64,000 bases of DNA from Methanocaldococcus sp. FS406-22 (lineage in GTDB: Archaea; AGJL01; Methanococci; Methanococcales; Methanocaldococcaceae). The position numbers and the translations under genes are program-made. Positions within the stretch are counted from its first letter, which is position 1; the number at the start of each line of letters is the position of its first letter. The notes beneath the pieces were generated by a model. It ran no database searches and was not told the DNA's origin. It was given only the letters and a program-made list of their open reading frames with translations. Location of the stretch: NCBI RefSeq assembly GCF_000025525.1, contig NC_013887.1, positions 1,374,729 to 1,438,728 of the forward strand. The letters are read 5' to 3'. This document shows, one piece after another, positions 1 to 64,000 of this stretch.

Positions 1-362
1 TCAAACTCTAACTTCTCCTCAAGGTCTTTGATTAGCTCATTTATCTTCTTTTTTACCATATAAGGCAGTTTTTCAAGTGTTGGTAGCCATGTATAGGAAT
101 ACCAATTAGTATCTTCATCTTTCCATCTCTTGTAATCAACCAATCTTGCATCATACAACTTATAAAGCAGTTTTCTAACTACATTAAGCTTTACTCCAAG
201 CTCTTTGGCTATTTCCTCCTCTGTTGTCTCGCCCTTCTCTAAAAGAACGTCAATAACCTCAAACCCTTTCTCGTCTCCTTCAAATATATTAAAAAGAACT
301 TCCTGAACCAAAGGGTCGTTTAGCATCTCATATATTCTCTCTATTTTCTTTTCTTTCCTCAT
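1..362 (-). CDS. tfe: Transcription factor E (TFE alpha), 3' end beyond window
   Basis: Reading the minus strand from an ATG at 362 gives an open frame to the window edge, so about 120 N-terminal residues are visible. They form the winged-helix domain of archaeal TFE/TFIIE-alpha: a segment reading EEEIAKELGVKLNVVRKLLY at about residues 56-75, followed by the LYDARLVDYKRWKD wing and a charged helix leading toward the zinc ribbon, which lies outside. TFE stabilises the open promoter complex with TBP, TFB and RNA polymerase. The start overlaps the end of the upstream ATP-grasp gene by 35 bases, so the two are probably co-transcribed. Assignment is from family knowledge; truncation is only due to the window. 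Confidence 0.88.
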   Translation of the reverse strand, partial: MRKEKKIERIYEMLNDPLVQEVLFNIFEGDEKGFEVIDVLLEKGETTEEEIAKELGVKLNVVRKLLYKLYDARLVDYKRWKDEDTNWYSYTWLPTLEKLPYMVKKKINELIKDLEEKLEF

Positions 363-1428
363 ACTCTGCACACTCCCTATATACATCGTTTATTATTGAT
401 TTAATGTTTTCTTTTGCAATTACTGTAGCTATAGGCTCTCCTCTCTCTATGACTGCATTCTTCTTTGGAATGTCATAAACAAAGTCCCTTTTTGATATAT
501 TGGCAATAATTTTTTCTTTAGCGAACAATATTCTTTTTATATACATTTCTTTTGGTTTAAAATCCTTAGCATAATTGTTATTTAACAAAACCCTCGCCAA
601 ATTTTGAGATGCACTCATCTCTATTGTCTCATAAGTCCCTAAAATGCGAGGATTTATATCGACAATATACGGTTCATTATATTTAATCAAAAAATCAATG
701 CCATTCATTCCTTTTAATTCAAAAGATTCTATAGCCTCACTAAATATTTTAATAAACTTCTTTGGCAAATTAATATAAGGAGTTAAATTCCCAGCATACA
801 TTCCCTTAATTATAATTTGTTTGTTAAAGGTTATAAATGTATTGCCTATAAAGTTGGCACTGAAACTTTTCCCTCCAATATATTCCTGAGCAATAATTGG
901 GAACTTAATTTCATTAATTATCTTATCAATATAAAAATCATTTGACTCAAGTTTTATAATTCCTCCTCCACTTCCATAAATGGGTTTTAAAATACAGGAC
1001 TTAAATTCCTCTAAAAATCCATATAATTGAGTTTTATTATTAATTTTCTTTGTTTCTGGTATATTAAAACCAAGGTTTTGTAATTTTTTATATGTCTTAT
1101 ATTTGTTACTGATTTCATTTATCTTTTTTGGCTCATTACCTACAATATTATCCCATCTTGGAATTTTCGAATTTTCGAATTCAAAAACACCTGAGGTTAT
1201 GAAGATATAATCAACTTCATCAGCTAAGTTATCAGCTATCTCAATTAATTTGTTTTCATCATAGTTTTCTCTCAATCTCCCATGAGATAGAGGATTTATT
1301 AAATAATATTTTTTATCAGCATTTAAATCTTCTGGGGCATAGTAAGAGACGGAATATACATAAAACCCCAATTTTTTTAGAGAATTAACTACTGGTCTTG
1401 TGTTTATACCTAAAACCAAAGCTTTCAA
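328..1428 (-). CDS. ATP-grasp superfamily ligase, substrate unknown
   Basis: This 366-residue protein has an ATP-grasp fold. A KPIYGSGGG nucleotide-binding loop lies near residues 148-156, and the metal-binding segment VDINPRILGTYE lies near 255-266, resembling carbamoyl-phosphate-synthase-like ligases. The N-terminal ~90 residues look like a pre-ATP-grasp Rossmann-type domain. The start is TTG at 1428, chosen because a GGGGGAG ribosome binding site precedes it at proper distance and no better ATG exists. Such enzymes join a carboxylate to an amine or thiol at the cost of ATP; the substrate cannot be read from the sequence. It overlaps tfe at its 3' end. Confidence 0.75.
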   Translation of the reverse strand: MKALVLGINTRPVVNSLKKLGFYVYSVSYYAPEDLNADKKYYLINPLSHGRLRENYDENKLIEIADNLADEVDYIFITSGVFEFENSKIPRWDNIVGNEPKKINEISNKYKTYKKLQNLGFNIPETKKINNKTQLYGFLEEFKSCILKPIYGSGGGIIKLESNDFYIDKIINEIKFPIIAQEYIGGKSFSANFIGNTFITFNKQIIIKGMYAGNLTPYINLPKKFIKIFSEAIESFELKGMNGIDFLIKYNEPYIVDINPRILGTYETIEMSASQNLARVLLNNNYAKDFKPKEMYIKRILFAKEKIIANISKRDFVYDIPKKNAVIERGEPIATVIAKENIKSIINDVYRECAEYEERKENRENI

Positions 1429-1529
1429 ATTTCTCCCCCGTTATAATTAGTTAAAAAATGTTCTATTGCATATTGATATCCTTAGATGACTATAGTTTTT
1501 TAGCAAAGTTATTAAAAATAGAGGAAGTT

Positions 1530-2477
1530 TTAAATCAACTCAAGTTCTTTTCTCAACTCTCCCAATGTAGCAACTTTTTCAGCAAATGCATCATGCCTAT
1601 GAATACTCTCCATATTTATCTGCCTAATTGAAACCTTTGTCTCATCTGGCAAGTGTTTAAATTTCTCCACTACCCTTTTAGCCATCTCCCTTACACAATC
1701 TTCAACAAACTTAGGATTTCTATGGCTTTGCTCAACAACATAAGCTTCATCAGCCCTCTTCAATATACCATGAATTTCAGCACTCATAGATTTTTTAATT
1801 ATGTCTATAATTTCCATAATCTCAATCTCATAGCCAGTAGGAACTTCCAAAATAATTCTGCCAATTCCCCTCTGATTGTGAGTAGCAAAGATAACTGAAT
1901 CTAATATTTTATCAATATCATCATCAGAAAAGCCCTTTTCCTTTAAATTTTTAATGCACATCTCTTTTATCAAATTTTGAGCACATGGACATGCAGTTAT
2001 GCCAACAACCTCAGCTCCAACAATTTTTGTTAATTCAATTTTATCATCCTTCTTTATTCCCTTAGCTCCACCCATAATTTTGTGTATCTCCTGAGAATAT
2101 TTTCCAGATATTGGGCTTTTCTCTTTAGTCATGAAATCACTAACCATAAAAACCTCTGCCTCTGTGGCATATTCATGCTTCTCAAACAACCTCTTAACTA
2201 TCTCCTCACAAATTGTCTCCATCTCATAACTCTCCAACTCTAATGCCTCATCTATTATTCCCTCTATAACCTCTGGATTTCTTGACATGTGAATACCTTT
2301 TTGTGAGCTTGGCAAATTAACAAAAACCTCAAAGGTAGATAATAAAATTATAGGTCTTTTGTTTGTTCTCTTTAATCTGACAAGCTTTTTTAGATTTGTT
2401 ACTCCAACTCTTGTTAAAGATATCTTAACATCCGGCTCAAAGTTTTGAACATCACATCTCCAATTCATCATCTTCAC
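1530..2477 (-). CDS. mptA: GTP cyclohydrolase MptA (methanopterin biosynthesis)
   Basis: The 315-residue protein matches archaeal GTP cyclohydrolase of the MptA/FolE2 type. It is a Fe(II)-dependent enzyme that opens GTP to 7,8-dihydroneopterin 2',3'-cyclic phosphate, the first step of tetrahydromethanopterin synthesis. Visible signatures are the CPCAQN segment near residue 158, a THNQRG segment near 200 and the QSHRNPKFVEDC segment near 250, plus a conserved basic C-terminus. Length is normal for the family. Its ATG overlaps the 3' end of the orc1/cdc6 gene by 26 bases, so translation of the two is likely coupled. Family identity is known biology; coupling is inference. Confidence 0.93.
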   Translation of the reverse strand: MKMMNWRCDVQNFEPDVKISLTRVGVTNLKKLVRLKRTNKRPIILLSTFEVFVNLPSSQKGIHMSRNPEVIEGIIDEALELESYEMETICEEIVKRLFEKHEYATEAEVFMVSDFMTKEKSPISGKYSQEIHKIMGGAKGIKKDDKIELTKIVGAEVVGITACPCAQNLIKEMCIKNLKEKGFSDDDIDKILDSVIFATHNQRGIGRIILEVPTGYEIEIMEIIDIIKKSMSAEIHGILKRADEAYVVEQSHRNPKFVEDCVREMAKRVVEKFKHLPDETKVSIRQINMESIHRHDAFAEKVATLGELRKELELI

Positions 2478-3681
2478 CTATCAGCACATCCCTAAGCTCT
2501 CTTGATAGCTTATAATATACGTTGTTTCCATCCCTTTCTTTATAAATATATCCCATCTCATAGATGTCAGATAAGTGTGTTCCAATAGTGCTTGGTGATT
2601 TTTTTAGGTATTCAGCTAATTGGGTTACTGTTGCAGAACCTCCAAGCTTTGCCATTGCCCTAACAATATCTGACTGTGCTGGAGTTAAATGATTTAGAAT
2701 TTGATGCCCAACACTAATGCCGAGGGAATGCATTGCCTCTTTAACAATACTCTCATCTATCTTGGTTAAACCCTTTCTTATAGCTATTGATATTGATTCT
2801 GAGCATGTCATTATTATCTTTCTTGGAATACCATCACATTCTTCAACAATTTTGTGGATAGCATCTTCAGTAAACGGCTCAAACTCCTCAGCTCCATCTA
2901 TATGGGCATCTTCCAATCTCCTCCTAATTAGATCATAGGACTCATCCTTTGATAAAGGGGGCATATTTATTATTTTAGGGATTCTATCTTTAATTGGTGG
3001 AGATATCTTTGTTAAATCATCCATTAATGTTGGTGAACCAGCCATAAACGTTAAGATCCCCTCTTCATATAAAAATGAATGGAAAAACTGCAATAAAGAT
3101 AAACAACTCTTCTTTGCAAACTGGTCAGCCTCATCAATTAAGATTATGCATAACTTATCCGGGCTTTTAACCTCATTTATTAAATACTCTAAATCCCTCT
3201 CAATTCTCTCCCTTGGATAGTGGATAGGAACTTTATCTCCATAGTTGTTTAACTTCCTATACATATCTAAGATTCTGCTTGAATGCTCCATATAATCAGA
3301 TTTTATAGTTCCACTCATGGTTATGAGATTTTCTGTCAATATGTTGTATAAAAGTTGAATTAAAAACTGTCTTGGTGTTATTTGAGAGGCCGTTAGCTCA
3401 ACAACCCAGTGTCCTTGCTTTTTTGTAGCGTAGTAAATGATATTGAGCATAGAACTCTTCCCTATACCCTTAGTACCAACTATTGCGGCATTTGCTACAC
3501 TACCATGTAAGGCAGAGCCCAAAATCTCCCCAATCTCTCTTAATTCACTAACTCTACCTACAAAAAACTTTGTATTTCCTCTTATTGGTTTTTCAGAGAA
3601 TGGGTTGTATTTTAATTTTAATTTATGCATGGTACTTGCTATAGAGCTTGCAGATTTTTGTATAAACTCTATAGGGTCCAT
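2452..3681 (-). CDS. cdc6: Orc1/Cdc6-type replication initiator ATPase
   Basis: This 409-residue protein has AAA+ ATPase architecture: Walker A GTKGIGKSS at about 69-77, Walker B LIDEAD at about 181-186, a sensor segment near 210, and a C-terminal winged helix (about 335-400) with the segment SATVTQLAEYLKKSPSTIGT. It corresponds to the divergent Orc1/Cdc6 protein of Methanocaldococcus (MJ0774 in my memory), a group in which a canonical origin has been hard to find. In archaea Orc1/Cdc6 binds origin boxes and helps load MCM. It faces away from the 690-bp AT-rich gap at 3682-4370. The identity is well supported; a true initiator role in this genus is not established. Confidence 0.87.
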   Translation of the reverse strand: MDPIEFIQKSASSIASTMHKLKLKYNPFSEKPIRGNTKFFVGRVSELREIGEILGSALHGSVANAAIVGTKGIGKSSMLNIIYYATKKQGHWVVELTASQITPRQFLIQLLYNILTENLITMSGTIKSDYMEHSSRILDMYRKLNNYGDKVPIHYPRERIERDLEYLINEVKSPDKLCIILIDEADQFAKKSCLSLLQFFHSFLYEEGILTFMAGSPTLMDDLTKISPPIKDRIPKIINMPPLSKDESYDLIRRRLEDAHIDGAEEFEPFTEDAIHKIVEECDGIPRKIIMTCSESISIAIRKGLTKIDESIVKEAMHSLGISVGHQILNHLTPAQSDIVRAMAKLGGSATVTQLAEYLKKSPSTIGTHLSDIYEMGYIYKERDGNNVYYKLSRELRDVLIGEDDELEM

Positions 3682-4370
3682 GTTTCCACCATAATAATAA
3701 ATTAATAATTTAAATCTTTAAATTAATTGTCCATATTTTTCCCATTGATTTCGAACTTTTGTTTTAGGAACGTTATATAGGTTTCGAAAAATCGAAAGAT
3801 AGATTGAATCAACTATTCTTAAATTTTAATACTTTGTTGTAAGTTTATGACCAAATTTTAAAAAATATTGTGAATCAAACAATAAAATTAAAAAATATTA
3901 TGAATCAAATAATATCTTGTATAAAATAAGAACCTATCATTTTCAGAAATAAACTTGAATAAAAATAAACATAGTATATATACTATTCTAATGAAATAAA
4001 GTTAATTTTAATTTTTCTCATGAGAATTATTAAAACACATTAAAAATAAAATATCATGAATCAAAACTTATAATTAGTAAAAAACTATGAATCAAAAATT
4101 TTTATTTAATTAACATTATATAAAAACTACCCAACATTAATAAAGAAAAACAATTAACAATTATTAAAGAGAAATAAATAAATAAATGTTCCATCAAAAC
4201 ATACGTAATGACAAAAATCCTCAAAATGTTAGTAATACTGCAACTAAAAATTAAGGGATAAATCTATCTCATGAATCAAAAGGTTTATAAATGATTAAAA
4301 TAAATATAACTGAGTATGCATAAAACAAACATTATAAAAATAACAACCTCTAATCAAAAAGGTGTGAAAG
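3682..4370. repeat. AT-rich intergenic region with TGAATCAAA iterons beside orc1/cdc6
   Basis: No gene is visible here. The 9-mer TGAATCAAA occurs five times in the same orientation, starting at 3871, 3901, 4057, 4088 and 4272, with a near copy TGAATCAAC at 3805. Two pairs are spaced 30 and 31 bases, about three helical turns. The last copy is followed at once by GGTTTATAAATG, the likely TATA region of the gene at 4371. The first pair is embedded in a longer shared context (AAAAATATT before the motif). The region could be an origin with iterons or an autoregulatory operator array; the sequence alone does not decide. Confidence 0.6.
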
Positions 4371-4898
4371 ATGGAAAGATTGCCTTATGAAATAGTATCT
4401 ACCATATTTAGAAAGGCAATTTTACATTATGTGTTAATACGTGGCACAACCTATCCTCAATCACTCGCAGAAAATTTAAATATATCAAAAGGATTAGCAA
4501 GCTCTTTTTTAAGGCTATGCTCAGCTTTAAATGTAATGAAAAGAGAAAGGGCAGGGCATAAGGTGTTATATTCTTTTACATCAAAAGGATTAGCGGTATT
4601 AAAAAGATTAGCCCCAGAAATATTCGATTTGAGTTTTTCGAGTGTTTTCGAACAATTACCTAAAAAGAAAATTGCCACTAAGTATTACCCAGTGGATAGA
4701 ATAGGGTTCGAAATAAGATGGAGAGAAGATAAATTGGGAGGAATGATATTTTCGTTCTTTGATTCTAATGGAGAACATTTAGGAGACGTTTTTAGAAGCA
4801 ATAAAGGGCAGTGGTGGTGTGTTATCTGTCAAAGTGATACATGCAAACACATCGATTATCTGAAACGGTTGTATAAAACATTGAAAAATCAAGATTAA
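4371..4898 (+). CDS. Winged-helix protein with C-terminal Cys/His zinc site
   Basis: This 175-residue protein has an N-terminal winged helix-turn-helix (about 18-85) with the segment YPQSLAENLNISKGLASSFL, typical of archaeal ArsR/MarR-like DNA binders. Its C-terminus carries WWCVICQSDTCKHI (about 150-163), a C-x2-C-x4-C-x-H arrangement reminiscent of SWIM zinc fingers. I do not recognise a named family. It is flanked by the iteron region on its 5' side and by a 32-bp inverted repeat on its 3' side. It could repress its own promoter through the TGAATCAAA copy beside its TATA box, or bind the whole array. Function is inferred only as DNA binding. Confidence 0.7.
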   Translation: MERLPYEIVSTIFRKAILHYVLIRGTTYPQSLAENLNISKGLASSFLRLCSALNVMKRERAGHKVLYSFTSKGLAVLKRLAPEIFDLSFSSVFEQLPKKKIATKYYPVDRIGFEIRWREDKLGGMIFSFFDSNGEHLGDVFRSNKGQWWCVICQSDTCKHIDYLKRLYKTLKNQD

Positions 4899-5419
4899 CA
4901 AATTTCGAGTTTTCGAGTTGCATGTATGTATATGGTCAATAATTGAGACAGATTTTTCTGAAGAACTAATTATCGCAAAATTAAGATAGTGGGAATTATA
5001 TCTTATTTTGTATAACAAACTGTTAATATTAGAGTTTTAGCGTTAATTGTGGTTTTTTTATTTTTATTTTTAAAAATAACAGTTTTTTAACATTATTTTT
5101 TAAAAATATTTTATAATATATTATATTAAAATATAAACAAAAGAATTTTTATTATTTTAACTTATATTGAGAAAAAAAATATAATAATATAATGGTTGTG
5201 CTTGTGATAATCACAACCATTTTTTGAATTGGATAAATTTTTTTCACATATACATACATGCAACTCGAAAACTCGAAAACCTTTTAAGAGATTGATATTT
5301 AAGTTGGATTTCTTAAAATATTAACTATATGTCAAAAAAGAAAACAAGGTTTTGTCATAACTTTGCACAACTAATAAATGTTAATACTATCCTCAAGTTG
5401 AGTGGGATTAATCTTAGCT
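4899..5419. repeat. Gap with 32-bp inverted repeat and central palindrome
   Basis: A perfect 32-bp inverted repeat (left arm 4903-4934, right arm 5247-5278) carries tandem TTTTCGAG-type units followed by TTGCATGTATGTATATG. The arms enclose 312 bp of very AT-rich DNA. Inside, 5191-5221 is a separate hairpin with 10-bp arms reading AATGGTTGTG and CACAACCATT. No ORF of useful length lies between the arms. Part of the arm (TCGAAAACTCGAAAA) recurs at about 5429-5444, where it falls in the 3' end of the next gene. The structure could be a mobile element remnant, a double terminator or a protein binding region. Confidence 0.65.
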
Positions 5420-6481
5420 TTATATACTCCTCGAAAACTCGAAAATCCGCATATCCCAAGGTATGCTATCTAACAAGAAAATAGAAAACCAGTGTGGATA
5501 ATTGTTTTTAGATTTCTTGAGGAGATTTAAGAGTATGCTTCTGTTTAATCTTATTTTAAATCTTACCTTGCCTCTATGTTTTATTTTTGTTAATATTCCT
5601 AACTCTACCAATTCATCTAAGTATCTGTATAGGGTTGATAACTTGTAATTAACTTTATAGGTTACATCTTCAACTTTGAACTTCCTTAACTCCACTATAA
5701 CCTCAACCAACTTTCGATATTTCGAATCAACTATATATGGGAGAATCTTAAGCCAAGGAATTTTCAGCTCTCTAAGGTTCTTTATGTCTCTTTTTGAGTG
5801 TTTTAGTATTAAATATATTGTTTCTAAGTTTCCATTAGTTATGTTTAGGAGATATTCTGCAACCTTATTTCCTATATAATAGCCATGAATCTTTGCGAAG
5901 TATTTTATTGTTGCCTTTACATTTAAAATGCCTTCTGGAAAAATCTTTCTGATTAATTCATGACATTCAATTGGATACCTTAACACAATACTTATGTTAT
6001 TTTCCCTCAATATTTTAATAAACCTTATAAAGCTTTTATTATAATGCCATTTCCTAACATCATGAATATCAAAAACAACTATTGGATTTAAAACTTTTAG
6101 TAATGAGGTGGTTTTTCCAATAACTTTTTTAAAGTCCCATTTTCTTATATTCCCAAATAAGTCCCCAATCCCTCTATACCATGCCTTCTTAGCTCTGTAG
6201 TATTTATCAAACTCAATTTTTTTGTTCATATATTCCAAGAGATTTTTTAGCCAATTGGCGTTTTCATACTCTCTAAATAAATAATAGCTATCTTTAATTT
6301 GATAAACAATCTTTGCTATCGTCTTTTTTAAATTTGGTGTTGCTAAGACCCTAATTATTGGTATATTATTGGCTATCTCAAAACTTCCATTTTCATCCAA
6401 CTCTAACAAATTCCCTCTATCTGTTGGAATTAAATACAATCCATTTAAAAACTCTTCTGGAACTGCCTTTATAATTTTCAT
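5420..6481 (-). CDS. Degenerate P-loop ATPase-like protein with C-terminal winged helix
   Basis: The 353-residue product is not a family I can name with certainty. Near residues 121-138 it has VIGKTTSLLKVLNPIVVFDI, which looks like a shortened Walker A (GKTT) followed by a Walker B-like strand (VVFDIHD). Residues about 262-320 form a winged helix with KVNYKLSTLYRYLDELVELG. This resembles the archaeal AAA/STAND-like ATPases that pair a P-loop with a wHTH, but the Walker A is incomplete, so ATP hydrolysis is doubtful. The C-terminal residues FEFSRS are encoded by a copy of the TCGAAAACTCGAAAA repeat, suggesting the repeat has intruded into the gene end. It overlaps the next upstream gene by 4 bases. 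Confidence 0.6.
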   Translation of the reverse strand: MKIIKAVPEEFLNGLYLIPTDRGNLLELDENGSFEIANNIPIIRVLATPNLKKTIAKIVYQIKDSYYLFREYENANWLKNLLEYMNKKIEFDKYYRAKKAWYRGIGDLFGNIRKWDFKKVIGKTTSLLKVLNPIVVFDIHDVRKWHYNKSFIRFIKILRENNISIVLRYPIECHELIRKIFPEGILNVKATIKYFAKIHGYYIGNKVAEYLLNITNGNLETIYLILKHSKRDIKNLRELKIPWLKILPYIVDSKYRKLVEVIVELRKFKVEDVTYKVNYKLSTLYRYLDELVELGILTKIKHRGKVRFKIRLNRSILLNLLKKSKNNYPHWFSIFLLDSIPWDMRIFEFSRSI

Positions 6482-7170
6482 TTCTTAACCCTCTTTATTA
6501 TAGCTAATGAGAGATAATCATTAAATTCATCAAAATCTATCTCATTTAATTTACCAATAGCTATCTTTTCATCTTCAAAAGTGGCTCTCTTTACTAAACC
6601 AATTATATAATCATCTCTGTCCCTAATAGTTACTAACTTCTCCTTTAAATTCTTTGTCTTCATTATAATTATGGTATCAAATTCATCAATGTATTTCTCT
6701 AAATCCTTTCCTTGAGGAAGAATGCAGAGCTTTTCATCTCCCTCAACTAATGGCACGTTTAAAGCAGCTGCAGAGGCAAATATTGATGAAATGCCATTGA
6801 TTATTTCTACCTCAACTCCATTCTCTTTTAAAAGCTTCCAAACATAGGAGAATGTGCTATACAACGTTGGGTCCCCAATGGTTATTATAGCAACTTCTCC
6901 ATCTTCTTTCAAAACTTTTTCTAAGGCAGTTTCCCAGTATTTTTTTAACTTCTCTTTATCTTTAATCATTGGGAATAAAAGCTCCTCTACTTCCTTATCA
7001 TTAACATAATCCTTTATAATCTCGTAGGCAATGGATTTCTTCCCTTCTTTGGATATCGGGACAAAGATTTTATCTACTTTTTTTAAAACTTCTAATGCCT
7101 TTAAGGTTAATAGCTTTTTATCTCCAACTCCTACACCAACACCATAAACCTTTTTTACCAATTTATTCAC
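6478..7170 (-). CDS. cbiL: Precorrin-2/Co-precorrin-2 C20-methyltransferase (CbiL type)
   Basis: This 230-residue protein is a tetrapyrrole (corrin/porphyrin) methylase. The N-terminal glycine-rich loop GVGVGVGDKKLLTLKA lies at about 10-25, and the GDPTLYSTFSYVW segment at about 99-111 is diagnostic of the C20 enzyme of the anaerobic cobalamin pathway. It transfers a methyl group from S-adenosylmethionine to C20 of the corrin ring; methanogens need cobamides for the methyl transferase Mtr. It overlaps both neighbours by a few bases (4 with the ATPase-like gene, 8 with the peptidase gene), so it sits in a minus-strand operon. Length is normal for CbiL. Confidence 0.88.
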   Translation of the reverse strand: MNKLVKKVYGVGVGVGDKKLLTLKALEVLKKVDKIFVPISKEGKKSIAYEIIKDYVNDKEVEELLFPMIKDKEKLKKYWETALEKVLKEDGEVAIITIGDPTLYSTFSYVWKLLKENGVEVEIINGISSIFASAAALNVPLVEGDEKLCILPQGKDLEKYIDEFDTIIIMKTKNLKEKLVTIRDRDDYIIGLVKRATFEDEKIAIGKLNEIDFDEFNDYLSLAIIKRVKK

Positions 7171-8392
7171 CTTTTTGTAGTTTTTCTATTTCTTCATAAG
7201 CTTCATCCATAATTTTCTCCACTTCTTCATCTGGAATATTAAACTCCTTTTGGATGTATTTTATTCTTTTCATTAGTGAGGGATGAGTTGAGATTAAGTT
7301 AAAAATCCCATCTTCAGGCATATGATTTGCATAATGAATTTTTGCTAAAGCTTTAATAAATGTCTTTGGATTTGTGATTTTTGAGGCAATTATATCTGCC
7401 TCTATCTCTTTTTTCTTTGATAGATGCCTATCAATAACTATATCTAAAAAATAAGCACACATAAATAGTCCAATCCAAATAAATCCAATGTTTCCAAACA
7501 ACTTATTAAAAAATTTGAGAGAGTAAGATAATCCACTAAATACAATAATACCAATAACAAACCATTCAAAAAGTCCTATTTTTATATGTTGTTTCTTTTT
7601 ATGGGCTATTTCATGGGCAATTATTGATTTTAACTCCTCTTTTGATAGTATTTTTATCAATTTTATGGTAATGGTTAGTTTTTCATTAAACAATCCAGAA
7701 ACCTCTGCGTTTGCTATAGGACTGTTTTCTACTTTAATTTCTTTAAATGGCTTTGTATTGAGTTTTTTGATTAATTCATCAACCATCTCAACAATCTCAT
7801 AATTTTCAACATACTTTGGTTTTAATATAATAATATCTATAAGTTTTTCAGCAGAATAAAAAACAATAGCTGCTACAATTAACCAAAATGCTATGTTTAT
7901 TGGTATTGGAATTTTAGATAGATAGTTTCCAAAGAATTCTAAGATTTTATCACATACATAGAAATACGTAAGGTATCCAATGATTAGTGGTAGAGTAAAA
8001 ACTCCAATTAGTATTCCAGCAAACATTAACAGTTTTTTTGTTTCAATCTCTGTGTATTGTTTTATAATATATAGAATAGCTAAAATCATTGGGATGAATG
8101 CTACAATAATAAACCACACAATTATTAAGCATATAGAAACAAATTCAGAGATATTAAGCAGATATGCTAATAGTTCTGACAAATTGTAAAATATAAATGA
8201 TATTATAAGTAAAACTGCACATATTAAAACATATATCAAATAAACAATCCCAAATTTTTTGTTTCTATTGATTTTTTCCCTTAATGATTTTGGTTTTTCT
8301 TTAAGGATTCTTTTTAGATACAGCAATATTATCAAACATCCAATTATTGGGAATAAAATAAATAAGCTTAGCCCTAATATTGCATTTTCCAT
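7163..8392 (-). CDS. M48-family membrane metallopeptidase (HtpX-like), paralog 1
   Basis: The 409-residue protein has about five or six hydrophobic segments and a zinc protease motif HEIAHKKKQH near residue 260. A downstream glutamate in KKEIEADIIASK near 325 is the probable third ligand. This is the M48 arrangement (HtpX, Ste24), membrane-bound proteases that cut misfolded membrane proteins or process termini. The C-terminal tail contains FNIPDEEVEKIMDEAYEE, which is nearly identical in the next gene. The two genes are 6 bases apart and are tandem paralogs, with most similarity in the catalytic C-terminal half. Confidence 0.85.
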   Translation of the reverse strand: MENAILGLSLFILFPIIGCLIILLYLKRILKEKPKSLREKINRNKKFGIVYLIYVLICAVLLIISFIFYNLSELLAYLLNISEFVSICLIIVWFIIVAFIPMILAILYIIKQYTEIETKKLLMFAGILIGVFTLPLIIGYLTYFYVCDKILEFFGNYLSKIPIPINIAFWLIVAAIVFYSAEKLIDIIILKPKYVENYEIVEMVDELIKKLNTKPFKEIKVENSPIANAEVSGLFNEKLTITIKLIKILSKEELKSIIAHEIAHKKKQHIKIGLFEWFVIGIIVFSGLSYSLKFFNKLFGNIGFIWIGLFMCAYFLDIVIDRHLSKKKEIEADIIASKITNPKTFIKALAKIHYANHMPEDGIFNLISTHPSLMKRIKYIQKEFNIPDEEVEKIMDEAYEEIEKLQKGE

Positions 8393-8398
8393 ACTACC

Positions 8399-10009
8399 TT
8401 ACCTTTTCTGTAGTTCTTCAACCTCTTCATAAGCTTCATCCATAATTTTCTCCACTTCTTCATCTGGAATATTAAACTCTTTTTGAATGTATTTTACTCT
8501 ATCTTTTAAAGAGGGATGAGTCATAAGAATGTTTAAAACTCCTTCTTTTGGCATGTATGAAGCAAAGTGTATTTTGGATAATGCCTTAATATATGTTTTT
8601 GGTTCAACTACCTTTGTAGCCAATAAATCAGCATCTTTTTCGATTTTTCGAGAGATGTATCTGCAGATAAGATAATCTAAAGTATATGCAAACAAAAATA
8701 TTCCCATAAATATTGTTAAGCCTTCAAAGTTAATACTGTTCAATAGATAGATTGCTATTGAGTAGATAACTGCTCCAATGATTATGAATCCAACAAATCC
8801 AATTTTTATATGAGTTCTTTTTTTATGTGCTAATTCGTGGGCAATAACTGCTTTCAACTCCTCCTCTGACAATATCTTTAATAATTTTGAGGTTAAAACT
8901 AACTTCTCCCTAAATAATCCCTCAACTAATGCATTTGCTACATCACTATTGAAGATTTCTATCTTTTTGAATGGTTTGACTTTCAATTTTTTAGATATTT
9001 CATCAACAATCTCTTTAACTTTATTTAATTCTTCTTCATCTCTTATAGGCTTTGAGATTTTTAATATTTTTAATATTGGCTTTGTTATCTTAGAAAATGC
9101 TATTCCAATAAAGTAATAGAATGTTATCCAAAATGCAACTCTTAGGGGCGTTGGAAGTTTATAAAATTCATTTTTAAATGGGCTTATTATTAACTCTGGA
9201 ATATCGGATATAATCATTAGGAATATTATAATCACTGGAGCAAACATTAATATAAAGAGAATGCTCATTGTTAGTGGAGATTTTTTCAATTCTTTTTCTA
9301 ATTCATCTTTATTTTTTGTAGAGAAACATTTAACCATGTTTTTTGCCGATAATATTGGTGGCAAAAATACTGCAACAAACATGGGGATTATATAGATTAT
9401 TAGGGACATTTCTATGTCAATGTTTAGGATGTAGGAGATGAATGAAGGGCTATCACATAATATCATTAGAGATATAAAGATTCCAACGATATACAATGAA
9501 TATAACGTCATTGAGATGATGTATTTTTTCATAATCTTTGATTTTTCATATATTGAGGTAGCATTATTTTTAAACAATTTATTTAAATATTTGGTATAAT
9601 AGGCAATTCCTCCTATTATTGCTAAGAGTCCAAATATCATAAGGGCTATTGAAAAGTAATTGTAGGAATATTTAACCTTAATAACTCCATTTTTTACATT
9701 ATAACTATCTATTTTTAAAAAACCAGACGATTCAACTTTATTTAGTTTAAAATTTCCAATTGGTGATAGGTTGTAAGTTAGTTGATTGTGCTCTTTGTCT
9801 AATGGCACTTTTAGGTTGAATTTGTAGATATTATCTTTTTTAAACTTATAAATATCTAAGTAACTTAAGTTCTTTATATCTTCAGAAATATTCTTCTCAC
9901 AACTGATTTTTATCCATCCGTAATTATCAATATCTACACTAACATTAATCCCAAAATTATAACTAATCACAAACAATATAGCTAATAAAAAGTATAGAAC
10001 TTTCTTCAT
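8399..10009 (-). CDS. M48-family membrane metallopeptidase, paralog 2 with exported N-terminal domain
   Basis: This 536-residue peptidase shares the C-terminal catalytic half with its neighbour: HELAHKKRTH near residue 390 and KIEKDADLLATK near 453. It adds an N-terminal segment: a signal-like hydrophobic stretch (1-22), then about 90 residues rich in beta-type sequence that probably lie outside the membrane, then a transmembrane segment near 118-140. The extra domain may recognise substrate. The ATG at 10009 follows a GGTGGGAATATG-type site. Tandem duplication followed by fusion of an outer domain is an inference from the unequal lengths and shared tails. Confidence 0.83.
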   Translation of the reverse strand: MKKVLYFLLAILFVISYNFGINVSVDIDNYGWIKISCEKNISEDIKNLSYLDIYKFKKDNIYKFNLKVPLDKEHNQLTYNLSPIGNFKLNKVESSGFLKIDSYNVKNGVIKVKYSYNYFSIALMIFGLLAIIGGIAYYTKYLNKLFKNNATSIYEKSKIMKKYIISMTLYSLYIVGIFISLMILCDSPSFISYILNIDIEMSLIIYIIPMFVAVFLPPILSAKNMVKCFSTKNKDELEKELKKSPLTMSILFILMFAPVIIIFLMIISDIPELIISPFKNEFYKLPTPLRVAFWITFYYFIGIAFSKITKPILKILKISKPIRDEEELNKVKEIVDEISKKLKVKPFKKIEIFNSDVANALVEGLFREKLVLTSKLLKILSEEELKAVIAHELAHKKRTHIKIGFVGFIIIGAVIYSIAIYLLNSINFEGLTIFMGIFLFAYTLDYLICRYISRKIEKDADLLATKVVEPKTYIKALSKIHFASYMPKEGVLNILMTHPSLKDRVKYIQKEFNIPDEEVEKIMDEAYEEVEELQKR

Positions 10010-10140
10010 ATTCCCACCTAAATTTATTTAATATGGATATTAAAAAATCAAAAATGTATATAAAGTTTTAGCAATTATAAGAGCCATAAAAGATCTAAGA
10101 AAATAGCTGATTTTTAGATTATAACTAAATAACTAAAAAA

Positions 10141-10890
10141 TTACTGCCTAAATACATCTTCTTCCTTAGGTCTAATTAAATCCTTTCCTTTCCCATCACC
10201 AAAAGGCACATTAACCCCTCTAATTATCACAACTGGGATGCCCTCATTAGCTTCTCCCATAACAACATTTGCCATACTTGCCAACTCATCAGCAATAGCA
10301 ACTTCTGTTGTCTTTAGTTCTCTTCCAAATAAATCTTTCTCCCCCTTTCTATCCCATAAAGCTATAATTCCACTAACTCCAATTGCTATTCCAACAGCTC
10401 CTTTCCTAAAAGGCCTTCCAACGCTATCTGATATTATAACTCCCACTCTCTTTCCAGTTAGCTTTTCAATCTCTCTCCTTATTCTTTCAGCACTTTCATC
10501 TGGATTTTTTGGCAGAATTTTTATGCCCTTATATACGTTGCTTTCATCCACTCCACTGTTGGCACACACAAAACCATGTTTTGTTTCTGTTATAATGAAG
10601 TTTTTTCCAACTTTGACTATTTCTTTTGCCTCATCTAATATAACTTGCACAACCTTTGGGTCTTTTCCAGTTTTTTTGGCTAATTCAATTGCCTCCTTTG
10701 AGGGGATTATTTTATCTCTATCTATAACATTTCCCTCTAATTTTGATATTAGAGTTTCAGCTATCACAATAATATCTCCATCTTCAATTGGATATTGGGC
10801 TATTATTTCAGATAGGTTTATCTTTTCATTTCCTTTAAAAATTGGGAGTTCTAAGCCAATAACCTCTACTTTTCTTTTTTCTTTAATCAT
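10141..10890 (-). CDS. cofE: Coenzyme F420-0:L-glutamate ligase
   Basis: This 249-residue protein matches archaeal CofE, which adds one and then a second, gamma-linked glutamate to F420-0 using GTP. Visible features include the VIGLELPIFKGNEKI start (about 10-24), a GDIIVIAETLISKLEG segment (about 38-53), VGVIISDSVGRPFRKG near 150-165 and the VNVPFGDGKGKDLIRP C-terminus. Length is that of single-domain archaeal CofE, without the nitroreductase-like domain of bacterial FbiB. F420 is the electron carrier used by several enzymes encoded elsewhere in this window. It is followed by a gap holding a broken gene copy and a hairpin element. Confidence 0.93.
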   Translation of the reverse strand: MIKEKRKVEVIGLELPIFKGNEKINLSEIIAQYPIEDGDIIVIAETLISKLEGNVIDRDKIIPSKEAIELAKKTGKDPKVVQVILDEAKEIVKVGKNFIITETKHGFVCANSGVDESNVYKGIKILPKNPDESAERIRREIEKLTGKRVGVIISDSVGRPFRKGAVGIAIGVSGIIALWDRKGEKDLFGRELKTTEVAIADELASMANVVMGEANEGIPVVIIRGVNVPFGDGKGKDLIRPKEEDVFRQ

Positions 10891-10973
10891 CTTACCACAT
10901 CCTTTTATAGGTTATTTAGAATCTACAATAAAGGTTTTAAGTTAGTATAGAAATAGTTTTTTATTGTGATATC

Positions 10974-11010
10974 ATGGTTAATGTTGAAAGGATTAGTATA
11001 TCATTCCCTA
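10974..11010 (+). pseudogene. Broken 5' fragment of the NikR-like gene
   Basis: The ATG at 10974 and the next 11 codons encode the same 12 residues (MVNVERISISFP) as the start of the intact gene at 11147. The two stretches differ at six bases, each in a third codon position and each synonymous. Directly after codon 12 the sequence changes to the hairpin element at 11011, and the frame closes soon after at a TGA. The short upstream GTGATAT is also duplicated. The pattern shows that both copies were kept under protein-level selection before this one was broken, so this is not a fresh target-site duplication. Confidence 0.8.
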
Positions 11011-11146
11011 ACCATAGGGCTTCGCCCTATTGGTATACCCAAGGATGCATCACCTCGCTTCGCTCGATGATTAGATGAAATCCTTCGGATTTTATTGCTC
11101 ATCTCGCTTCGCTCGATGATACCTCTAAAGTCATAATAGTGATATT
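11011..11146 (+). mobile_element. GC-rich hairpin element (copy A) between broken and intact gene starts
   Basis: The element begins with a 30-base hairpin at 11011-11040 (arms ATAGGGC and GCCCTAT) ending in GGTATACCC. Further hairpin-forming units follow, including two copies of TCGCTTCGCTCGATGAT around 11054-11070 and 11104-11120. Its GC content is far above the surroundings. The same 30-base hairpin occurs in reverse orientation at 42399-42429, differing only in the loop, again beside a duplicated gene piece. There is no ORF, so it would be non-autonomous. The identification as a mobile element rests on the repeated hairpin and on the gene duplications at both sites. Confidence 0.6.
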
Positions 11147-11554
11147 ATGGTTAATGTTGAAAGAATCAGCATATCGTTTCCAAAATTTCTCTTAAAAGAG
11201 ATTGATGAAGTTGTTAAAAGAAAGGGATATTCAAGTAGGAGTGAGCTAATAAGGGATGCCGTGAGAAAGTATGTGTTGGAGAGTAATCCATTGGATAAAA
11301 ATGAAACTGTTAGTGGAATCATAATTGTTGTTTATAACCCAACAAAAGAATCATTAGAAAGGATGAGTAAGCTATATTTTGAATACAATAAAGTTATAAA
11401 ATCTTTGAATCAAGCTTATGTAACAACATCTTGCGGAAAGAATGCAAAAGTAGAGATTTTTGTTGTTGAGGGTAACTCTAAGGATGTATCAAAGTTCTAT
11501 GATGAAATTTCAAAGATTGATGGTAAGATTTACGATAAGGCCATTGTTTTCTAA
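11147..11554 (+). CDS. NikR-like ribbon-helix-helix regulator lacking histidines
   Basis: The 135-residue protein has the NikR layout: an N-terminal ribbon-helix-helix (ERISISFPKFLLKEIDEVVK, about 5-24, then GYSSRSELIRDAVRKYV) and a C-terminal ACT-like metal domain (about 55-135) with GIIIVVYN and KVEIFVVEG strands. NikR normally binds Ni(II) through three histidines and one cysteine. This protein contains no histidine at all and a single cysteine (SCGKN), so nickel sensing of the classical kind looks impossible. It may sense another ligand. It precedes the nitrate-type operon by about 390 bases and could regulate it, which is inference. Confidence 0.8.
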   Translation: MVNVERISISFPKFLLKEIDEVVKRKGYSSRSELIRDAVRKYVLESNPLDKNETVSGIIIVVYNPTKESLERMSKLYFEYNKVIKSLNQAYVTTSCGKNAKVEIFVVEGNSKDVSKFYDEISKIDGKIYDKAIVF

Positions 11555-11639
11555 ACTTTATATATTTTATATATTTTGATATTACTAATTTTACAATTCT
11601 TCATAATAATTATGGCTTAGTTTTAGTTATTTTGATGTG

Positions 11640-11943
11640 ATAATTATATCTCTTTTCTGATTAAATTTCGCAAAAAACTTTTTATATTATATTCTTGATT
11701 AACAACTAGTCGGAAGCCTTTTACCGATATATGGCTAAGAATACCAAATACATCGACATATATTCAACATATATTCAATGTATATTTTACGATTATCGTC
11801 TCTATATTATACGAACTTCGTCTAATATTTATCCCGTGGTAGTTAAAATTCATTTACTTTAGGTAGGAAATAGGCTTCCTATATCTTAGGATATAGGATT
11901 CCTAATATTAATAATTACCATATCATCCAAAGAGGTGAATATA
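11640..11943 (+). promoter_or_regulatory. Promoter and long leader of the nitrate-type operon
   Basis: A TATA-like stretch CTTTTTATATTAT lies at about 11679-11691. This would put transcription start near 11712 and leave a leader of about 230 bases before the ATG at 11944. Upstream of the TATA the sequence AATTATATCTCTTTT is shared with the promoter of the CGGC gene (about 17505-17545). The leader contains GTCGGAAG/CCGATAT, repeated ACATATATTCA units and a CTATATC-TTAG-GATATAG palindrome near 11890-11907. The length and the palindromes suggest post-transcriptional or operator control. No known riboswitch class is recognised. Confidence 0.45.
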
Positions 11944-13389
11944 ATGGCAGAGTTAAAACAAAAAAAGAAAGTTGGAATCATTGAAGCACTGAAAAGTGGA
12001 GACATAAAGACATTAATTGCCTCATTGTTATACTTTGACACTGGTTTCATGGTTTGGTTATTATTTGGTCCTGCTTTAGGGTTGTTTATAGCTCAAGAGC
12101 TTGGTTTATCACCAGCAGAGAAGGGATTCATGGTTGCAGTTCCTATATTAGCTGCTGCATTGTTTAGAATTCCATTTGGTTACATGTATCAGGCAATAAA
12201 TGGAAAATACGTTGCAATGATGGGAATTATATTATCTGCACTACCAATCTTGTTTGTAAATCTGTTTCCAATAAACTATACAACCCTTCTTATCCTTGGG
12301 GCATTTTTAGGTATTGGAGGGGCAAGCTTTGCTATTGCTCTACCAATGGCAGGGAGTAACTACCCAAAGAAATATCAAGGGCTTGTTTTGGGATTAGCAG
12401 CAGCAGGTAACTTAGGGGCAATGATGGATGGTTTAATCTTCCCACCAATTGCAGAGACCTATGGATGGAGAACTGCTGCTTTAGTAGCATTGGTATTCTT
12501 GGCAATTTCATTTGTGCTGTGTTGGGCATGGATTAAGGATAGCTCACCAAAGAGACCAGAGTTAAGAAATCATGCAATATTCAACTTTATTGTAACATTT
12601 GTCTCATTTATAGTTGTTACTTTGATGTTGTACAGTGGAATTCTTGGAATTAGTGGTAAATTTGGATTGTTGTTACTGCCAGTAATTGTTGGGGCAATAT
12701 CTATCATGCTATTATCAAAAGATTACAGAAATGCCCTCAAAAAGAGAGACCCTTGGGTGTTCATGCTATTCTATGCAATAACCTTTGGAGGATTCGTAGG
12801 AATGTCAGGTTCAGTTGCATTCATATTAAATGGGCAGTATGGCTTTGACCCAGTTACTTGTGGTATGTTGATGTCTCTCCTATCATTTAGCGGAGCAATT
12901 ATAAGACCTGTTGGTGGATGGATTGCAGATAAAATTGGAGGAGTTAAGGTTTTATTGGCAGTATTTGCGGCAATTGCAACATTTGATTACTTACTTGGAT
13001 TTACAATACCTCCCGCAATAATTGGAATTCCTTTACTTTGGGGATTGTTCTTATCATTTGGAATTGGTAATGGGGCTGTATTCCAGTTAGTTCCATTGAG
13101 ATGGCCAAGAGCTACAGGAATGGCTACTGGTTTAATTGGTGCAGCTGGAGGAGTTGGAGGATTTTACCTCTCTTCAACAATGGGATTGGCAAAAGAGTTT
13201 ACCGGTTCTTACGGTCCTGGATACTTAATATTTGGAACAATTGCATTAATTGCCTTAGGTGTCTTGTGGATGTTGAAACATGAATACATGCAATGGGGAT
13301 ATGTTGGGCATGAGGAGGATGATAGACCAATCTCACAGGTTGCAACAAGTGAAATTCCAGTTCTTCAGTTTAAAAAACAAAACCCTTAA
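11944..13389 (+). CDS. NNP-family nitrate/nitrite porter (MFS)
   Basis: This major-facilitator protein of about 481 residues has 12 hydrophobic segments and the two nitrate-signature regions of NarK/NasA-type porters. The first, about 122-155, contains GGASFAIALPMAGSNYPK and then QGLVLGLAAAGNLGA. The second, near 370, contains GNGAVFQLVPLRWP. Such porters import nitrate or exchange it for nitrite across the cell membrane. The ATG at 11944 is preferred over the upstream GTG because GAGGTG sits at ribosome-binding distance. It is the first gene of a three-gene, same-strand set with a molybdopterin reductase and a siroheme reductase. Substrate choice is inferred from the signatures and the context. 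Confidence 0.85.
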   Translation: MAELKQKKKVGIIEALKSGDIKTLIASLLYFDTGFMVWLLFGPALGLFIAQELGLSPAEKGFMVAVPILAAALFRIPFGYMYQAINGKYVAMMGIILSALPILFVNLFPINYTTLLILGAFLGIGGASFAIALPMAGSNYPKKYQGLVLGLAAAGNLGAMMDGLIFPPIAETYGWRTAALVALVFLAISFVLCWAWIKDSSPKRPELRNHAIFNFIVTFVSFIVVTLMLYSGILGISGKFGLLLLPVIVGAISIMLLSKDYRNALKKRDPWVFMLFYAITFGGFVGMSGSVAFILNGQYGFDPVTCGMLMSLLSFSGAIIRPVGGWIADKIGGVKVLLAVFAAIATFDYLLGFTIPPAIIGIPLLWGLFLSFGIGNGAVFQLVPLRWPRATGMATGLIGAAGGVGGFYLSSTMGLAKEFTGSYGPGYLIFGTIALIALGVLWMLKHEYMQWGYVGHEEDDRPISQVATSEIPVLQFKKQNP

Positions 13390-13453
13390 ATTTTAATTAT
13401 TTTTCTTCACAAAATCTCAATTTAAAATTTTATAAAATTTAAAGGTGCTGATT

Positions 13454-15490
13454 ATGAATAAAAAAATAATAAAAACACAGTGTCCATTTTGTGGGACTGG
13501 TTGCGGTTTAGAGGTTATTATAGATGAGAATGGCAACATAAAAGTGAGAGGAGATAAAGAGCATCCAGCAACAAAGGGAAGTGTTTGTATAAAGGCAGTT
13601 CATCTTCCAAAGGCCTTGGATGTTGGGAGAGTGGATAAAGTTCTTTACAGAGAGTCAAAGAAAGAAGATTTTAAAGAAATTGATTGGGATTTAGCCTATA
13701 AAATATTAAAAGAAAAGTTGGAAAGCTTATCTCCAGATGAAGTGTATTTCTACCTATCAGGACAGTTATTAACAGAGGATATCTATGTTATAAACAAATT
13801 TGCAAAGGGATTTATTGGAACAAACAACGTTGATTCAAATTCAAGATTATGTGTTGCTACTGCAGTTGCTGCCTACAAGCTTGCATTTGGTTCTGATGGA
13901 ATTCCGGGATGCTATGATGACATAGATGATGCTGATTGCTTTATATTCATAGGTTCAAATGTTGCATGGGCTCATCCTGGGTTATTTAGCAGAATTTTAA
14001 AGAGAAAAAAGGAAGATGATGTAACAATTGTAACCATAGACCCAAATTGCACAGAAACAGCTAAAAAAAGTGATAAATGGATTCCTATAAAGGCTGGGAC
14101 TGATGTGGTTTTCTTAAATAGTGTGTTGTATGTGCTTTATGAAAACAACTGGATAGATTGGGAGTTTATAAAAAACTACACTGAAGGGTTTGAAGAGGCC
14201 ATCGAGGAGGCAAAAAAATATCCACCAAAAGTAGCAGCAGAAATTTGTGAAGTAGATGAGAAAGATATCTATTATATTGCTGAACTCTTTGCTAAAAAGA
14301 AAAAACTCATTAGCTTTTGGACTATGGGGGTTAATCAATCAACAAATGGGACTATGAAGGCACTTGCAATAATAAACCTTCATCTTGCAACTGGGAGATT
14401 GAACGATAGAGGATGTCCATTCTCATTAACTGGGCAGTCAAATGCAATGGGTGGGAGAGAGGTTGGCTATCTATCAAATGGACTTCCTGGCTATAGAGAT
14501 GTTAGAAATAAAGAAGATAGGGAGTTTATTGAAGATTTCTGGGGGATTGAGAGGGGTAAAATAAAGGATAAACCAGGATGTAGTATAACAGAGGCAATAG
14601 ATAAGATATTAGAGGGAGAAATTAAATTCCTTTGGATTGTTTGCACAAATCCTGCAGTATCAATGCCAAATTTAAATAAATTCAAAAAGGCCTTGGAAAA
14701 AGATGATGTCTTTGTTGTAGTTCAAGATGCATATTACACAGACACCATGCAATTTGCAAACCTTATATTGCCAGCAACACACTGGGGAGAGGAAGAAGGA
14801 GTTATGACTGGTGGAGATAGGACAGTAACACTCTGCAGAAAGTTTAGAGAACCACCAAAAAATGCCAAATTTGAATGGCAGATATTTGTTGAGTTAGCTC
14901 AAAGAATGGGTGGAGAAAAGCTCTTTCCATACAAAAACTCAAGAGAAATATTTGATGAGTATAAGAAGGCCACTAAAGGGAGGTTGTGTGATATTTCTGA
15001 CTTTGAATATGAAGATTTACCAAAAAGATGGGGAGGGAAGCATTTATACAAGGACTTAAAATTCCCAACACCCTCTGGAAAGGCAATATTTAACCCTGCA
15101 AAATACAAAGAGCCAGAAGATGTTAAGAAAGAGGGGGATTTCATTCTGATAACTGGAAGGGTTAGAAAGCAGTGGCACACAATGACAAGAACCGGAAAGG
15201 TTAAAGAACTGCTAAAAGGGGAAGAAACTCCCTATGTCCTCATGAATCCTGAAGATGCCAAGGAATTAGGAATTAATGAGGGAGATATAGTAACAATAGA
15301 ATCTGAAAGGGGAAAAATTAGAAGAGTTGTGAAATTTGGAGAAATAAAAAGAAGACATCTATTTACACCATTTGGCTATGGTTTGGAGTTTTGTGATTCT
15401 CCAGCAAATCTTGTTACAACAGATGCCATAGATCCATTCTCAAAAGAGCCAGAACTTAAGTTTTCAAAGGTTAAAGTTGTGAAGGGGTGA
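13454..15490 (+). CDS. Assimilatory-type molybdopterin nitrate reductase (NarB/NasA-like)
   Basis: The protein of about 678 residues is a molybdopterin oxidoreductase. Cysteines 10, 13, 17 and 45 bind a [4Fe-4S] cluster (CPFCGTGC, then SVC), and Cys133 in NSRLC is the likely Mo/W ligand. Segments GFIGTNNVDSNSRLC, GCYDDIDDADCFIFIGSN and LTGQSNAMGGREVG resemble cyanobacterial NarB and bacterial NasA more than methanogen FdhA, in which the ligand motif is RLCH or has selenocysteine. The ATG at 13454 follows a GGTG site. Its stop (15490) is one base before the next ATG. It most likely reduces nitrate to nitrite. The electron donor is not visible, and generic pipelines may call it formate dehydrogenase. 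Confidence 0.8.
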   Translation: MNKKIIKTQCPFCGTGCGLEVIIDENGNIKVRGDKEHPATKGSVCIKAVHLPKALDVGRVDKVLYRESKKEDFKEIDWDLAYKILKEKLESLSPDEVYFYLSGQLLTEDIYVINKFAKGFIGTNNVDSNSRLCVATAVAAYKLAFGSDGIPGCYDDIDDADCFIFIGSNVAWAHPGLFSRILKRKKEDDVTIVTIDPNCTETAKKSDKWIPIKAGTDVVFLNSVLYVLYENNWIDWEFIKNYTEGFEEAIEEAKKYPPKVAAEICEVDEKDIYYIAELFAKKKKLISFWTMGVNQSTNGTMKALAIINLHLATGRLNDRGCPFSLTGQSNAMGGREVGYLSNGLPGYRDVRNKEDREFIEDFWGIERGKIKDKPGCSITEAIDKILEGEIKFLWIVCTNPAVSMPNLNKFKKALEKDDVFVVVQDAYYTDTMQFANLILPATHWGEEEGVMTGGDRTVTLCRKFREPPKNAKFEWQIFVELAQRMGGEKLFPYKNSREIFDEYKKATKGRLCDISDFEYEDLPKRWGGKHLYKDLKFPTPSGKAIFNPAKYKEPEDVKKEGDFILITGRVRKQWHTMTRTGKVKELLKGEETPYVLMNPEDAKELGINEGDIVTIESERGKIRRVVKFGEIKRRHLFTPFGYGLEFCDSPANLVTTDAIDPFSKEPELKFSKVKVVKG

Positions 15491-15491
15491 G

Positions 15492-17360
15492 ATGATGGAG
15501 TGGAAACTAAATGAGGTTATAGTTGAAACAAATCAGTGTGCTAAATGTTCAACTTGTGCAATTGTATGTCCAAACAACTTGGTAAAGTTTGATAATAAGC
15601 CATACATTGAGGAAGAATGCTTAAGAAAAGGTAATGGGATGTGTTTTGAGGTCTGTCCAAGGGTCTCTTCTGGGAAGTATCAGATAAAATTGAGGGAGAA
15701 TTTTAAGGAGAAATATTATTATGCAAGGAGTGATATTGAAGGGCAAGATGGAGGAGTTGTTACTGCATTCTTAAAATACCTCTTAGAGAGTGGGAAGATT
15801 GATGGGGCGATAGTTGTTGGAAAAGATGAGTTTTGGAAGCCTGTCTCAATGATTGTTTTGAGTGAGAAGGATATTTTAAAGGGGAGTAAGTCAAAATATA
15901 CCGTCTCAACCTTAGATGCTTTAAGAAAGGCTGGAGAGATGGGATTAGAAAAAGTGGCTGTTGTTGGTTTGCCTTGCCAGATTAATGGTTTAAGAAAACT
16001 GCAGTATTTCCCATATCATGCTAAACATGACCCTGAATTAGGTAGAGATGGAAAACCAGTCAAATTGCCAAAGATAGAATATCTAATTGGATTATTCTGT
16101 ATGGAGAAGTTCGAATACAACAGTTTAAAAGAAGTCCTATCAAAGTATGGCATAGATATTAAAGATGTTGAAAAATTCGATATTAAGAAAGGGAACCTCC
16201 TCGTGTATGTAAATGGGGAGAAGAAAGAGATTGATTTGAAGGAAATTGAAATCTGCTCTGGTTGTAAGATGTGCAGGGACTTCGATGCTGAACTTGCAGA
16301 CGTCTCAATTGGAAGTGTCGGAAGTCCAGATGGATATTCAACGATTATAATAAGAACTAAAAAAGGAGAAGAAATCAAAAATGCTGTCGAATTAAAAGAA
16401 GGTGTTGACATTGAGGCTATTGATAAATTGAGAAAGAAAAAGCTAAAAAGATTTAAAGAAGAAGTTGAAAGAAGAAGAAAAAATAACGAACCAGTATCAT
16501 TCTACTGGACTGCTGATTATGGAGGGATTGGAAAGAGAGCAGATGGAACATACTTCATAAGAATCAGGGCAAAACCAGGAGGATGGTACACTGTTGAAGA
16601 AATAAAAGAAATCTTAGATATTGCAGAAAAATACAATGCTAAGATAAAAATAACTGATAGGGCTGGTTATGAACTTCATGGCATTAGTGGATTTGATGTG
16701 GAAGACATTGTTTTAAGGTTGAGAGAAAAAGGACTCATAACAGGTTCAGAGGGGCCGTTAGTTAGGGCAACATTGGCATGTCCTGGAGCTGGAAACTGTA
16801 GCAGTGGTTTAATAAACACAACGGAACTTGCCAAAATCATTGAAGATAAGTTTAAAGAAAGGCCAGCTCCATATAAGTTTAAGATTGCAATTAGCGGATG
16901 TCCAAATGGATGTGTTAGGCCACAAGTGCATGATATTGGAATAGCAGGGGTTAAATTCCCAGCTGTCAATGAAGAAAAATGTAATGGCTGTGGAAGATGT
17001 GCTGAGGTTTGTAAGGTTGAGGCAATTGATGTTAGGGGAGAAATCTCTTACACCAACTACAACGTATGTGTTGGTTGCGGTAAGTGTATAAAAGAGTGTC
17101 CAAATGATGCAAGAGAGGTTAAAGAAGAAGGATTTTTAGTTTATGTTGGTGGAAAGACAGGAAGAGAAGTTGTTGAAGGAATTAAAGTTGGGATAATGAG
17201 TGCTGAAGAAGTAGTTGAGTTCATTGATAAGGTCTTAACTGTTTATGAAAAATATGCACTAAAGCCTTTAAGGGAGAGATTACCACATGTAATGGAAAGA
17301 GTTGGGCATTATAAGTTTATAGAAGAAGTTAAATCACTTATGAAAAATAAAAATACCTAA
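15492..17360 (+). CDS. F420-dependent siroheme sulfite/nitrite reductase (Fsr-type fusion)
   Basis: The 622-residue fusion has an N-terminal ferredoxin-like segment (C16, C19, C22, C26 and C43-C55), an FrhB-type F420H2-oxidising flavoprotein domain (about 65-330), and a siroheme reductase half (about 345-620). The siroheme cluster cysteines are C430 and C436 (CPGAGNC) and C470 and C474 (CPNGC). A ferredoxin with two CxxCxxC motifs (about 497-540) is inserted in the last part. The length equals that of M. jannaschii Fsr, which makes sulfide from sulfite with F420H2. Here it lies directly behind a nitrate porter and nitrate reductase, so nitrite to ammonium is the likely reaction; sulfite remains possible. 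Confidence 0.82.
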   Translation: MMEWKLNEVIVETNQCAKCSTCAIVCPNNLVKFDNKPYIEEECLRKGNGMCFEVCPRVSSGKYQIKLRENFKEKYYYARSDIEGQDGGVVTAFLKYLLESGKIDGAIVVGKDEFWKPVSMIVLSEKDILKGSKSKYTVSTLDALRKAGEMGLEKVAVVGLPCQINGLRKLQYFPYHAKHDPELGRDGKPVKLPKIEYLIGLFCMEKFEYNSLKEVLSKYGIDIKDVEKFDIKKGNLLVYVNGEKKEIDLKEIEICSGCKMCRDFDAELADVSIGSVGSPDGYSTIIIRTKKGEEIKNAVELKEGVDIEAIDKLRKKKLKRFKEEVERRRKNNEPVSFYWTADYGGIGKRADGTYFIRIRAKPGGWYTVEEIKEILDIAEKYNAKIKITDRAGYELHGISGFDVEDIVLRLREKGLITGSEGPLVRATLACPGAGNCSSGLINTTELAKIIEDKFKERPAPYKFKIAISGCPNGCVRPQVHDIGIAGVKFPAVNEEKCNGCGRCAEVCKVEAIDVRGEISYTNYNVCVGCGKCIKECPNDAREVKEEGFLVYVGGKTGREVVEGIKVGIMSAEEVVEFIDKVLTVYEKYALKPLRERLPHVMERVGHYKFIEEVKSLMKNKNT

Positions 17361-17504
17361 TTTCAGTCTCTTTTTAGAATTTAAAGTTTATCTTATTTAC
17401 TTTTATTTATTTTAACTAAAAATTTAAAATTTTGTGATACCATTATGACAGCTATTGGTGTTAGTAATAAAAATTATATCAAAATAGAAATTAGAAATAA
17501 CAAT

Positions 17505-17598
17505 AATTATCTCTTTTTTCAACTTAAAATTGTCAAAAATCTTTTTATATTATTTAATGCATAGTATAAGCTAAAATAATAAGATGTTGGGTGAAATT
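17505..17598 (+). promoter_or_regulatory. Promoter of the CGGC gene, similar to the nitrate operon promoter
   Basis: The sequence ATAATTATCTCTTTT near 17503-17517, an AAATTGTCAAAAA stretch and then CTTTTTATATTAT near 17540-17552 line up block by block with the region 11640-11691 upstream of the nitrate porter. The last block is the probable TATA box; the upstream part may be a shared activator or repressor site. A GGTG ribosome binding site precedes the ATG at 17599. Confidence 0.5.
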
Positions 17599-17919
17599 AT
17601 GACAAAGATAGTAATTTTAAGATGTGATAGTGCAGCAAAAACTTGTCCAGGAGTTGGATGTATAGCCGCGGCATTAAACAAAAAAGATACCTTCAAAGAT
17701 TATGAGAACGTTGAATTGTTGGCAGTAATAACATGTGGAGGATGTCCGGGAAGATTGGGATTAAGCCAAATAAAACAGTTAATAGAGAAAAATGGTGCAG
17801 AGGTCGTTCATTTTGCAACATGCATGACTGCATTTAAACCAAAGTGCAGATATGCTGAAGAAATGAAGGAAGAGATTGAAAAGATGGGGGCAAAGGTTGT
17901 TATGGGTTCTCACTTCTAA
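17599..17919 (+). CDS. CGGC-domain protein, probable metal or redox role
   Basis: This 106-residue protein carries the CGGC domain: VITCGGCPGRLG near 46-57 plus further cysteines in LRCDSAAKTCPGVGC (about 7-21) and FATCMTAFKPKC. The cysteine pattern suggests metal or iron-sulfur binding; no reaction is established for the family. The ATG at 17599 follows GGTG at normal distance and is chosen over an ATG five codons upstream. It precedes the hybrid cluster protein gene, and its promoter resembles that of the nitrate-type operon, so a role in nitrogen-oxide stress is a reasonable inference. Confidence 0.78.
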   Translation: MTKIVILRCDSAAKTCPGVGCIAAALNKKDTFKDYENVELLAVITCGGCPGRLGLSQIKQLIEKNGAEVVHFATCMTAFKPKCRYAEEMKEEIEKMGAKVVMGSHF

Positions 17920-18178
17920 GTTTTTAATTTTATTTTTATTTTTGTATACTTTATATTTATATATTCAAATATATTTTTATAAAAATAATAAGAATAAACA
18001 TCAATTTGTTCATAATAATTATATCAAATATTTTCAAAGCAAGGGGCATTAATTGTCCATATCTCTAAAAGAAGAAGGTTAAAAATCTATTTATATAATG
18101 AAAAAGAAAATATTGACTGTAAAGCATTTGCCAAAATATACTGTAAAGATGCTTTGCAAATATTAAGATGGTGAAATT
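17920..18178 (+). promoter_or_regulatory. Leader of the hybrid cluster protein gene, with a copied coding fragment
   Basis: A TATA-like ATCTATTTATATAATG lies at about 18086-18101. Downstream, 18122-18138 reads AAAGCATTTGCCAAAAT, identical to 17 bases within the hcp coding region at about 18719-18735; both are followed shortly by GTAAAGATGCT. The leader thus holds a partial copy of an internal coding segment. GATGGTG supplies the ribosome binding site just before the ATG at 18179. The remainder of the gap shows no gene. Confidence 0.5.
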
Positions 18179-19825
18179 ATGAAATACACTCCAAGACCAA
18201 CGAAAATGTTTTGCTTTCAATGTCAAGAGGCTGCAAGAAATGAGGGATGCACAGTAAAGGGAGTTTGTGGAAAGGATGATATTGTAGCAAACCTCCAAGA
18301 TTTATTGATTTATACTATAAAAGGTTTATGCTATGTGTGTGATAAAGGCGATTACTTAGACGATGAAGTTATGGAATATATTCCAAAGGCATTATTTGTA
18401 ACAATCACAAATGTCAATTTTGATGATAAAGATGTGATAGATTGGATAAAGAAGGGAGTAGAATTGAGGGAAAAAGTTATTGAAAAAACCAATTTAAATA
18501 AAGAGGAGCTTCCTCACTGTGCTACATGGAATTATAATGATACCAACGACATTATAGAATTATCAAAGGCAAAAGAAGTTAGCATCTTAGCAGAGGATAA
18601 TGAGGATATAAGGTCTTTAAAAGAACTCATAACTTATGGAATTAAAGGAATTGGTGCTTATTTAAGCCATGCAATGCATCTTGGCTATAACAATGAAGAA
18701 ATCCATAAATTTATAGTTAAAGCATTTGCCAAAATCGTTGATAGTAAAGATGCTGATGAACTCTTTAACTTAGCAATGGAAACTGGAAAGTATGCAGTAG
18801 AAACATTAGCATTATTAGATAAGGCAAACACTGAAACCTATGGACATCCAGAGATAACAGAGGTTAATTTGGGAGTTAGAGATAGACCAGGAATATTAAT
18901 CAGTGGGCATGATTTAAAGGACTTAGAGCAGTTATTAGAGCAGAGTAAAGATGCAGGAGTTGATGTTTATACTCACTGTGAGATGTTGCCAGCCCATTAT
19001 TATCCATTCTTCAAAAAATATGAGCACTTCGTTGGAAATTATGGAGGTTCATGGCCATTTCAAAGGGAGGAGTTTGAAAAATTCAACGGCCCAATAGTGA
19101 TGACAACAAACTGTTTAGTTCCACCAAAGGATTCATACAAAGATAGGGTTTATGTAACAAACGAAGTTGGCTATCCGGGATTGAAGAGGATTCCAGTAAG
19201 AGAAGATGGAACTAAGGACTTTTCAGAGGTTATAGAGCATGCTAAAAGATGCAAGCCACCAACACCACTTGAAAATGGTAAGATTGTTGGAGGTTTTGCA
19301 CATAACCAAGTTTTAGCATTGGCAGATAAGATAGTTGAAGCAGTTAAAAGTGGAAAGATAAGAAAGTTCGTTGTAATGGCTGGATGTGATGGAAGACATA
19401 AAACAAGAGAGTATTATACTGAATTTGCTAAGAAACTGCCTAAAGATACAGTCATCTTAACATGTGGATGTGCAAAATACAGGTTTATTAAGTTAGATTT
19501 GGGAGATATAGATGGAATTCCAAGGGTATTGGATGCTGGACAGTGTAATGATAGCTATTCATTAGTTAAAATTGCACTGGCTTTAAAAGATGTCTTTGGA
19601 TTAAATGATATAAATGAACTTCCAATTGCCTACAACATCTCATGGTATGAGCAAAAGGCAGTTACTGTATTATTGGCTTTGCTTTACTTAGGAGTTAAGG
19701 ATATTGTATTAGGCCCAACATTGCCGGCTTTCTTATCACCAAATGTGGCAAAAGTTTTAGTTGAGAAGTTTGGAATCTCAACAATCTCAACAGTTGATGA
19801 GGATATTAAGGGATTAGTTGGATAA
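18179..19825 (+). CDS. hcp: Hybrid cluster protein (hydroxylamine / nitric oxide reductase)
   Basis: The 548-residue protein is a hybrid cluster protein. N-terminal cysteines [13 protein letters not shown] and GVC (about 11-30) hold the first Fe-S cluster. The ligands of the hybrid Fe-S-O cluster are seen in [11 protein letters not shown], in TTNCLVPP, in [11 protein letters not shown] with [11 protein letters not shown], and in [10 protein letters not shown]. The enzyme reduces hydroxylamine to ammonia in vitro and is known as a nitric oxide reductase in bacteria. Here it follows a nitrate reduction operon by less than a kilobase, where it could remove NO or hydroxylamine made as side products. 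M. jannaschii has the gene too, so that link is inference. Confidence 0.93.
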
Positions 19826-19867
19826 ATATTCTTTTAAAAATTTTTAACATTTTTAGGGTGATATACT

Positions 19868-20218
19868 ATGATAGAAAAAGTTTATGAGTTTAAGAAAGAT
19901 GCTACAACAAAGGTTGTTGAAAAAATTGTCAATACCGAGCATGTTCAAATCAACCATATAGTTTTGCCAAAAGGAGAGCAGATGCCTAAGCATTATTCAA
20001 ACTCCTACGTGCATCTGATAATTATCAGAGGAGAGATGACTCTAACTTTGGAAGATCAAGAGCCGCACAACTACAAAGAAGGAACTATGGTATATGTCCC
20101 ATTTAACGTAAAGATGCTAATCCAAAACTTAAACTCTGATGTATTAGAGTTCTTTGTAGTAAAAGCTCCTCATCCAAAGAAATTAAATGCACCAGAAGAG
20201 CCAATAAAGTGTGAATAA
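19868..20218 (+). CDS. Cupin-fold protein
   Basis: This 116-residue protein is a single cupin barrel. The first motif region is seen around LPKGEQMPKHYSNSYVHLII (about 38-57), and the second around EGTMVYVPFNVKMLIQNL. Histidines 47 and 53 could bind a metal. Small cupins serve as isomerases, dioxygenases or sensors, so the substrate is open. It lies 43 bases after hcp and 12 bases before the next gene, and is probably transcribed with them. Confidence 0.75.
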   Translation: MIEKVYEFKKDATTKVVEKIVNTEHVQINHIVLPKGEQMPKHYSNSYVHLIIIRGEMTLTLEDQEPHNYKEGTMVYVPFNVKMLIQNLNSDVLEFFVVKAPHPKKLNAPEEPIKCE

Positions 20219-20229
20219 GGTGTGTGAAT

Positions 20230-20598
20230 ATGGAACAAATAAAAGAAAACTTAGCCAAAATATTAGAAAATAAGATAAAAATTGCAATGATTTCAAAATT
20301 TAAGGCAATTGAAGAGTATGATAACAAAATTTTTAAGGATTTGTCTGAAGTTGAGATGAAAAATTTGGAGATTTTGTATGAAAAATACCTTGTCTATTTC
20401 AATGAAAAGCCAAACATAAAAGCAGAGGTTGATACAAACTTAGATATTGTAGAAATTCTAAAAGAAACTGTTGAATTGGAAAGATTTTTAGCTAAAAAGT
20501 TGGGGGCTAATTTTGGAGTTAGACAGGCAGTTATCCATGCTTTATCTGACGATGAGAGTTTTTTGTATTTTTTAACTAAAAAGCCCCTAAATTTTTAA
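20230..20598 (+). CDS. Small helical protein of unknown function
   Basis: I do not recognise this 122-residue protein. It is predicted to be mainly helical and charged, without cysteine clusters or membrane segments. It begins MEQIKENLAKILENK and ends in SFLYFLTKKPLNF. The ATG at 20230 is preferred over the GTG at 20224 because the GGTGTGTG stretch serves as the ribosome binding site. It lies between a cupin gene and a TDT transporter gene in the same direction. Confidence 0.6.
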   Translation: MEQIKENLAKILENKIKIAMISKFKAIEEYDNKIFKDLSEVEMKNLEILYEKYLVYFNEKPNIKAEVDTNLDIVEILKETVELERFLAKKLGANFGVRQAVIHALSDDESFLYFLTKKPLNF

Positions 20599-20622
20599 CA
20601 TTATTTTTTGATGGGTGGAAAT

Positions 20623-21645
20623 ATGCAAAACTATATAAAAAATTTTGAATCGTCATGGTTTGCGGCAGTAATGGGGACTGGTGTTTTGGCAGTAACGAGT
20701 TTGTTTTATTCTGAATACTTACCAATACTAAAAAATATCTCAAATTTGCTATTTTATTTTAATATACTACTGTTTTTTGTATTTTTAATGTTGTGGATTT
20801 TGAGATGGGTAAAGTATCCAAAAAATATGATTGCAGAGTTGAAGCATCCAGTTTTAAGTTCGTTTAGCCCTACTGTAGCAGTGGCAATGCTTGTGTTGGG
20901 CATTGATTTTATATTAATAAAAAATAACATGTTTTTTGCAAAGATATTCTGGTCTCTTGGAGCTGTTGGAATGTTTTTGTTCAGTTTGATAGTTCCGTTT
21001 TATATGTTTAAGTCAGAAACCATAAAATTAGATCATGTTAATCCGGGTTGGTATATTCCACCGGTTGGTTTGATTGTTATTCCAATAGCTGGGAGTTTGA
21101 TAATGCCTCATTTGACTGGAATTTGGCATGAATTAACAGTTATAATCAACTACTTCGGTTGGGGGGCCGGATTCTTCTTATACTTGGCATTATTGGCAGT
21201 GGTGATTTATAGGTTTATATTACATCATCCTTTACCTTCAGCAATGGCTCCGACTGTATGGATTAACTTAGGACCGATAGGGGCTGGGATTGTTGCTTTG
21301 ATAAATATGGTTAATAACTCCCCATTCATAACAATAAAAGAGCCGTTTTATATATTTTCTTTTATATTCTGGGGCTTTGGGTTGTGGTGGAGTCTAATGG
21401 CTATAATCATGACTCTTTACTATGTTAAAAAGCTAAAATTGCCCTATGCAATGTCATGGTGGGCATTCATCTTCCCACTGGGAGTTTATATTGCCTCAAC
21501 ACACTTAGTTCATAAAATCTTTGGTTTTGAGATAGTTGATTACATTGGCTTTGGATTGTATTGGCTATTGTTCTTCTTCTGGATAGTAACATTAATAAAA
21601 ACTACCAATAAAGTATATACTGGAGAGTTATTCAAAGAAAAATAA
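20623..21645 (+). CDS. TDT-family transporter (TehA/SLAC1-like; sulfite or C4-acid export)
   Basis: The protein of 340 residues has about ten transmembrane segments and the TDT-family pattern: FESSWFAAVMGTGVLAV at the start, HPVLSSFSPTVAVAM near 75-90, and IPIAGSLIMPHL in the middle. The family includes malate carriers, the yeast sulfite exporter Ssu1, tellurite resistance TehA and plant SLAC1 anion channels. The ATG at 20623 is chosen because GGTGG lies 7 bases upstream. In a cell with a siroheme sulfite/nitrite reductase and a nearby TusA-DsrE-type protein, sulfite or another small anion is a plausible substrate. Substrate is inference. Confidence 0.82.
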   Translation: MQNYIKNFESSWFAAVMGTGVLAVTSLFYSEYLPILKNISNLLFYFNILLFFVFLMLWILRWVKYPKNMIAELKHPVLSSFSPTVAVAMLVLGIDFILIKNNMFFAKIFWSLGAVGMFLFSLIVPFYMFKSETIKLDHVNPGWYIPPVGLIVIPIAGSLIMPHLTGIWHELTVIINYFGWGAGFFLYLALLAVVIYRFILHHPLPSAMAPTVWINLGPIGAGIVALINMVNNSPFITIKEPFYIFSFIFWGFGLWWSLMAIIMTLYYVKKLKLPYAMSWWAFIFPLGVYIASTHLVHKIFGFEIVDYIGFGLYWLLFFFWIVTLIKTTNKVYTGELFKEK

Positions 21646-21658
21646 TTTTGGTGATAGG

Positions 21659-22414
21659 ATGATAGATGCACACACTCACTTAGATGTTAGGAGCTTTGAG
21701 GATTTGGAAAAAATGGCATTGAGTGGAATTGAGACAATTATAACGTGTGCTCACGACCCATATAAGATGAGTGTTCCAGAGGTTTATTTAGACCACTGGG
21801 ATAGGTTGATTAACTTAGAAGTTAAAAGAGGAAAAATGGCTGGTGTTGAGGTTAAGGTTGCATTAGGCGTTCATCCTATGGGGTATCCTAAGAACTGGGA
21901 GGTTTTGATAAAAAAACTTCCAGAATTTTTTGATAATGAGAATGTTGTAGCTATTGGAGAGACAGGACTGCATTATCTAACAGAGGATGAGAAAAACCTT
22001 TTAAGAGAGCAGTTATATTTAGCAAAAGATTATAACATGCCAATAATTATCCACACACCAGAGAAAAACAAAAAAGAGGCATTAATTGAGATTTTAAAGA
22101 TTTTAGATGAGGTTAAGATAAAAGATGATTTGGTTATGATTGACCACATAAATAAGGAGACAGTAGATTTAATTGATAGGGATGTTTATGTTGGCTTAAC
22201 TGTTCAGCCACCATTAAAAATAAGCCATGAAGAAGCGGCAGAGATAATAAAAAACTATGATAAAAAATTCATTTTAAGCAGTGATTTAGGAAGTTTGAAG
22301 GCAGATGTCTACGCACTACCAAGAACTAGGCTTTATATGAAAAAGATTGATGTTGATGAAGATAAAATAATTGCCTCAACCTATAAGAATGCAAAGGAGT
22401 TTTATAGACTTTAA
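21659..22414 (+). CDS. TatD-like metal-dependent hydrolase
   Basis: This 251-residue protein is an amidohydrolase-fold enzyme of the TatD-related group. It starts MIDAHTHLDV with the HxH metal motif. It also has LGVHPMGYPK (about 75-84), a metal-bridging glutamate in AIGETGLHY (about 105-113), PIIIHTPEK near 140 and ILSSDLGS near 210 with the late aspartate. The family includes DNases and other phosphoesterases; the substrate is unknown. It lies 13 bases after the TDT gene. Confidence 0.85.
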   Translation: MIDAHTHLDVRSFEDLEKMALSGIETIITCAHDPYKMSVPEVYLDHWDRLINLEVKRGKMAGVEVKVALGVHPMGYPKNWEVLIKKLPEFFDNENVVAIGETGLHYLTEDEKNLLREQLYLAKDYNMPIIIHTPEKNKKEALIEILKILDEVKIKDDLVMIDHINKETVDLIDRDVYVGLTVQPPLKISHEEAAEIIKNYDKKFILSSDLGSLKADVYALPRTRLYMKKIDVDEDKIIASTYKNAKEFYRL

Positions 22415-22429
22415 AATCAAAATCGAAAG

Positions 22430-22520
22430 GTTTATATATGATGGGTGTTAATAATTGTTCATAGATATAACACAACCATGAATATATTTATTTTTTATAC
22501 AATGGTTGTGTATAATAGTG
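22430..22520 (+). promoter_or_regulatory. Promoter with leader hairpin (CACAACCAT/ATGGTTGTG)
   Basis: CGAAAGGTTTATATATG at about 22424-22440 is a good archaeal BRE/TATA. In the resulting leader, CACAACCAT (22471-22479) and ATGGTTGTG (22502-22510) form a 9-bp stem around a 22-base AT loop. The same ATGGTTGTG stem occurs at 5191-5221 and, shortened, at 25091-25114, so it is a recurring intergenic motif rather than a one-off hairpin. Confidence 0.5.
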
Positions 22521-22535
22521 GCATAGGTGGTAAGA

Positions 22536-23357
22536 ATGATAAGGAAGTTTAAGGTTAAAGGATTGAGAAGCCCTTCTTTGCTAATAGATATGATTTTAAA
22601 TGACACAAAAGAAGGGATTTTAATTGTTGAAACTGATGGAGAAGAACAGATAAAAGACATTGAGAATTTATTGAAAAAATACAACCTAAAGTATGAAGTT
22701 GATGGGAATTTAGTTAAAATCTATGTTGGAGAGATTAAGGCAGATAAAACTATCAACGTTGTTGGAGCTACATGCCCAGGACCTATAATGATGGTTTCTG
22801 GTATGCTATCAAAGATGAAAAATGGGGAGATACTAGAGATTATCTGTGGAAAAAATGCCTTAACTGATTTAACTGAAGGATTGAAGGGAATGGGCAATGA
22901 GATAATAAAAGTTGAGGATAAGGGAGATGGAACTTACAGAATATTGGTTAAGAAGGGGGAGAAGAAAGAAGAAAAAGCAGAAGCAATAACAAAAATAGAT
23001 GAACTCTTCATCATCAACACAACTGGAACAGGAAATGCTGAAAAGGCCTATGCAACATTCATGATGGCAGATGTTGCCTTAAAGATGAACTTAAAGCCAA
23101 CAATATTCTTAATGATGGATGGGGCAAGTTTAGCTTTAAAAGGAGAGTGTGATAGGGTTAAGCATCCAGCATTTCCAAAATTAGGAGATTTAGTTAGGGA
23201 TATTTTGAAGAAAGGAGTAAAAATCTATGTTTGTGAGTTGAGTGCAGAGTTTAGGGGGATTAATGAAAAAAACTTAGAAGAAGGTTTTGAGATTGCTGGA
23301 GCACCAACATTTCTAAACTATCTATCAAAGCCAAACGTTAGACCAGTTTGGTTATAA
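22536..23357 (+). CDS. TusA/SirA-like plus DsrE-like fusion (sulfur carrier)
   Basis: The 273-residue protein has a TusA/SirA-like sulfur carrier domain around VVGATCPGPIMMVSGML (about 70-86), where the CPGP motif supplies the thiol. It is followed after a Lys/Glu-rich linker by a DsrE/F-like domain (about 155-273) with VCELSAEFRG. A preceding N-terminal ~65 residues look like a further ferredoxin-like fold. Such proteins pass sulfur as a persulfide. The ATG at 22536 is chosen because the upstream GTG overlaps the GGTGG ribosome binding site. It is probably the first gene of a unit with the next two genes. Confidence 0.8.
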   Translation: MIRKFKVKGLRSPSLLIDMILNDTKEGILIVETDGEEQIKDIENLLKKYNLKYEVDGNLVKIYVGEIKADKTINVVGATCPGPIMMVSGMLSKMKNGEILEIICGKNALTDLTEGLKGMGNEIIKVEDKGDGTYRILVKKGEKKEEKAEAITKIDELFIINTTGTGNAEKAYATFMMADVALKMNLKPTIFLMMDGASLALKGECDRVKHPAFPKLGDLVRDILKKGVKIYVCELSAEFRGINEKNLEEGFEIAGAPTFLNYLSKPNVRPVWL

Positions 23358-23370
23358 AAAGGGTGGGACT

Positions 23371-23703
23371 ATGAATGAAATAATAACTCTAATCTCTTTA
23401 TCTGTAATTTTTGGAGCAATGCTTTCAGGATTTGCTACATTTAGGTTAACAGGAATGAGATTGATGCCACATTTTGCATCTTTAATGATAGCTTTTATAT
23501 TGACTTTGGCATCACTATTTATAAGCAATAATATAATAGGGAATTTAGCAATAGCATTTCAAATAATAACTCCTCTAACAGTCTGCCCAACTATATGCAA
23601 TATATTAAAAACTCAATTCCAAAATACTGGGATATATTCTGCCCACTTAGCTTTGATGGGAATGCTGTTTATATTGGCTTTAGGAAACTTAGCTCTATTC
23701 TAA
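23371..23703 (+). CDS. Small membrane protein, unknown
   Basis: This 110-residue protein has three or four hydrophobic segments and almost no charged residues outside the loops. The segment TPLTVCPTICNILKTQF contains two cysteines that would lie near a membrane face. I do not recognise the family. It begins 13 bases after the TusA-DsrE gene and precedes another small gene by about 20 bases, so a role with the sulfur carrier protein, for instance as membrane partner, is possible but unproven. Confidence 0.65.
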   Translation: MNEIITLISLSVIFGAMLSGFATFRLTGMRLMPHFASLMIAFILTLASLFISNNIIGNLAIAFQIITPLTVCPTICNILKTQFQNTGIYSAHLALMGMLFILALGNLALF

Positions 23704-23723
23704 AGTTAAAATAGGTGGCATAT

Positions 23724-24167
23724 ATGAATAAAAAATATATTGATAGCTTATTTGTTTCTGCCCTTTATTATGGTATAAATAAAGCAATATCTGATGTTAT
23801 GGGCGATGGAGGAAAAGTTTTGGGTAGAAGGGCTTCTTATGAAATGATTAAATTTTTAAAAGAGTTGGGAATTTTGAAAGAAAAGATGAGTAATGAAGAA
23901 ATTAAAAATTTATTTGTGGATACTTTTGGATTGTCCGAAGATTTAAATATTATAGAGGATGATAAAAAAGTGATATTTGAAGTTGTAAGGCCTACATTAG
24001 ATGTTTTCCTTAAAAAATTAATGGAAGAAAATCTAAAACCATACGTTTGTCCTTTTATGTATTTACTTTCAGATATTTATGGTGAGAGTAACAACTGTAG
24101 ATTAATGCTGTATGATGTAATTCCAGAAAGTGAAGAAAAAATAAAACTAATATTTAAAAAAGTTTAA
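23724..24167 (+). CDS. Small soluble protein, possibly V4R/heme-NO-binding-like fold
   Basis: The 147-residue protein begins MNKKYIDSLFVSALYYGI and carries the segment DGGKVLGRRASYEMIKFLKE (about 30-49), which resembles the N-terminal helices of V4R/hydrocarbon-binding-like proteins. Cysteines occur at YVCPFMY and NNCRLM. I cannot assign a function. The ATG at 23724 follows GGTGG; the GTG upstream is part of that site. It ends just before a hairpin (24181-24211) and a MITE. Confidence 0.55.
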   Translation: MNKKYIDSLFVSALYYGINKAISDVMGDGGKVLGRRASYEMIKFLKELGILKEKMSNEEIKNLFVDTFGLSEDLNIIEDDKKVIFEVVRPTLDVFLKKLMEENLKPYVCPFMYLLSDIYGESNNCRLMLYDVIPESEEKIKLIFKKV

Positions 24168-24180
24168 AATGTTCTATTCA

Positions 24181-24211
24181 CTATAAAAAAGATATGGAAG
24201 TCTTTTTATAG
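24181..24211 (+). terminator. Hairpin after the sulfur-carrier unit
   Basis: CTATAAAAAGA (24181-24191) and TCTTTTTATAG (24201-24211) are exact inverted repeats around a nine-base loop, 13 bases after the stop of the preceding gene. It may help end transcription or be an outer arm of the adjacent MITE. Confidence 0.4.
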
Positions 24212-24320
24212 TATTTTTCAAAATACATTGGAATAACTAAGGTATTAATGGACGCCTTCCTTTGGGAAGACGTTCAAATATTCCTTATAACTTTTAATAA
24301 GTTTTGAAAAACACTTATAG
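24207..24320. mobile_element. MITE-like element, family 1 (copy 1)
   Basis: This element is bounded by TATAGTATTTTTCAAAA on the left and TTTTGAAAAACACTTATAG on the right. The interior has an exact hairpin GTCTTCCCAAAGGAAGGC when read on the minus strand (around 24252-24272). Read in reverse, it aligns from end to end with the element at 28956-29067, and its interior matches the one at 55222-55339. It has no ORF. The size of about 114 bp and the terminal inverted repeats fit a non-autonomous transposon. Confidence 0.75.
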
Positions 24321-24343
24321 TTCTAATTATTACGGTGAATTAT

Positions 24344-25078
24344 ATGAAGGCAGTATTTATTTATCACAAAAATAATCAAAGAATGGAGAAATTTTATAAA
24401 AACCTTTTGAATGAGCCAGATTTCTGTAGAATTTGTGATGACTGCTATAACTGCAGAGGAAACTGGAGTTTTAAGGATAGTGTGAAAAATATCGTAATTG
24501 ATGAAGTTTATGAAGAATTTGTTGATAATCCCTACGACTATCTTCCAGAACTTCCAGAGGCAGATGTTTGTGTTGCCCAACTCCATGAGGATTTGTTGTA
24601 TGAACTTCCTCTATTGTTAAAAGAAAAAGGGTATAAAGCTTTAATTGTTCCTTCTGAAACTCCTCATGATTTATCCTTAGCATTGAGGAGGGATTTAAAG
24701 AGAGTCTGCAGTGAGTATAATATTGAGTTCGAAAACCCGAAACCGTTCTGTTCATTAGAGAGGAGAGAGGGCAATGAATATATAAATAAATTTATCGATT
24801 ACTTTAAGATAGGAAAACCAGAGTTAGAGATAGAAGTTGAAAATGGCATTATTAAAGATGTTAAGGTTAAAATCTCTGCTCCTTGTGGAGAGACATATTA
24901 TATAGCTAAGAGGTTGAAAGGAAAGGCTATAGATGATTTAAAGGAAGAGATAGCAAATGCCCACCACAACTATCCATGTTTAGCAAGTATGGAGATAGAT
25001 AAAGAGTTGGGAGATACTATTTTACATAAGGCTGGGTATATTGCAATTAAGGCAGTTGAAAATGCTCTTAAAAGATAA
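24344..25078 (+). CDS. DUF166-family protein with N-terminal cysteine cluster
   Basis: This 244-residue protein fits the archaeal DUF166 family. An N-terminal cysteine set FCRICDDCYNCRGNW (about 26-40) suggests an Fe-S or zinc site. The segment ALIVPSETPHDLS lies near 105 and SAPCGETYYIAKRL near 182. The C-terminal half contains HHNYPCLASMEID. The ATG at 24344 follows a GGTG site. No enzymatic role is known to me for this family. It is isolated between a MITE and a hairpin. Confidence 0.7.
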   Translation: MKAVFIYHKNNQRMEKFYKNLLNEPDFCRICDDCYNCRGNWSFKDSVKNIVIDEVYEEFVDNPYDYLPELPEADVCVAQLHEDLLYELPLLLKEKGYKALIVPSETPHDLSLALRRDLKRVCSEYNIEFENPKPFCSLERREGNEYINKFIDYFKIGKPELEIEVENGIIKDVKVKISAPCGETYYIAKRLKGKAIDDLKEEIANAHHNYPCLASMEIDKELGDTILHKAGYIAIKAVENALKR

Positions 25079-25087
25079 TTTAAATTT

Positions 25088-25114
25088 TTATGGTTGTGCA
25101 ATAATTTTCACAAC
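25088..25114 (+). terminator. Short hairpin after the DUF166 gene
   Basis: GTTGTG (25093-25098) and CACAAC (25109-25114) form a stem starting 15 bases after the stop codon, with T-rich sequence downstream. The arm is a shortened form of the ATGGTTGTG motif seen at 5191 and 22502. A terminator function is inferred from position. Confidence 0.4.
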
Positions 25115-25200
25115 TTAGTAATATTTATATATTTGTTTTTTTATTCTATTATATGTAGCTAAAAGGATTCATATAACCCAAATACAATGCAGGTGGAAGA

Positions 25201-25608
25201 ATGAAAAAACTCTTAATGGCAGTATTAGGAATTGCTTTAATTAGCATGGTTTATGCCTTTCCACCATGGATGGCATACCAAACTCAAACTACTGAAAATA
25301 CAGACATAAATCCAACTGAAATATTAAAAAAGGCAGAGATTGTACAGTATACAACACCGTTTGGCTATAATATATCTCACTTAGAGATAGATGGACAAAT
25401 AGTTGGAGTTTTATGGGGAGACGTTAATTTAGATAAAGTAACTGTTGGAAAACCTTTCTACACTCCATTTGGAGAGAGATATCCCCTCTACTACAACGGG
25501 GAGTTGGTTGGATTTGTGTTTGCCAATCATCCAGGTTATTACTATGCCCACGGTCATGGAATGAGAGGGGGATGCTGTCCTTGTGGATGTTGTTATTGGC
25601 AACAATAA
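25201..25608 (+). CDS. Secreted small protein with His/Cys-rich tail
   Basis: This 135-residue protein starts with a clear signal peptide (MKKLLMAVLGIALISMVYA, then FPPWM). Its body contains two similar segments, YTTPFGYNISHLEIDGQIVG and YTPFGERYPLYYNGELVG, suggesting an internal repeat. It ends with a metal-binding type tail, HGHGMRGGCCPCGCC. It is probably a cell-surface metal-binding protein. No family is recognised. A 45-residue membrane protein gene follows 11 bases later. Confidence 0.7.
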   Translation: MKKLLMAVLGIALISMVYAFPPWMAYQTQTTENTDINPTEILKKAEIVQYTTPFGYNISHLEIDGQIVGVLWGDVNLDKVTVGKPFYTPFGERYPLYYNGELVGFVFANHPGYYYAHGHGMRGGCCPCGCCYWQQ

Positions 25609-25619
25609 GGGTGTGAGAT

Positions 25620-25757
25620 ATGCCAATGTGTCACTATAATTACGCTTTCTTTCCATTTTTCTTTTATAGATTTTTCTGGATAGTTATTTGGATATTAATA
25701 TTGGCAATTGGAATTTACGTATTATTGTCTATTATTCCAAAGAGGAGTAGTAAATAA
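25620..25757 (+). CDS. 45-residue single-span membrane protein
   Basis: A short frame from the ATG at 25620 to TAA at 25757 encodes 45 residues: a polar start with a CHYNY segment, an aromatic stretch (AFFPFFFYRFFW), a strong transmembrane helix (about 20-39) and a basic end PKRSSK. A GGGTGTGAG site precedes the start at good distance. It lies 11 bases after the His/Cys-rich secreted protein and may anchor or assist it. It has the look of a real small gene, but only length, start site and composition support it. Confidence 0.6.
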   Translation: MPMCHYNYAFFPFFFYRFFWIVIWILILAIGIYVLLSIIPKRSSK

Positions 25758-25812
25758 AGAATTAAGTTTAAATAACACCAAATATTAAAAATTTTGTTAT
25801 TGAGGTGATAAT

Positions 25813-26847
25813 ATGTGGAAGAAACTGCTATTGCTATTGCTAATGGCAATTCCAATGGTTTCTGCAAACTTTGCAACAGATGTAGTTTTAGTTAGTGACA
25901 ACTGTGCAGACCAGTGCTGTGCTTTAGAGGTTGCAAATGCTTTAAATGCAACAGTGATAACAACTGAATGGGGTATCTACAACGAAAGTGTAGTTAATGA
26001 GATTTTGGCTTTGAACCCTACTAAGGTCATAATCATCGGAGGACCTTTGGCAGTAGTTGAGAATTACACAACTGCATTAGAAAATGCAGGGATAACTGTT
26101 GAGAGAATTGGTGGGAAAACAAGATACGAGACAAATGCTAATGTAACATTAAGATTCCAAAACCAGTTTAGGTATGCTTATGGAAATAATACAACTGCAT
26201 GCGTTTGCTATGGATTTGATGATATTGCCTTAAATGAAACAATGGAGTTAATAAAGAATGGAACCTGTTTGGTCTTATTAACAAATGGAGTAAATTTAAC
26301 TGTCGAACCACAAAAATTGCAGTTAAAAATAAATAAAGTTGAGATTGTTGAAAATCCAATCTGTCCATTCTGCAACTATTCAAAGCTGATGTTGAAATTG
26401 CAGAAGAATGGATTAAAAATTGAAATTAAACAAATCCCAAAAGTTAAAGTTAAGTTAATGCTACAACATAGAATAAAAATGATGGAAAGAAGAATATTCA
26501 TGTTAAAGAGAATGGGTGTTAATGTTACTGACTTAGAAGAGAAGTTGAAAGAAGTTGAAGAGTTAATAAAACAAAACAGATACCAAGATGCTTACAGAAT
26601 AATGGTTCAACTTCAAGGAGAACAGATGGCAATGGTTAAATTACATTTACACCCAGGAGGACATGGAATGGCTAAAGGTAGAATTAATGCAATGATAGCT
26701 AATGCTTCTCATGTATATCATCAAAACGCTAACACTTCAAAAATAGGTATTGGAGGAGTAAACGCCCCACATATCTATCATCAGAATATAAATAACACAC
26801 AAATAGATGTTGGAAAGGCAAATATTTCATATGTTCATAATAAATAA
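25813..26847 (+). CDS. Exported protein with cell-wall-binding-like repeat and tandem C-terminal repeats
   Basis: This 344-residue protein has a signal peptide (1-19) and a segment VIIIGGPLAVVENYTTALEN (about 75-94) followed by VERIGGKTRYETN. This is the pattern of the cell-wall-binding type 2 repeat. Cysteine pairs occur at DNCADQCCAL and CPFCNYS. A basic helical, coiled-coil-like stretch spans about 205-285. The tail has two or three degenerate units of about 21 residues with HVYHQN / HIYHQN. It is likely an envelope protein with metal- or S-layer-related role. Gene order with the lipoprotein and polyferredoxin downstream suggests a membrane redox or envelope assembly. Confidence 0.7.
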   Translation: MWKKLLLLLLMAIPMVSANFATDVVLVSDNCADQCCALEVANALNATVITTEWGIYNESVVNEILALNPTKVIIIGGPLAVVENYTTALENAGITVERIGGKTRYETNANVTLRFQNQFRYAYGNNTTACVCYGFDDIALNETMELIKNGTCLVLLTNGVNLTVEPQKLQLKINKVEIVENPICPFCNYSKLMLKLQKNGLKIEIKQIPKVKVKLMLQHRIKMMERRIFMLKRMGVNVTDLEEKLKEVEELIKQNRYQDAYRIMVQLQGEQMAMVKLHLHPGGHGMAKGRINAMIANASHVYHQNANTSKIGIGGVNAPHIYHQNINNTQIDVGKANISYVHNK

Positions 26848-26929
26848 ATTTTCATAATATTAATTTATTTTTTTAAATGGCAATGGTTGTTAATATAATT
26901 GTCCCAACTGTGAGGATAAGGTGAGGTAA

Positions 26930-27655
26930 ATGAGTGATATTCTGAAATTGTTGGTAGTATCATTAATCGCTTCTATGATTTTTTTAGCAGGATGCGTAAC
27001 TCAAAATACAGAAAATGCCCAAATGCAAAATAATCAAAATCAAATATTAGAAAATGAAAAAGTAGTAGAAAATAATGGAGATATAAATGTTAGTTTAATC
27101 TATAAAAATATAAATGCTTTACCAAAACAACCAATAAGTGAAGAAGAAAAAGAAGGACTCATTGAGATGAGAGAGGAGGAAAAATTGGCAAGAGATGTTT
27201 ATCTAACTTTATATAATAAATGGAAACTGCAAATATTTAAGAACATTGCTGAAAGTGAGCAAACACATACAGATTCAGTTAAATACCTCTTAGAAAAATA
27301 TGGTATCCCAGACCCAGTTAAAAGTGATGAGATTGGAAAATTCTCAAATCCGAAGTTTGAGGAGTTATATAAAAAATTAGTTGAAAAAGGTAATAAATCA
27401 GTTGTTGATGCATTGATAGTTGGAGCAACTATTGAAGATTTGGATATTGCTGATTTAGAACATTGGATAAACAAAACTGACAATGAAGATATAAAATTTG
27501 TTTATGAAAACTTGATGAAAGGTTCAAGAAACCATTTAAGGGCTTTTATTAGAATGCTAAACAATTATGGGACTAATTACAGCCCTCAATATATAAGCAG
27601 GGAGGAATATGAGCAGATAATTAATAGTCAAATGGAGAGGGGGATTAAAAAATGA
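26930..27655 (+). CDS. Lipoprotein with DUF2202 ferritin-like domain
   Basis: The 241-residue protein has a lipoprotein signal ending in FLAGC (about 18-22), then an Asn/Gln-rich linker and a ferritin-like four-helix domain (about 70-225) typical of DUF2202. It has [18 protein letters not shown] with paired glutamates, [14 protein letters not shown] with Glu and His, and EHWINKTDN. These residues could hold a di-iron site outside the cell membrane. It overlaps the next gene by 4 bases. A surface-anchored di-iron protein may scavenge oxygen or metal; that is inference. Confidence 0.75.
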
Positions 27656-28251
27656 AATACCTAAAATATTTCCTATTTGTTCTTACTTTTTTAATAATAG
27701 TAAATACAATTTATGCATGGAATGATTGTCCTTTTGGAAGGGTTAATTGCACATATCCGGGAGAGTGTGGAAGGTATATAGACACCAATCATAATGGGAT
27801 TTGCGACCATAGTGAGCCAGCTCCAACTACTACAGAAAGTTTGAGTATAGAGAAAACAAATACAGACAATGAAAACATACAATTAACAGAGGAGTTAATT
27901 GATGAGTATGTAAATATTTCTGGTAAAGAGTTAAAATCATACACAATAAAAGAAATCTGCAATAAATATGGAATAAATCCAAATTGTTTAAAGGAAAAGC
28001 TGAAAATTGACGTTCCAGATGATACAACTTTTGAAGAGATAAAAGAGGTTTATGGCATTCCACCAAGTGTTGTTAAAGAGGCAATTGTTGAGTGCATGAT
28101 TGAAGAAGGAAAGATTAAGCTGAATACAACTCAAAACCAAACATCCGATAATACAGTCAATAACAACAAAGATACCTCAATAATTGACAAAATAATATCC
28201 TTTCTATTCTCAACAATAAATTTGAGAGACTTGTTATTTGGGTGGTTATAA
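27652..28251 (+). CDS. Exported cysteine-containing protein preceding polyferredoxin
   Basis: This 199-residue protein has a signal peptide (about 1-23), then a cysteine-rich segment [26 protein letters not shown] (about 26-60). The DTNHNGICD piece resembles a calcium-binding dockerin-like loop and is common ahead of NapH-type membrane ferredoxins. The central part has two helices with [19 protein letters not shown] short hydrophobic end may anchor it. It overlaps the gene before by 4 bases and abuts the NapH-like gene directly, so the three are one unit. Confidence 0.65.
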
Positions 28252-28943
28252 ATGGATAAGATTCAGATATTGAGGAAGATTTCTCAAACATTCTTTTTTA
28301 TCTATTTTGTTTTTCTGACAAGTTTTTGTTTGTGTTTCTTTGGATTGATTGAGAAATTTATCTTAAAGGGACTATTGGGCAGTTGATAGTTAAGTTAATT
28401 GTTATTGTAGCTTTAACTTTAATATTTGGTAGAGTATTTTGTGGTTGGATGTGTCCATTTGGATTTTTATTTGATTTGGTTTATAAATTGAGAGTAAAAC
28501 TCTTTAAGTTAAAAAAACTACCAAGAGTTGATGAAAAAATCCACAACAAATTAATCTATTTTAAGTATGTTATATTGGTTTTGGTAGTTTTAGCATATTT
28601 ATCTGGAATTAAAATAGTTGATTCCTATATACTGGCATGTCTATTATTAGCTCTGTTTTTAATTTTAGGATTTATTTATCCAAGATTCTTCTGTAAATAT
28701 GTCTGCCCAGTAGGGGCTGTGTTAAGTATATTTGCAAGATTCTCAATCTTTAAGTTGAGAGTTGATAAAGATAGGTGTGTTAAGTGTAGATTATGTGAGT
28801 TTAGATGCCCTATGCAGATAAAAATTGTTGATACAGAGAAGATAAATCAGATGGAGTGCGTAAGATGCTTTGAGTGCATGAGTGCATGTAGGAAAAATGC
28901 ATTATCATTTTCAACTATTTTCAATAGGAAAGGGAAAAATTAG
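28252..28943 (+). pseudogene. NapH-like membrane polyferredoxin, frameshifted
   Basis: The ATG at 28252 opens a frame of 43 codons with one membrane span that stops at TGA within 28382-28384. A second frame (28383-28943) continues with FGRVFCGWMCPFGFLFD (NapH-type), three more spans and two ferredoxin motifs, CVKCRLCEFRCP and CVRCFECMSAC. Adding one G in the GGG run at about 28368 joins them into about 230 residues with no other change. So either a base is missing from the read or the gene is broken. Intact, it would carry electrons through the membrane and might serve the upstream exported proteins. Confidence 0.75.
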
Positions 28944-28955
28944 TTTATTTAGTTT

Positions 28956-29067
28956 TATAGTGTTTTTCAAAATTTATTAAAATTAATAAGGAATATTTAA
29001 ATCTCTAATTTTAAGAAGCAGTTCATCAGTGCCTTAGTTATACTAAAGTATTTTGAAAAACACTATA
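28956..29067. mobile_element. MITE-like element, family 1 (copy 2)
   Basis: A perfect 18-bp terminal inverted repeat (TATAGTGTTTTTCAAAAT at 28956-28973 and its complement at 29050-29067) bounds 112 bp without any ORF. The interior, including AATAAGGAATATTT and CCTTAGTTAT, aligns with the reverse of copy 1. It lies 13 bases after the polyferredoxin gene. The perfect ends suggest that this is the youngest copy in the window. Confidence 0.8.
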
Positions 29068-29142
29068 TTTTAATGTTTGTGTTTTACAATAATCTCTATA
29101 TATTCCGTCTCTAATTTAGGAACTTTTTTTTGAAATAATTAA

Positions 29143-29171
29143 CGAAATTCGGACAGTTAGTTTATTATATC
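29143..29171 (+). promoter_or_regulatory. Ptr2-like operator and TATA of the first fprA gene
   Basis: CGAAATTCGGAC at 29143-29154 is a near-palindrome matching the redox-gene operator of this window. TTTATTATATCC at 29160-29171 is the probable TATA. The spacing of operator to TATA is the same as for the hemerythrin and ferritin-like genes. The rest of the 28944-29233 gap holds the MITE at 28956 and no gene. Confidence 0.5.
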
Positions 29172-29233
29172 CTCTAAGACAAAAGTAAATAAGTATGCAA
29201 GGTTAAGAATAAATTTTAGTAGGGTGGAAAGAT

Positions 29234-30475
29234 ATGAAAGCAGATGCTGTTAAAATAGCTGATGGTGTATATTGGGTGGGGGTTTTAGACTGGGATATAA
29301 GAATGTATCACGGCTACACATTGAAAGGAACAACATACAACGCCTACTTAGTCTTTGGAGACGAAAAAGTTGCTTTAATAGATAACACATATCCAGGAAC
29401 CTCTGCTCAAATGTGGGGGAGGATAAAAGATGCTTTTGAAAAAGAGGGGAGGGAATTTAAGATTGATGTAATCGTTCAAAACCACGTTGAAAAAGACCAC
29501 AGTGGAGCTCTACCAGAAATCCACAAAAAGTTCCCAGAAGCTCCTATATACTGTACTGAAGTGGCAGTTGAAGGGCTTAAAAAGCACTATCCATCATTAA
29601 AAGATGCCCCATTCAAAGTAGTTCATACAGGAGATACAGTCGATTTAGGAGGAAAGACATTAACGTTCTTAGAAGCTCCTCTATTACATTGGCCAGATAG
29701 CATGTTCACATTCTACAACGAAGGAGGGATTTTATTCTCAAACGATGCATTTGGACAACATCTTTGTTATCCAGCACATAAGAGATTCGATACAGATATT
29801 CCAGAGCACGTGTTGATGGATGCAAACCAAAAATTCTATGCTAATTTAATAACCCCATTATCAAAGTTGGTTTTGAAGAAATTTGAGGAAGTTATTCAGT
29901 TAGGATTGTTGGATAAGATAAAGATGATTGCTCCATCACACGGGCAGATATGGACGGACCCAATGAAGGTTATTAAGGCATATCAAGACTTTGCTACAGG
30001 TAAGGCAGCTAAGGATAAGGCAGTTATCGTCTACGACACAATGCACTACTCAACCCAAAAGATGGCTCATGCATTTGCAGAGGGATTGATGAGTGAAGGA
30101 ATTGATGTTGTAATGTACTATTTGCATTACGATGAGAGAAGTGAGATTGTTAAGGATATCTTAGATGCTAAGGCAGTTCTCTTTGGGATTCCAACAATCT
30201 ATGATGAGCCATATCCATCAATTGGAGATATAATTTATTACCTAAAAGGATTGAAGTTTAATAGAACAGGATTTAAGAGATTAGCTATTGCTTTTGGTTC
30301 AATGGGTGGAGAAGGAGGAGCTGTTGCTAAAATTGCTGAAGAGTTAGCAAAATGTGGGTTTGAGGTTATAAATCAATATGAACTCTACTATGTCCCAACA
30401 GAGGATGAGCTAACGAACTGCTATAACATGGGTAAGGAGTTGGCTAAGAGAATTAAGGAGTTGAAGATTGAATAA
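29234..30475 (+). CDS. fprA: F420H2 oxidase (FprA), diiron flavoprotein 1
   Basis: The 413-residue protein joins a metallo-beta-lactamase-type diiron domain (about 1-255) to a flavodoxin domain (about 260-405). The iron ligand motif HVEKDHSG lies near 86-93, with further histidines in LLHWPD and PSHGQI. The FMN site starts [12 protein letters not shown]. FprA of methanogens takes electrons directly from F420H2 and reduces O2 to water, so it protects anaerobes in the cytoplasm. A second copy lies at 36309. A 15-base operator-TATA unit sits upstream. Function is well established for the family. Confidence 0.92.
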
Positions 30476-30827
30476 ACTCTTCCTTTATTTTTATTTTGTT
30501 TTTATTTTTGAACAGAGTATTTGTATATTTATATTAACAACATCAAAATAATTAATGAGTATATGAGAAAATCATAAGATATAGGGGATAAAATATCGAT
30601 ATTGACAAAATTTTTAGTTATTAATTAAAAATATGTCGAATTTCGAACCATTATTGTTATATAATCATGATTTATTATAACTATAGTGGTATTTCAAAAA
30701 ACGAACTACATAGAAATAGGTATGGTTTTTATCTTTAATTGATTTTATATTGTGATATCCATATTATTGAATATTTAATTTAAATATTCTTAAACTATTA
30801 TAAAGAAAATTTAATTTGGTGACAATT
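30476..30827 (+). promoter_or_regulatory. Hemerythrin promoter with Ptr2-like operator
   Basis: GTCGAATTTCGAACC at 30635-30649 is directly followed by ATTATTGTTATATAATC, in which TTATATAAT (about 30656-30664) is the TATA box. The ferritin-like gene upstream region (31295-31324) repeats this operator-plus-TATA block almost base for base. The leader to the ATG at 30828 is about 140 bases and holds no gene; GGTG precedes the ATG. The remainder of the gap after fprA is featureless AT-rich DNA. Confidence 0.6.
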
Positions 30828-31268
30828 ATGAAAGAAATAATCAAATGGAGCAAAGATTTTGAGACTGGAATTAAAGCATTTGATGATGAGCATAAATTTT
30901 TAGTTAAAACTTTAAATGAAATCTATAATTTGTTAAATGAGGGAAAAAGAGAAGAAGCAAAGGAATTATTAAAAAGAAGAGTTGTTAATTATGCTGCAAA
31001 GCATTTTAAGCATGAAGAGGAAATTATGGAAAAGTATGGCTACCCTGATTTGGAAAGGCATAGAAAAACCCATGAAGTTTTTGTTAAAACAGTTATAGAA
31101 AAATTACTACCAAAGATTGAAGAAGGTTCAGAGAATGATTTTAGAAGTGCTTTATCTTTTTTAGTTGGATGGCTCACAATGCACATAGCAAAGCCAGATA
31201 AGAAGTATGGAGAGTGGTTTAAAGAGAAAGGTATTGTTATCGAGGATGAGATGGTAGATATTGATTAA
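30828..31268 (+). CDS. Bacteriohemerythrin-type oxygen-binding protein
   Basis: The 146-residue protein is a hemerythrin. The start is [23 protein letters not shown], and the complete di-iron ligand set is visible: the His of [21 protein letters not shown] and HIAKPDKKY. Length is normal. Hemerythrins bind O2 reversibly; in anaerobes they are thought to deliver or buffer oxygen for detoxifying oxidases. It lies among O2-removing genes and shares their operator. The ATG at 30828 is chosen over upstream TTG/GTG codons because of the GGTG site. Confidence 0.92.
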
Positions 31269-31294
31269 ATTTTGAATTAATCCATCATAAATAT

Positions 31295-31324
31295 ATCGAA
31301 TTTCGAACCATTAATGTTATATAA
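31295..31324 (+). promoter_or_regulatory. Ptr2-like operator and TATA of ferritin-like gene
   Basis: ATCGAATTTCGAACC (31295-31309) followed by ATTAATGTTATATAATCG is nearly the same as the hemerythrin promoter. The match extends over the operator, the spacer and the TATA box, which suggests a common regulator or a duplicated promoter. Confidence 0.6.
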
Positions 31325-31376
31325 TCGTAGATGTTTATTGTATTATGTAATAATTAAAAAAATAAAAGGTGAGATG

Positions 31377-31802
31377 ATGGAATTGGATTTAATAAATGAA
31401 CACAAAATAGGAGTAACAAAAGGAACAGAGTTAGAGAAAGAAGTTCAGGCAAACTTTGAGGGGGAGTGTAAGGAGGTTGGATTATACTTAGCTATGGCAA
31501 GACAGGCTCAAAGAGAAGGATTACCAGAGGTTGCTGAGGTTTTGATAAGGATAGCAATGGAAGAAGCTCAACATGCTGCACACTTTGCTGAAATGAACGG
31601 TTTAATTTCAGAAAACTTAAAGGAAAACATTGAAATGATGTTAAAAGGAGAATGTATGGCAAACAAAGAGAAAAAAGCTGCTGCAACAAAGGCAAAAGAG
31701 TTGGGAATAGACCCAGCTCACGACTTCTTTGATGAATCAAGTAGAGATGAGGCAAGACATGCAAAAATGTTAAAAGGAATTTTGGAAAGATACTTTAAAT
31801 AA
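31377..31802 (+). CDS. Rubrerythrin-like di-iron protein without rubredoxin domain
   Basis: This protein of about 141 residues has the rubrerythrin four-helix di-iron domain: [32 protein letters not shown] and the late [14 protein letters not shown]. It has no C-terminal rubredoxin. I place the start at the second ATG (31377), behind GGTGAG; a longer frame from 31314 would run into the operator-TATA region. The likely role is peroxide reduction or iron handling, needing an external electron donor such as the rubredoxins encoded nearby. Confidence 0.85.
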
Positions 31803-31868
31803 ATCTTTTACTTTATTTTTATTCTTTTTTATTTATAATCATCAAATTAAAAATTTTAAGGTAATATT

Positions 31869-32408
31869 ATGAAAGTTGAACTAAAAGCAAGGGGGATTGA
31901 AGAACTTTCTAAGATATTTTGTGAAGGTGATTTTATAATTACAGATGACAGTGAATTGATAAATGAAGCAGTTGAATATTTAAAGAAGGAATTTAATGAA
32001 GATAAAAAGGAAAAGAGAAAATATATTCCGTTGGAACTTTTTAAGGCAGTTGTGTTCATAATGATGAAAAAAATTAAAGAGTTAGATAGTGAAATAACCT
32101 TGTATGACATTGGTTATGAGTTTGGAAAGCATTTAAATCCAAAAAAATACACTGATTTGAAAAAATTTTTTAAAAGGAACAATTTAGGAATTTTAAAGAT
32201 TGAAAGCAGAAAGCCATTAATTTTAAAGGTTGAAAACTGCGCTTTTTGTGAGGATTTAAATTTTGATGAACCAATATGCTATTTTGATGCTGGATTAATT
32301 GCAGGAGCTTTTGAGTGTATATTAGAAAAGCCAGTTGTTGTAGATGAAATAAAATGCATGGCAAAGGGAGATGATGCATGTTATTTTAAAGTTGAAGTTG
32401 TTAAATAA
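31869..32408 (+). CDS. V4R-domain protein (small-molecule or metal sensor)
   Basis: The 179-residue protein ends in a V4R (4-vinyl reductase-like) domain: SCAF-type cysteines as CAFCEDLN, ICYFDAGLIAGAFECIL and the CMAKGDDACYFKV end. The conserved cysteines could bind zinc or an iron-sulfur cluster. A related gene is at 49853 on the minus strand. Such proteins bind hydrophobic or tetrapyrrole-like ligands. Its last codons overlap by 28 bases the 3' end of a CBS gene on the opposite strand, so the two genes converge. Confidence 0.8.
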   Translation: MKVELKARGIEELSKIFCEGDFIITDDSELINEAVEYLKKEFNEDKKEKRKYIPLELFKAVVFIMMKKIKELDSEITLYDIGYEFGKHLNPKKYTDLKKFFKRNNLGILKIESRKPLILKVENCAFCEDLNFDEPICYFDAGLIAGAFECILEKPVVVDEIKCMAKGDDACYFKVEVVK

Positions 32409-32755
32409 TTTAATAAATCAAAAACACTTAGAGTTCCCACAACTTTATAGTCTTCATTAACAACAGGGTATGCAATATCCTCCTTTTTAATCATCTCTTC
32501 TATAATTTCTTCTGTTAGTTCATCATCCTCTTTTAACACTTTTATTTCATCAATAAACAACATCAAATCTTCAATTTTTGAATGCTTGCAACCTATAAGC
32601 AAATCAAGAGCTGTTATCCATCCAACTAATTTTCCATCTTCTACAACTGGAGCGTAGTTTTTCTTTTCTTTATAGAGAATTTGAACGACTTCTCCACCAA
32701 TGTCATTTGGGGAGATTTTTATAAAATTTCTATTCATAACTTCTTTAACTTTCAT
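32381..32755 (-). CDS. Two-CBS-domain protein
   Basis: This 124-residue protein is a CBS pair. The first repeat (about 1-55) starts MKVKEVMNRNFIKISPND and has APVVEDGKLVGWITALDLL. The second (about 62-120) has YPVVNEDYKVVGTLSVFDLL. CBS pairs bind adenosine nucleotides and act as energy sensors. No catalytic domain is attached. It converges on the V4R gene with a 28-base overlap. Confidence 0.88.
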   Translation of the reverse strand: MKVKEVMNRNFIKISPNDIGGEVVQILYKEKKNYAPVVEDGKLVGWITALDLLIGCKHSKIEDLMLFIDEIKVLKEDDELTEEIIEEMIKKEDIAYPVVNEDYKVVGTLSVFDLLNYLTTSTLK

Positions 32756-32878
32756 TGTTATCCCTCAATTTTATGTTATTTGAAAAATTAATATTTGGAA
32801 TTAATTAGTCTTATAATTATAAAAAATTTTTAGTAAGATATATATACTCAATAATGAAGAAATTAATTTTAGGGAGTT

Positions 32879-32995
32879 TATGGTGCTTTTCAAAACCCCT
32901 TGCAGAATAATATGTAAAACCATAGTACTTTTGCCCTATTGATGTACCCTCAATACAAAAAGTGAGGTTGTCAAGGCAAACTTTGAAAGCACAAA
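32879..32995. mobile_element. MITE-like element, divergent copy 3 with element-A-like core
   Basis: The ends TATGGTGCTTTTCAAAA (from 32879) and TTTGAAAGCACAAA (to about 32995) are imperfect inverted repeats related to TATAGTGTTTTTCAAAA of family 1. The core has ACCATAGTACTTTTGCCC and CTATTGATGTACCC (32919-32949), a degenerate match to the element A hairpin at 11011. No ORF is present. It lies just before the AhpD-like gene and could affect its promoter. Confidence 0.55.
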
Positions 32996-33011
32996 TTTTG
33001 AGGTGATGAAA

Positions 33012-33326
33012 ATGAAAAATGAGAAGTTTTTCGGGGAGGGGATGAAAGTAGTTAAAGAGAAGTATCCAGATTTGTATGAGGCGATTGTTAAATTAAATGA
33101 GGCAGCTTTCACTGGGAAAGTTTTAGATTACAAAACTCAAAAATTAATAGCTATAGGGATAGTAGCTTCAAAGTGTGATGAAATAGCAACAGAAAAGCAG
33201 ATGATTAGTGGAATGAAAGAACTCGGCATCACAAAAGAAGAGATTGCAGATGTTTTGAGGGTAGTTTTATTAACAAGTGGAATGCCAGCATTCACAAAGG
33301 CAATGAAAATATTAGAAAAACTCTAA
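33012..33326 (+). CDS. Carboxymuconolactone decarboxylase/AhpD-like protein
   Basis: The 104-residue protein has the AhpD-like all-helical fold with the segment DYKTQKLIAIGIVASKCDEIATEKQM. Only one cysteine (SKCDE) is present instead of the CxxC of AhpD, so a classical peroxidase-disulfide role is not supported. It is about the usual length of this family. The ATG at 33012 follows GGTGATG. It is the first gene of a run that continues with superoxide reductase and rubredoxin. Confidence 0.82.
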   Translation: MKNEKFFGEGMKVVKEKYPDLYEAIVKLNEAAFTGKVLDYKTQKLIAIGIVASKCDEIATEKQMISGMKELGITKEEIADVLRVVLLTSGMPAFTKAMKILEKL

Positions 33327-33360
33327 ATGCTAAAAATCTTTATTTTTAAGGGGGAGGGGT

Positions 33361-33711
33361 ATGAACTATTTCTGTGGAATAAACAGAATGAAAGAAGGGA
33401 ATGATTTTGAGAAAAAGCATACTCCGTTTATAGAATGTCCAGAAGCTGTTAAAGCTGATGAATACTTTGAGGTTAAAATCTCAACAGGAATTCCTCATCC
33501 TATGGAAGATGGGCATTTTATCCAATGGATTGAGTTGTTTATGGGAGATATTTATTTAGCAAGGGTAGATTTTACCCAATTCATGAAACCAGAGGTTAAG
33601 CTAATAGTTAAAGCTCCTTCAAAGGGACATGATAGCTTTATTTTAAAAGCTTTGATGAGATGTAACTTGCATGGTATATGGGAGTATGAAAAAGAGGTTA
33701 AGATAGAATAA
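33361..33711 (+). CDS. Superoxide reductase (neelaredoxin type)
   Basis: This 116-residue protein is a single-iron superoxide reductase. Ligands are visible as His in EKKHTPFIE, GIPHPMEDGHFIQW and the CNLHGIWE end, giving four His and one Cys. The Lys next to the first His (EKKH) matches the catalytic lysine. There is no N-terminal desulforedoxin domain. It reduces superoxide to hydrogen peroxide with electrons from rubredoxin, and a rubredoxin gene follows within 150 bases. Confidence 0.92.
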   Translation: MNYFCGINRMKEGNDFEKKHTPFIECPEAVKADEYFEVKISTGIPHPMEDGHFIQWIELFMGDIYLARVDFTQFMKPEVKLIVKAPSKGHDSFILKALMRCNLHGIWEYEKEVKIE

Positions 33712-33766
33712 TTTTATAAATAGATTGAAACTTTGGTTACTAAATCCCAAAGGATTTGTTCAATTT

Positions 33767-33784
33767 TTGACGAATTTAGTAGGA
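33767..33784 (+). promoter_or_regulatory. Ptr2-type activator site upstream of rubredoxin
   Basis: TTGACGAATTTAGTAGGA lies about 75 bases upstream of the rubredoxin ATG. The position fits the activator site described for Ptr2 at the rubredoxin-2 gene of M. jannaschii. A TATA-like GATAAATAC follows at about 33790. Confidence 0.55.
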
Positions 33785-33858
33785 TTAATGATAAATACTT
33801 TCAACTCTATAGAGAATTATCGTACAAAAATCTAAAAAATTGAAGTGGTGAAGACGAA

Positions 33859-34017
33859 ATGGCAAAATATCAATGTATGTGTGGTTGGGTTTATGACGAA
33901 AATGTGGGGGAGCCATCTCAAAATATCCCGCCAGGGACAAAATTTGAAGAACTTCCTGATACATTTAGATGTCCACAGTGTGGTTTAGGAAAGAATGCAT
34001 TTAGAAAGATAGAATAA
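33859..34017 (+). CDS. rb2: Rubredoxin
   Basis: This short gene of 52 residues runs from the ATG at 33859 to TAA at 34017. It has the two iron-binding loops YQCMCGWVYD (CxxC replaced by C-M-C-G spacing) and FRCPQCGLGKNAF, with the proline-rich middle GEPSQNIPPGTKFEELPDTF. It carries electrons in the cytoplasm to superoxide reductase, rubrerythrin and FprA-type proteins. The first loop reads C-M-C-G-W, so the spacing to the iron is one residue shorter than the usual C-x2-C and should be checked. Context and size leave little doubt. Confidence 0.9.
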   Translation: MAKYQCMCGWVYDENVGEPSQNIPPGTKFEELPDTFRCPQCGLGKNAFRKIE

Positions 34018-34047
34018 AACTAAGAAATTCAATTTTGGTGATAATAT

Positions 34048-34341
34048 ATGATAACAACAAACCATCCACTATATGAGGCATTGAAAGACATTCAGGATTT
34101 CAAATTGAAACTATTTGAGTATTTCAAAGATAAGGATGTTTTCCCAATAAAAAGTAAAGTTGAGTTGGCAGAAGCTCTACCTTGCGGTTTATCTCTACCA
34201 TGTGGAAATATAGAGGCAGGAGAATTGGTTAGATTATTAACTGACGATGATTTCCCAATAAAAGATCCAGAAGATTTAGCAATGAAATTGGCAAATAAAT
34301 GCCAATTGAAAAGAAAGACTAAAAATTTTTTGGTGAAATAA
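34048..34341 (+). CDS. MTH865-like small protein
   Basis: The 97-residue protein matches the MTH865-like family, small archaeal helical proteins of EF-hand-like shape. The pattern is [16 protein letters not shown] near 44-60 and [19 protein letters not shown] near 70-88. Two cysteines (PCGLSLPCG) could bind a metal. No function is known. Its stop overlaps the next ATG by one base, so it is co-transcribed with the rubredoxin-like gene. Confidence 0.75.
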
Positions 34342-34526
34342 TGACATGGTGGAAATGCTCAAACTGTGGCTATACCTTTGAGGCAGAGAAACCTCCAGAA
34401 AAATGTCCAAACTGTGGGGAAAAATGTACTTTCTATGATGTAACTTGCTATACACCAGAATGTGGATGTGAAGGTTACGACCCAAAATTAGTTGGAAGAA
34501 GACCAAACGAGGAGAGTAGATTTTAA
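34341..34526 (+). CDS. Rubredoxin-like small iron protein with extra cysteines
   Basis: This 61-residue protein has a rubredoxin-like knuckle pair WKCSNCGY and [10 protein letters not shown], followed by three more cysteines in [14 protein letters not shown]. The spacing between the knuckles is short, as in the rubredoxin domain of rubrerythrin. The extra cysteines may bind a second metal. It likely serves as an electron carrier for the peroxiredoxin or rubrerythrin encoded next to it. Confidence 0.8.
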
Positions 34527-34599
34527 TTTCATTAATTTTTCATCTCATTTTATCACCCTGCTATCTTATCTTACAAAAATAAATGGGGGAGGGATAGTT

Positions 34600-35268
34600 A
34601 TGTGTGAAGGAAAATTCCCAGTTATTGGAGAGAAGTTCCCAGAAGTAGAGGTTAAAACAACTCATGGAACTATCAAACTGCCAAACTATTATGTTGAAAA
34701 GGGAAAATGGTTTGTCTTATTTAGTCATCCTGCTGACTTCACTCCAGTTTGCACAACGGAGTTTGTAGGATTCCAAAAGAGATACGATGAGTTTAGAAAA
34801 CTAAATACTGAATTAATTGGGTTAAGTATAGATCAAGTTTTCTCTCATCTAAAATGGATTGAATGGATAAAAGAAAAATTAGATGTGGAGATTGAATTCC
34901 CAGTTATAGCAGATGATAGGGGAGAATTAGCAGAAAAATTAGGAATGATAAGCCCATACAAAGGAAACAATACAGTTAGAGCTGTGTTTGTTGTAGATAA
35001 TAAAGGGATAATTAGGGCTATCTTATATTATCCACAGGAAGTTGGTAGAAACTTAGATGAAATTGTAAGATTGGTTAAAGCCCTCCAGATGTCAGATGAG
35101 AAAGGAGTAGCTATGCCAGCAAATTGGCCAGAGAATGATATAATTGGAGATAAGGCAATAATTCCACCAGCATCATCAGTAGAGGAAATAAAGCAGAGAA
35201 AAGAGGCATGTGAAAGAGGAGAAATTGAATGCTTAGATTGGTGGTTCTGTTATAAAAAGTTAGAATAA
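34600..35268 (+). CDS. Peroxiredoxin (archaeal Prx6-type)
   Basis: The 222-residue protein is a peroxiredoxin. The catalytic region is [13 protein letters not shown] with the peroxidatic cysteine near 51, the arginine in NNTVRAVFV near 125, and a C-terminal [14 protein letters not shown] with additional cysteines, as in the archaeal hexa- or decameric group. It reduces peroxides to water or alcohol. The start is set at 34600 ([10 protein letters not shown]) behind GGGGGAGGG; a longer open frame upstream overlaps the previous gene and is unlikely. Confidence 0.92.
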
Positions 35269-35313
35269 ATTTAAATTAACTACTTTTAAATTTTTGGTGT
35301 TATGGTGTTAATT

Positions 35314-35901
35314 ATGAAAGAAACTTTAAAGAATTTAATAAAAGCATATATTGGGGAGAGTTTAGCAAGAAACAGATATACATGCTATGCAAAGATTGCT
35401 AAGCAAGAAGGATATGAGCAGATAGCGGAGATATTTTTATTAACTGCTGAAAATGAGAGGGAACATGCTAAATGGCTATATTATTTAATAAATGAACTAA
35501 AAAAGAAATACAACATCAATGATACCGCAATAAAAGTTGATGATGTGGAAGTTCCAATTGTTTTAGGAAGTACTGTTGAAAATTTAAAGGCATCAATTGA
35601 AGGAGAGCATTTTGAGCACACAGAGATGTATCCAAAGTTTGCTGAAATTGCAGAGAAAGAAGGGCTTAAAGAGATAGCAGATAGGCTGAGAGCTATAGCA
35701 ATAGCTGAAAAACATCATGAAGAGAGATTTAAGAAATTATTAAAAGAGGTTGAAAATGGAACAGTATTTAAGAAAGATGAGCCAGTAGAATGGGTTTGTA
35801 GAAAATGCGGTTTTGTTTATTTGGGGGAGGAACCACCAGAAGAATGCCCTTCATGTAGTCATCCAAGAAAATACTTTGAAGTTAAATGTGAAAAATACTA
35901 A
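35314..35901 (+). CDS. Rubrerythrin
   Basis: This 195-residue protein has the di-iron domain (about 1-145) with ESLARNRYTCYAKIA, ENEREHAKWL, EGEHFEHTEMYP and AIAEKHHEERF. It also has a C-terminal rubredoxin domain (about 158-195) with WVCRKCGFVYLG and EECPSCSHPRK. It reduces hydrogen peroxide to water with electrons from reduced rubredoxin. The ATG at 35314 is preferred over an ATG four codons upstream. It follows peroxiredoxin in the same operon-like run. Confidence 0.93.
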   Translation: MKETLKNLIKAYIGESLARNRYTCYAKIAKQEGYEQIAEIFLLTAENEREHAKWLYYLINELKKKYNINDTAIKVDDVEVPIVLGSTVENLKASIEGEHFEHTEMYPKFAEIAEKEGLKEIADRLRAIAIAEKHHEERFKKLLKEVENGTVFKKDEPVEWVCRKCGFVYLGEEPPEECPSCSHPRKYFEVKCEKY

Positions 35902-35915
35902 ATTGGGGGAGGGTT

Positions 35916-36266
35916 ATGAAAGTAGCATTCTTAATTTTCTCATATTCTAATAAAGATAAACCTAACATGCCAGTAATGTTTCATACATTGTTGTTTGCAA
36001 ATGAGATGAAAGAGAAAGGGGATGAGGTAAAGATTATATTAGAGGGGGAGGCAGTTCTATGGGCAAAGGATTTGTTAAGTGAGAATCATCCATTAAAAAA
36101 CCACTTTGAAAAATTAAAAGATGATTTTGTAGTGTGTGAAGCATGTACAACTATGTTTAATGTTAAAGAAGAGATTAAAGGAAAATTGAAGTTAGAGAAT
36201 GATTTATTTGGACATATAAGTTTAAAGAAGTATTTGGATGAGGGCTATAGAATAATTGAACTTTAA
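35916..36266 (+). CDS. DsrE-family protein
   Basis: The 116-residue protein has the DsrE/F-like fold: KVAFLIFSYSNKDKPNMPVMF at the start, then VKIILEGEAVLWAKDLL and the cysteine-containing FVVCEACTTMFNVKEEI near 68-84, in which a thiol could carry sulfur. DsrE-like proteins handle persulfides or act as sensors. It lies 14 bases after rubrerythrin and 42 bases before the second fprA gene, behind GGGGGAGGG. Confidence 0.8.
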   Translation: MKVAFLIFSYSNKDKPNMPVMFHTLLFANEMKEKGDEVKIILEGEAVLWAKDLLSENHPLKNHFEKLKDDFVVCEACTTMFNVKEEIKGKLKLENDLFGHISLKKYLDEGYRIIEL

Positions 36267-36308
36267 TTTTATTTAATTTTTAAATTTGTACTTTTTTGAG
36301 GTGATTTC

Positions 36309-37481
36309 ATGGTTATTGAGATAAAGAAGGATATATTTTGGGTTGGTGTAATTGATTGGGAGATTAGAAATTTTCATGGCTATGAAACCCCCTACGGCTC
36401 AACTTACAACTCTTATTTAATAAAAGATAAAGAAAATGTCCTCATTGATACTGCAAAGGATTATATGTTTGATGAATTAATAAATGGAATTTCAAAGGTA
36501 ATAAATCCAGAGGATATTGATTACATAGTTGTTAATCACGTAGAAAAAGACCACAGTGGTTGTGTTGATAAGATAGTTGAGATTAGTGGTGCAACAGTTA
36601 TTACAAATGAAAAAGGAAAAGAAAACCTATCATATTATTATGATACAAAAGGTTGGGATTTTATTGTTGTAGATACAGGAGACGAGATAAGTATTGGAAA
36701 TAGAACTTTAAAGTTTATAAGAACACCTATGCTTCACTGGCCAGATAATATGCTAACTTACTGCAAAGAAGATAAAATTTTATTCTCAAATGATGCCTTT
36801 GGACAACATTTTGCAAGCTCTAAAAGATTCGATTATGAAGTTGGAGAAGTAATCTTTGAACATGCAAAGGACTATTTTGCAAACATATTAATGCCATATA
36901 AAATGCTCATTCCTGACGCTGTAAATTCGGTTAAAAACTTAGATGTTGAACTTATCTGTCCAGCACATGGGTTAATCTGGAGAAAATACATAAAAGAAAT
37001 AATAGAAAAATACAATGAATGGGCATCTAATAAAATGAAAAATAAAGCAGTTATTGCTTACGACACTATGTATAATTCAACAAAAAAGATTGCTCATTCA
37101 ATTGCTGATGGATTGATAGATAGTGGTGTTGAGGTAAAACTCTATAGGATTTCTGAAACACCTATGAGTTTGATTATGACTGAAATTTTAGATGCAAAGT
37201 ATGTTTTAATTGGCTCACCAACTGTAAATAGAAACGTATATCCAGAAGTTGGAAAATTTTTGTCGTATATGGAATGCATAAGACCAATAGATAAAATTGG
37301 AGCTGCCTTTGGTTCTTATGGTTGGATGGAATGTGCTACTGAAAAAATTAAAAAGGTATTTGAAAGTTTAGGATTTAAGATAGTTGATGATAAATGTTTA
37401 AAAGTAAGATTTTCTCCAAAGGAAGAAGATTTAAAGAAATGCTATGAATTTGGTAAAAGATTATCAGATGTAAGTCTTTAA
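36309..37481 (+). CDS. fprA: F420H2 oxidase (FprA), diiron flavoprotein 2
   Basis: This 390-residue paralog of the protein at 29234 keeps the diiron ligands HVEKDHSG near 78-85, LHWPDN and PAHGLI, and the flavodoxin FMN segment YDTMYNSTKKIA near 252-263. It is 23 residues shorter than copy 1. Both copies should reduce O2 with F420H2. Having two in one stress region suggests different expression or a difference in donor. It is followed after about 65 bases by a frameshifted flavoprotein gene. Confidence 0.9.
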   Translation: MVIEIKKDIFWVGVIDWEIRNFHGYETPYGSTYNSYLIKDKENVLIDTAKDYMFDELINGISKVINPEDIDYIVVNHVEKDHSGCVDKIVEISGATVITNEKGKENLSYYYDTKGWDFIVVDTGDEISIGNRTLKFIRTPMLHWPDNMLTYCKEDKILFSNDAFGQHFASSKRFDYEVGEVIFEHAKDYFANILMPYKMLIPDAVNSVKNLDVELICPAHGLIWRKYIKEIIEKYNEWASNKMKNKAVIAYDTMYNSTKKIAHSIADGLIDSGVEVKLYRISETPMSLIMTEILDAKYVLIGSPTVNRNVYPEVGKFLSYMECIRPIDKIGAAFGSYGWMECATEKIKKVFESLGFKIVDDKCLKVRFSPKEEDLKKCYEFGKRLSDVSL

Positions 37482-37546
37482 TCTTAGTATAAACTTAAAC
37501 TTAATGTTATTTTTATTAACTTATTTTTCTTTTATTAGGTGAAACT

Positions 37547-38145
37547 ATGAAAGTCTTTGGAATAAGTGGGAGTCCAAGATTGCAGGGGACTCATTTTGCA
37601 GTTAATTATGCTTTAAATTACTTAAAAGAGAAGGGGGCAGAGGTAAGATATTTTTCAGTCAGCAGAAAAACTATCAATTTTTGCATCCATTGTGATTACT
37701 GCGTAAAGAAAAAAGAGGGTTGCATACATAAGGATGACATGGAAGAGGTTTATGAAAATCTTATCTGGGCTGATGGAGTTATAATTGGCACACCAGTTTA
37801 TCAAGGGAATGTAACAGGGCAGTTAAAGACATTGATGGATAGATGTAGGGCAATATTGGCAAAAAATCCAAAAGTTTTGAGGGGAAAGGTTGGAATGGCT
37901 ATTGCTGTTGGTGGAGATAGAAACGGAGGGCAAGAGATTGCTTTAAGGACAATACATGACTTTTTTATAATAAATGAGATGATTCCAGTGGGAGGGGCTC
38001 TTTTGGAGCAAACTTAGGGGCTACATTTTGGTCAAAAGATAGAGGGAAGAAAGGAGTTGAAGAGGATGAGGAAGGGTTGAGGGTTTTGAGGAAGACACTT
38101 AATAGGTTTTATGAGGTTTTAAAAGAAAAGAAAGGGTTGCAATAA
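37547..38145 (+). pseudogene. Iron-sulfur flavoprotein (NADPH-FMN reductase fold), frameshifted
   Basis: The first frame (37547-38017) encodes 156 residues: GISGSPRLQGTHFAV (FMN loop), CIHCDYCVKKKEGC (Isf-type [4Fe-4S] ligands) and GTPVYQGNVTGQLKTLMDR. It ends at TAG after ALLEQT. The next frame continues as GANLGATFWSKDRG and ends at TAA 38145. Inserting one G in the TTGGAG at about 38007 restores the family sequence GGALLGANLGATFW and a product of about 199 residues. So the gene has lost one G, or the sequence has an error. Intact, it would pass electrons between ferredoxin and other carriers. Confidence 0.8.
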
Positions 38146-38173
38146 ATAAATATTAAGAATAAAGAGGGATAAT

Positions 38174-38737
38174 ATGCTAAAAATTGCGTGGGGAATAACT
38201 GGATGTGGGGATAAACTGCCAGAAGTTGTTGAAATAATGAAGAAACTAAAGAACAAATACAATTTGGATGTAGATATATATTTATCAAAGAACGCAAAGA
38301 TTGTTGTGAAGTGGTATAAACTCTGGCAAGTTTTGGAGGATGAATTTTATGATTTGAGAGTTGAAGTTAATGCAAACGCCCCGTTCTTAGTTGGGAAGTT
38401 GCAAACTGGAAAGTATGATTTATTTTTAGTAGCTCCAGCAACAGCAAACACAACTGCAAAGATAGCTTATGGTATAGCAGATACTTTAATAACCAATTCA
38501 GTGGCACAAGCAATGAAAGCAAGAGTTCCAGTCTATATCTTCCCACCAGATAATAAGAAAGGGAAAGTAGAGACAATTTTGCCAGGAAATAAAAAATTAA
38601 CCCTATACATGAGAGATGTTGATGTGGAGAATGTTGAAAAAATTAGAAGAATGGAAGGAATTGAAGTTTTAGATAAACCAGAAGATATAGAAAAGGTTAT
38701 TCTAAAGCATATAGAAATGAAAAAACAAAAAGAATAG
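38174..38737 (+). CDS. Archaeoflavoprotein (AfpA-like)
   Basis: The 187-residue protein matches the archaeal flavoprotein family of Rossmann-like FMN binders related to PPC decarboxylase: KIAWGITGCGDKLPEVVEIM at the start, LFLVAPATANTTAKIAYGIADTL near 82-104 and VPVYIFPPDNK. Members include AfpA, which takes electrons from ferredoxin and passes them to iron-sulfur flavoprotein. The frameshifted Isf-type gene lies just 28 bases upstream, so the pair probably worked together. Confidence 0.83.
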   Translation: MLKIAWGITGCGDKLPEVVEIMKKLKNKYNLDVDIYLSKNAKIVVKWYKLWQVLEDEFYDLRVEVNANAPFLVGKLQTGKYDLFLVAPATANTTAKIAYGIADTLITNSVAQAMKARVPVYIFPPDNKKGKVETILPGNKKLTLYMRDVDVENVEKIRRMEGIEVLDKPEDIEKVILKHIEMKKQKE

Positions 38738-38822
38738 TTCATTTTTATTTTTATCTTACCTAAAATCTATTAATTTAAATGTTTTGTTTTAATGTGAATA
38801 TCGTTTTTAATGCAAATTTTAT

Positions 38823-38860
38823 GGACGATTTTCAAACCGTTAATGTTATTTATTCGTTAA
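38823..38860 (+). promoter_or_regulatory. Ptr2-like operator and TATA of the CO dehydrogenase gene
   Basis: GGACGATTTTCAAACC (38823-38838) is followed by GTTAATGTTATTTATTCG. The block lines up with the hemerythrin and ferritin-like promoters in operator, spacer and TATA. The first half GGACGATTTTC is closest of all to the palindromic Ptr2 site as I recall it. Confidence 0.55.
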
Positions 38861-38910
38861 TATACTAATGATTATCGTAAAATAAGTTAAAAATATACTT
38901 GGTGATAGGT

Positions 38911-40785
38911 ATGAAAAACTGCATCGCTGCTATTCCAGAAATTAAGGAGATGGTTGAAAAGGCAAAGTTGAAGGGTATTGAAACTCCTCATACAAGATTC
39001 CCAAATCAATTTCCAAAGTGTCCTTATGGATTAAAGGGAGTTTATTGCATACTATGTGCTAACGGACCTTGTAGAATAACAGAAAAAACTCCTTACGGTG
39101 TTTGTGGAGCAACAGCAGATGTTATTGTAGCAAGAAATCTATGCAGAGCAGTTGCTGCTGGAACATCTTGCTATGTCCATTGTGCTGAAAACGCCGCAAG
39201 AGCTTTATTATCTGCCGGAAAAGGAGAAGGAAGCTATGAGATAAGAAATGAGAAAAAATTAAGATTCTTAGCAAAAAAACTTGGCTTTGATGCAAATAAA
39301 GATGCTAAGCAGTTAGCTGTTGAAGTTGCTGAGTTCATATTAGATGATATGTATAAACCAAGATGGGAAAAGAGTGAATTAGTTCCAAAACTCTGTCCAG
39401 AAAAGAGATTGGAAGTATTTGAAAAGTTAGACATCCTTCCGGGAGGAGCTAAGGGAGAGATTGTTGATGCATTAACAAAGACCTCAACAAACTTAAACAG
39501 CAATCCAATGGATTTATTGGTTCATTGCCTTAGATTAGGGTTACATGCAGGATTTACAGGGCTTTTAATGACTTGCTGGTTAAATGATATTTTATTTGGC
39601 TCACCAAAGATTACAGTGGTTGAAAATGGATTCAGTTCAGTTAAGCCAAACAACGTAAATATTATGATAACAGGACACCAGCACGCTTTAATCCAGCCAT
39701 TATGTGAAGCAGCAATGGAAGAAGATTTAATAAAGATGGCAAAGGAAGCTGGAGCTGATGAGATTAAAATCATTGGAGCAACTTGTAACGGACAAGATAT
39801 GGAGACAAGAATTGCTCACTTACCAGAAAGCTTTGTTGGTTACATAGCAAACAACTTCACAACAGAGCCATTGGTTGCAACTGGATTAATTGATGCTGTA
39901 GTTTCAGAATTCAACTGTACATTCCATGGATTGAAGTTTGTTGCTGAAAAGACAAAGACAAAACTAATCTGTATTGATGACATGGCTTATGTTGAGGGGG
40001 CTGAATACATTCCATGGGAGCCAGAAAATGCAAAAGAAAAGGCAAGAGAGATAATTAAGAAAGCAATTGAGGCATTTAAAGAGAGAAAAGGAATGCAGAA
40101 AGATTACTACGATGAGAAGGTTAAATCAGTTGTTGGAGTTGGAGAGGAGTCATTAATTGAGTTCTTAGGAGGAAGTGTCAAGCCATTAATTGACTTAATT
40201 GCAAGTGGTAAAATTAAGGGTGTTGTTGGAGTTGTAGGATGTTCAAACTTGGCAAGTGGAGGACACGACAATATAATTGTTACATTAACAAAAGAGCTCA
40301 TTAAGAGGGATATCTTAGTCTTAGCAGGGGGTTGTGTAAATAGCCCATTGAAACACGCAGGTCTCTTTGACCCAGCAAGTGCTGAATTAGCTGGAGAGAA
40401 CTTAAAAGAGGTCTGCAAGAGCTTAGGAATCCCACCTGTCTTAAACTTTGGAGCATGTTTGAGTATTGCAAGAATTGAGCAGGTTGCAGTTGCAATTGCT
40501 GAAGAGTTGGGAGTTGATATCCCTGACTTACCAGTTGCAGCTTCAGCACCACAGTGGTTAGAAGAGCAGGCATTGGCAGATGCAACCTATGCAGTTGATA
40601 TGGGCTTTACTGTTCATGTCTCACCAATCCCATTCGTTACTGGCAGTGAGTTAGTAACAAAGGTTTTAACTGAAGCAGTTGAGGGCTTAACAGGAGGTAA
40701 ATTAATCCCAGAACCAAACCCATACAAAGCGGCTGATTTATTAGAGCAGACAATTATGGAGAAGAGGAAAAAGCTTGGGATTTAA
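38911..40785 (+). CDS. cooS: Ni-containing carbon monoxide dehydrogenase (CooS type)
   Basis: This protein of about 624 residues is a monofunctional CO dehydrogenase. The N-terminal B- and D-cluster cysteines appear in CPYGLKGVYCILCANGPC and GVCGATAD (about 31-70). C-cluster ligands appear in VTGHQHA-like ITGHQHALIQP, in EFNCTFHG, in GVVGCSNLASG, in LAGGCVNS and in FGACLS. It oxidises CO to CO2, using or making low-potential electrons. The ATG at 38911 follows GGTG. It is followed by three genes similar to F420-reducing hydrogenase subunits, which suggests that CO electrons go to F420. Confidence 0.92.
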   Translation: MKNCIAAIPEIKEMVEKAKLKGIETPHTRFPNQFPKCPYGLKGVYCILCANGPCRITEKTPYGVCGATADVIVARNLCRAVAAGTSCYVHCAENAARALLSAGKGEGSYEIRNEKKLRFLAKKLGFDANKDAKQLAVEVAEFILDDMYKPRWEKSELVPKLCPEKRLEVFEKLDILPGGAKGEIVDALTKTSTNLNSNPMDLLVHCLRLGLHAGFTGLLMTCWLNDILFGSPKITVVENGFSSVKPNNVNIMITGHQHALIQPLCEAAMEEDLIKMAKEAGADEIKIIGATCNGQDMETRIAHLPESFVGYIANNFTTEPLVATGLIDAVVSEFNCTFHGLKFVAEKTKTKLICIDDMAYVEGAEYIPWEPENAKEKAREIIKKAIEAFKERKGMQKDYYDEKVKSVVGVGEESLIEFLGGSVKPLIDLIASGKIKGVVGVVGCSNLASGGHDNIIVTLTKELIKRDILVLAGGCVNSPLKHAGLFDPASAELAGENLKEVCKSLGIPPVLNFGACLSIARIEQVAVAIAEELGVDIPDLPVAASAPQWLEEQALADATYAVDMGFTVHVSPIPFVTGSELVTKVLTEAVEGLTGGKLIPEPNPYKAADLLEQTIMEKRKKLGI

Positions 40786-40831
40786 TTTAAATTCTTTTTA
40801 AATTTTTAAAACATTTTAAAAAGGTGGAATT

Positions 40832-41728
40832 ATGAAAATTAGGGGATTTGAGAGCTCAATGATGGGGAGAGACATTGATTTTATTCCCCCAGCTATGACA
40901 AGGTTATGCTGTTTAAATGAAATCTCTCATGCATTGGCAGGAGTTATGGCTGTTGAGAAAGCTTATAACATAACAGTTCCAAATGAAGGACAGTATTTGA
41001 GGGAGATTGCAAGATTGGGGGAGATTGTTGAAGCAGATGCAATAAAGTTGAGAGAATTTATAGATACAGATGAATTGGCAGATGTTGGGAACAAAATAAA
41101 ATCAATATTGGGAAAGAAAGCTAAATATTTGACAGTTGGTGGAGTTTTAGAGAATATAAGTGATAAAAGAAGAGAAAAATTGATAGATTTAGCAAAAGAA
41201 GGATTAAACTTAGTTGATAAGGAATTTGTTAAGTTAGTTGATGAAAGAAAGGCAAAGATTCCATTACCAGATGTTGAGTTGATTGACGCTTACAACTTTG
41301 ATATTAATAAAGTTGAAACAAATGGCTTACCAAAAACAGCACTTTATGATGGGAAGGCAGTTTATAGTGGAGCTTTGGCAAGAATGTATAAAGAGGGACT
41401 AATAAATTCAAAAAACTTATGGGATGTGTTATCTGCAAGAATGATTGAGATAGAATTCTGCTTAAATAAGATTATACAGCTCTTAAACAAATTAAAATTA
41501 ACACAGCCATACATGGAGCCAATTATAAAGGATGGAAAGGCAATTGGGGAAGTTGTTATAGAAGGAGGCGAAGGAATTGTTTATCACAAAGTTGAGTTAC
41601 TTGGAAGGGAGATTTTGGACTATACAATATTAACAAGTGAGAACTTCAACAAAGCTGTGTTGGATAATGTAAATGAAGAAGAAGCAGAAAGAATCATTCA
41701 GCTATGTGAAAGATGCTACTATTTATAA
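40832..41728 (+). CDS. F420-hydrogenase large-subunit-like protein with degenerate Ni site
   Basis: The 298-residue protein aligns with the [NiFe]-hydrogenase large subunit (FrhA-like): RGFESSMMGRDIDFIPPAMT at the start, a first metal motif RLCCLNEISHALA, and the last residues LCERCYYL. In active FrhA the first motif is RxCGxCxxxH and the last is DPCxxCxxH. Here the second cysteine of the first motif is Asn, the aspartate-proline before the last motif is lost, and the protein is about 100 residues shorter. So an active Ni-Fe site is unlikely. It may act as scaffold between CooS and the G/B subunits. Confidence 0.8.
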   Translation: MKIRGFESSMMGRDIDFIPPAMTRLCCLNEISHALAGVMAVEKAYNITVPNEGQYLREIARLGEIVEADAIKLREFIDTDELADVGNKIKSILGKKAKYLTVGGVLENISDKRREKLIDLAKEGLNLVDKEFVKLVDERKAKIPLPDVELIDAYNFDINKVETNGLPKTALYDGKAVYSGALARMYKEGLINSKNLWDVLSARMIEIEFCLNKIIQLLNKLKLTQPYMEPIIKDGKAIGEVVIEGGEGIVYHKVELLGREILDYTILTSENFNKAVLDNVNEEEAERIIQLCERCYYL

Positions 41729-41740
41729 AGAGGTGGTTTT

Positions 41741-42367
41741 ATGACTGGATGCGGTTCTTGTGATATGATTATCAAAAATATTGAAAAGAAATATTACAAC
41801 AAATTAAAAGAAAAGGGTATTGTATTGGTTGGAGGGGCTGTAAATTTAGATGATGAGGAGGAAGTTAATAAAATAAAAGAAATTAGAAAGAATGCAAAAA
41901 TATTAATAGCCGTTGGTAGCTGTGCTGTGAGTGGTGGCTTTCAGAGGATGCTTATCGGCTTAGAAAACGGCTTTCCACAGAGATTTGTTAGAGTTGGAGA
42001 TGTTGTTAAGGTAGATTATGCAATCATCGGATGCCAACCAGATGAAGAAGAGGTTGAGAGAGTAGTTAAGGCAGTTATTGAGAATGATAGCCAAACACTA
42101 AAACCTTATGAAATTATTGCTGGAAAACCAATTATTGATGCCTATATGAAGGTTAATGAGGTTCTATTAACTTCAAATAAAGAACTCTGCTTAGGGTGTG
42201 ATGATAAGCCAATAAATGATGAGTTCTGTACTGGTTGTGGAACATGTGTTGCTAAATGTCCAGCAAATGCTCTAACTATAGATGAGAAACCTAAAGTTAA
42301 TATAAGCAAGTGTATTAAGTGCGGAACTTGCTTCTTCAACTGTATAAGAGTAAAAGAAGCATTATAA
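41741..42367 (+). CDS. F420-hydrogenase small-subunit-like protein (FrhG-like)
   Basis: This 208-residue protein resembles FrhG, the small iron-sulfur subunit. The proximal cluster ligands appear in TGCGSCDM (1-8), VGSCAVSGG (about 64-72) and IGCQPDEEE. Two ferredoxin motifs follow: CLGCDDKPINDEFCTGCGTCVAKCP and CIKCGTCFFNC. It would carry electrons from the A-like or CooS protein to the FrhB-like protein. Its last 38 coding bases are repeated exactly after the hairpin element, 110 bases downstream. Confidence 0.83.
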   Translation: MTGCGSCDMIIKNIEKKYYNKLKEKGIVLVGGAVNLDDEEEVNKIKEIRKNAKILIAVGSCAVSGGFQRMLIGLENGFPQRFVRVGDVVKVDYAIIGCQPDEEEVERVVKAVIENDSQTLKPYEIIAGKPIIDAYMKVNEVLLTSNKELCLGCDDKPINDEFCTGCGTCVAKCPANALTIDEKPKVNISKCIKCGTCFFNCIRVKEAL

Positions 42368-42469
42368 AGTGGGGCTGAACGTAGTGAAGCCCCGCTCTGG
42401 GTATACCAATAGGGCGATAGCCCTATGGTGTCGGAACTTGCTTCTTCAACTGTATAAGAGTAAAAGAAG
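42322..42469. mobile_element. Hairpin element (copy B) flanked by a 38-bp direct repeat
   Basis: The last 38 bases of coding sequence of the FrhG-like gene (42322-42359) recur exactly at 42432-42469. Between them lie two hairpins: GGGGCT..AGCCCC (about 42371-42393) and, at 42399-42429, the reverse complement of the element-A hairpin (GGGTATACCAATAGGGC, then GCCCTATGGT). The right copy continues KEVV-stop in place of KEAL-stop, so it probably carries the original gene end. In both A and B, the ATAGGGC hairpin end directly touches the truncated gene copy. Confidence 0.65.
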
Positions 42470-42529
42470 TTGTATAATTAATAAACATTTTCATTTTTAT
42501 GGCTTTATAAAGTTTCGAGGTGAGGCATA

Positions 42530-43315
42530 ATGAAATATCTCTCAGTAAAATCAAAATTAAATATTGATGCCCAAGATGGTGGGTTTACAACAACACTATT
42601 AAGTTACTGCTTAGAAAATGGCATATTAGATGCAGTAGTAGTTGTAGGAGATAAAAATTGGAAGCCAGTAGCTTATTTAGCAACAACACCAACAGAGTTA
42701 TTGAAATCAACAAAGAGCAAATACTCAATCTCACCAAACAACAAGTTGTTAGAGTATGCAACTGAAAACTACGATAAAGTTGGATTGGTTGGTTTGCCTT
42801 GCCATATATTGGGAGGATTGCAATTTAATTTAACTTTAAAGGTTGGTTTATTCTGCACCAAAAACTTCTATTATGAGACAATAAAGAACATTATAAAGGA
42901 GAGACTTGGACTCAACATGGATGAAGTATCTAAGATGAACATTACAAAAGGAAAATTTGTTGTTGAAACATTAAAGAAAAAAGGTTTTGCAGGAACTGAA
43001 AAAGTTGTTTATGAAATTCCAATAAAAGAGATTGAAAAACTCTGCAACTTAGGCTGTAGAGTTTGCACTGACTTCTCAGCTAAGTATGCAGATGTATCAG
43101 TTGGAAGTGTTGGAAGTGAAGATGGATGGAACACTGTAATAATAAGAAACAAGATGGTTGAGGATATAATAAATGAGATGGTTGAGAAGGGATTAATTGA
43201 AGTCAAAGAGACAGTTGATATTAAAGCAGTTGAGAAATTGGAAAATATTAAAAAGAAAAATGAAGAAATCAATAAATGCTCTGCATACTTTGCTGTATGT
43301 CCAGCTTTGTTTTAA
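42530..43315 (+). CDS. F420-hydrogenase beta-subunit-like flavoprotein (FrhB-like)
   Basis: The 261-residue protein is of the FrhB/FdhB/FpoF family that exchanges electrons with F420 through FAD. Visible are SKLNIDAQDGGFTTTLLSYC (1-25), KSTKSKYSISPN, VGLVGLPCHILG near 84-95, the GLFCTKNFYYETI segment and CNLGCRVCTDFSAKYADVSVGS near 171-192. It lacks an N-terminal ferredoxin. With CooS and the FrhG-like protein it would form a CO:F420 oxidoreductase. The preceding element B separates it from the FrhG-like gene by 160 bases. Confidence 0.85.
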   Translation: MKYLSVKSKLNIDAQDGGFTTTLLSYCLENGILDAVVVVGDKNWKPVAYLATTPTELLKSTKSKYSISPNNKLLEYATENYDKVGLVGLPCHILGGLQFNLTLKVGLFCTKNFYYETIKNIIKERLGLNMDEVSKMNITKGKFVVETLKKKGFAGTEKVVYEIPIKEIEKLCNLGCRVCTDFSAKYADVSVGSVGSEDGWNTVIIRNKMVEDIINEMVEKGLIEVKETVDIKAVEKLENIKKKNEEINKCSAYFAVCPALF

Positions 43316-43336
43316 ATTTTATTTTTTGGTGATATA

Positions 43337-43957
43337 ATGCTAATTAAAAAGATTGAGGAGCTAAAGAACTCTGAAATTAAAGACATTATTGATAAAAGAA
43401 TTAGTGAATTTAAATCTTTTAAAAATAAATCTAACGAAGAATGGTTTAAAGAACTCTGCTTTTGCATCTTAACAGCTAATTTTACAGCTGAAGGAGGAAT
43501 AAAGATTCAAAAAGAAATCGGAGATGGGTTTTTAACACTTCCAAAAGAGGAATTAGAAGAAAAATTAAAAATTTTAGGACATAGGTTTTATAGAAAAAGG
43601 GCTGAATTTATAGTTTTAGCACGAAAATTTAAAAATATCAAAGATATAGTTGAAAGTTTTGAGAATGAAAAAGTAGCAAGAGAGTTTTTAGTAAGAAACA
43701 TAAAAGGGATTGGATACAAGGAGGCAAGCCACTTTTTAAGGAATGTTGGTTATGATGATGTTGCTATAATTGACAGGCATATATTGAGAGAACTTTATGA
43801 AAACAACTACATCGATGAGATTCCAAAAACATTGAGTAGGAAAAAATACTTAGAGATAGAGAATATATTGAGAGATATTGGAAAAGAGGTTAATTTAAAA
43901 CTCTCTGAACTGGATTTATATATCTGGTATTTAAGAACTGGGAAGGTTTTAAAATAA
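43337..43957 (+). CDS. ogg: 8-oxoguanine DNA glycosylase/AP lyase (archaeal Ogg2)
   Basis: This 206-residue protein is a helix-hairpin-helix DNA glycosylase. The segment NIKGIGYKEASHFLRNVG (about 117-134) has the catalytic lysine, and DVAIIDRHILREL (about 137-149) has the catalytic aspartate. The length and the C-terminus (LYIWYLRTGKV) fit the archaeal Ogg2 type known from M. jannaschii. It removes oxidised guanine, a task that fits its place beside oxygen-defence genes. It converges with ptr2 with no gap. Confidence 0.92.
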   Translation: MLIKKIEELKNSEIKDIIDKRISEFKSFKNKSNEEWFKELCFCILTANFTAEGGIKIQKEIGDGFLTLPKEELEEKLKILGHRFYRKRAEFIVLARKFKNIKDIVESFENEKVAREFLVRNIKGIGYKEASHFLRNVGYDDVAIIDRHILRELYENNYIDEIPKTLSRKKYLEIENILRDIGKEVNLKLSELDLYIWYLRTGKVLK

Positions 43958-44380
43958 TTATTTCAACTGTTCTAAGATAATTGCTGGACAAATCTTTTTT
44001 ATTCCTTCAATCTTTCCAATTTTGTTAAATATTAAATCAGAAAACTCTTTTCCATCCTTAGCCCAGATTTCTGTCATAATCATGTGGTCCCCTGTTGAGG
44101 TAAATACCTTCTTAACCTCCTCAAACTTGCAGAGTTCTTTAGCAACACTTAAAAACTTATCTGGCTCTGTATCAAAGCCAGTTAATGCAACAACGTTATA
44201 ACCAATTTTTGAAGGGTCTATTATTGCAGTATAACCCTTAATAACTCCTTCTTCCTCCAATTTTTTAACTCTCTTTCTTATAGAACTTTCACTCGTTCCT
44301 AACTCCCTTGCTATATCTGTGTATGATTTTCTTCCATCTTTCATAAGAATTTCGATAATTTTTAAGTCCTTTTCATCCAT
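43958..44380 (-). CDS. ptr2: Lrp-family transcription activator Ptr2
   Basis: The 140-residue protein is an Lrp/AsnC regulator: N-terminal helix-turn-helix (about 15-60) with [20 protein letters not shown], then a RAM effector domain with [20 protein letters not shown]. Ptr2 of M. jannaschii is a studied activator that recruits TBP at the rubredoxin-2 and ferredoxin fdxA promoters. The gene faces away from fdxA with a 102-base shared promoter region. Several promoters in this window have sites resembling its target, so it is the best candidate for their shared regulator. Confidence 0.93.
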
Positions 44381-44387
44381 AATATCA

Positions 44388-44470
44388 CCGAATTTCGGAT
44401 GATTAATAATATTAATTATAACTTACAATTATGCATTTAGTATGTATTTAGTCAAAATATATAAAAATTT
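44388..44470 (+). promoter_or_regulatory. Shared ptr2/fdxA promoter region with Ptr2-like site
   Basis: CCGAATTTCGGATG at 44388-44401 is a nearly perfect palindrome of the same kind as the other redox-gene operators. It lies 8 bases upstream of the ptr2 start and about 85 bases upstream of fdxA, so it may both activate fdxA and adjust ptr2 itself. A TATA-like AATATATAAAAA occurs at about 44456-44467 before fdxA; GGAGG follows at 44472. Confidence 0.6.
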
Positions 44471-44482
44471 TGGAGGAATAGA

Positions 44483-44701
44483 ATGGCTGTTGAGATTATT
44501 GTAGATAGGGAAAAATGTATTGGATGTGGAAGATGTTATGATGTATGTCCAAAAGGTCCTCTTATATGGACAAAAGATGAAAATGGGAAATACTATGCTT
44601 ACGATGTAGAATACTGCCACAACTGCAAGTTCTGTGCTGGTAGATGCCCAACAAATGCAATATTGATTAAGGTAGTTAAACCAAAAAGAAAGACAAAATA
44701 A
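44483..44701 (+). CDS. fdxA: Ferredoxin, 2[4Fe-4S] type
   Basis: The 72-residue protein has two clusters of cysteines, CIGCGRCYDVCPKG (about 13-26) and CHNCKFCAGRCP (about 47-58), each C-x2-C-x2-C-x3-C. It ends in a basic tail PKRKTK. It carries low-potential electrons in the cytoplasm. It is the known Ptr2 target fdxA in M. jannaschii, and the divergent arrangement with ptr2 is the same. GGAGG stands at the right distance before the ATG. Confidence 0.92.
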   Translation: MAVEIIVDREKCIGCGRCYDVCPKGPLIWTKDENGKYYAYDVEYCHNCKFCAGRCPTNAILIKVVKPKRKTK

Positions 44702-44715
44702 AAAATAAATAGTAA

Positions 44716-45912
44716 TTACTTATTTATCTCAGCAAATACTTCATCCAATGCATTGACTAAAGCATCTATATGTTCTTTCTCTACAATCAATGGAGGTAGA
44801 AACCTCAAGACAGTATCAGAAGTGCAGTTAATTAAAAATCCTTTTTCAAGCATTTTTTTAACCATATCAGCCCCATTAAATTCAAGCTCAACTCCAATCA
44901 TCAATCCTAAGCCTCTAACTTCTTTTATGAAGTTGTATTTCTTCGCAAGGTTTTCGAGTTTTCGAATGAAATATTTGCCCTTTTCTATAACTTTGTCATC
45001 TTTAATAAGCTCCTCTATAACTTCAATAGCTGCTAAAGCAGCAGAGCAAGCTAATGGATTCCCACCAAACGTTGTTCCATGGTCTCCATAACTTAATGCC
45101 TTAGCTATCTCTTCCTTTAAAACAACTGCCCCTATTGGGACTCCTCCTCCAAGGGCTTTTGCTAACGTTAAGATGTCTGGCTCAACACCATAATGCTCAT
45201 AAGCAAACATCTTTCCAGTTCTTCCCATTCCACACTGCACTTCATCAAAAATTAAGACGATATTTTTATCATCACATAAATCCCTAACAGCCTTTAAATA
45301 ATCTTTATCAGCTACATGAATTCCTCCTTCTCCCTGAACAGGCTCAATCATTATAGCAGCAGTTTTGTTTGTTATAGCCTCTTTTAAAGCCTCTATATCA
45401 TTGAATGGAACATACTTAAATCCTGGAGGTAGAGGATAAAACCCTTCCTGATACTTTGGTTTTGGTGTTGCTGCTAATGTTGTTAAAGTTCTACCATGAA
45501 ATGCATTATACATACTGATTATTTCTCCTCCATCTCTACCAAGAATTTTTGACACATACTTTCTCGCAAACTTTATAGCTCCTTCGTTAGCTTCAGCTCC
45601 GCTGTTGCAAAAGAAAGCTCTATCTAATCCACTTAGCTCAACCAACTTTTTAGCAAGCTTTATTTGTGGGATTGTGTAATAGATGTTTGATGTATGAATT
45701 AGAGTTTCAGCCTGCTTTTTTATTGCTTCAACAACCTTTGGATGGCAGTGTCCTACGTTATTAACTCCAATTCCAGCCAAGAAGTCAAGATACTTCTTCC
45801 CATCAATATCATAAACCTCCATTCCTTTACCTTCAACTAAAACTACTGGCAATCTTCCATAAATTTGGATGTGATATTTTTTCTCTAACTCTATCCAATT
45901 TTCATGTTCCAT
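44716..45912 (-). CDS. argD: Acetylornithine aminotransferase (class III PLP enzyme)
   Basis: This 398-residue protein is a class III aminotransferase. Markers are the FLAGIGVNNVGHCHP start of the fold (about 44-58), the FCNSGAEANEGAIKFARKY segment (about 100-118), IFDEVQCGMGRTG (about 222-234) and the PLP lysine in TLAKALGGGVPIGAV (about 251-265). It makes N-acetylornithine in arginine synthesis and may also act in lysine synthesis. The length is normal. It ends 15 bases from the stop of fdxA, with convergent direction. Confidence 0.9.
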   Translation of the reverse strand: MEHENWIELEKKYHIQIYGRLPVVLVEGKGMEVYDIDGKKYLDFLAGIGVNNVGHCHPKVVEAIKKQAETLIHTSNIYYTIPQIKLAKKLVELSGLDRAFFCNSGAEANEGAIKFARKYVSKILGRDGGEIISMYNAFHGRTLTTLAATPKPKYQEGFYPLPPGFKYVPFNDIEALKEAITNKTAAIMIEPVQGEGGIHVADKDYLKAVRDLCDDKNIVLIFDEVQCGMGRTGKMFAYEHYGVEPDILTLAKALGGGVPIGAVVLKEEIAKALSYGDHGTTFGGNPLACSAALAAIEVIEELIKDDKVIEKGKYFIRKLENLAKKYNFIKEVRGLGLMIGVELEFNGADMVKKMLEKGFLINCTSDTVLRFLPPLIVEKEHIDALVNALDEVFAEINK

Positions 45913-45997
45913 TTAATCACCATAAATAGTTAGTAAATATTTTTAAGTGATGGCATTATTATTATATTTACCACCATAAAAATGTTGGTGATATTGC

Positions 45998-46999
45998 ATG
46001 CATAAAATTTGTGTAATCGAAGGAGATGGAATTGGTAAAGAGGTTGTTCCAGCAACAATACAGGTTTTGGAAGCTACAGGATTGCCATTTGAGTTTGTCT
46101 ATGCAGAGGCAGGAGATGAAGTTTATAAAAGAACAGGTAAAGCCCTTCCAGAAGAAACAATTGAAACTGCTTTAGATTGTGAAGCTGTTTTGTTTGGAGC
46201 TGCTGGAGAGACAGCTGCAGATGTTATTGTTAGATTGAGACATATCTTAGACACCTACGCTAATGTAAGACCAGTAAAAGCTTATAAAGGAGTTAAATGC
46301 TTAAGGCCAGATATAGATTATATTATAGTTAGAGAAAACACCGAAGGGCTTTATAAAGGGATAGAGGCAGAGATTGATGAAGGAGTTACAATAGCTACAA
46401 GAGTTATTACTGAAAAGGCATGTGAGAGAATATTTAGATTTGCATTTAATTTAGCAAGAGAGAGAAAAAAGATGGGTAAGGAAGGAAAGGTTACATGTGC
46501 TCACAAGGCAAATGTCTTAAAATTAACTGATGGATTATTTAAAAAGATATTTTATAAAGTTGCTGAAGAATATGACGATATAAAAGCAGAAGACTACTAT
46601 ATAGATGCAATGAACATGTATATCATAACAAAACCACAAACATTTGATGTTGTTGTCACTTCCAATTTGTTTGGAGATATTTTATCAGATGGAGCTGCTG
46701 GAACTGTTGGGGGGTTAGGTTTAGCTCCTTCAGCAAATATAGGAGATGAGCATGGTTTGTTTGAGCCAGTGCATGGTTCAGCTCCAGATATTGCTGGGAA
46801 GAAAATTGCTAATCCAACAGCTACAATATTAAGTGCTGTTTTAATGCTTAGATACTTAGGAGAGTATGAAGCTGCAGATAAGGTTGAAAAGGCATTGGAG
46901 GAGGTTTTAGCTTTAGGTTTAACAACACCTGACTTAGGAGGAAACTTAAATACATTTGAAATGGCTGAGGAAGTTGCTAAGAGAGTAAGAGAAGAATAA
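45998..46999 (+). CDS. leuB: 3-isopropylmalate dehydrogenase
   Basis: The 333-residue protein is a beta-decarboxylating dehydrogenase. It has the IEGDGIGKEVVPATI start, RPVKAYKGVKC and YIIVRENTEGLYKG near 108-121, YIDAMNMYII near 203 and the adenine-loop segment HGSAPDIAGKKIANPTATILS near 258-278. Methanogens carry LeuB and the paralog AksF (homoisocitrate dehydrogenase); by gene neighbourhood this corresponds to the LeuB-type gene. Specificity cannot be fixed without comparison of the substrate helix. Confidence 0.86.
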   Translation: MHKICVIEGDGIGKEVVPATIQVLEATGLPFEFVYAEAGDEVYKRTGKALPEETIETALDCEAVLFGAAGETAADVIVRLRHILDTYANVRPVKAYKGVKCLRPDIDYIIVRENTEGLYKGIEAEIDEGVTIATRVITEKACERIFRFAFNLARERKKMGKEGKVTCAHKANVLKLTDGLFKKIFYKVAEEYDDIKAEDYYIDAMNMYIITKPQTFDVVVTSNLFGDILSDGAAGTVGGLGLAPSANIGDEHGLFEPVHGSAPDIAGKKIANPTATILSAVLMLRYLGEYEAADKVEKALEEVLALGLTTPDLGGNLNTFEMAEEVAKRVREE

Positions 47000-47073
47000 A
47001 TTAATCTATTTTTCTTTAAAAAACTTTTCTATTCTTTTATTTTAAAATTTAAAAAATTTATAGAGGTGATTTT

Positions 47074-48840
47074 ATGAGATTGGCTATTATTGATTATGAT
47101 AGATGCCAGCCAAAGAAATGTTCTATGGAATGTATGAAATACTGTCCAGGAGTTAGAATGGGAGAAAAGACAATAGAGATTGATGAAAACACAGGAAAGC
47201 CAGTAATATCAGAGGTTCTATGCTCTGGTTGTGGGATATGTGTTAAAAGATGTCCATTTAAGGCAATATCTATTATTGGATTGCCAGAGGAGTTGAGTGA
47301 GGATAAGATAGTCCATTCTTATGGGCAGAATAGATTTAAGCTATTTGGTTTGGTTATTCCAAGAGACGGAGTTGTTGGGATTATAGGGCAGAATGGGATA
47401 GGTAAATCTACTGTCTTAAGAATTTTAGCTGGGGAGTTAATTCCTAATTTAGGTAAGCATGATAAAGAGCCAAATTATGATGATGTTATAAAATACTTCA
47501 GAGGAACTGAGTTGCAGGAATACTTTGAGAATTTAAAAAATAAGGGAATAAAAGCTATCCATAAAGTTCAGTATGTTGATATACTACCAAAGGTTGTTAA
47601 AGGAAAGGTTGGAGAGTTATTAAAGAAGATTGATGAAAAAGGTAAGTTTGATGAAGTTGTTGAGAAGTTAGAGCTAAAAAATATTTTGGATAGAGAGTTA
47701 AGCCAATTATCTGGTGGAGAGTTGCAGAGAGTTGCCATTGCTGCAGCATATTTGAGAAAAGGAGACATCTATTTCTTTGATGAACCATCTTCATGGTTAG
47801 ATATTAGGCAGAGATTCAACGCTGCGAGGTTAATTAGGGAATTAAATAGAGTTGTTGTAGTTGAACACGACTTGATTGTTTTGGATTACTTATCTGATTA
47901 TATTCACATAATGTATGGAGTCCCCTCAGCTTATGGTATTGTTTCAATGCCAAAGAGTGTTAGGGTAGGAATTAACGAATATCTCTACGGAGAGTTGAGG
48001 GAAGAGAATATAAGATTTAGAAAAGAGCCAATTATATTTGAGAAGAGGGCAGTTATTGACTTTAAAAACAGACCAATCTTATTGACATATTCATCAATGA
48101 AAAAGACTTTAGGAGATTTTAAGTTAGAGGTTAGTGGAGGAACAATTTATAAAGGAGAAGTTATTGGTATTTTAGGGCCTAACGGTATTGGAAAGACAAC
48201 ATTTGTTAAGTTATTAGCTGGAGTAATTAAGCCGGATGAAGGAGAGGTTATCAAAGAAAAAGACATTAAGGTTTCATACAAACCGCAATATATTACTCCA
48301 GATTATGACGGAACTGTTGAAGATTTATTGAGTTCAATAACCAACATTCATACCTCTTATTATAAATCAGAGATAATTAATCCACTACAATTAGAGAAGC
48401 TATTGGATATGAATGTTAAGGACTTATCAGGTGGAGAGTTGCAGAGAGTTGCTATAGCTGCATGTTTGAGTAGAGATGCTGATATCTATTTATTGGATGA
48501 ACCATCTGCATTCTTAGATGTTGAGCAGAGATTGAGAGTTTCAAAAGTGATAAGGAGGATAGCAGATGAAAAAGAGGCAGGGATGTTTGTTGTTGACCAC
48601 GACATATTATTCCAAGACTACATTTCAGATAGATTTATTGTATTCAGTGGAGAGCCAGGGAAGTTTGGAGTTGGTAGTAGTCCAATGAATAAAAGGGAGG
48701 GGGCTAACAAATTCTTAAAAGAAATGCAAATTACATTTAGAAGAGACCCAGAGACAGGAAGACCGAGAGCTAATAAAGAAGGAAGTCAAAGAGATATTAT
48801 GCAGAAAGAGAAGGGAGAGTATTATTATGTTGATGAATAA
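47074..48840 (+). CDS. Ribosome recycling ATPase ABCE1 (RLI)
   Basis: The 588-residue protein has two N-terminal [4Fe-4S] motif groups (CQPKKCSMECMKYCP and CSGCGICVKRCP, about 11-68), then two ABC ATPase domains. Walker A segments are GQNGIGKST (about 107) and GPNGIGKTT (about 369). Signature motifs are LSGGELQRVAIAAAYL and LSGGELQRVAIAACLS. It splits archaeal ribosomes after termination. The length is standard and the protein is essential. A long AT-rich gap with an RNA candidate follows. Confidence 0.95.
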   Translation: MRLAIIDYDRCQPKKCSMECMKYCPGVRMGEKTIEIDENTGKPVISEVLCSGCGICVKRCPFKAISIIGLPEELSEDKIVHSYGQNRFKLFGLVIPRDGVVGIIGQNGIGKSTVLRILAGELIPNLGKHDKEPNYDDVIKYFRGTELQEYFENLKNKGIKAIHKVQYVDILPKVVKGKVGELLKKIDEKGKFDEVVEKLELKNILDRELSQLSGGELQRVAIAAAYLRKGDIYFFDEPSSWLDIRQRFNAARLIRELNRVVVVEHDLIVLDYLSDYIHIMYGVPSAYGIVSMPKSVRVGINEYLYGELREENIRFRKEPIIFEKRAVIDFKNRPILLTYSSMKKTLGDFKLEVSGGTIYKGEVIGILGPNGIGKTTFVKLLAGVIKPDEGEVIKEKDIKVSYKPQYITPDYDGTVEDLLSSITNIHTSYYKSEIINPLQLEKLLDMNVKDLSGGELQRVAIAACLSRDADIYLLDEPSAFLDVEQRLRVSKVIRRIADEKEAGMFVVDHDILFQDYISDRFIVFSGEPGKFGVGSSPMNKREGANKFLKEMQITFRRDPETGRPRANKEGSQRDIMQKEKGEYYYVDE

Positions 48841-49160
48841 TATAAATTCAAATGACATTTATCACGTGAAAATTCTTTTCTTTTTAATTTAAATATCTTT
48901 AAAAACTTATTTTTCAATTTTAAGAGTTTTTATCAAATTTCTAAGGGTGGTTTATTTTAAAGGTTTTATTTATTTGGATTTATTAAATTATTGGAATTTT
49001 CAGGAATTTTATATGCTTTCTTTTAAATTACAATTTCTCAAACAAATATATTGAATCTTTAATTTTAAATGTGTTAAAATCCTTATTTTTATCAAAGTAA
49101 TAAGATTCAAATAACATTTGGGTTTATAAATAACAGAAGTTATCTGCCCTTAGAAGAATA
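48841..49160. other. AT-rich intergenic region after ABCE1
   Basis: No gene is visible. Two similar stretches, AATTCAAATGACATTT near 48844 and GATTCAAATAACATTTGG near 49106, are imperfect direct repeats. The region is low in GC until the promoter at about 49161. Confidence 0.5.
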
Positions 49161-49320
49161 CACCACCAAAAAGTATAAATATTAGAAAAGTAATAAAAAA
49201 ACAGGTTGTGAATGATTATCCTCTAAAATCATGCCCATTGTGGGATGGAAAATTCTCCATCTCCATCCCTCCCTTAACCTTTATTCTTCTAAAATCATGC
49301 CCCTTGGGGGATAATAAATA
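49161..49320 (+). ncRNA. Candidate structured non-coding RNA with own promoter
   Basis: CCACCAAAAAGTATAAATA at about 49161-49179 is a strong BRE/TATA. The expected start about 25 bases on, near 49203, falls at a GC-richer stretch in an otherwise AT-rich gap. TCTAAAATCATGCCC occurs exactly twice (49222-49236 and 49288-49302). ATTATCC (49215-49221) can pair with GGATAAT (49309-49315), enclosing everything. Inside, GGATGGA (about 49243) pairs with TCCATCC (about 49262), and CCCC-TT-GGGG forms a small hairpin after the second repeat. No ORF fits. The class is unknown to me; a doubled sRNA is one option. Confidence 0.5.
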
Positions 49321-49476
49321 AAAATATCAAATATGCCTTTTTTAGTTAAAATCAACTCTTGGAGGTTTATGGTTTATTTATTTTTTATTAAATCCATACA
49401 TAAAAATAAATAGATATAAGTTAATTTTTTATTCTTAGTTAATCTTTAACTATTAATTAAAATTTTAGGTGAGAAA

Positions 49477-49836
49477 ATGATTTTTAACAACTATGAAGAG
49501 TTTTGCAAAAAAATGGATGAATATATTGAAAAATACAAAGGAAAATTTGGATGTATCGTAACTTTCAATGGATTTGTTAGAGAGTATGATTTAAAAAATG
49601 GAGAAAAAATCCCTTCAAAAGGAATGCACATAGATGATGATATCTTAGAAAAATTGAAGCTGATTATAGAAGATGCAAAGAATAAGTTTGATGTTATTGA
49701 GATTTTGTTTTATCATAATACCGGATTCTTGAACGTTGGAGAGAGGATTGCTTCAATAGCTGTTTTTGCAAGACATAGAAAAGAGGGTTTTGAAGCTTTA
49801 GAATATATAATAGATGAGATGAAAAAATATCATTAA
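49477..49836 (+). CDS. MoaE-like protein, shortened
   Basis: This 119-residue protein resembles MoaE, the large subunit of molybdopterin synthase. It has CIVTFNGFVREYD near 26-38, a MHIDDDILEKLKLI segment, and IEILFYHNTGFLNVGERIASIAVFARHRKEGFEAL near 67-101. Usual MoaE continues to a PIWKKE-type end with catalytic lysines; this protein stops at DEMKKYH, so the ending is missing or altered. Molybdopterin is needed by the reductase at 13454. Whether this shortened form is active is open. Confidence 0.75.
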   Translation: MIFNNYEEFCKKMDEYIEKYKGKFGCIVTFNGFVREYDLKNGEKIPSKGMHIDDDILEKLKLIIEDAKNKFDVIEILFYHNTGFLNVGERIASIAVFARHRKEGFEALEYIIDEMKKYH

Positions 49837-49852
49837 ATAAATATTTATTTTT

Positions 49853-50299
49853 TTACAAGAATTTTACTTCAAATTGACAGTAATCATGTCCTAAACCTGC
49901 ACAATGGGTTTCCTTTACTCTAACTTTTTTATTTAATATTTTTTCTAAGCATCCAGCTATAAAGCCACCTTCAAACCAACATAATGTTTCTCCAACATTT
50001 GGTAATCCAGAGCAAGATATGCACTCATAAACCCTAATTTGTAATGGCTCTTTATTAACTATCTCTACTTTTCCAATTTTATATTCTTCGCAGAATTTAA
50101 CAACATCCTCAACACTTTTTGGATTCAATGCTTGTCCAAGTTCTCTTCCACATTCATAGATAACTCCATGAGCCCCTCTTCCCAAATATTTTTCCAAATC
50201 CATAAATCTTATTAATCTAAAAACAGTAACATCAATATCTCTTCCTAATGTATCTCTTTTTGTATTTGATAATTCTTCAATATTGAATTTTAATGCCAT
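49853..50299 (-). CDS. V4R-domain protein in HmdII operon
   Basis: The 148-residue protein is a V4R protein related to the one at 31869. It has CISCSGLPNVGETLCWFEGGFIAGCL near 92-117 and ends HCAGLGHDYCQFEVKFL. The cysteines fit a metal or cluster site. It lies 17 bases after the HmdII gene on the same strand. V4R proteins bind small, often hydrophobic ligands, and here the neighbour handles an organometallic cofactor, so cofactor handling is a possible role. Confidence 0.8.
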   Translation of the reverse strand: MALKFNIEELSNTKRDTLGRDIDVTVFRLIRFMDLEKYLGRGAHGVIYECGRELGQALNPKSVEDVVKFCEEYKIGKVEIVNKEPLQIRVYECISCSGLPNVGETLCWFEGGFIAGCLEKILNKKVRVKETHCAGLGHDYCQFEVKFL

Positions 50300-50316
50300 T
50301 GTGTCACCTTATTTAA

Positions 50317-51333
50317 TTAATCAAATAACTTATTTGAACTTCTCCTAATCATTCCCTCAACAGCACTCTTTCCAACTAATGATGTGGCTTCTTTTATCAA
50401 AGCTTGAGGAGCTACTAAGTAAGTTTGATTAACTTCTTTCTCTCCAATAGTTGATTTATCAAACTCTTCAATAATCTTCAAAGCTAAGTTTAAACCTTCC
50501 TGTTTTTCATCAATTACCATATTCTTTGCAGATGAAAGGAGAGCATCTTTATTAAAAACTTTCATTAATCCTTCCATTCCAGATGTTTCAATAATTGATG
50601 CAATTGTTTGAAGAGAAATCAATATTTGCTTTTCTATCATGTCCTTTGGAGCGTTGATAATTTGCGTTCCAACTCTATAATAATCTAAAACTCCAACTAA
50701 TGCAACTGCAGTAACTAAAGCTCCCATATCTGCAACTGCAGGGACAACATCTGCAGGAGCTACGTAAGGAATCTTTCCAATGCTTTTCACTAATTCAACC
50801 AATTTATTTATCTGGTCTTCTGTTGCATACTCTTTTCCTTCTAATGCTTTTCCAGCAATTGTGTAGTATTTCTGCCCTGGAGTTCCTGGAACTCCTGTTG
50901 GGTGCATTGATGAAATTCCAACATCTTTCCTCTTTAATCTTAAAATTCCCTCTAATGTCCTATATAAAACAGGAGTTGGGAGAGTACAAGTATTGCAAAT
51001 GACGGCATTTTCTGGAACATGTTCAATAATATTCTTTGCAATGTTTATTGTTATTTTTCCAAACGGTGTAAATAAAATATGAACTTCTCCATGCTTTGCT
51101 GCCTCAATATCGTCACTAACTATCTTAACTCCAGCATCTTCAACTTTCTTCCATAAATCTTCACTCATTATATTTCTATTTGGTTCAGCTAAAATTACAT
51201 CATGTCCAGCTTGTGCAAACTGAATTGCCATCCCTGCTCCACCGTAAGGAGGAGTTCCACCAAACTTTTCAGGAACTTTTAATTTTTCTAAATAGAGTTT
51301 TTGATTTCCCGCTCCATATATTGATATTTTCAT
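50317..51333 (-). CDS. hmdII: Hmd paralog HmdII (H2-forming methylene-H4MPT dehydrogenase-related)
   Basis: The 338-residue protein is a paralog of [Fe]-hydrogenase Hmd. The N-terminal Rossmann part has ISIYGAGNQKLY (about 3-14) and GGAGMAIQFAQAGHDVILAEP. The cysteine that binds the iron-guanylylpyridinol cofactor is seen in ICNTCTLPTP (about 111-120), and ISSMHPTGVPGTPGQ lies near 139-153. HmdII binds the same cofactor but has little hydrogenase activity; proposed roles are regulatory. It sits between a roadblock/LC7 gene and a V4R gene on one strand, with gaps of 37 and 17 bases. Confidence 0.9.
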   Translation of the reverse strand: MKISIYGAGNQKLYLEKLKVPEKFGGTPPYGGAGMAIQFAQAGHDVILAEPNRNIMSEDLWKKVEDAGVKIVSDDIEAAKHGEVHILFTPFGKITINIAKNIIEHVPENAVICNTCTLPTPVLYRTLEGILRLKRKDVGISSMHPTGVPGTPGQKYYTIAGKALEGKEYATEDQINKLVELVKSIGKIPYVAPADVVPAVADMGALVTAVALVGVLDYYRVGTQIINAPKDMIEKQILISLQTIASIIETSGMEGLMKVFNKDALLSSAKNMVIDEKQEGLNLALKIIEEFDKSTIGEKEVNQTYLVAPQALIKEATSLVGKSAVEGMIRRSSNKLFD

Positions 51334-51370
51334 TCTAAACCCTCCAATAGCAAATTTTTAAAGATTTCAT

Positions 51371-51715
51371 TTAAAACATTGCTTTTATTTTTTCTGCGGC
51401 TCTTTTCATTGTTATTCTGATTAATCCTAAGTTAACCTTTGCATCTGTTAAGACTACTAAGATTCCTTCTCCTGCATCGACCATTAGGGTTTTACCATGT
51501 TCTCCTTCAATCATTGTTTGTTCTAAAGCCCCCATGCCAATCTCTGCTGCTGTTCTTTCAGCAGCCCCAAATGCTGCTGAAGCCATAGCCCCAACTAACT
51601 CAGCATCAACATTCCCAGGCAACTGAGAGGCAATAACCAAACCATCCTTACCAACAACCATAGAACCCTTAATACCCTCAGTCTTATTCAACTCCAACAA
51701 AACCCTATCAATCAT
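51371..51715 (-). CDS. Roadblock/LC7-domain protein
   Basis: This 114-residue protein is a single roadblock/LC7 domain: [21 protein letters not shown] near 15-35, an alanine-rich helix [20 protein letters not shown] near 40-59, and [19 protein letters not shown]. In prokaryotes such proteins pair with small GTPases or act as regulators of them. No GTPase gene lies near it. It is the first gene of the unit with HmdII and V4R, which suggests a signalling or regulatory role for the unit. Confidence 0.88.
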
Positions 51716-51904
51716 ACTATCCCCTAAGTAGCTTCACATAAAGACAGATTAATTTAGTTTTATATAAACTTTATCATAAATCTTAATATGGATATTTAAA
51801 AGATTGATAATATCAATTAGATTTTCAAAACACCATATTAAAAATTCTAATGCAATATTTAATTATAAAACTTTTGTTGAGATATTATTTTTTAGGTGTT
51901 TAAG

Positions 51905-54184
51905 ATGAGAGTGAAGATTAAAGTTAAAGGCATAGTTCAAGGTGTTGGATTTAGACCATTTGTTTATAGAATTGCTAAGGAGAACAATTTAAAGGGCTAT
52001 GTGAAAAACTTAGGAAACTATGTGGAGATATTTGTCGAAGGAAAAAAGGAAGATATAGAGAGCTTTATAAATGATTTAAAGAACAAAAAACCTCCATTGT
52101 CAAGGATTGATAGATTAGATATTGAGGAGATAAAAGATAATAGCTCAAATTTTGATGACTTCTATATTATAAAGAGTGAAAATGCCGAAGAAGAGGAGGA
52201 AGGTACTATACCAGCGGATGTGGCTATATGCGATGACTGCCTAAAAGAGATGTTTGACATAAATGATAGAAGATATAGATATCCGTTTATAGCATGCACA
52301 AACTGTGGGGCAAGATTTACAATAGTTGAAAAACTCCCCTATGATAGGGAAAACACATCTATGAGAGATTTCCCCCTTTGCAAAGAATGCTTAGAGGAAT
52401 ATAAAAACCCCTTAGATAGGAGATTCCATGCCCAAGCTACTTGTTGCCCAATTTGTGGTCCTCAAGTGTTTTTAACTGATGGAAAAGAGATTATAGCTGA
52501 AAAGGATGATGCAGTTAGAGAGACAGTTAAATTATTAGAAGAGGGCTATATCTTAGCTATAAAGGGGATTGGAGGAACACACTTAGCTTGCAAGGTTAGT
52601 GAAGATGAGCCAGTATTAAATTTAAGAGAGAGATTGGGAAGACCAACACAACCATTTGCAGTGATGAGTAAAAGAGAATATATAGAGCTGTTTGCTGAAA
52701 TTGATAAAGATGAAAAAGAAGCTTTATTATCCTTAAGAAGACCAATAGTTGTTTTAAAGAAAGGGGAGGATTATGATAAATACTTCTCAGAGTATGTTTC
52801 TAATTTAGATACCATTGGAGTTATGCTTCCATACAGTGGACTGCATTATCTTTTGTTTGATAAAGAGATTGCCTATGTTATGACCTCAGCTAATCTACCT
52901 GGCTTACCAATGGTTAAGGACAATGATGAGATATTAAAAAAGCTTGAAGGTATTGCGGATTATTTCTTATTGCATAATAGGCGGATAGTGAATAGATGTG
53001 ATGATAGTGTTGTTAAAAAGGTAGCTAATAGAATAGTTTTTTTAAGAAGGTCGAGAGGATTTGCTCCAGAGCCGGTAAAGGTTGATATTAAGAATGATAA
53101 AAACATCCTATGTGTTGGAGCTGAGCTAAATTCAACAGCATGTATTGTAAAGAGAAATAAGTTTTATTTAACCCAATATATTGGAAATACTTCAAAATAT
53201 GAGACATTCTGCTATTTGAGAGATGCAATAAACAACATTTTGAGATTAACAAATACAAATAAGATTGATGCTATTGTTTGTGATTTACATCCGCAGTTTA
53301 ATTCAACTAAGTTAGCTGAAGAGTTAGCTGAAAAATTTGGAGTTGAGATTTTTAGAGTTCAACATCACTTTGCACATGCTTATAGCTTATTGGGAGACAA
53401 CAACTACTTTGATGATGCAGTTATTTTATCTTTAGATGGAGTTGGTTATGGTTTAGATGGAAATATATGGGGTGGAGAGGTTTTATTATTTAAAGATAAC
53501 AAGATGATGAGAGTTGGGCATTTGGAAGAGCAGTATCAGCTGGGAGGAGACTTAGCAACTAAGTATCCTTTGAGGATGCTTCTCTCAATTTTATATAAGG
53601 CTATTGGTGATGAGGCATTTGATTTTATAAGTAAATATAATTTCTTCTCAGATAAAGAGCTTAGATTATTAAAATTCCAGCTTGATAAAAAGCTCAACTG
53701 TCCAATAACTACATCCACTGGTAGGGTATTAGATGCAATATCATCTTTGTTAAGTATTTGCTTTGAAAAAACCTACGATGGAGAGCCGAGCATAAGATTG
53801 GAGCCAGTAGCAAATAGATTTAAAGGAGATATAGAGGTAGAGCCAAAGATAAAAAACAATATATTGAATACAACTGAACTCATCTATAAATGCTATGAGA
53901 TGCTATTAAATAATGAAAGTAAGGAGAAGATAGCATATTATGCCCACATCTATATAGCTGACGGATTATTTGAGATTGCTAAGAAAATAGCTGATAAATA
54001 TGGCATAAATGCTATAGGCATCACTGGAGGGGTTTCATACAACAGAATAATAACTGAGAGGGTTATGCTAAATACAAAAAAAGAGGGGTTTAACTTTATC
54101 TATCATCAAAGAGTCCCTAATGGAGACGGTGGCATAAGTTTTGGGCAAGGTATTTCTTATATTTTAAGAGAGGGATTAAAATGA
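51905..54184 (+). CDS. hypF: Carbamoyltransferase HypF (NiFe hydrogenase maturation)
   Basis: The protein of about 759 residues has HypF order: acylphosphatase domain (about 1-90, [16 protein letters not shown]), two zinc-finger pairs ([33 protein letters not shown], about 105-185), a YrdC-like domain (about 200-380) and a Kae1-like carbamoyltransferase domain (about 390-759) with [13 protein letters not shown] and [11 protein letters not shown]. It makes the thiocyanate on HypE used to form the CN ligands of [NiFe] hydrogenases. The ATG at 51905 follows GGTG. Its stop overlaps the egsA start by 4 bases. Confidence 0.95.
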
Positions 54185-55185
54185 TTATAATCACGCCAAG
54201 ATATACAATCATAGAGGATGGAGCGATTAATAAAATAGAAGAAGTTTTAAAAAAGCTCAACTTAAGAAATCCACTAATTGTGACTGGAAGAAATACAAAA
54301 AAATACTGTAAATTTTTCTATGACATTGAATATTACGATGAAATCTTAAATTCTCAAATAATTGAGCAGAAATATATTGACTATGATTGTATAATTGGTG
54401 TTGGAGGGGGGAGGGCAATAGATACTGGAAAATACTTGGCTTATAAATTAGGAATTCCATTTATTAGTGTGCCAACAACGGCATCAAACGATGGCATAGC
54501 ATCACCAATTGTATCCATAAAACAGCCCTCATTTATGGTGGATGCACCAATAGCTATTATTGCTGATACTGAGATAATAAAAAAATCCCCAAAGAGATTA
54601 TTGAGTGCTGGAATGGGAGATATTGTATCAAATATAACTGCAGTTTTAGATTGGAAATTAGCTTATAAAGAGAGAGGGGAAAAGTACAGTGAGAGTTCTG
54701 CTATATTCTCAAAGACAATAGCCAAAGAGCTAATAAGCTATGTTTTAAACTCAGATTTGTCAGAGTATCACACAAAACTTGTAAAAGCACTGGTTGGGAG
54801 TGGGATAGCAATAGCTATAGCAAACTCCTCCAGACCAGCTTCTGGAAGCGAGCATCTCTTTTCACATGCGTTGGATAAGTTAAAAGAGGAATATAATTTA
54901 GATGTTAATTCCTTACATGGGGAGCAATGTGGAATAGGAACAATAATGATGAGCTATCTACATGAGAAAGAGAATAAAAAATTATCTGGATTACATGAAA
55001 AGATTAAAATGAGTTTAAAAAAGGTTGATGCACCAACAACTGCCAAAGAACTTGGATTTGATGAAGATATTATTGTTGAGGCTTTAACTATAGCTCATAA
55101 AATTAGAAACAGATGGACTATATTAAGAGATGGGTTAAGTAGAGAAGAGGCAAGGAAATTGGCTGAAGAGACAGGAGTCATTTAA
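54181..55185 (+). CDS. egsA: sn-Glycerol-1-phosphate dehydrogenase
   Basis: The 334-residue protein has the iron-alcohol-dehydrogenase-like fold of G1P dehydrogenase: [19 protein letters not shown] (about 70-88), [17 protein letters not shown] (about 97-113) and metal ligands in [11 protein letters not shown] (about 222-232) and [15 protein letters not shown] (about 239-253). It reduces dihydroxyacetone phosphate to the archaeal lipid backbone. This short form, ending at residue 334, is typical for the methanococci. A composite MITE begins directly after the stop codon. Confidence 0.93.
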
Positions 55186-55395
55186 ATAGAACTTACGCAC
55201 TTTTATATAAAATTTGGAAGTTATAGTTTTTTGCAAAAGTTGTTAAAATTAATAATGAAAATTTGAAAGTCTTCCCAAAGGAAGGCGTTCATAACTACCT
55301 TACGTATTCCAAAATGTTTTGCAAATGCAAAAAACTATAGAAGCCCAAGGGCTTCATTATTCAATAAAAAATATTTTTCTCTGCGTAAGTTCTAT
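55186..55395. mobile_element. Nested MITE: family 1 core inside outer AGAACTTACGCA ends
   Basis: The outer inverted repeat ATAGAACTTACGCA (55186-55199) and TGCGTAAGTTCTAT (55382-55395) is perfect. Inside it, a second pair TATAGTTTTTTGCAAAA (55222-55238) and TGCAAAAAACTATA (55326-55339) bounds a core whose interior GTCTTCCCAAAGGAAGGCGT matches copy 1 at 24207. So a family 1 element appears to sit within another element with different ends. The unit fills the whole space between the convergent egsA and 55398 genes. A hairpin GAAGCCC-AA-GGGCTTC lies at 55340-55355. Confidence 0.75.
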
Positions 55396-55397
55396 TA

Positions 55398-56366
55398 TTA
55401 AACAATTTTTGCTAAAGCTAAGATTATCTCTAACAGTATTAAAGCAACAATTGTTCCTTCTAAGAGTAGCCCATAAAACTCTGTTAAATGCTGTCTTGTC
55501 ATTGTGTATATATCGCTAATCATTTCCATTTTTTTCTCCACTCTTTTAATCCACTCTGAGACATAGAAGATTTTACACAATCTCTCATATAATTCAGCAT
55601 AATATCTATCCCCATATAACATAAGGACATTTTCAATGCTATCAAAATATGATATATAGCTAATTCTCTGCAGGTATAAATCCTTAGATAATTTTTTTAG
55701 CTTAAAATATCCAAGTTTCTCCCACTGCAATTTTGTGAAATATTGGATTGCTTCACTTAACATGTTATCAAAAACTCTTAAATTCAAAACCCTAATACAT
55801 GCAAGCTCAATAATATCAACTTCTTCCCAGAAATCTTCATTTTTATCTAAAATTATCCCGTTATCCCAATCTAAGATGATTAAATCCTTTGTAGAATATT
55901 TTATCTTGTTCATTAGTAATTCGTTTATGTATTCTTCTGGAACATCTTCATACTGATTTCTAAGAAGTTTTGTCAATATGCTTTTATTTTCTTTTATAAA
56001 TGAATCTGGGTCTGAATACTCACTAAAACAGTATAAGGTATAGCTTTCTAAAAATTTATCTGCATCATATTTTTTTAAATAGCTTAAAGCTTCATCAAAT
56101 AACTCTTCTTTAAGTTCAAATAGTTCTATTAAATTCTTATTTTTGAAATCTTTAACAATCTCTACAATAATGTTCTTTTCATATACTTTTATTGCTATCT
56201 CTTTGTTTTCCTCGGTAATTCTCTCTATTAATGAGTATGTGGGTAAAAACTCTTCATAACTGCAAATTCTTTTCATTCTAAGTTTCATCATTTGTTCAGA
56301 GTAGATATTTTCTTTTAAATATCCTACGAGTATTTGGACAATTTTACCACTTAGAACGCTATCCAT
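55398..56366 (-). CDS. DUF155/RMND1-like membrane-anchored protein
   Basis: This 322-residue protein ends in one membrane helix (about 298-320, LEGTIVALILLEIILALAKI). Just before it are a helical segment KRVEKKMEMISDIYTMTRQH and a stretch resembling the C-terminus of the RMND1/Sif2/DUF155 family. The middle (about 185-215) has TKDLIILDWDNGIILD and DIIELACIRVLNLRV, which also fit that family. The role in archaea is unknown. The N-terminal half is charged and soluble. Family assignment is tentative; the single C-terminal anchor is seen directly. Confidence 0.6.
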   Translation of the reverse strand: MDSVLSGKIVQILVGYLKENIYSEQMMKLRMKRICSYEEFLPTYSLIERITEENKEIAIKVYEKNIIVEIVKDFKNKNLIELFELKEELFDEALSYLKKYDADKFLESYTLYCFSEYSDPDSFIKENKSILTKLLRNQYEDVPEEYINELLMNKIKYSTKDLIILDWDNGIILDKNEDFWEEVDIIELACIRVLNLRVFDNMLSEAIQYFTKLQWEKLGYFKLKKLSKDLYLQRISYISYFDSIENVLMLYGDRYYAELYERLCKIFYVSEWIKRVEKKMEMISDIYTMTRQHLTEFYGLLLEGTIVALILLEIILALAKIV

Positions 56367-56498
56367 TTTCTCCCAATCTTTAATCTCTTTTATTAAATTT
56401 AATTTTACTTTTTGATAATATAAAAACCTTTAATTTGGATAGAACAGTCTACACTAATAAATTTAAATTTATAAATTAATTTTAAAAAAAATAAAAAT

Positions 56499-56768
56499 GA
56501 GCGGGTATGGGGGCTATAGCCCGCCTTCTGTAATTTCGGTGACATTCGGCTAAGCGCCGAAACCGGCTTGCACCCCGGGCAGGGGAGATGCCCGTTTCAC
56601 CGGTTCTCCGGAAGTCCTCAACTTTCACTATCATCGTCATCTCTTCCGGAGCCGTGTCGTTTCTGCTGCATCTCCCGCCCCTTCTCAGGGGACGCTGCCC
56701 ATAAATGGGGTGGGCGGAACTTCCTCCCCTCTCAAAGAGGGGAAAGTCACCAGCCCCCTTACCCACTC
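56499..56768 (-). ncRNA. rnpB: RNase P RNA
   Basis: On the minus strand the segment from 56768 to 56499 has the conserved RNase P RNA pieces: GGAGGAAGTTCCGCC, CAGAAACGACACGGCTCC, GGGGTGCAAGCCGGTTTCGG and ACAGAAGGCGGGCTATAG. The ends GAGTGGGTAAGGGGGCT and AGCCCCCATACCCGCTC pair as helix P1. It looks like the short type M RNA of Methanococcales, which needs protein partners for activity. It lies about 50 bases after 5S rRNA in the same direction, so it may be co-transcribed with the rRNA operon or have its own weak promoter. Confidence 0.93.
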
Positions 56769-56816
56769 AATTTAACATTTGGATATACAAATATTATCTT
56801 CTAAAATAATAAAAAG

Positions 56817-56935
56817 TGGCCGGCGGCGTCGCCCCTTTCCCGCCAGATGGCAGTACTCGGGGCATCGCTGGGGGGCTTAACTTCCGAGTTCGGGATGGGT
56901 TCGGGTGTGGCCCCCCCGCTATGACCGCCGTACCA
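56817..56935 (-). rRNA. 5S ribosomal RNA
   Basis: The minus strand has the 5S core CCACACCCGAACCCATCCCG and GAACTCGGAAGTTAAGC, and the ends TGGTACGGCGGTC and the complementary GCCGCCGGCCA pair as the closing helix. The size is about 119 bases. It lies between 23S rRNA and RNase P RNA. Confidence 0.93.
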
Positions 56936-56959
56936 AGAAATAAATGGTGGCCTCTTTTG

Positions 56960-60044
<3,085 letters not shown>

Positions 60045-60103
60045 CTCATGTTTAGTCAGGCCCTTCACCTGCAACTCTTTGGAGTTGCAGGCTGCATGTA
60101 TAG

Positions 60104-60176
60104 TGGACCCGGTGGGATTTGAACCCACGGCCTCCGGCTTGCAAGGCCGGCGCTCTCCCAGCTGAGCTACGGGCCC
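60104..60176 (-). tRNA. tRNA-Ala (UGC)
   Basis: The minus strand begins GGGCCCGTAGCTCAGC, has anticodon TGC in the loop CTTGCAA, and ends with GGTTCAAATCCC and CGGGTCC plus discriminator A. The CCA end is not encoded. It lies between 16S and 23S, the usual place for tRNA-Ala in euryarchaeal rRNA operons. Confidence 0.95.
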
Positions 60177-60185
60177 ACTTTCCCT

Positions 60186-61807
<1,622 letters not shown>

Positions 61808-61917
61808 GCCCCAACCCCTCCGGATTGGGGACGCATCCTTCGAGTGCATTCTATAGTGGGAAGTTGTTATATGTAATGTTTTTAGGATTAGAACAATTAA
61901 GGTTAAAAATAAAAAAG

Positions 61918-61990
61918 GGCCGGGACCGGGAATTGAACCCGGGTCAGGGGATCCACAGTCCCCCAGGATGGCCACTACCCCACCCCGGCC
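61918..61990 (-). tRNA. tRNA-His (GUG)
   Basis: The minus strand has acceptor GCCGGGG, a D-arm GGGTAGTGGCCATCCT and anticodon GTG in CTGTGGA, then GGTTCAATTCCC. An extra G lies before position 1 and faces C at position 73, as histidine tRNA requires. CCA is not encoded. Confidence 0.93.
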
Positions 61991-62003
61991 ACTTTACCTA
62001 TGG

Positions 62004-62088
62004 TGCAGGGGCAGGGATTTGAACCCTGGAACCCCTACGGGACTGGGTCCTAGGCCCAGCGCCTTTGGCCAGGCTTGGCGACCCCTGC
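62004..62088 (-). tRNA. tRNA-Leu (UAG)
   Basis: The minus strand begins GCAGGGGTCGCCAAGCC, has anticodon TAG in CCTAGGA, a long variable arm (TCCCGTAGGGGTT) and the end GGTTCAAATCCC. The long variable arm supports a class II leucine tRNA. CCA is not encoded. Confidence 0.94.
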
Positions 62089-62132
62089 ACATATAACATC
62101 TATTATCCTTAATAATAAAATAGGATAATTGA

Positions 62133-62207
62133 TGCTCCGGCCGGGATTTGAACCCGGGTCGCGGGCTCGAAAGGCCCGCATGATTGGCCGGACTACACCA
62201 CCGGAGC
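62133..62207 (-). tRNA. tRNA-Glu (UUC)
   Basis: The minus strand begins GCTCCGGTGGTGTAGTCCGG, has the anticodon loop CTTTCGA with TTC, and ends GGTTCAAATCCC, CCGGAGC and discriminator A. CCA is not encoded. Confidence 0.94.
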
Positions 62208-62241
62208 TAATTAGTAATATTTTATATGGTGGGATTTTATA

Positions 62242-62319
62242 TGGTGGGCCCGAAGGGATTTGAACCCTTGACCACTCGGTTATGAGCCGAGCGCTCTGAC
62301 CAGGCTGAGCTACGGGCCC
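62242..62319 (-). tRNA. tRNA with CAU anticodon, probably elongator Met
   Basis: The minus strand begins GGGCCCGTAGCTCAGCC, has the loop CTCATAA with anticodon CAT, and ends GGTTCAAATCCC and GGGCCC followed by ACCA, so CCA is encoded. It lacks features of the archaeal initiator start (AGC-type acceptor). Isoleucine tRNA with modified CAU is the other option. Confidence 0.88.
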
Positions 62320-62349
62320 ATATCGGGCATAAAAAAATAAAAAAATTAA

Positions 62350-62425
62350 TGGCGCCCCCAGCAGGACTCGAACCTGCGACCTACGGATTAACAGTCCGTC
62401 GCTCTACCATCTGAGCTATGGGGGC
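62350..62425 (-). tRNA. tRNA-Asn (GUU)
   Basis: The minus strand begins GCCCCCATAGCTCAGATGG, has anticodon GTT in CTGTTAA, and ends GGTTCGAGTCC, TGGGGGC and GCCA, so CCA is encoded. Confidence 0.94.
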
Positions 62426-62434
62426 ACACAAAAT

Positions 62435-62511
62435 TGGTGCCGCGGGGGTGATTTGAACACCCGACAACTGGATCTTCAGTCCAGCGTTCTCCCAGGCTGA
62501 ACTACCGCGGC
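62435..62511 (-). tRNA. tRNA-Phe (GAA)
   Basis: The minus strand begins GCCGCGGTAGTTCAGCC, has anticodon GAA in CTGAAGA, and ends GTGTTCAAATCAC, CCGCGGC and ACCA, so CCA is encoded. It is the first tRNA behind the cluster promoter. Confidence 0.94.
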
Positions 62512-62546
62512 ACCCAATGTTTGCATAATTATGCATTACATTTCAG

Positions 62547-62563
62547 ATATATAAACTTTTCGG
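62547..62563 (-). promoter_or_regulatory. tRNA cluster promoter
   Basis: On the minus strand CCGAAAAGTTTATATAT (complement of 62547-62563) is an excellent BRE/TATA. It lies about 36 bases before the start of tRNA-Phe, with a TGCA-type start site about 25 bases downstream. It should drive Phe, Asn, Met, Glu, Leu and His. Confidence 0.75.
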
Positions 62564-62642
62564 TTAGGTATTTAAATATTTGACTTACAATTTAATTAAT
62601 TTTTCATAAATTTTCATAAATATTTTTAGTAAATGTAATAAT

Positions 62643-63704
62643 TTAAATCTTCTTATAAACATGGATGTGTCTAATCAGCCCCTTATGGATATATACCTTA
62701 TAAAGTCCCTCTAATTTCATATCAAGCTCAATCTCCTTTGGATATGCAAAGACAAAGTAGCCGTTATCTTTAACAACATCTGGGAGCATCTCCAAAATTT
62801 TCTCAATCTCACCCTTTTTTGCTGTTGATATTCCATAAGGAGGGTCTGTCACAATGGCATCGACTTTTTCTATGTTTAATTCATTTAAAAACTTTTTTAC
62901 ATACTTTGCATCTAATCTCTTAACTTTTATTACTTTATCCAATAAGTTGTATTCTTCAAGATTAATTAAAGTCCCAGAGGCCATTCTCCAATCTATATCA
63001 CAGCCGATAAGTTTAGCTCCAATTAAACCAGCTTCAATTAAAAATCCTCCAGTTCCACAGAATGGGTCTAAGACTATATCTCCCTCTTTAACTCTTGCCA
63101 AATTTACCATAGCCCTTGCAAGCTTTGGAAGCATACAACCAGGGTGGAAGTATTTTCTTAAATGTGGTCTGTTCTTTTGGAAGTATTCTCTATCTCTCAT
63201 TTCTAATACATTAGAGATAAAGAAACTATCTTCTAAAATAACAACTCTAACTAAAATGTCTGGTTTTGTTAAATTTACCTTTGCGTTGGTTTTTAGTTTT
63301 ATAATTCCACCAATTTCTCTCTCAATCTTTAATGAATCTATAGATTTAGTAAATTCATCTTTGTGAAGTTTTAGAACTCTGACAGCATAAGATTTACTTT
63401 CATCAATATCTGGATAGCTTTTATCCTCTAAGAACTCTTTAAATGAGTTTATAAAGTCATCAACAATTTTATCTGCTAAATTAGCACTTTTTTCTTCTAA
63501 ATCATATCTAAATATTATTCTATGCCCCTCATCTATGTATCCGCTTCTTCTGACAATCTCTTTAGCTGGACTGTCTTCAGTTATGACATATCTTTTTAAT
63601 CTCTCAATTTTTCCGTTATAGTTGAAGATATCTAACAAAGCCTTTAATTCTCCAAAAGGAAGTTCTTCATGCTCTCCATTCAGAACATATCCAATCATAA
63701 TCAT
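62643..63704 (-). CDS. tRNA (guanine-N2) methyltransferase, Trm-G10 type
   Basis: This 353-residue protein has an N-terminal THUMP-type RNA binding part (about 50-160) and a Rossmann methyltransferase domain (about 185-353). Motif I is [15 protein letters not shown] (about 213-227), and the catalytic motif is TDPPYGIS (about 283-290). It matches archaeal Trm11/Trm-G10, which makes N2-methyl- or dimethylguanosine at position 10 of tRNA. The gene lies beside the tRNA cluster. Its start overlaps the stop of the MATE gene by 4 bases. Confidence 0.9.
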
Positions 63705-64000
63705 CCCTCTTTATATTTAATTAATGCTTTTACAGTTAAAACTCCAAATAAAAACGCAAAAATTCCAGCTGTAAATTCTCCAGTCACTAAACCTCCATAT
63801 ATTCCAAGCATTCCCAAACCTAAGATTACTGCAAACACATAAGCATAAGATATATGACATATCAAAGACCTAAATATGGAAATTATTAGAGATTTTTCTC
63901 CTTTTCCAATTCCTTGAAACATTGCTGAAGTTGCTAAGATGAAAGGGCTGAATAATAGATATAGTGGAACTATTCTTAAAGCTTTAACAAGTTCTTCATG
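63701..64000 (-). CDS. MATE-family efflux protein, 5' part beyond window
   Basis: The minus frame is open from the window edge to the stop at 63701, giving the last ~99 residues. They read as two or three membrane segments with [20 protein letters not shown] (about 30 residues in), which is typical of the late conserved loop of MATE transporters, and end in KALIKYKEG. The internal ATG at 63922 is not the true start, because coding sequence continues beyond it. MATE proteins export cationic drugs or metabolites with Na+ or H+. It overlaps the next gene by 4 bases. Confidence 0.8.

Follow-up and report, generated by a model that had tools for sequence, protein, structure and literature searches.

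To our knowledge, the use of nitrate by methanogens was long held to be impossible because nitrite poisons methyl-CoM reductase. A nitrate operon of Methanococcales has now been described by Heidenreich, Gouveia and Wagner (July 2026; PMC13381448), who named Methanocaldococcus sp. FS406-22 as a carrier with a second fsr and showed growth on nitrate and F420H2-dependent nitrite reduction for M. infernus. The pathway had been predicted before, in 2012 (PMC3448663) and in 2022 (PMC9765008); the earlier of these studies suggested that one of the two Fsr of M. thermolithotrophicus is a nitrite reductase and noted that FS406-22 has two Fsr as well. For relatives of FS406-22, nitrate growth, F420H2-nitrite activity and induction under nitrogen limitation are, thus, documented (PMC13381448, PMC9765008), the latter by up-regulation of narK, narB and fsr under nitrogen fixation in M. 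thermolithotrophicus (PMC9765008); for FS406-22 itself, the literature searched yielded no experiment on these genes. F420H2-dependent reduction of both sulfite and nitrite was demonstrated for MjFsr, MtFsr and MiFsr (PMC10202398, PMC10229431, PMC13381448), MjFsr having a Km for nitrite of 8.9 µM (PMC10202398). The nitrate-assimilation operon as such is already known, and the novelty that a preliminary description of the DNA analyzed here had claimed for a nitrate path in Methanocaldococcus does not stand, as the path was predicted earlier and is published for Methanococcales with this very strain named.

The window, i.e., the whole stretch of 64,000 nucleotides that was analyzed, corresponds to positions 1374729-1438728 of its contig in the genome of FS406-22, a hot-vent methanogen (1,773,136 bases on two contigs). 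Three intact ORFs run in one direction on the plus strand at 11944-17360: narK (11944-13389; 481 amino acids from an ATG), narB/nas (13454-15490; 678 amino acids) and fsr2, the in-operon fsr copy (15492-17360; 622 amino acids), with intergenic gaps of 64 nt (narK/narB) and 1 nt (narB/fsr2), which confirms the layout of three adjacent same-strand genes reported initially. Among the 36 Methanococcales genomes covered by the orthologue counts, narB was found in three (FS406-22, M. infernus and M. thermolithotrophicus), and narK in just these three; the orthologues are 85-86% (NarK) and 79-80% (NarB) identical to the FS406-22 proteins. The narB of M. thermolithotrophicus (L066:6094-8133) contains a single in-frame TAA stop, which, like the limited distribution of narB and narK, is also noted in PMC13381448. 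Only in FS406-22 and M. thermolithotrophicus does an fsr lie within the operon, and only these two genomes have two fsr copies.

The operon is embedded in an older neighborhood. Upstream of narK, a gene for a NikR-like RHH regulator (11147-11554, plus strand) is present in all three operons, its product scoring under the cut-off of every NikR model; in M. thermolithotrophicus, three reverse-strand ORFs, one of them for an ABC transporter ATPase, lie between this gene and the operon. A 49-nt stretch that spans the start of the NikR-like gene occurs twice (10963-11011 and 11136-11184, 84% identical). The two copies are separated by a dispersed short repeat (∼30-60 nt, with about a dozen related sites genome-wide); it looks as though insertion of a mobile repeat had left the first copy of this 5′ end disrupted. 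Further upstream (7163-10009), two neighboring reverse-strand genes for membrane metalloprotease-like proteins (HEXXH motif) with similar C-terminal halves apparently constitute a tandem duplication. The stretch following the operon (17584-21645) encodes a CGGC-domain protein (17584-17919, plus strand), the hybrid cluster protein Hcp of the hydroxylamine/NO reductase family (18179-19825, plus strand), a cupin, a 124-amino-acid protein of unknown kind and a TDT/SLAC1 anion transporter; the CGGC-hcp block is found downstream of the operon in both FS406-22 and M. thermolithotrophicus. Hydroxylamine or NO, by-products of nitrite reduction, can serve as substrates of Hcp. The NikR-like and hcp genes are close neighbors in most Methanococcales lacking narK and, therefore, this gene block predates the operon. 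Counting hcp and the CGGC and NikR-like genes among the pathway genes is unsupported, as they are neighbors also in narK-less genomes.

Gene identities and active-site residues were established from the sequence. NarK is an NNP-family nitrate transporter as judged by family models, motifs and structure alignment. Its best family was TIGR00886 (257 bits, under the cut-off of 312), and it retains both substrate arginines (in ALFRIPFGYM at 72 and IIRPVGGWIADKIGG at 319, aligned with the structure of the E. coli nitrite extrusion protein) as well as both glycine-rich nitrate signatures (AAGNLGAM at 153 and GAAGGVGG at 399), which bears out the NNP porter with both signatures of the preliminary description. 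NarB, a cytosolic Nas-type molybdo/tungstopterin nitrate reductase, has the 4Fe-4S ligands CPFCGTGC, the Mo/W-ligand Cys133 within SRLCV, lacking the following histidine of formate dehydrogenases, and SLTGQSNAMGGREVG at 324; in an alignment of 27 sequences, it displayed both Nas/NarB features, the metal-ligand cysteine without adjacent histidine and the motif GQxNAMGGRE. In a tree of 27 proteins, NarB joined bacterial Nas with moderate support (85/85), and the formate dehydrogenases formed a separate clade (100/100). Motifs and placement, thus, agree with the nitrate-reductase-like molybdopterin enzyme proposed initially. NarB did not reach the cut-offs of the NasC model (449 bits versus 1100) or of the haloarchaeal NasA model (416 bits versus 1000) and was filed under neither, because these equivalog models cover other subgroups. 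Among solved structures, NapA was its best match (391 bits, versus 352 for formate dehydrogenase). Its best plasmid matches shared 36-40% identity, those annotated being mostly nitrate reductases, and several adjoined nirB or a nitrate transporter gene. A profile search of genome contigs with a two-sequence NarB alignment recovered six distant proteobacterial loci only; an Aquificales origin has been proposed (PMC13381448).

Fsr2 is an F420-dependent sulfite/nitrite reductase with the domains PF04422, PF04432, PF03460, PF01077 and Fer4, in this order, i.e., the FrhB_FdhB N- and C-domains fused to a single NIR_SIR repeat that harbors a two-cluster ferredoxin insert, as is typical of Group I Fsr; the predicted FrhB-siroheme fusion was, hence, correct. 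The best matching solved structures were those of MjFsr (7NP8), MtFsr (7NPA) and MiFsr (9TN7), and identity to Group I Fsr was 68-83%. The fsr genes of three of the genomes compared gave bit scores in agreement with those of the three chains, which assigns these genomes to M. jannaschii, M. thermolithotrophicus and M. infernus, respectively. In an alignment of 28 Fsr sequences, all four basic substrate residues of Group I were found to be kept (R357, R425, K462 and K464, corresponding to R355, R423, K460 and K462 of MjFsr), as was the siroheme motif CX5CXnCX3C (C430PGAGNC436 and C470PNGC474).

The second, housekeeping copy, fsr1, is located on the same contig (1276188-1278044), and its product is 84% identical to Fsr2. 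Within fsr2, 524 consecutive nucleotides (16566-17089, plus strand; codons 359-533) are identical to fsr1, with flanks of only 77.7% (before) and 76.2% (after) identity. This tract comprises the siroheme core and the ferredoxin insert and includes Arg425, Lys462, Lys464 and the siroheme cysteines. Compared with the fsr of M. jannaschii, it is 86.8% identical, the flanks of fsr1 being 86.7% and 89.2%, and those of fsr2 79.1% and 75.7%, identical; comparison with further single-copy fsr of the genus gave the same pattern. We take the identity to reflect gene conversion; because the tract resembles M. jannaschii fsr in the same way as the fsr1 flanks do, fsr1 was most likely the donor. In M. thermolithotrophicus, identity between the two fsr copies is 95-100% for most 60-nt bins within the FrhB part and the ferredoxin insert; across the core (roughly codons 360-480), it drops to 53-70%, and the operon copy has Thr there in place of Arg423. 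Judging from these comparisons, the two mosaics are complementary, the core having been homogenized in FS406-22 and the flanks in M. thermolithotrophicus. Over their first 58 codons, the two operon copies share 90% protein identity with each other but 65-68% with their own fsr1, and at least the first 40 of these codons are unconverted in both genomes. A DNA tree of the 5′ 174 nt united the two operon copies in one clade (98/93) near M. infernus, which rules out that fsr2 as a whole is a recent duplication of fsr1; a tree of the short protein segment encoded there placed both copies and M. infernus in a supported group in which the pair itself was not resolved. This shared, unconverted 5′ end argues for a single origin of the operon fsr, followed by local overwriting. 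Whole-gene fsr trees are misleading because the parts of the gene differ in history. Neither gene conversion nor chimeras at fsr are mentioned in PMC13381448, and none were found in the literature searched; the mosaic, strong as sequence evidence, looks new and would be a modest addition of specialist interest.

Upstream of narK (by 64 nt) lies an exact GGAAN6TTCC palindrome, GGAAATAGGCTTCC (11866-11879), which is predicted to be an NrpR operator. It is the sole exact match in the window, and one match per window of this size is the chance level; the argument for an operator therefore draws on where the site lies and on the relatives. The narK of M. infernus, whose genomic context is different, is preceded by the identical 14-mer, and that of M. 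thermolithotrophicus by GGAATAAAGCTTCC; each of the three operons examined, thus, has an exact operator-type site ahead of narK, the chance of such a site being 0.4-0.7% per narK 5′ region. In FS406-22, motifs of the same family are also located in front of modA, nifH, the nifE region, glnA and glnK; its nif cluster comprises mod genes, nifH-I1-I2-D-K and a nifE-like gene, in line with the published description of this strain, in which NrpR operators were noted for the nif operons (PMC8809328). The genome also encodes NrpR, and the locus, thus, has both hallmarks of an NrpR regulon member, the promoter motif and the genomic regulator. The exact site and a degenerate one with one mismatch, GGATATAGGATTCC (11889-11902), together constitute an imperfect inverted repeat, and the latter may represent a second operator. 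Upstream of M. infernus narK (L067:4063-4178), a one-mismatch operator-like site (GAAATAGGTTTCC) precedes the exact one by ∼100 nt, suggesting, by analogy with nif promoters, that two operators are present. Provided that NrpR binds there, the predicted operators point to nitrogen rather than sulfite control and speak against the operon being induced by sulfite. A text search of PMC9765008 and PMC13381448 found no NrpR operator reported at narK; the predicted site, thus, looks new, a modest addition for specialists.

Taken together, we are highly confident that narK-narB-fsr2 is an operon for nitrate assimilation, in which Fsr2 is of the operon type with a core overwritten by fsr1 and not re-specialized. 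In FS406-22, nitrogen limitation would cause NrpR to leave the promoter, NarK would bring nitrate into the cell, and NarB, a minimal cytosolic Nas, would reduce it to nitrite, probably with ferredoxin as the donor and Mo or W as the metal. Fsr2 would then reduce nitrite to ammonium with F420H2, thereby also shielding methyl-CoM reductase. Since its core was, presumably, lately overwritten by that of the sulfite reductase gene fsr1 through gene conversion, Fsr1 and Fsr2 should share their substrates and differ mainly in expression. The path from nitrate uptake via nitrite to ammonium with F420H2, as laid out in the preliminary description, is, thus, supported by the sequence and by published experiments on relatives; its novelty and the change of substrate are not.

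That the molybdopterin enzyme is instead a formate dehydrogenase, and the operon not one for nitrate, could be argued from its best NCBIfam score, which was obtained with the formate dehydrogenase alpha model, and from its 32-38% identity to methanococcal FdhA. The score of 510 bits, however, falls short of the model's cut-off of 666, SRLCV replaces the (U/C)H pair at the metal, the Nas-type GQSNAMGGREVG is found where formate dehydrogenases have RGQNNVQGACD, and narB is linked to narK. Moreover, FdhA is encoded by another gene of this genome, which contains an in-frame TGA like that of Sec-type FdhA. The phylogeny by which the initial proposal was to be judged did not yield clustering with formate dehydrogenases, this placement being rejected (p-AU 4.6e-5); tree and motifs, thus, rule out such an identity, and the chance that it applies is negligible. 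A role in nitrate detoxification or dissimilation rather than nitrogen assimilation would fit the inhibition of methyl-CoM reductase by nitrite (PMC13381448) and the hcp downstream of the operon, but hcp is an ancestral neighbor present also without narK, NrpR-type operators precede all three operons, and the genes are up-regulated under nitrogen limitation in relatives (PMC9765008, PMC13381448), which makes this role extremely improbable.

The two remaining alternatives concern fsr2. The preliminary description had considered a change of substrate as a novel specialization, and an Fsr dedicated to nitrite, separate from the one that detoxifies sulfite, would explain why double fsr occurs only in the two genomes with an fsr beside narK-narB; the in-operon core of M. 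thermolithotrophicus, 53% identical to that of its own fsr1 and with Arg423 exchanged for Thr, has indeed diverged. In FS406-22, by contrast, the four residues are of the sulfite reductase type and the core is identical at the DNA level to that of the housekeeping gene; furthermore, reduction of both sulfite and nitrite is already known for MjFsr, MtFsr and MiFsr (PMC10202398, PMC10229431, PMC13381448). Intact residues and the conversion tract, hence, speak decisively against a nitrite-specialized Fsr in this strain, which is very unlikely. Two similar genes of one genome can also collapse during assembly, and the 524-nt identity might be such a sequencing or assembly artefact. Against this, the tract ends inside both genes with unique, diverged flanks on either side, its divergence from relatives matches that of fsr1, and complementary tracts exist in the independent, one-contig genome of M. 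thermolithotrophicus; we consider an artefact unlikely, and gene conversion remains the preferred explanation.

How the mosaics arose can be addressed tentatively. Possibly, although we rather doubt it, the operon-type Fsr was single at first and its core was re-tuned for nitrite, M. thermolithotrophicus shielding this core (Arg423 to Thr) from the conversion that homogenized the remainder of the gene and FS406-22 having it erased by conversion from the housekeeping gene. That the M. thermolithotrophicus core is ancestral and specialized is a guess; degeneration once nitrate use was lost, also put forward in PMC13381448, is the alternative. If the core was indeed re-tuned for nitrite, the two lineages would represent complementary natural chimeras of one enzyme pair, and the substrate switch could be read from the part that each has protected. 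The complementary mosaics, in any case, reveal where a pair of two-substrate enzymes has been homogenized and where it has not. The window holds one of few complete nitrate operons, in a genetically tractable strain (PMC8809328) with two fsr copies; the pathway and the division of labor between the copies are therefore testable by deletion.

Compared with known systems, the locus has the same genes in the same order as the narK-nas-fsr salvage operon of Methanococcales (PMC13381448; PMC9765008), unlike that of M. infernus, the experimental subject of PMC13381448, where fsr lies outside the operon. Bacterial NarK-Nas-NirB clusters likewise combine a transporter, a nitrate reductase and a siroheme nitrite reductase and share the Nas-type motifs; NarB of FS406-22, however, lacks the extra C-terminal redox domain of bacterial Nas/NarB, and the nitrite step would draw on F420H2 via Fsr, where the bacterial systems use NAD(P)H or ferredoxin via NirB/NirA. 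Nitrite is also reduced with F420H2 by an FrhB-siroheme fusion of ANME, the Group II Fsr (an F420-dependent nitrite reductase; PMC9295563), in which both arginines are replaced, by Lys and Gly (PMC10229431), whereas Fsr2 retains both. With Group I Fsr (7NP8, 7NPA, 9TN7), Fsr2 has architecture, length and substrate residues in common but differs in being a chimera, with an operon-type 5′ end and flanks around a housekeeping catalytic core.
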